DNA from: Verrucomicrobiota bacterium
GTDB taxonomy: Bacteria; Verrucomicrobiota; Verrucomicrobiia; Opitutales; Opitutaceae
Reading direction: 5' to 3'
NCBI GenBank assembly: GCA_030916665.1
Contig: JAUPWC010000567.1
Span: 1 to 13,722, forward strand
Length of the DNA: 13,722 nucleotides
A program made the translations under genes and the position numbers. How positions within the stretch are numbered: position 1 is the first letter of the stretch; each line of letters starts with the position of its first letter. Shown here one piece after another: positions 1 through 13,722 of this stretch. A model generated the notes under the pieces. The model saw nothing but the letters and a program-made list of their open reading frames with translations. It was not told where the DNA came from and did no database searches.

Positions 1-791
1 GCCTCCGCCAGCAGGTCGGCGAAGCCGTGGCCGGCACCGGTCTTCGGATAGAGCACGAGCGGATAATCGGAGCCAAACAGCACCCGTCCCAGCGGACCTT
101 TTTTCCAGACCTCCGAGCCGTAGAGCAACGGCGAGGCGGCGGTGTCGAACCACACGTTGCGCAGGCCGACGGCGGCCTCCGCCCAGGCCAGGCCCCCACC
201 CCAGTGCGCGAGGATGAAGTTCGTTTTCGGAAAATCCTTCGCCATCGCGATGAAGTCCGCCAGCGGCGTCTCCACGCGCCCCGGGTAAGGCTTCGAGTCG
301 GGGTCGGTCACATGCAGGTTCACCGGCATGTCGAGTTGGGCGGCCAGCTCGAGGATCCGGTGCCAGATGGGCTCGTCGAGGGGCACATGCTGCGAGTGCG
401 GTGACAGCTCACCGATCCCGCAGAACCCGGCGTCCTTGGCGCGACGGATTTCGTCGAGCGCCTTGCGGTCGGCGTCGGGATGCACCGTGGCGAACGCCGC
501 GAACCGCGTCGGATACGCCTGCAGGCAGGAGGCGTAGAAGCGGTTGTGCTCAACGCAGGTCGCATGGCGCTCCCAATACCAGCCCATCAGCACGGCGCGG
601 CGGATGCCGGCGGCGTTCATGTCGAAGAGCAGCTGAGCCATCGTGGGAAACGCCTGCACCGGCGTGCCGTCCTTGCGCCTGCGGGTGCAAAGCTGCGCCC
701 AGTGCGCCTCGCCGTGCTCCGCCGCCCAGCCCGCCGGATCGCGGCTCACCGCGAGGGGATAAAGATGCACATGCGCGTCTATGCCATCCAC
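1..791 (-). CDS. Amidohydrolase family 2 metal-dependent hydrolase (3' end cut by window)
   Basis: The reverse strand is open for 263 codons to the left edge, so the C-terminus is missing. The protein begins MDGIDAHVHLYP, giving the HxH metal-binding pair (His7, His9). It continues with NLHVTDP (His160), LAHWGGG (His196) and LFGSDYP (Asp242), which is the ligand order of the Amidohydro_2 / COG2159 TIM-barrel family of decarboxylases and lactone hydrolases. No signal peptide is seen, so it is probably cytoplasmic. The frame is blocked upstream by the stop codon of the preceding gene. I chose the GTG at 789-791, which directly precedes the HxH motif, with a weak AGGA 11 nt upstream. It starts 48 nt after the secreted-protein gene on the same strand, so an operon is likely. 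The substrate cannot be told. A role in purine or ureide breakdown with guaD is possible but not shown. Confidence 0.85.
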   Translation of the reverse strand, partial: MDGIDAHVHLYPLAVSRDPAGWAAEHGEAHWAQLCTRRRKDGTPVQAFPTMAQLLFDMNAAGIRRAVLMGWYWERHATCVEHNRFYASCLQAYPTRFAAFATVHPDADRKALDEIRRAKDAGFCGIGELSPHSQHVPLDEPIWHRILELAAQLDMPVNLHVTDPDSKPYPGRVETPLADFIAMAKDFPKTNFILAHWGGGLAWAEAAVGLRNVWFDTAASPLLYGSEVWKKGPLGRVLFGSDYPLVLYPKTGAGHGFADLLAE

Positions 792-839
792 CCGAGCAGT
801 CTTCCTCAGCCCGTGATTCCCGGCAAGCGGGAAGCGGGC

Positions 840-2561
840 TCACGGCTTCAGCCGCAGCCGGTAGAGAAAACTCCAGTCGATCGTGGCGTTCTGGATCTTG
901 ATCAGCATCCGGTTCGGGCCCTGCCTGAGCTTCAGCGGCACCACGTCATCGTCCACACGGCTGGGGCGGCGGATCCACTTGTCGTGAACCAGTTCGCCGT
1001 TGAGCCAGATCTTGACACCGTCGTCGCTGCCCAGGCCCAGCCAAGCCTCGGTCGCGCGTGGCGACTCGAACTCGGTCCAGGCGTAGCCGACCACGTAGTC
1101 CTTGCCGATGCCGCTCTGCATGTTCACGAAGCCGTCCACACTGCGCACCTTTTCCCAGGTCAGCGTCGTCTCCTCATCGATCCTCTGCCGATCGCCCTCC
1201 CGCGGCCGCACGCTGTCCGCCCCGGCCTCCGCGAACCAGTCGGTGTTGAACGCGCTCATCTGCGCGCGGCGTGAAATTTTGCCCGTGTTTACCTCCAGTG
1301 AATTCAGAATGACCGTGCCGTCGGGCGTTTCCCCGATGATGGTCGAATCGAAATCCTGCTCGGACACCTTGATCGGCCGCAGGACGAGCCACTCGGGAAT
1401 CGTCACTGCCGGATAGCTGGTGCTGGCCAGCCAGGTGCGTTCGGCTTCGCGCACCGGGTCGGCGGGCGGCACCTCGAACACGTAATCAAGTTCGCCCGCC
1501 ACCGGCCGGCCGTGGTCGATCGCCGGCAAGACCGCGAGTTGCGCCAGGATATCCCTGATCGGGCCCGCGAGGTCGGCAGGTACGTCTTCCGGGCCCGAGA
1601 GCAACGTCGGGGTCACCTTTCCCTCCGCGGTCACCGCCAGCCGCGCACTGACGCGGCGCACCCCGTATTTGCGCAGCACGTCGGCGCGCAACGGAGTGCC
1701 GATCAGGAGAGGACCGGTGCTGGCCGAGGCAAATTCCAGCGGCCGGGTGGCGCGGAGATAGTGCAGCCGGTCGGTCCAGCCGGCCAGGTTGTCAGGATCT
1801 ATCAGCCACAGAAACTCGGCCACCTGATCCATGAAATCGCGCATCGCCTTGGCATCCGTGGCCGACTTGGCGTCCGCAATCGAAGCAGCGGCGAGCGGCA
1901 CGCCCTGGCGGGTGACGAGTACGACATTGGCCCCTTCCGCGTTCGGGACGAAGCGGCGCAGGGTCGAAATCGAACCCTGCCTCACCAAATCGGCCACCAG
2001 CCACGGCATGCCGGATTGCGTGGCGATGTTGCGATGCTGGCTTGGGTCGTGGCGCGCTCCGAGAAAGAGGCCCGACATCCGTCCCGGATACACGCGCTGC
2101 ATCCGCCGGTAGAACTCGTGAAAATTGCTGACGATGAACCAGCCCTCGCCGGAGTTGTGGGAGCCGGCGAGCACCAGCAGCAGTTCCGGCTCCGGTTCGC
2201 CCGACAGGTCGGCCGGCACGAGCTCGCGGTTTTCCACCCGCAGGACTTTGCCCGGCAGATCATGCGTGGTGGCGCCGGTCGCCTCCGCAAAGCGCTCCGC
2301 CCGCGGCTTGCCGGCGGCGAGCTCGGCGTAGATCCGGCGACAATCCTCCGCGGAAAACCCACGCAGCAGCACGCGCCGGCCGCTGCCCGAACTGGTGCGG
2401 AAGACGGCGAAGGGGCCGAGAATCTCGGTCGGCTCGCCCTTGAAGGTCGTGCCCTGCACGTCGGTCCAGACCGACACCTTGGCCTGCACCGGCGACCATC
2501 CCGCAAACAGGATGGCACAGACAGCCGCGAGCAGGGTGATCCGACGGTGACGAGACTCCAT
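840..2561 (-). CDS. Secreted multi-domain protein with SHD1-like N-terminus and C-terminal beta-sandwich module
   Basis: The protein has 573 residues. Residues 1-27 form a Sec signal peptide: basic start, hydrophobic LLAAVCAILFAGW, cleavage after VQA. Residues about 29-82 (VSVWTDVQGTTFKG, then RRVLLRGFSAEDCRRIY) resemble the SHD1-type domain common in secreted planctomycete and verrucomicrobial proteins. The central 380 residues match no family I can name. The last 110 or so residues contain LGLGSDDGVKIWLNGELVH, then DDDVVPLKLRQGPNRMLIKI, a pattern seen in beta-sandwich carbohydrate-binding-like modules attached to verrucomicrobial hydrolases. A GTG at 2642 would add 27 residues in front of the signal peptide, so I preferred the ATG. 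Its stop and the guaD stop are 82 nt and 48 nt from their neighbours, suggesting one minus-strand transcript. Its function is unknown. A periplasmic or surface sensing or binding role is inference. Confidence 0.8.
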   Translation of the reverse strand: MESRHRRITLLAAVCAILFAGWSPVQAKVSVWTDVQGTTFKGEPTEILGPFAVFRTSSGSGRRVLLRGFSAEDCRRIYAELAAGKPRAERFAEATGATTHDLPGKVLRVENRELVPADLSGEPEPELLLVLAGSHNSGEGWFIVSNFHEFYRRMQRVYPGRMSGLFLGARHDPSQHRNIATQSGMPWLVADLVRQGSISTLRRFVPNAEGANVVLVTRQGVPLAAASIADAKSATDAKAMRDFMDQVAEFLWLIDPDNLAGWTDRLHYLRATRPLEFASASTGPLLIGTPLRADVLRKYGVRRVSARLAVTAEGKVTPTLLSGPEDVPADLAGPIRDILAQLAVLPAIDHGRPVAGELDYVFEVPPADPVREAERTWLASTSYPAVTIPEWLVLRPIKVSEQDFDSTIIGETPDGTVILNSLEVNTGKISRRAQMSAFNTDWFAEAGADSVRPREGDRQRIDEETTLTWEKVRSVDGFVNMQSGIGKDYVVGYAWTEFESPRATEAWLGLGSDDGVKIWLNGELVHDKWIRRPSRVDDDVVPLKLRQGPNRMLIKIQNATIDWSFLYRLRLKP

Positions 2562-2642
2562 GGTGGCCGTTTTCTTGTATGCCCCTCCGTCCGCCAAAAA
2601 CAAGCGGAGATAGCGGCATAGGCACCCGAAAATGCCTGTCAC

Positions 2643-3113
2643 TCAGTAGCGCACCTTGTCGGGTTTGGCTGCCCAGGCCTTGAAGCCGGCCAACGCCTCT
2701 TCCCGCAGCAGCGGAGTCATCCGGATCGCCCGTTTTTCGGGAGGCAGCGGCACCTGCTGGTAGATGAAATCGTCGTCGAAACCGATGTCCGCGGCGTCCT
2801 GCCGCGTGTTGCCGTAGAACACCGTCGGGATGCGCGCCCAGTAGATCGCCGACAGGCACATCGGACACGGCTCGCAGCTCGTGTAGAGCTCGCAGTCGGT
2901 GAGCTGGAAGGTCTTCAGGTTGGTGCAGGCCTCGCGGATGGCCGTGACCTCGGCGTGAGCCGTCGGGTCGTTGGTCGAGGTCACGCAGTTTTGCCCGCGG
3001 CCGACAATCTGCCCGGCACGCACGACCACGCAGCCGAAGGGTCCGCCCCGCCCGCCCTGCATGCCTTCGTCGGCGAGACGGATGGCTTCGCGCATGAATG
3101 GGGCGTGGCTCAT
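2643..3113 (-). CDS. guaD: Guanine deaminase, cytidine-deaminase fold
   Basis: The protein has 156 residues and should convert guanine to xanthine and ammonia, the entry step from guanine into purine catabolism. The zinc site is complete: TAHAEVTA (His53 ligand, Glu55 proton shuttle) and TSCEPCPMC (Cys83 and Cys86 ligands). The wording GGPFG, TSTNDPTAHAEVTAIR, LYTSCEPCPMC and GFDDDFIY follows the Bacillus GuaD type more closely than TadA or cytosine deaminase, and the length is that of GuaD. The ATG at 3111-3113 gives this length. A TTG four codons upstream is possible but less likely. It is divergent from the malate synthase remnant and heads a minus-strand gene set. tRNA adenosine deaminase is the main alternative. 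The C-terminal part with FDDDFIY and the KVRY end argues for guanine deaminase. Confidence 0.88.
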   Translation of the reverse strand: MSHAPFMREAIRLADEGMQGGRGGPFGCVVVRAGQIVGRGQNCVTSTNDPTAHAEVTAIREACTNLKTFQLTDCELYTSCEPCPMCLSAIYWARIPTVFYGNTRQDAADIGFDDDFIYQQVPLPPEKRAIRMTPLLREEALAGFKAWAAKPDKVRY

Positions 3114-3221
3114 CGTGCCGCGCAACTAAGCAAAGCGGGGGGCATGTGGCGAGCATGCGATGGAACCCGCCCCGCTCTTGGGCTCGCGCCCGACATGCAT
3201 CCGGCTATGTTCGCGGCCAAC
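3114..3221. promoter_or_regulatory. Divergent intergenic region with interrupted dyad
   Basis: This 108-nt gap between divergent guaD and the malate synthase remnant must hold the guaD promoter, but no clear -35/-10 pair is visible. It contains an inverted repeat, AGCGGGG at 3134-3140 against CCCCGCT at 3170-3176, enclosing a shorter pair, GCATG at 3142-3146 and CATGC at 3154-3158. ATGTT and AACAT flank the remnant's start codon (3207-3223). These could be operator sites, or chance dyads in GC-rich DNA. Confidence 0.3.
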
Positions 3222-4361
3222 ATGAGTGCCCATCCCACGATCGGCGGCTTGGAGATCCTCGGCCCGATGCATCCGGGTTACGAGGCCCGAAGCCTGCGCC
3301 TTCGTCGCCGGTCTGCAGGATAAGTTCGGCCCGCGCCGCCGCGAGCTGCTCGCCAACTGCGTCGAACGCCAGCGGGCCATCGACGCCGGCCCGTATTACT
3401 ACCTGCCCAAGCTGGAGAGCACCTCGAAGCCCGGCTCTGGAACGACGTGTTCGTCCACGCCCAGGCCGCGCTCGGCCTCCCGCGTGGCACCATCCGTTGC
3501 ACGATGCTGATCGAGACCATCACCGGCGCCTTCAAGGCCGAGGAAATCCTCTACGAGCTGCGCGAACACGCCTCCGGCCTCAACTGCGGACGCTGGGACT
3601 ACATGTTCAGCATGGTGAAAAAGCTGCGCAACCGGCCCGGCTACCTGTTTCCCGACCGCACACTCATCACCATGGACGTGCCGTTCCTCAAGGCCTACGT
3701 CACCCACGTCATCAACGTCTGCCACCGCCACGGTGCCTACGCCATGGGCGGCATGGCCGCGCAGATTCCCATCCGCAACGACCCCGCCGCCAACGAGGCC
3801 GCCCTCGCCAAGGTCCGCGCCGACAAGCTCCGCGAGGTGAAGGCCGGCCACGACGGCACCTGGGTCGCCCACCCCGGCCTCGTGAAGACCGCCCTCGACG
3901 CCTTCGGCGAGCACATGAAGGGCCCCAATCAACTCGGCGTCATCCACGACGTGAAGATCACGGCCTCCGACCTCCTCGCCCCGCTCCACGGTCCTCTCAC
4001 CGAGCAGGGCGTGCGCTGGAATCTCCACGTCGGCGTCCGCTACCTCGAAGCCTGGCTCGGAGGCTCCGGCTCCGAGCCCATCCACCACCTCATGGAGGAT
4101 CTCGCGACCTCCGAAATTTCCCGCTCGCAGCTCTGGCAGTGGCTCAAGTTCGGCGCCAAGCTCGCCGACGGACGTCCCGTCACCGCCGAACTCTACGACC
4201 GGCTGCTCCCGCTCGAACTCGCCGCCATCCGCGCCGAATACTGCGACGAGCGCTACAACAGCGGCCGCTTCCCGGAAGCCGTCGAACTCTTCATGCGCAT
4301 GTCGAAAAGCCCCACCTTCGACGAGTTCCTGTCCCTGCCGGCGTATGAACTGTTACCGTGA
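3222..4361 (+). pseudogene. aceB: Malate synthase A remnant: internal deletion and two frameshifts
   Basis: Intact malate synthase A (about 530 residues) joins glyoxylate and acetyl-CoA to form malate. Here the N-terminus begins at ATG 3222 with GLEILGPMHPGYE. The frame then shifts near 3285 into PEACAFVAGLQDKFGPRRRELLA, consistent with loss of roughly 8-11 nt. At 3387-3392 IDAG runs straight into GPYYYLPKLES, skipping about 180 codons that should include the MADFED and HLPEKH regions. At 3420/3421 a single base is missing (LES should continue HLEARLWNDVF), shifting to the frame that is open to TGA 4359-4361. That last segment keeps RGTI, LIET, NCGRWDY, GGMAA, HDGTW, MEDLATSEISRSQLWQW and the usual end. 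The deleted part holds a conserved active-site arginine region, so activity is unlikely. A chimeric assembly is the alternative. Length and family residues are from memory of the E. coli enzyme. Confidence 0.88.
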
Positions 4362-4372
4362 GGAGATGATTA

Positions 4373-4443
4373 ACCACAAGGACACGAAGGCACAAAGTTC
4401 AAGCCCCATGCCTTTCTTTGTGTCTCTGTGTCTTGTATGTTCA
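4373..4443. repeat. Palindromic repeat R1, copy A (8-nt words)
   Basis: The left arm (4373-4397) reads as tandem 8-nt words CACAAGGA, CACGAAGG, CACAAAG. The right arm (4411-4443) is roughly their reverse complement: CTTTGTGT, CTCTGTGT, CTTGTATG. It fills most of the 96-nt gap between the malate synthase remnant and uraD and ends 14 nt before the uraD ATG. A second copy of the family is at 8799-8880. Confidence 0.85.
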
Positions 4444-4457
4444 CCGGTTTGACTTAA

Positions 4458-4976
4458 ATGCCTACCTCTCTGACCGAGCTGAATCAATCTGAGTGCGCCG
4501 CCTTCGTCGCGGCCCTCGGCTACTTGTTCGAGCACTCGCCCTGGGTCGCCGAGGAAACCTGGCCGCAGCGGCCTTTCGCCAGCGCCGACGCCCTGCACGC
4601 CGCGCTCTGCGCGACCATGCGCGCCGCGCCGCGCGAGCGGCAGCTCGCCCTCATCTGCGTCCACCCCGACCTCGCCGGACGCCTCGCGCAGCAGAAATAA
4701 CTCACCGCCGAATCCACCCGCGAGCAGGCCAGCGCCGGCCTCGACCAGCTGACCGACGCCGAGCTCGCCGCCTTCACCGCCCGCAACGAATCCGACAAGG
4801 CGAAATTCGGATTTCCCTTCATCATCTGCGCCCGGCTCAACGCCAAGGCCGCCATCCTCGACGCGATGAACACGCGCGTGAACCATGCCCCCGACACCGA
4901 GTTCGCCACCGCCCTCGGCGAAATCGAGAAAATAGCCCGCCTCCGCCTGGCCGACTTCTTGAAACCTGCTCAGTGA
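4458..4976 (+). pseudogene. uraD: OHCU decarboxylase with in-frame TAA at codon 81
   Basis: The intact enzyme decarboxylates 2-oxo-4-hydroxy-4-carboxy-5-ureidoimidazoline to S-allantoin, the last step of urate breakdown. The reading frame from ATG 4458 gives LTELNQSECAAFVAALGYLFEHSPWVAEE, then RPFASADALHAAL and LALICVHPDLAGRLAQQK. A TAA follows at 4698-4700. The same frame continues with no shift: LTAESTREQASAGLDQLTDAEL, then FGFPFIICARLNAKAAIL, EIEKIARLRLADFLKPAQ and TGA at 4974-4976. The total of 172 codons is the normal size for UraD, and both halves carry its conserved motifs, including the catalytic-histidine HPDL. One transversion (GAA to TAA) would explain the stop. As written it is a nonsense pseudogene. 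Suppression, or a base-call error, is possible. No internal start clearly rescues the second half. It follows the malate synthase remnant on the same strand. Confidence 0.9.
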
Positions 4977-5082
4977 AGTTTGCCGCCTCTTCCCCTCGCG
5001 CCGGAAAGTCAGCGGGGCAAATCGCGGAATTCATAAGCGTTCGAGACAGGGTTCGGAGACGCCGTCCTGCATTGGGACTGTT

Positions 5083-5150
5083 CGTATTAACCGGAATACG
5101 CCAACATCCTGCCGTTGGCACGGGTGCCAACCGCTTTGGTTGTCACCAAC
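5083..5150. promoter_or_regulatory. Cluster of three inverted repeats upstream of the MBL gene
   Basis: The 215-nt gap 4977-5191 holds no gene. It contains CGTATT(AACCGG)AATACG at 5083-5100, the perfect 18-nt dyad GTTGGCAC(GG)GTGCCAAC at 5114-5131, and TTGGT(TGTC)ACCAA at 5136-5149. The last two share the GTTGG / CCAAC core and sit 40-80 nt before the start codon, as operators often do. No U-tract follows, so a terminator is unlikely. No convincing -35/-10 pair was found. The regulator is unknown. Confidence 0.45.
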
Positions 5151-5191
5151 CCCGGACTTGCGAACGCCCGCCAGCCCGATTGCCTGACGGA

Positions 5192-6013
5192 ATGCCACGC
5201 ATTCCCCTGGAGGACAATTTCACCGACGTCATCGGCAAGGCCCAGCGCGGGCGTCAGCTCAGCGACGCCGCCCTGGCCGAACTGGCCAAGATCACCCCGG
5301 CCGAGCTCAAGGCCGTCAAGGCCGGCGAGATTCGCGAGCAGCCCCTGCGCGCCATCGCCACCGCCCTCGGCCTCGGCCGCACCAGCCTCCTTGCCCACGC
5401 CCGCAAGGAGTGGTATCCCGAACAGCCCCAGTTTCCCCGCGGCTTCGCCATATTCAACACCGTCCACGAGGACATGACGGTCAACGCCTACCTCATCTGG
5501 GACAAGAAGACCAGGCTCGCCGCCGCCTTCGACACCGGCGCCGATGCCACCAGCATCCTCGACACCATCGCCGCCGAGGGCCTCAGGCTCCGCTACATCT
5601 TCCTCACCCACACGCACGACGACCACGTCGCCGACCTGCCGAAGCTCGCCGCCACCGGTGCCGAAGTCTGGGCCAGCGAACTCGAACCCGCGCCCCTCGC
5701 CGGTGCGAAGACCTTCCAGGAAAACGCCCACTTCCACCTCGGCGAACTCTCCATCAAGACGCTCTTCACCTGGGGCCACTCCCCCGGTCAGACCAGCTAC
5801 TATGTCACCGGCCTCGCCTGGCCGCTCGCCATCGTCGGCGACTCCCTCTTCGCCAGCTCGATGGGTGGCGGCGTCGTCTCTTACGAAGCCCAATACCGCA
5901 ACAACAAGACCAAGCTCTTCAAGCTCCCGCAGGACACCGTCTTCGCCTGCGGCCACGGCCCCCTGACCACCCTCAAGCAGGAGCGGAAGCACAATCCCTT
6001 CTTCGCGGGATGA
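5192..6013 (+). CDS. Metallo-beta-lactamase-fold hydrolase with extra helical N-terminal domain
   Basis: The protein has 273 residues. All metal ligands of a two-metal glyoxalase II-like MBL domain are present: THTHDDH (His140, His142, Asp144, His145), WGHSPGQ (His196), VGDSLF (Asp217) and CGHGPL (His255). It therefore probably hydrolyses a thioester or related ester, with acyl-glutathione-type substrates possible. Residues about 8-70 precede the fold and form an Ala/Leu-rich helical segment (LSDAALAELAKITPAELKAV, then LRAIATALGLGRTSLLAHA). It reads like a helix-turn-helix XRE-type domain, although DNA binding is not proven. The ATG at 5192 is the first that keeps this domain. The open frame runs further upstream, but that part is arginine-rich shadow over uraD. 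No signal peptide is seen. Paired dyads upstream suggest regulation. A simple hydrolase with a dimerisation extension is the alternative. Confidence 0.88.
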   Translation: MPRIPLEDNFTDVIGKAQRGRQLSDAALAELAKITPAELKAVKAGEIREQPLRAIATALGLGRTSLLAHARKEWYPEQPQFPRGFAIFNTVHEDMTVNAYLIWDKKTRLAAAFDTGADATSILDTIAAEGLRLRYIFLTHTHDDHVADLPKLAATGAEVWASELEPAPLAGAKTFQENAHFHLGELSIKTLFTWGHSPGQTSYYVTGLAWPLAIVGDSLFASSMGGGVVSYEAQYRNNKTKLFKLPQDTVFACGHGPLTTLKQERKHNPFFAG

Positions 6014-6030
6014 GAAATTCCCCAGAGTTT

Positions 6031-6150
6031 TTTGCCACAAAAGGCCCAAAAAATCCAACGGCGAATGTGATTCTCAAGGCGCCTGTAGGCGCACGGAAGT
6101 TCAACCGCTGCGAGCAAAGCGCCTTCTCGTGCCTTTTTGTGGCCAAATTG
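6031..6150. repeat. Palindromic repeat R3, copy A
   Basis: The left arm (6031-6055) starts TTTGCCACAAAAGGCCC. The right arm (6119-6150) ends GCCTTTTTGTGGCCAAA, its approximate reverse complement, built of words about 10 nt long. A small hairpin, GCGCC(TGTA)GGCGC at 6079-6092, lies in the centre. The element occupies most of the 159-nt gap between the MBL and MFS genes and ends 22 nt before the MFS start. A half copy is at 9070-9100. Confidence 0.75.
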
Positions 6151-6172
6151 CCTCGGCCCCTGGCTTGATACC

Positions 6173-7534
6173 ATGACGGCCGCTCACGATCCCTACGCCG
6201 CGCTGCGCCACACGGGTTACCGACGCTACCTGATCGGCAACTTCCTGGCCAACATCGGGCGGCAGGCCTTCAACGTCGCGGCCGCCTGGCAGATCTACCA
6301 GTGGACCAACTCCGCCACGGCGCTCGGCCTTGTCGGTCTGGTCAACGTCGTGCCGCTCTTCGCCCTCGTCCTCCCCGCCGGCGTGCTCGCCGACCGCACC
6401 GACCGCCGCCTGATCATCATGCGGACGACCGCCGTCTCGACGCTCCTCTCGCTCGTCCTCGTCGGCGTCACGCACAACCACGCCTCGATCCCGCGCCTCG
6501 GCCTGCTCGAACACGCCAACAGCCTGCTCCACTCGGTCGCGCTCTTCTTCGAGCGCCACGCCGACCCCGCCACACTGCGCTTCGCCAACCCCGCGCTGCC
6601 GATCACCTACGCGATCCTGTTCACGCAAGCCTGCCTGCGCGTCCTCGCCGGACCTTCGCGCGGTTCCTTCGTGCCCTCGCTCGTGCCTCAGTCCGCGCTC
6701 AGCAACGCCATCACCTGGACCTCCAGCTCCTTCGAGCTCTCCACCGTGCTCGGCCCCGCCCTCGGCGGCCTGATCGTCGCGTTCACCAACTACTCGACCG
6801 TCTATGTGGTCGATGTCGTGGCCGGTGCGACCTTTGTGACGATGCTCACCGGCGTCCATCCCCTCGCGATCGCGCGCAAGCCCGCCGCCCCGCGCACCGG
6901 CATGTTCGCCGGGGTTAACTTCATGTGGCGCAACCCCAACGTGCTCGCCGCGATGTCGCTCGACCTCTTCGCGGTGATTCTTGGCGGCGTCACCGCCCTG
7001 CTGCCCATCTACGCCGACAAGATCCTGCACGTCGGCCCCGCCGGCCTCGGCTGGCTGCGCGCCGCCCCCGCCGCGGGCGCCATCGCGATGGCCATGTTCA
7101 CCGCCCACCGCCCCTCCGCCCGGCGCCCCGGCGTCATGATGCTGTGGTCCGTCGCCGGCTTTGGCGCCGCGCTCAGCCTGTTCAGCATTTCCACTACGTT
7201 CTGGCTCTCGCTGGTCGCGCTCTTCCTGAGTGGCTGCTTCGACAACTACAGCGTCGTCGTCCGCCACACCCTCGTGCAACTGCTCACGCCCGACAGCCTG
7301 CGCGGCCGTGTCACCGCCGTGAACCAGCTCTTCATCGGCTCCTCCAACGAGATTTCTTCCCTCCGCGCCGGCCTGATGGCCGCGCTCTTCGGCCCCGTGA
7401 TCGCCGCCGGCATCGGCGGCCTCGGCACGATCGCCGTCACCGCCCTCATCGCCTGGCTGGCCCCCTCTCTCCGCCAAGTCCCCCCGCTGCACGAACTGAA
7501 AACCGAAGCGGATGAGGAAGAGAAGCCGCTGTAA
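6173..7534 (+). CDS. MFS exporter, EntS/MFS_3-like
   Basis: The protein has 453 residues and is an inner-membrane major-facilitator transporter with about 10-12 hydrophobic helices. The N-terminus YAALRHTGYRRYLIGNFLA, then VAAAWQIYQWTNSATALGLVG, and the loop-2 motif GVLADRTDRR (residues 70-79) are typical of the EntS-like DHA3 group of drug and siderophore exporters. The second half repeats the topology (VLAAMSLDLFAVILGGVTALLP, then LRGRVTAVNQLFIGSSNE). The frame also allows an earlier start at 6137 that would lie inside repeat R3, so I chose ATG 6173, which gives the usual short cytoplasmic tail before helix 1. No Shine-Dalgarno is visible. The C-terminus is acidic (EADEEEKPL). It faces the AT-richer membrane-protein gene convergently, 88 nt apart. 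The substrate cannot be inferred. Confidence 0.9.
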   Translation: MTAAHDPYAALRHTGYRRYLIGNFLANIGRQAFNVAAAWQIYQWTNSATALGLVGLVNVVPLFALVLPAGVLADRTDRRLIIMRTTAVSTLLSLVLVGVTHNHASIPRLGLLEHANSLLHSVALFFERHADPATLRFANPALPITYAILFTQACLRVLAGPSRGSFVPSLVPQSALSNAITWTSSSFELSTVLGPALGGLIVAFTNYSTVYVVDVVAGATFVTMLTGVHPLAIARKPAAPRTGMFAGVNFMWRNPNVLAAMSLDLFAVILGGVTALLPIYADKILHVGPAGLGWLRAAPAAGAIAMAMFTAHRPSARRPGVMMLWSVAGFGAALSLFSISTTFWLSLVALFLSGCFDNYSVVVRHTLVQLLTPDSLRGRVTAVNQLFIGSSNEISSLRAGLMAALFGPVIAAGIGGLGTIAVTALIAWLAPSLRQVPPLHELKTEADEEEKPL

Positions 7535-7622
7535 GGAGCCACCAAGTGTGCCCGACCTTAAGTTCCATTCAGTCTACGTTGATTGCCTGGGACAATTCCG
7601 GGACTAGCTATTCGCCGTCACC

Positions 7623-8552
7623 CTATTTCTTTCTGGATTCACAGTCCAACGTAAGTATCCCGAGCAACACTGTCTGCGAATAGCGGCGATAGAATTTCGT
7701 AAATCCCACAAATAGCAGGAACGCGATAATCGAAACACCGCTAAGATAGAGCCATGGTAATTTTTCGGGGATCTCGCAAAATTGAATTCTCGAAGATTTG
7801 AACCAATCAACAACAACAACCTGAAGTATCGGGATCCAAAACCAGACTACTGCGATCAAACACGTAGTCCGCATGAACCCATACAATGCGACATAATTGA
7901 GCGCTGTTCGTAGATGATCTGGTCTTTGCGCTACGATAAATTGGGCCACGATATTGAAGAAGTCATCTTTATGAGCCCGCAGTTCTGTTGGCACACGCTT
8001 TTCGTGCTCAGCGATTTTCGCTTCGATTTCGCCTGCATCAAGTGCGTGACATCGCTGCACAAGTAGCTCGCCTATGCGATTTGCAATCAACGGCCGAAGA
8101 GCATCATCTAAAGGCTTAGCATACAGCTCTCTCCCTCGAAGGAACTTTCCTATTACAAATTCGAAAACTGCAACAGGGGTGAGCAAAATGGGAACCATTA
8201 TGCGATACGCTACCCTCAAGGGATAACCTTCGGCGTTGGCCCAATAGCGATGCGGCAAATTTAGCCGAAGCAAATACTTTGAGGGATATCCATGGCACCA
8301 TATAGCGAAACGCTCAACGGTGAAGGCGGAGGTTAGGCTCAACAGATGTCCGACCAAATATGAGAATAACACAAATGGCACATAGAAGGAGAGCTGAGTC
8401 GATGAACCAGTGACTTCATTTACTACCTCCCTAAACATTGTCACCCAGCTTGCATACCGTCCAACAAGACCTAGAGAGTAAAGAAACAGGGCACCTGGAA
8501 CAAAGTAGCCTAGGAAGTCGTAAACCGAGAAAGGATTTTGCTTTGGCTCCAC
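7623..8552 (-). CDS. Unknown five-helix membrane protein, compositionally foreign
   Basis: The protein has 309 residues and belongs to no family I can name with a function. It opens MEPKQNPFSVYDFLGYFVPG, a wording I associate with uncharacterised membrane proteins of accessory regions. Hydrophobic segments lie at about 12-31, 56-78, 116-137, 228-249 and 267-287. A charged soluble stretch of about 90 residues (138-227, including AEHEKRVPTELRAHKDD) separates helices 3 and 4. Its DNA is clearly richer in A+T, with codons such as AAA, ATA, TTT and AAT, unlike every neighbouring gene, so recent transfer is likely. The start is GTG 8552, only 13 nt past the 3' end of tRNA-Cys on the same strand. 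No Shine-Dalgarno and no earlier ATG are seen. No integrase or att duplication was found. A defence or phage-related role is speculation. Confidence 0.8.
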   Translation of the reverse strand: MEPKQNPFSVYDFLGYFVPGALFLYSLGLVGRYASWVTMFREVVNEVTGSSTQLSFYVPFVLFSYLVGHLLSLTSAFTVERFAIWCHGYPSKYLLRLNLPHRYWANAEGYPLRVAYRIMVPILLTPVAVFEFVIGKFLRGRELYAKPLDDALRPLIANRIGELLVQRCHALDAGEIEAKIAEHEKRVPTELRAHKDDFFNIVAQFIVAQRPDHLRTALNYVALYGFMRTTCLIAVVWFWIPILQVVVVDWFKSSRIQFCEIPEKLPWLYLSGVSIIAFLLFVGFTKFYRRYSQTVLLGILTLDCESRKK

Positions 8553-8565
8553 AGGCGTAAGGGAT

Positions 8566-8640
8566 TGGAGGTGCGGGGCGGAATCGAACCGCCGAATAGA
8601 GCTTTTGCAGAGCTCGGCCTTACCACTTGGCTACCGCACC
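8566..8640 (-). tRNA. tRNA-Cys, anticodon GCA
   Basis: The reverse strand folds as a complete cloverleaf. The acceptor stem is GGTGCGG / CCGCACC. The D arm is GCC...GGC with AAGTGGTAA in the loop. The anticodon stem is GAGCT / AGCTC with loop CTGCAAA, so the anticodon is GCA. The T arm is GGCGG-TTCGATT-CCGCC. Discriminator base U73, typical of tRNA-Cys, is followed by an encoded CCA (8566-8568). It is the only RNA gene seen in the window and lies just upstream of the foreign-looking membrane gene. Confidence 0.97.
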
Positions 8641-8657
8641 GGACCAAACGAGCGCGC

Positions 8658-8687
8658 ATACTTGGGCCAATTTTCCGCCTTCCGCAA
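8658..8687 (-). promoter_or_regulatory. Possible tRNA-Cys promoter
   Basis: On the minus strand TTGCGG (8682-8687) and AAGTAT (8658-8663) are 18 nt apart and end 17 nt before the tRNA 5' end. This is a plausible sigma-70 -35/-10 arrangement. Both boxes are imperfect, so this is tentative. Confidence 0.25.
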
Positions 8688-8718
8688 GAACTGAAATTCA
8701 GGGACCGATACAGCGGTC

Positions 8719-8790
8719 TTCACCACGGATTGCACTGATGGCCACGGATTAATTCAGCCCCATCCGTGCTGATCTGTGTCATCTGTGGCC
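8719..8790. repeat. Palindromic repeat R2, copy A (9-10-nt words)
   Basis: The left arm (8719-8757) has words CACGGATTG, CACTGATGGC, CACGGATTAA. The right arm (8761-8790) has ATCCGTGCTG, ATCTGTGTC, ATCTGTGG, the degenerate reverse complement. The arms are separated by only a few bases, so either strand could form a long hairpin. A half copy with the same 10-then-9 word spacing lies at 9003-9031. Confidence 0.85.
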
Positions 8791-8798
8791 AAACCAAG

Positions 8799-8880
8799 TG
8801 AACCACAAAGACACGAAGACACCAAGGATCGATCGAATCACCCGGTCCCCTCCTTTGTGCCTCTGTGCCTTTGTGGTTCA
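8799..8880. repeat. Palindromic repeat R1, copy B (8-nt words)
   Basis: The left arm (8799-8827) reads TGAAC then CACAAAGA, CACGAAGA, CACCAAGG. The right arm (8852-8880) reads CCTTTGTG, CCTCTGTG, CCTTTGTG, GTTCA. The arms pair at 24 of 29 positions by my count. It is the same family as 4373-4443, but the inner 24 nt are unrelated. Confidence 0.9.
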
Positions 8881-8938
8881 AACTCCCTGCCTGTCTTCAG
8901 GCCGGATATGCCAGAGGTCAGCACCCTGATCGATTTCA

Positions 8939-8968
8939 CTCCGCGCCCTCCGCGATCTCTGGGTTAAA
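8939..8968 (+). repeat. 8-nt-word array R9
   Basis: The degenerate tandem words CTCCGCGC, CCTCCGCG, ATCTCTGG and GTTAAA are in exact 8-nt register. No inverted partner is seen nearby. It shares the register but not the sequence of R1. Confidence 0.6.
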
Positions 8969-9002
8969 CCGGTTTGTCTGCTTCCCTCCGGTATCGGCCG
9001 CC

Positions 9003-9031
9003 AATCCGTGCCCATCCGTGTGATCCGTGCC
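9003..9031 (+). repeat. Half copy of repeat R2
   Basis: The words ATCCGTGCCC, ATCCGTGTG and ATCCGTGCC match the right arm of the R2 palindrome at 8761-8790, including the 10-then-9 spacing. The left arm is absent. Confidence 0.8.
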
Positions 9032-9069
9032 TAAGCCCACCCTGGACTCGCGTAACACCACAGTCTTCA

Positions 9070-9100
9070 TTTTTGCGCCTTTTGTGCTTTTTGTGGCAAT
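9070..9100 (+). repeat. Half copy of repeat R3
   Basis: The words GCGCCTTTT, GTGCTTTTT and GTGGCAA match the right arm of R3 (6119-6150). It lies 68 nt upstream of parA, and no left arm is present. Confidence 0.7.
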
Positions 9101-9168
9101 CCGCTCCGGTGATTCACCCCGGCCACTTCTCGCTAGACTCGCCGCCTGCGTTCCCGGTTAATCGCGGC

Positions 9169-9960
9169 ATGGGCTGCACTGTATTCACCATCGCCAACCA
9201 GAAGGGCGGCGTCGGCAAAACCACCACCGCCGTCAACCTCGCGGCGGCCCTCGCCGAGCGCAAGATCCACACCCTCGTGGTGGACCTCGACCCGCAGGCC
9301 AACGCCACCAGCGCCCTCGGCATCGAGAAACAGGAGGGCAAGAGCCTCTACGGCCCCCTGCACGGCGAGGGCAGCGTCTTCGAGATGCTCACGCCCACCG
9401 CCTGGCCGCACCTCGCCCTCATCCCTTCCGAGCAGGACCTCGCGGCCATCGAGATCGAGCTGGCCCAGCAGCAGAACTACCTCATGCGCCTGCGCTCCGT
9501 GCTCGAGCCGCTGCGCAACTCCGGCGGCTACCGCGCCATCATCATCGACTGCCCTCCCGCCCTCGGCATGCTCTCGATGAACTCCCTGGCCGCGGCCGAC
9601 CACCTCCTCATCGCCCTCCAGTGCGAATACATGGCCCTCGAGGGCCTCGGCCAGATCCTCAAGGTTGTCGAACGCCTCAAAGAGGCCGGCGTCAACCCCA
9701 CCCTCGACGTCGGCGGCATCGTCATGACGATGTTCGACAGCCGCATCAACCTCGCCAAGCAGGTGGTGGAAGAGGTGCGGCAACATCTGCCCGACAAGAT
9801 TTTCCAGACGCTCATCCCGCGCACCGTGCGCCTGAGCGAGGCCCCGAGCTTCGGCAAACCGATCTTCGCCTACGATCCCCACGGCCCGGGCGCCAAGGCC
9901 TACCGCGACCTCGCCAAGGAAGTCGCCGAACGCTTCAGCCTGAAGGAAGCGGGGGCGTAA
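9169..9960 (+). CDS. parA: ParA/Soj-family chromosome-partitioning ATPase
   Basis: The protein has 263 residues. It is a cytoplasmic, nucleoid-bound ATPase that normally works with ParB at parS sites. The deviant Walker A motif is KGGVGKTTT (Lys12 and Lys17), followed by VDLDPQANAT (Asp39, Asp41) and Walker B IIIDCPP (residues 124-130). Further Soj-type markers are ALQCEYMALEGLGQ and IPRTVRLSEAPSFGKPI. The length is normal for chromosomal ParA. ATG 9169 places Walker A close to the N-terminus, as in the family. The open frame extends upstream through repeat DNA, which I excluded. No Shine-Dalgarno precedes the start. The usual partner parB does not follow. A permease gene comes next after 191 nt. 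A minus-strand shadow frame over this gene is not credible. Confidence 0.93.
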   Translation: MGCTVFTIANQKGGVGKTTTAVNLAAALAERKIHTLVVDLDPQANATSALGIEKQEGKSLYGPLHGEGSVFEMLTPTAWPHLALIPSEQDLAAIEIELAQQQNYLMRLRSVLEPLRNSGGYRAIIIDCPPALGMLSMNSLAAADHLLIALQCEYMALEGLGQILKVVERLKEAGVNPTLDVGGIVMTMFDSRINLAKQVVEEVRQHLPDKIFQTLIPRTVRLSEAPSFGKPIFAYDPHGPGAKAYRDLAKEVAERFSLKEAGA

Positions 9961-9985
9961 GGTGGGAACGATGCAATCGGATGTG

Positions 9986-10071
9986 GGTCAGCGCGCTTGC
10001 GCGCGCCCTGACCGAGCGCCCGCGAGCAGGCTGCCCACAAGAACACCGGCCGGCTCGCAGGGACGCGAGCC
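9986..10071. other. Two strong hairpins between parA and the first permease
   Basis: Hairpin one is GGTCA-GCGCGC, loop TT, GCGCGC, a four-base bulge, then TGACC (9986-10013). Hairpin two is GGCTCGC, loop AGGGAC, GCGAGCC (10052-10071). Neither is followed by a U-tract, so they are not classical terminators. They may stabilise the parA 3' end or be further dispersed-repeat copies. Confidence 0.5.
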
Positions 10072-10094
10072 CTCCGCCGACAGCTGGCTTGCGA

Positions 10095-10150
10095 TTTCGG
10101 CCTTCGTCCTCTGACTTCACCGCTCTTGCTTCCTCCTTCTGCCTTTTCGC
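10095..10150 (+). repeat. Heptamer array R7, eight units
   Basis: Eight consecutive degenerate 7-nt words fit exact register: TTTCGGC, CTTCGTC, CTCTGAC, TTCACCG, CTCTTGC, TTCCTCC, TTCTGCC, TTTTCGC. The array ends one base before the ATG of the first permease and so forms its pyrimidine-rich 5' leader, with no Shine-Dalgarno. Confidence 0.7.
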
Positions 10151-10151
10151 A

Positions 10152-10964
10152 ATGCTCGCCACGCTCAACAAATACCGGGTGACCTTCCTGGTCGGCCTGC
10201 AAAGCAACCTGATCTACCGGGTGAACTTTGCCGTGCGCGGCTTCTTCTCGTTCTTCCACCTGATCGTGGTGTTCATCCTCTGGAGCGCGGCCTATGCGGG
10301 CAGCCCGCTGATCGGCGGTTTTAACTTCGCGCAGACCTTCACCTACTTCGTGGCCCTGCTCGTGGCGCAATTCGTGATCGGCGCCTTCAACGAGGACTAC
10401 CAGATCAGCGAGGAAATCCGCGGCGGCCTGATCAACCAGTTTCTCCTGAAGCCGGTGAACTACTTCGCCTACCGCTTCAGCATCTATGTGGCCGCTCGGC
10501 TCGTCACCGGCCTGCTCATCCTGGTGCCGCTGATCGTGAGCCTGCCGCTCATCGGCGAATACCTCGTGCTGCCCAGCGAACCGTGGCGCCTCGGCATCGG
10601 CCTCCCGGCGCTGTTCCTCTCGGCCATCATCCAGTTCGGCATCGCCTACTGCTTTGGCATGCTGAGCTTCTGGTTCCTCGAGATCCAGGGCTTCGTGATC
10701 CTCTCCATGGCGCTGGAGTCGGTGCTCGGCGGACAGATCTTCCCGCTCGACCTGATGCCCGAGTGGCTGTTCCGCATTTCGCAGTTCCTGCCCTATTACT
10801 ACCAGATGTATTTCCCGGTCGCGATCTTCACCGGCCGCCTGAACGACCCGTCGGCCGCGCTCGTCGGCCTCGGCATCCAGGCCTGCTGGGCCGTGGCGAT
10901 CCTCGGCCTCGGCGCCGTGCTCTGGCGGCGCGGACTCCGCCTGCACACCGCGGTGGGAGGATGA
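10152..10964 (+). CDS. ABC-2 type permease subunit 1, ABC2_membrane_6 (DUF990) type
   Basis: The protein has 270 residues with about six membrane helices, at roughly 30-48, 62-78, 111-131, 148-170, 176-198 and 238-258. The cytoplasmic motif EEIRGGLINQFLLKPVNYF between helices 2 and 3 is the conserved signature of this permease family, which forms two-permease, one-ATPase exporters. Another family-like part is GGQIFPLDLMPEWLFRISQFLPYYY. The ATG at 10152 begins MLATLNKYRV. The open frame upstream is shadow DNA. No signal peptide and no ATP-binding motif are present, so a separate ATPase is needed, and none lies in the window. It pairs with the next gene 140 nt downstream. The substrate is unknown. 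Confidence 0.85.
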   Translation: MLATLNKYRVTFLVGLQSNLIYRVNFAVRGFFSFFHLIVVFILWSAAYAGSPLIGGFNFAQTFTYFVALLVAQFVIGAFNEDYQISEEIRGGLINQFLLKPVNYFAYRFSIYVAARLVTGLLILVPLIVSLPLIGEYLVLPSEPWRLGIGLPALFLSAIIQFGIAYCFGMLSFWFLEIQGFVILSMALESVLGGQIFPLDLMPEWLFRISQFLPYYYQMYFPVAIFTGRLNDPSAALVGLGIQACWAVAILGLGAVLWRRGLRLHTAVGG

Positions 10965-10968
10965 AGAT

Positions 10969-11106
10969 ATTTTCGATTTTGGATTCCTGATTTTCGATTG
11001 ATGCACTTACCGACCTCCATCCCCCTTTCGTCGCCCCCGCCGAATCGGCCCGGCGTTGGCCTTCGGCTGTCTGGCAATCGAGAATCGAAAATCGAAAATC
11101 AAAAAT
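10969..11106. repeat. Inverted repeat R4 (heptamer words) between the two permeases
   Basis: The left arm (10969-11000) has 7-nt words ATTTTCG, ATTTTGG, ATTCCTG, ATTTTCG. The right arm (11075-11106) has AATCGAG, AATCGAA, AATCGAA, AATCAAA. The 32-nt arms pair at 26 positions by my count, around a 74-nt unrelated centre. The right arm runs into the second permease ATG at 11105, so that start codon is part of the repeat. Confidence 0.9.
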
Positions 11107-11893
11107 GAGCCACTACGCCCGCCTCTGGCTGACTTCCGCCCGCTACTGCATTATGCGGATGATGATGTTCCGCGGCGACTTCTTCGTGTGGGCGCTGGTC
11201 GAGCTGTTCTGGATGACGGTGAACCTGCTCATGGTCTCGGTCATCTACCAGCACACCGACACCGTCGCAGGCTGGACCAAATACGAGATGATGCTGCTGG
11301 TCGGCACGTCGCTCCTGATCCAGCGCTTCCTCATGGGCTTTTTCTGGAGCAGCATCTTCGAGATGGGGCGCAACATCCGCAGCGGACACTTTGACTTTTT
11401 CGTGGCGCAGCCGGGGAACGTCATGTTCACCGCCACCACCCGCAAGATCGACCCCGACAGCCTGATCAACTCCCTCGTCGCGCTCGGCGTGGTCATCTAC
11501 TCCGCGCGCCAGCTTGGGCTCCAGCCGGGTTGGGTGGAAGTGCTGGGCTACGCGCTGATGGTCGCCTGCGGCGTGATCATCCACTACAGCATGCTCGTGC
11601 TGTGCATCGCGCCGGCCTTCTGGATCACCAGCGTGCAGGGCATCGAGGGCAGCTACTTCACGCTGAGCGAGTTCTCCCGCCTGCCGCGGGCCGCCTTTGT
11701 CGGTCTGGCCAAGGTGGCCTTCGTCTGGGTGCTCCCGGTCGTGGTCGTCAGCAACACCCCCGCCAGCACCCTCCTGCACGGCTTCGACCTGCAGCTCGCC
11801 GGCTGGCTTGTCGCCATCACCGCCCTGTGGTTCGGGCTGGCGGTGTTCGTCTTCCACCGCGGTTTGAAACGCTACTCGAGCGCCAGCAGCTGA
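11105..11893 (+). CDS. ABC-2 type permease subunit 2, ABC2_membrane_6 (DUF990) type
   Basis: The protein has 262 residues with about six hydrophobic helices. It is the partner of the preceding permease. Its signature FEMGRNIRSGHFDFFVAQPGN corresponds in place and wording to EEIRGGLINQFLLKPVNYF of subunit 1. The two probably form the membrane heterodimer of an exporter. The short basic N-terminus MSHYARLWLTSARYCIMRMMM and the C-terminus VFHRGLKRYSSASS are both probably cytoplasmic. ATG 11105 is the only reasonable start. It lies at the very end of repeat R4, with an A-rich stretch just before it and no Shine-Dalgarno. No Walker motifs are present. The separating inverted repeat may affect how much of subunit 2 is made relative to subunit 1. 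Confidence 0.85.
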   Translation: MSHYARLWLTSARYCIMRMMMFRGDFFVWALVELFWMTVNLLMVSVIYQHTDTVAGWTKYEMMLLVGTSLLIQRFLMGFFWSSIFEMGRNIRSGHFDFFVAQPGNVMFTATTRKIDPDSLINSLVALGVVIYSARQLGLQPGWVEVLGYALMVACGVIIHYSMLVLCIAPAFWITSVQGIEGSYFTLSEFSRLPRAAFVGLAKVAFVWVLPVVVVSNTPASTLLHGFDLQLAGWLVAITALWFGLAVFVFHRGLKRYSSASS

Positions 11894-11920
11894 ACTGCGT
11901 CCAGCAAACGGCAAAAAAAC

Positions 11921-11994
11921 CCAGACTCCAAACGCCAAAATTTTACCGCCATGAAACTGGAAATATATTTGGCCTTTGGCCCCTGGCGTTTGTG
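11921..11994. repeat. Palindromic repeat R5, copy A (heptamer words) at the rnc start
   Basis: The left arm (11921-11941) reads CCAGACT, CCAAACG, CCAAAAT. The right arm (11968-11994) reads TTTGGCC, TTTGGCC, CCTGGCG, TTTGTG, the degenerate reverse complement. The register is exactly 7 nt. The final GTG is the start chosen for rnc. A second, wider copy lies at the rnc 3' end. Confidence 0.85.
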
Positions 11995-12732
11995 ATCTCC
12001 CCTCAAGTGTCCGACGCGCTCACAGTTCTCCAATCCCGCCTGGGCTACCGCTTCCGGCAGCAAGCGTTGTTGCTCGAGGCCCTGACCCACCCTTCATTTC
12101 TTCAGGACAACGCGCAGGCCGGCCCGCACAACCAGCGCCTGGAGTTCCTCGGCGACTCCGTGCTGCAGTTCATCATCACCGACGCGCTCTACCGCGAGTT
12201 TTCCACCGAGCGCGAGGGCGTGCTCAGCCGCCGTCGCGCCGTGCTGTCGAAGGGCGGCTTTCTCACCCAGATGGCCCGCGACCTCGGGCTCGACGCCAGC
12301 CTGCGCCTCAACAAGAGCGAGGAGGACTCCGGCGGCCGCAACCGCGCCTCGATCCTGGAGGATGCCTTCGAGGCGCTCGTCGGGGCGATCTACCTCGACA
12401 GCGACATCGCCACCACGCGCACCCTCGTGCTCGGCTGGTATGGCCCGTTCGCCGACCGGCTGGCCGTGTCCGAGGATGCGGAGAACCCCAAAGGCCGCCT
12501 GCAGGAACTCGTCCAGCCCAAGCACGGCAACAACGCGCTTACCTACAACGTCAGCGCCACGAGCGGCCCGCGCCACGCCCAGGTATACGAGGTCGAGGTT
12601 TATCTTAACGACCGTCTGATCGGCAGCGGCAGCGGCTCGTCCAAGAAAACCGCCGAGGAAGCAGCCGCCCGGGTCGCCCTGACAGTCCTGCGGACCGAAA
12701 CCCCCAAACGCCAAACGCCAGACGCCAAATAA
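11992..12732 (+). CDS. rnc: Ribonuclease III
   Basis: The protein has 246 residues. It cleaves double-stranded RNA in rRNA maturation and mRNA turnover. The RNase III signature is NQRLEFLGDSVL (residues 47-58), with Glu51 and Asp55. The second catalytic patch is LEDAFEALVGAIYLD, with Asp124 and Glu127. The position of E. coli Glu38 is Gln48 here. The C-terminal dsRNA-binding domain runs from about residue 165 (NPKGRLQELVQ) to GSGSSKKTAEEAAARVAL. The last residues, TPKRQTPDAK, are encoded by repeat R5 and are not family sequence. No ATG is in frame. GTG 11992 and GTG 12007 both fit, and I prefer the first, which gives a normal lead into RLGYRF. The first start lies at the end of a repeat arm with no Shine-Dalgarno. 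mfd follows after 226 nt. Confidence 0.93.
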   Translation: MISPQVSDALTVLQSRLGYRFRQQALLLEALTHPSFLQDNAQAGPHNQRLEFLGDSVLQFIITDALYREFSTEREGVLSRRRAVLSKGGFLTQMARDLGLDASLRLNKSEEDSGGRNRASILEDAFEALVGAIYLDSDIATTRTLVLGWYGPFADRLAVSEDAENPKGRLQELVQPKHGNNALTYNVSATSGPRHAQVYEVEVYLNDRLIGSGSGSSKKTAEEAAARVALTVLRTETPKRQTPDAK

Positions 12733-12900
12733 GGCGCCGCGGAGCGTGGTTTGGTGTAGGTCGGGCTTTACGCCAGACATCTACGCTCAACGTGTCGGGG
12801 ATAAACCCCGACCTACAGGCAATTGAATGCTCCGCGCGTCCGGTAGTCCGCCTCCAACGGAGCCAATTGGCTTGGAGTTTCTTTGGCGTTTGGATTTTGG
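12704..12900. repeat. Inverted repeat R5, copy B, enclosing R6
   Basis: The left arm (12704-12730) is CCAAACG, CCAAACG, CCAGACG, CCAAAT and overlaps the end of rnc. The right arm (12868-12900) ends TTTGGCG, TTTGGAT, TTTGG. Both are in 7-nt register and inverted. Between them is the R6 palindrome. Together they fill most of the 226-nt rnc-mfd gap. No other gene is seen there. Confidence 0.85.
12755..12817. repeat. Palindromic repeat R6
   Basis: The left arm starts TGTAGGTCGGGCTTTACGCC and the right arm ends GGGGATAAACCCCGACCTACA minus its first base. The outermost TGTAGGTCGGG / CCCCGACCTACA pair almost perfectly. A tight inner hairpin, GTCGGGG(ATAAA)CCCCGAC, lies at 12794-12812. Flanking GCCGCGGAGC (12736-12745) and GCTCCGCGCG (12829-12838) extend the symmetry. 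There is no U-tract, but it could slow or end rnc transcription. Confidence 0.85.
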
Positions 12901-12958
12901 TGTGTGAGATTTCTCAGGAGTTGCACGCCAGCGGATAGCCTGCACGTTGGGCGCTTCC

Positions 12959-13722
12959 GTGTCCGCCTCCGCGGTCAGCAAACTCACCAAGCTCACCGGA
13001 ATTTGTCCGGCAGCGCACCCCCATGCCCTGGCGGAACTGACCCGCACCCACCCCGCCCCCGTCTGGCTGGTGATCCACGAGGAGGCCGCGCGCACCGACG
13101 CCCTGGCCGAGGACATCGCCCTGTTTCAGCGCGCCGCCGTCGGCAAGGAACTGGAAATTCTCTCCTTCCCTGAGGCCCAGACCGACAACCGGGAGATGCG
13201 CGAGGCCTTCAACGCCGCCAGCGACCGTCTCGCCGCGCTGTCGCGGCTGCGTAGTCTGGCTTCGTCCACCGTTCACCGCTCTCCGTCCACCGTTTTTCTC
13301 ATCCTCACCACCCCGGCCGCCCTGCTCCAGCCAGTGCCCCCGCCGGCAGATTTCGCGCAGCGCGAGACCGAGCTCCAACGCGGCGAGTCCCGCCCGTTTC
13401 AGGCCCTGCTGGAACTGCTCCGCGCCTACGACTACGACAGCGAAGCTGTCTGCGAGGCGCCCGGCCAATACGCCGTGCGCGGCGGCATCGTGGACGTCTA
13501 TCCGATCACCGCGCATCAGCCCTACCGGCTGGACTTCTTTGGCGACACGCTGGAGGAAATCAAAGCCCTCGACCCCGTCACGCAGCGCTCGGGTGAAAGC
13601 GTCGAACGCATCACGCTGACCGCCACCGCGCGCCTGCACATGGGCGGCACGCAGGGCAGTCTGCTCGACTACCTCGGATCCGACACGCACGCGGCCATCG
13701 TCGAGCCCAAGGCGATCGAGGA
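12959..13722 (+). CDS. mfd: Transcription-repair coupling factor, N-terminal part (cut by window)
   Basis: 254 codons are visible before the right edge, while the whole protein is usually over 1100 residues. Mfd displaces stalled RNA polymerase and recruits UvrA for nucleotide excision repair. The visible part is the UvrB-like N-terminal module. It contains TDNREMREAFNAASDRLAAL, FLILTTPAALLQPVP, FAQRETELQRGE and the conserved run YDSEAVCEAPGQYAVRGGIV followed by DVYPITAHQPYRLDFFGDTLEE. The frame is open from just after a TGA at 12905. There is no ATG, so I chose GTG 12959, with TTG 12947 as the alternative. AGGAG at 12916-12920 is too far from either to be convincing. A short stretch near residues 102-114 (SSTVHRSPSTVFL) is encoded by a heptamer array. 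UvrB itself is excluded by the N-terminal wording. Confidence 0.88.
   Translation, partial: MSASAVSKLTKLTGICPAAHPHALAELTRTHPAPVWLVIHEEAARTDALAEDIALFQRAAVGKELEILSFPEAQTDNREMREAFNAASDRLAALSRLRSLASSTVHRSPSTVFLILTTPAALLQPVPPPADFAQRETELQRGESRPFQALLELLRAYDYDSEAVCEAPGQYAVRGGIVDVYPITAHQPYRLDFFGDTLEEIKALDPVTQRSGESVERITLTATARLHMGGTQGSLLDYLGSDTHAAIVEPKAIE
13264..13298 (+). repeat. Heptamer array R8 inside mfd
   Basis: Five 7-nt words fit exact register: GTCCACC, GTTCACC, GCTCTCC, GTCCACC, GTTTTTC. Because 7 is not a multiple of 3, the encoded residues (SSTVHRSPSTVF) are not periodic. It lies at a variable linker between two conserved Mfd segments. Confidence 0.7.

Follow-up and report, generated by a model that had tools for sequence, protein, structure and literature searches.

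Cyanobacterial STRR sequences are tandem heptamers that keep a degenerate 7-nt register and are not known to have an inverted arm. The intervening sequence (IVS) in the 23S rRNA of Coxiella is described in sections of PMC4990558 as a 428-nt element with a 28-bp stem, an S23p ORF and tandem heptamers in its 5′ part, which is cut by RNase III; in the same sections S23p seems not to be made in Coxiella, Leptospira is also named for a 23S rRNA IVS, and Ralph and McClelland (1993) are cited for the proposal that the IVS ORF serves mobility. S23p, the 23S-rRNA intervening-sequence protein (PF05635, TIGR02436), is an Avd-like four-helix bundle; a passage of PMC11270868 terms PF05635 functionally uncharacterised, and part of PMC10053308 states its homology to the DGR accessory protein Avd. 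TAACTGA heptamers (Beggiatoaceae, cyanobacteria and others) are 7-nt words before start codons, reported in the available text of PMC4679880 as direct repeats, one of them inverted, without a link to S23p. REPINs and dimers of GTAG REP sequences, in which O. terrae is rich, are described in excerpts of PMC3733652 as short inverted pairs with loops, intergenic and in many copies. In the open-licence literature, we found no published statement linking S23p to heptad arms and no paper with the literal word strings reported below.

The window analysed here is a 13,722-nt stretch from a bacterium of the Opitutaceae (Verrucomicrobiota). The initial annotation had described arrays of degenerate words in it, in strict registers of 7, 8 or 9–10 nt and often with a second, inverted arm. 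Sixteen stretches were tested, each against 400 dinucleotide shuffles, taking the best register over lags 5–11. Eleven carried repeats, and in nine of these the best register reached p ≤ 0.05; inverted arms reached p ≤ 0.02 in six, so that a second arm is common rather than general. The description of the arrays thus largely holds and is partly confirmed. The five remaining gaps gave register values of p = 0.36–0.93; one of them, the non-word gap 9961–10152, also had significant inverted arms (p = 0.0125).

Register and inverted arms were found together in five stretches. At 4362–4457 (lag 8, 0/400 shuffles), a hairpin of 8-nt CACAAAG words (4372–4436) directly follows the malate synthase stop codon (inverted arms, p = 0.015; MFE −24.7 vs −12.3 shuffled). 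A second CACAAAG hairpin (8799–8880), with 30-nt arms and a 22-nt loop, lies in 8790–8890 (lag 8; 0/400 for register and for inverted arms). The GATTTTC hairpin (10969–11106; arms 10969–10999 and 11076–11106) is flanked by two permease genes (stretch 10965–11104, lag 7, 0/400), and a TTTGGCN/CCAAACG hairpin (11904–11995) occupies the gap between permease and rnc (11894–12006; register p = 0.01 at lag 7 alone and 0.03 over any lag, inverted arms p = 0.0025). The fifth stretch, 12695–12956, was tested whole (lag 7, 0/400). Here a CCAAACG array at 12704–12729 forms both the 3′ end of rnc and a left arm, whose TTTGGCG right arm (12872–12900) was read by eye, and the inverted-arm signal takes in a GTAG-tagged REP pair inside these arms (12755–12817), a different repeat kind already described in part of PMC3733652.

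The two features did not coincide in 6014–6173, 8700–8792, 8890–9168 and 13250–13305. A hairpin of 9-nt CACGGAT words (8722–8790, in 8700–8792) had inverted arms (p = 0.0175), and its register was significant at lag 9 alone (p = 0.007) and not over any lag (p = 0.07). Three half arrays follow: 9-nt CTCCGCG/CCCTCCGCG words at 8939–8967 (8890–8990; lag 9 alone 0/400, any lag p = 0.03), ATCCGTG words of 9–10 nt at 9000–9036 (8990–9045; lag 10, p = 0.02) and 9-nt TTTTTGTGC words at 9070–9096 (9045–9168; lag 9, p = 0.0025). A TCCACCG array at 13263–13293 lies within the mfd reading frame on the plus strand, the other features being unstranded (13250–13305; lag 7, p = 0.005). None of these last four stretches had significant inverted arms against 400 shuffles, nor had 6014–6173, where a weak CACAAAA-type inverted pair (6034–6145) was not significant alone and the register gave p = 0.22. 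In the global autocorrelation of crudely called intergenic DNA, residual coding 3-periodicity drowned the signal, a strict hairpin search recovered few word arms, and among the five Rfam matches listed a tRNA alone reached the gathering score. Since the window copies sit between or in protein genes, and not in 23S rRNA, they are not IVS in the strict sense; they also differ from the 23S rRNA IVS in having many word families and gene-less hairpins.

The likeness to that IVS, an element of about 430 nt with an S23p ORF in the stem of its inverted ends (sections of PMC4990558), extends to most of the S23p loci examined. Counting flanking inverted arms at a score of at least 14, we found them at 25 of 30 PF05635 loci of the window's own genome and its relatives, as compared to 3 of 74 control ORFs, which rest on crude gene calls (MWU p = 4.9e-13). 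A second PF05635 set, sharing two loci with the first, gave 20/25, and one S23p subfamily overlapping the second set gave 26/30. Across many phyla, arms were present at 61 of 80 S23p loci vs 4/80 shuffled and 3/80 mismatched; arms at this score were absent from 5/30 loci in the first set and from 19/80 in the latter. Among arms of at least 20 nt from 106 pooled (two loci counted twice), the mean self-match was 0.596 at lag 7 and 0.595 at lag 14, 0.368 at lag 8 and 0.339 at lag 16, and 0.26–0.29 at other lags from 3 to 15. The cyanobacterial heptamers, named at the outset as the nearest analogue and alike in their degenerate 7-nt register, proved a fair one: of two cyanobacterial S23p loci, that of Sphaerospermopsis (L354) has its gene between 44-nt arms of AGGGAAT words, and that of Calothrix (L359) has no arms. 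In a Phycisphaerae S23p locus (L342), the arm TCAGTTA-TCAGTTG is the complement of TAACTGA.

Arm words differ between S23p loci, yet within one protein subfamily one word passes gradually into the next. The best arm match was at least 0.75 in 10/10 pairs with protein identity of at least 80%, in 72% of 71 pairs at 65–80% and in 3% of 2,543 pairs below 35%; none of 999 permutations over 112 loci reached this co-variation, which plain descent of whole elements would also produce. The earlier statement that word sequences differ entirely between families was overstated, as the words intergrade along this subfamily and CAC-type words are common to the 8–9-nt families. Of 50 S23p loci with resolved orientation, 44 had both neighbours in sense, vs 23 of 49 controls (p = 1.3e-5); of 59 loci, three were too short and six unclear, and L403, at a contig end, was excluded from this and the co-variation analysis. 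With co-directional neighbours, sense outnumbered antisense 44 to 3 at S23p loci and 23 to 5 in controls; the preference for sense is therefore, in part, what small genes usually show.

The window families are dispersed, and not confined to this locus, where tested (CACAAAG and GATTTTC). Of the 54 genomes, 23 have GATTTTC, the own genome among them, and most copies have one arm of about 31 nt with a set word order across genera; at L175, L180 and L192 one arm is about one word shorter, and loss of single words does happen. Several gene-less copies in G022 share loops, which points to copying as a unit. A gene-bearing copy with the same arms is present in the own genome (G000:C227), and the family occurs in 10/10 genomes with a close cognate protein vs 13/44 others (p = 4.8e-5), although G019, G025 and G035 have at least 24–30 matches without a close GATTTTC-type protein. 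Likewise, TCTCGTT was found in 6/6 genomes with a cognate protein (at least 68% identity) vs 13/48 others, and in G012 and G023 the coordinates place its arms next to the gene; match counts for both families are lower bounds, with at most 16 candidates scored per genome. Gene-bearing and gene-less copies of the same word coexist in the own genome for GATTTTC, TCTCGTT, AATTAAG and AGTAGCG, and in G017 for AATTACG and GAAACCT. In the own genome, CACAAAG gave 26 matches at about 15 places, a count that takes in the self match and duplicates from both strands, and its dispersed copies have loops unrelated by eye; judged by the words, G043 has this family both with and without the gene. For all seven of these families the word stands in the 5′ arm with or without gene (7/7, by eye). 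The gene link of TCCACCG is a look-alike at G020 C26 with a score of 13, under the cut-off of 14.

No PF05635 ORF lies between the window's own arms, so its copies are gene-less. The reading as gene-less derivatives of an S23p element is firmest for the GATTTTC hairpin and likely for CACAAAG and TCCACCG. The remaining hairpins are assigned by architecture only; for TTTGGCN, CACGGAT and CACAAAA this is because no gene-bearing copy was seen among the loci read.

Overall, the word hairpins probably derive, as non-autonomous copies without the gene, from a single widespread class of selfish hairpin elements, and unrelated families would have a common layout because that class has it. A full element would measure about 400–450 bp, with the S23p gene between two inverted arms, each of about four to five words of 7 or 8 nt. 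We infer that each S23p subunit reads one word of the arms, that the protein drives the copying of these arms, and that each protein lineage therefore carries its own word; crystal entries of S23p relatives hold five subunits each. More tentatively, S23p might form a ring of five subunits, each bound to one word, so that about five words of 7 or 8 nt in a single arm are held, and this ring would insert copies of the hairpin into gaps that are transcribed. Gene-less copies may be mobilised in trans or simply be relics. If RNase III cuts the arm stem from the transcript, as it does for the rRNA element of Coxiella, landing in a transcribed gap would do almost no harm. In contrast to DGR Avd, a related family whose bAvd and Avd profile matches fell below the cut-off, six genomes with 4–10 S23p matches each (G009, G015, G017, G019, G020 and G023) gave no match to the PF00078 reverse transcriptase, so Avd-like retro-copying would have no obligate partner from this reverse transcriptase family; one PF00078 match is present in the own genome. 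Neither target duplication, including in the permease gap with the GATTTTC hairpin (by eye), nor a clean recent insertion was seen, and movement was not observed.

If this word-reading model is true, specificity would lie in a short repeated word drifting with its protein, and this probably selfish and so far little studied kind of DNA would be a mobile element class over many phyla, behind rRNA intervening sequences and TAACTGA heptamers and accounting for many so far unexplained intergenic heptad arrays as well. The link to S23p provides many anonymous intergenic repeats with a candidate gene and PF05635 with a possible function, revives in testable form the proposal that the IVS ORF serves mobility, and makes word–protein co-variation a specificity code open to test. 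The initial interpretation, one process acting on different seeds, is partly supported: one class seems to be behind many unrelated words, and slippage or template switching on arbitrary seeds is not supported as the process.

Alternatively, the arrays could be RNA hairpins that serve the host, in termination, RNA stability or RNase III cleavage, with drifting words, inside which S23p genes happen to land. Stable hairpins at gene ends, the sense orientation of S23p loci and the cleavage of the related Coxiella element by RNase III (sections of PMC4990558) agree with this. We consider it unlikely, given the word–protein co-variation, the array within mfd and the turnover among relatives: orthologous gaps are empty in several congeners, with genes 4–10 nt apart, and sister species carry unrelated families at them. 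The gap of 6034–6145 holds a GTAG REP pair in the sister species, and the mfd array site, which could be read in 5 of 20 genomes, has GATCCGA heptads in the sister species and neither array in G013 and G004.

An origin from REP/REPIN-like elements that Y1 transposases (RAYT or TIRYT) mobilise, each enzyme with its own repeat, is very unlikely. The layout seen here, a loop enclosed by two inverted copies, is that of REPINs, a GTAG REP pair is present in the window, and Y1_Tnp matches occur in 39 of 54 genomes. The own genome has three such matches, with no RAYT-type enzyme seen in the window. Moreover, 18 Y1 flanking-repeat interiors showed lag-7/8 self-match (p 0.001–0.0035, sequences not independent). 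However, 28 such interiors, compared with 1.6 Mb of two congeners and own-genome contigs, gave 85 matches vs 88.7 in shuffles (an incomplete Y1 set: 18 of 47 Y1 loci passing the ORF filter and cut-off, plus 10), and TIRYT ancestry was rejected on this basis. The word arms read carry neither a GTAG (or CGTC) foot beside a short palindrome, which is present at 12755–12817, nor GGGGTC, have a heptad inner structure, and flank S23p instead of Y1 genes; G020 (91% complete) has arrays and eight S23p matches with no Y1_Tnp match. The REP/RAYT origin raised in the initial annotation is not supported.

Least probable of all is that no element exists and that repeated fork slippage and template switching build tandem words and duplicate these in the facing arm: this would yield heptads and matching arms enzyme-free, the GATTTTC arms of L175 and L192 differ by about one word and heptamer number varies between Coxiella strains (sections of PMC4990558), yet slippage on arbitrary seeds is disfavoured because most arms keep a length of ~31 nt and a set order of words across genera; moreover, words track protein identity and recur at unlinked loci, and some copies share loops.

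In the genome to which the window belongs (G000, which is fragmented and of which the window is a single contig, C145), two GATTTTC arms enclose a gene of about 125 codons and lie about 340 nt apart (about 360 nt in the sister genome G017). We found that the proteins encoded between arms in the own genome match PF05635 (23S rRNA intervening-sequence protein, S23p) and TIGR02436 (four-helix bundle) above cut-off, and that the final residues of S23p are encoded within the arm. A relative from genome G043 gave Avd-type matches below cut-off and matched PDB entries 2gsc and 2rld, each of five chains. The one architecture with many words is most likely explained by a single class of element, each member carrying its own, drifting word.

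The association of gene and arms proved general. PF05635 was present in 38 of the 54 genomes, among them the own, and flanking inverted arms scoring at least 14 were found at 25 of the 30 PF05635 loci cut out, versus 3 of 74 control ORFs. For the 24 loci of this set with a lag match of at least 0.5, the best lag was 7 in 21, 8 in two and 9 in one. A second set, sharing two loci with the first, showed arms at 20 of 25 loci. From one scan of named genomes we took the best 80 of 585 loci, which came from Bacteroidota, Planctomycetota, Acidobacteria, Clostridia, cyanobacteria, candidate phyla, a Methanophagales archaeon and others. Arms were detected at 61 of these 80, compared with 4/80 shuffled flanks and 3/80 mismatched loci, and the best lag in 60 of them was 7 (37 loci), 8 (20), 9 (two) or 12 (one). 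Self-match in the pooled arms peaked solely at lags 7/14 and 8/16; median arms measured 31 nt with 7-nt words (n = 73) and 40 nt with 8-nt words (n = 23), that is, about 4.4 and 5 words, estimates limited by the ungapped extension that set the arm ends. Upstream arms were purine-rich (median 0.66), with AG at 0.143 per nt against 0.026 for CT, or roughly one AG per 7-nt word, for which composition accounts in part; by eye, the polarity is reversed in GATTTTC and TCTCGTT. At a Phycisphaerae locus (L342, 900-1700), the S23p arms consist of TCAGTTA/TCAGTTG, the complement of the Beggiatoaceae heptamer TAACTGA described in PMC4679880.

Words and protein changed together. Among 30 relatives of the own GATTTTC gene, 12 of the 13 with at least 64% identity scored at least 26/32 to the GATTTTC arm on at least one flank (the exception, L409, scored 23/32), versus one of 17 (L395) below 64%, where words included GATTGCG, AATTACG-like, GAAGGAA and GAAGGCT. 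Across 112 loci (6,216 pairs), arm similarity climbed with protein identity, a trend equalled in 0 of 999 permutations. Descent of whole elements accounts for this co-variation no less well than binding specificity, and our data cannot tell these explanations apart.

Gene-less and gene-bearing copies share their words. S23p loci of the own genome carry TCTCGTT, AATTAAG, GATTTTC (two loci) and AGTAGCG arms, words also used by gene-less hairpins that occupy the permease and parA gaps in this genome or its congeners. The GATTTTC family occurred in 10/10 genomes with a close cognate protein versus 13/44 others, and TCTCGTT in 6/6 versus 13/48. The 13 further genomes in each comparison imply that a family can persist in the absence of its cognate gene, that this gene has disappeared or escaped detection, or that others work in trans. 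Among the loci read, we found no gene-bearing copy of TTTGGCN, CACGGAT or CACAAAA.

GATTTTC arms, mostly the same stretch of about 31 nt, were found in 23 of 54 genomes including the own, and were about one word shorter at three loci (L175, L180, L192); in genome G022, several copies had the loop as well as the arms in common. The CACAAAG hairpin gave 26 matches at about 15 places in the own genome, window copy included, with common arms mostly starting with AACCAC and loops of about 12-30 nt that by eye appear unrelated. The GATTTTC and CACAAAG hairpins are therefore units rather than open-ended arrays.

The genes parA, two permeases, rnc and mfd were kept together in most genus loci fetched, and the families in their gaps varied. 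Between the permeases we found GATTTTC in the own genome, G009, G011, G015 and G023, AATTACG in G017, AATTAAG in G003 and G012, TCTCGTT in G007, G018 and G020, and nothing in G004, G010, G013 and G019; the tree joined own with G017 (support 1.0), G007 with G012 (0.95) and G018 with G011 (1.0). The permease-rnc gap held TTTGGCN, AAGTATC, a GTCATTC hairpin or just 4-10 nt. Own genome and G017 differed in family at 5 of 6 window sites compared, the parA gap being partly in common, and both carry related CACGAAA-type words at a further own locus (L036). Inside mfd, readable in 5 of 20 genomes, the own genome has TCCACCG and G017 GATCCGA words, and neither occurs in G013 or G004.

According to PMC4990558, the Coxiella 23S rRNA intervening sequence is 428 nt long, with an S23p ORF, a 28-bp stem cut by RNase III and tandem heptamers, and S23p is apparently not made. 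We propose that the arms are the unit that is recognised and processed and that cutting by RNase III would make insertions cheap; a ring of five S23p subunits may read about five words, and some copying route is likewise presumed. Both neighbours were in sense at 44 of 50 resolved S23p loci (three antisense, three mixed), compared with 23 of 49 control small genes (five antisense, 21 mixed; 24 more unclear). S23p genes thus lie in co-directional gene strings more often than controls (p = 1.3e-5), although the scarcity of antisense neighbours, taken by itself, does not set them apart. An element that is tolerated or moved at the RNA level could show such an orientation, and so could one that needs read-through expression. 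A PF00078 reverse transcriptase was found in 15 of 54 genomes, own among them, and had no match in six genomes with 4-10 S23p matches each. We looked for a link to Y1 flanking repeats and found none among 28 of them. The TIRYT-type Y1 genes at L001 and L210-L252, which encode some 310-365 aa, have GGGGTC repeats on their flanks, and 18 interiors of these repeats showed self-match at lags 7 and 8 with no excess of dispersed matches.

In the window, word arrays occupy most gaps from 4362 to 12956, with one array within mfd. The layout that the initial annotation had ascribed to these repeats held in part: in shuffle tests the short-word register stood in 9 of 11 stretches, being weak at 6014-6173 and 8700-8792, and the inverted second arm in 6 of 11 but not in the rest. 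A GTAG-tagged REP pair (12755-12817) is nested inside the CCAAACG arm pair, and G017 has a further GTAG REP pair in the gap equivalent to 6014-6173. The OHCU decarboxylase frame (4458-4976) has a stop at 4698-4700, its first piece covering profile positions 1-69 of 155. The malate synthase frame (3447-4361) begins at profile position 67 and the preceding part seems to lie in another frame, a break that seems to reflect a pseudogene or an assembly error. Finally, the permease stop codon carries a small stem (11890-11912) whose loop is CTGCG/CTTCG-like; judged by eye, it recurs in G004, G009, G012 and G018 with an altered stem sequence.
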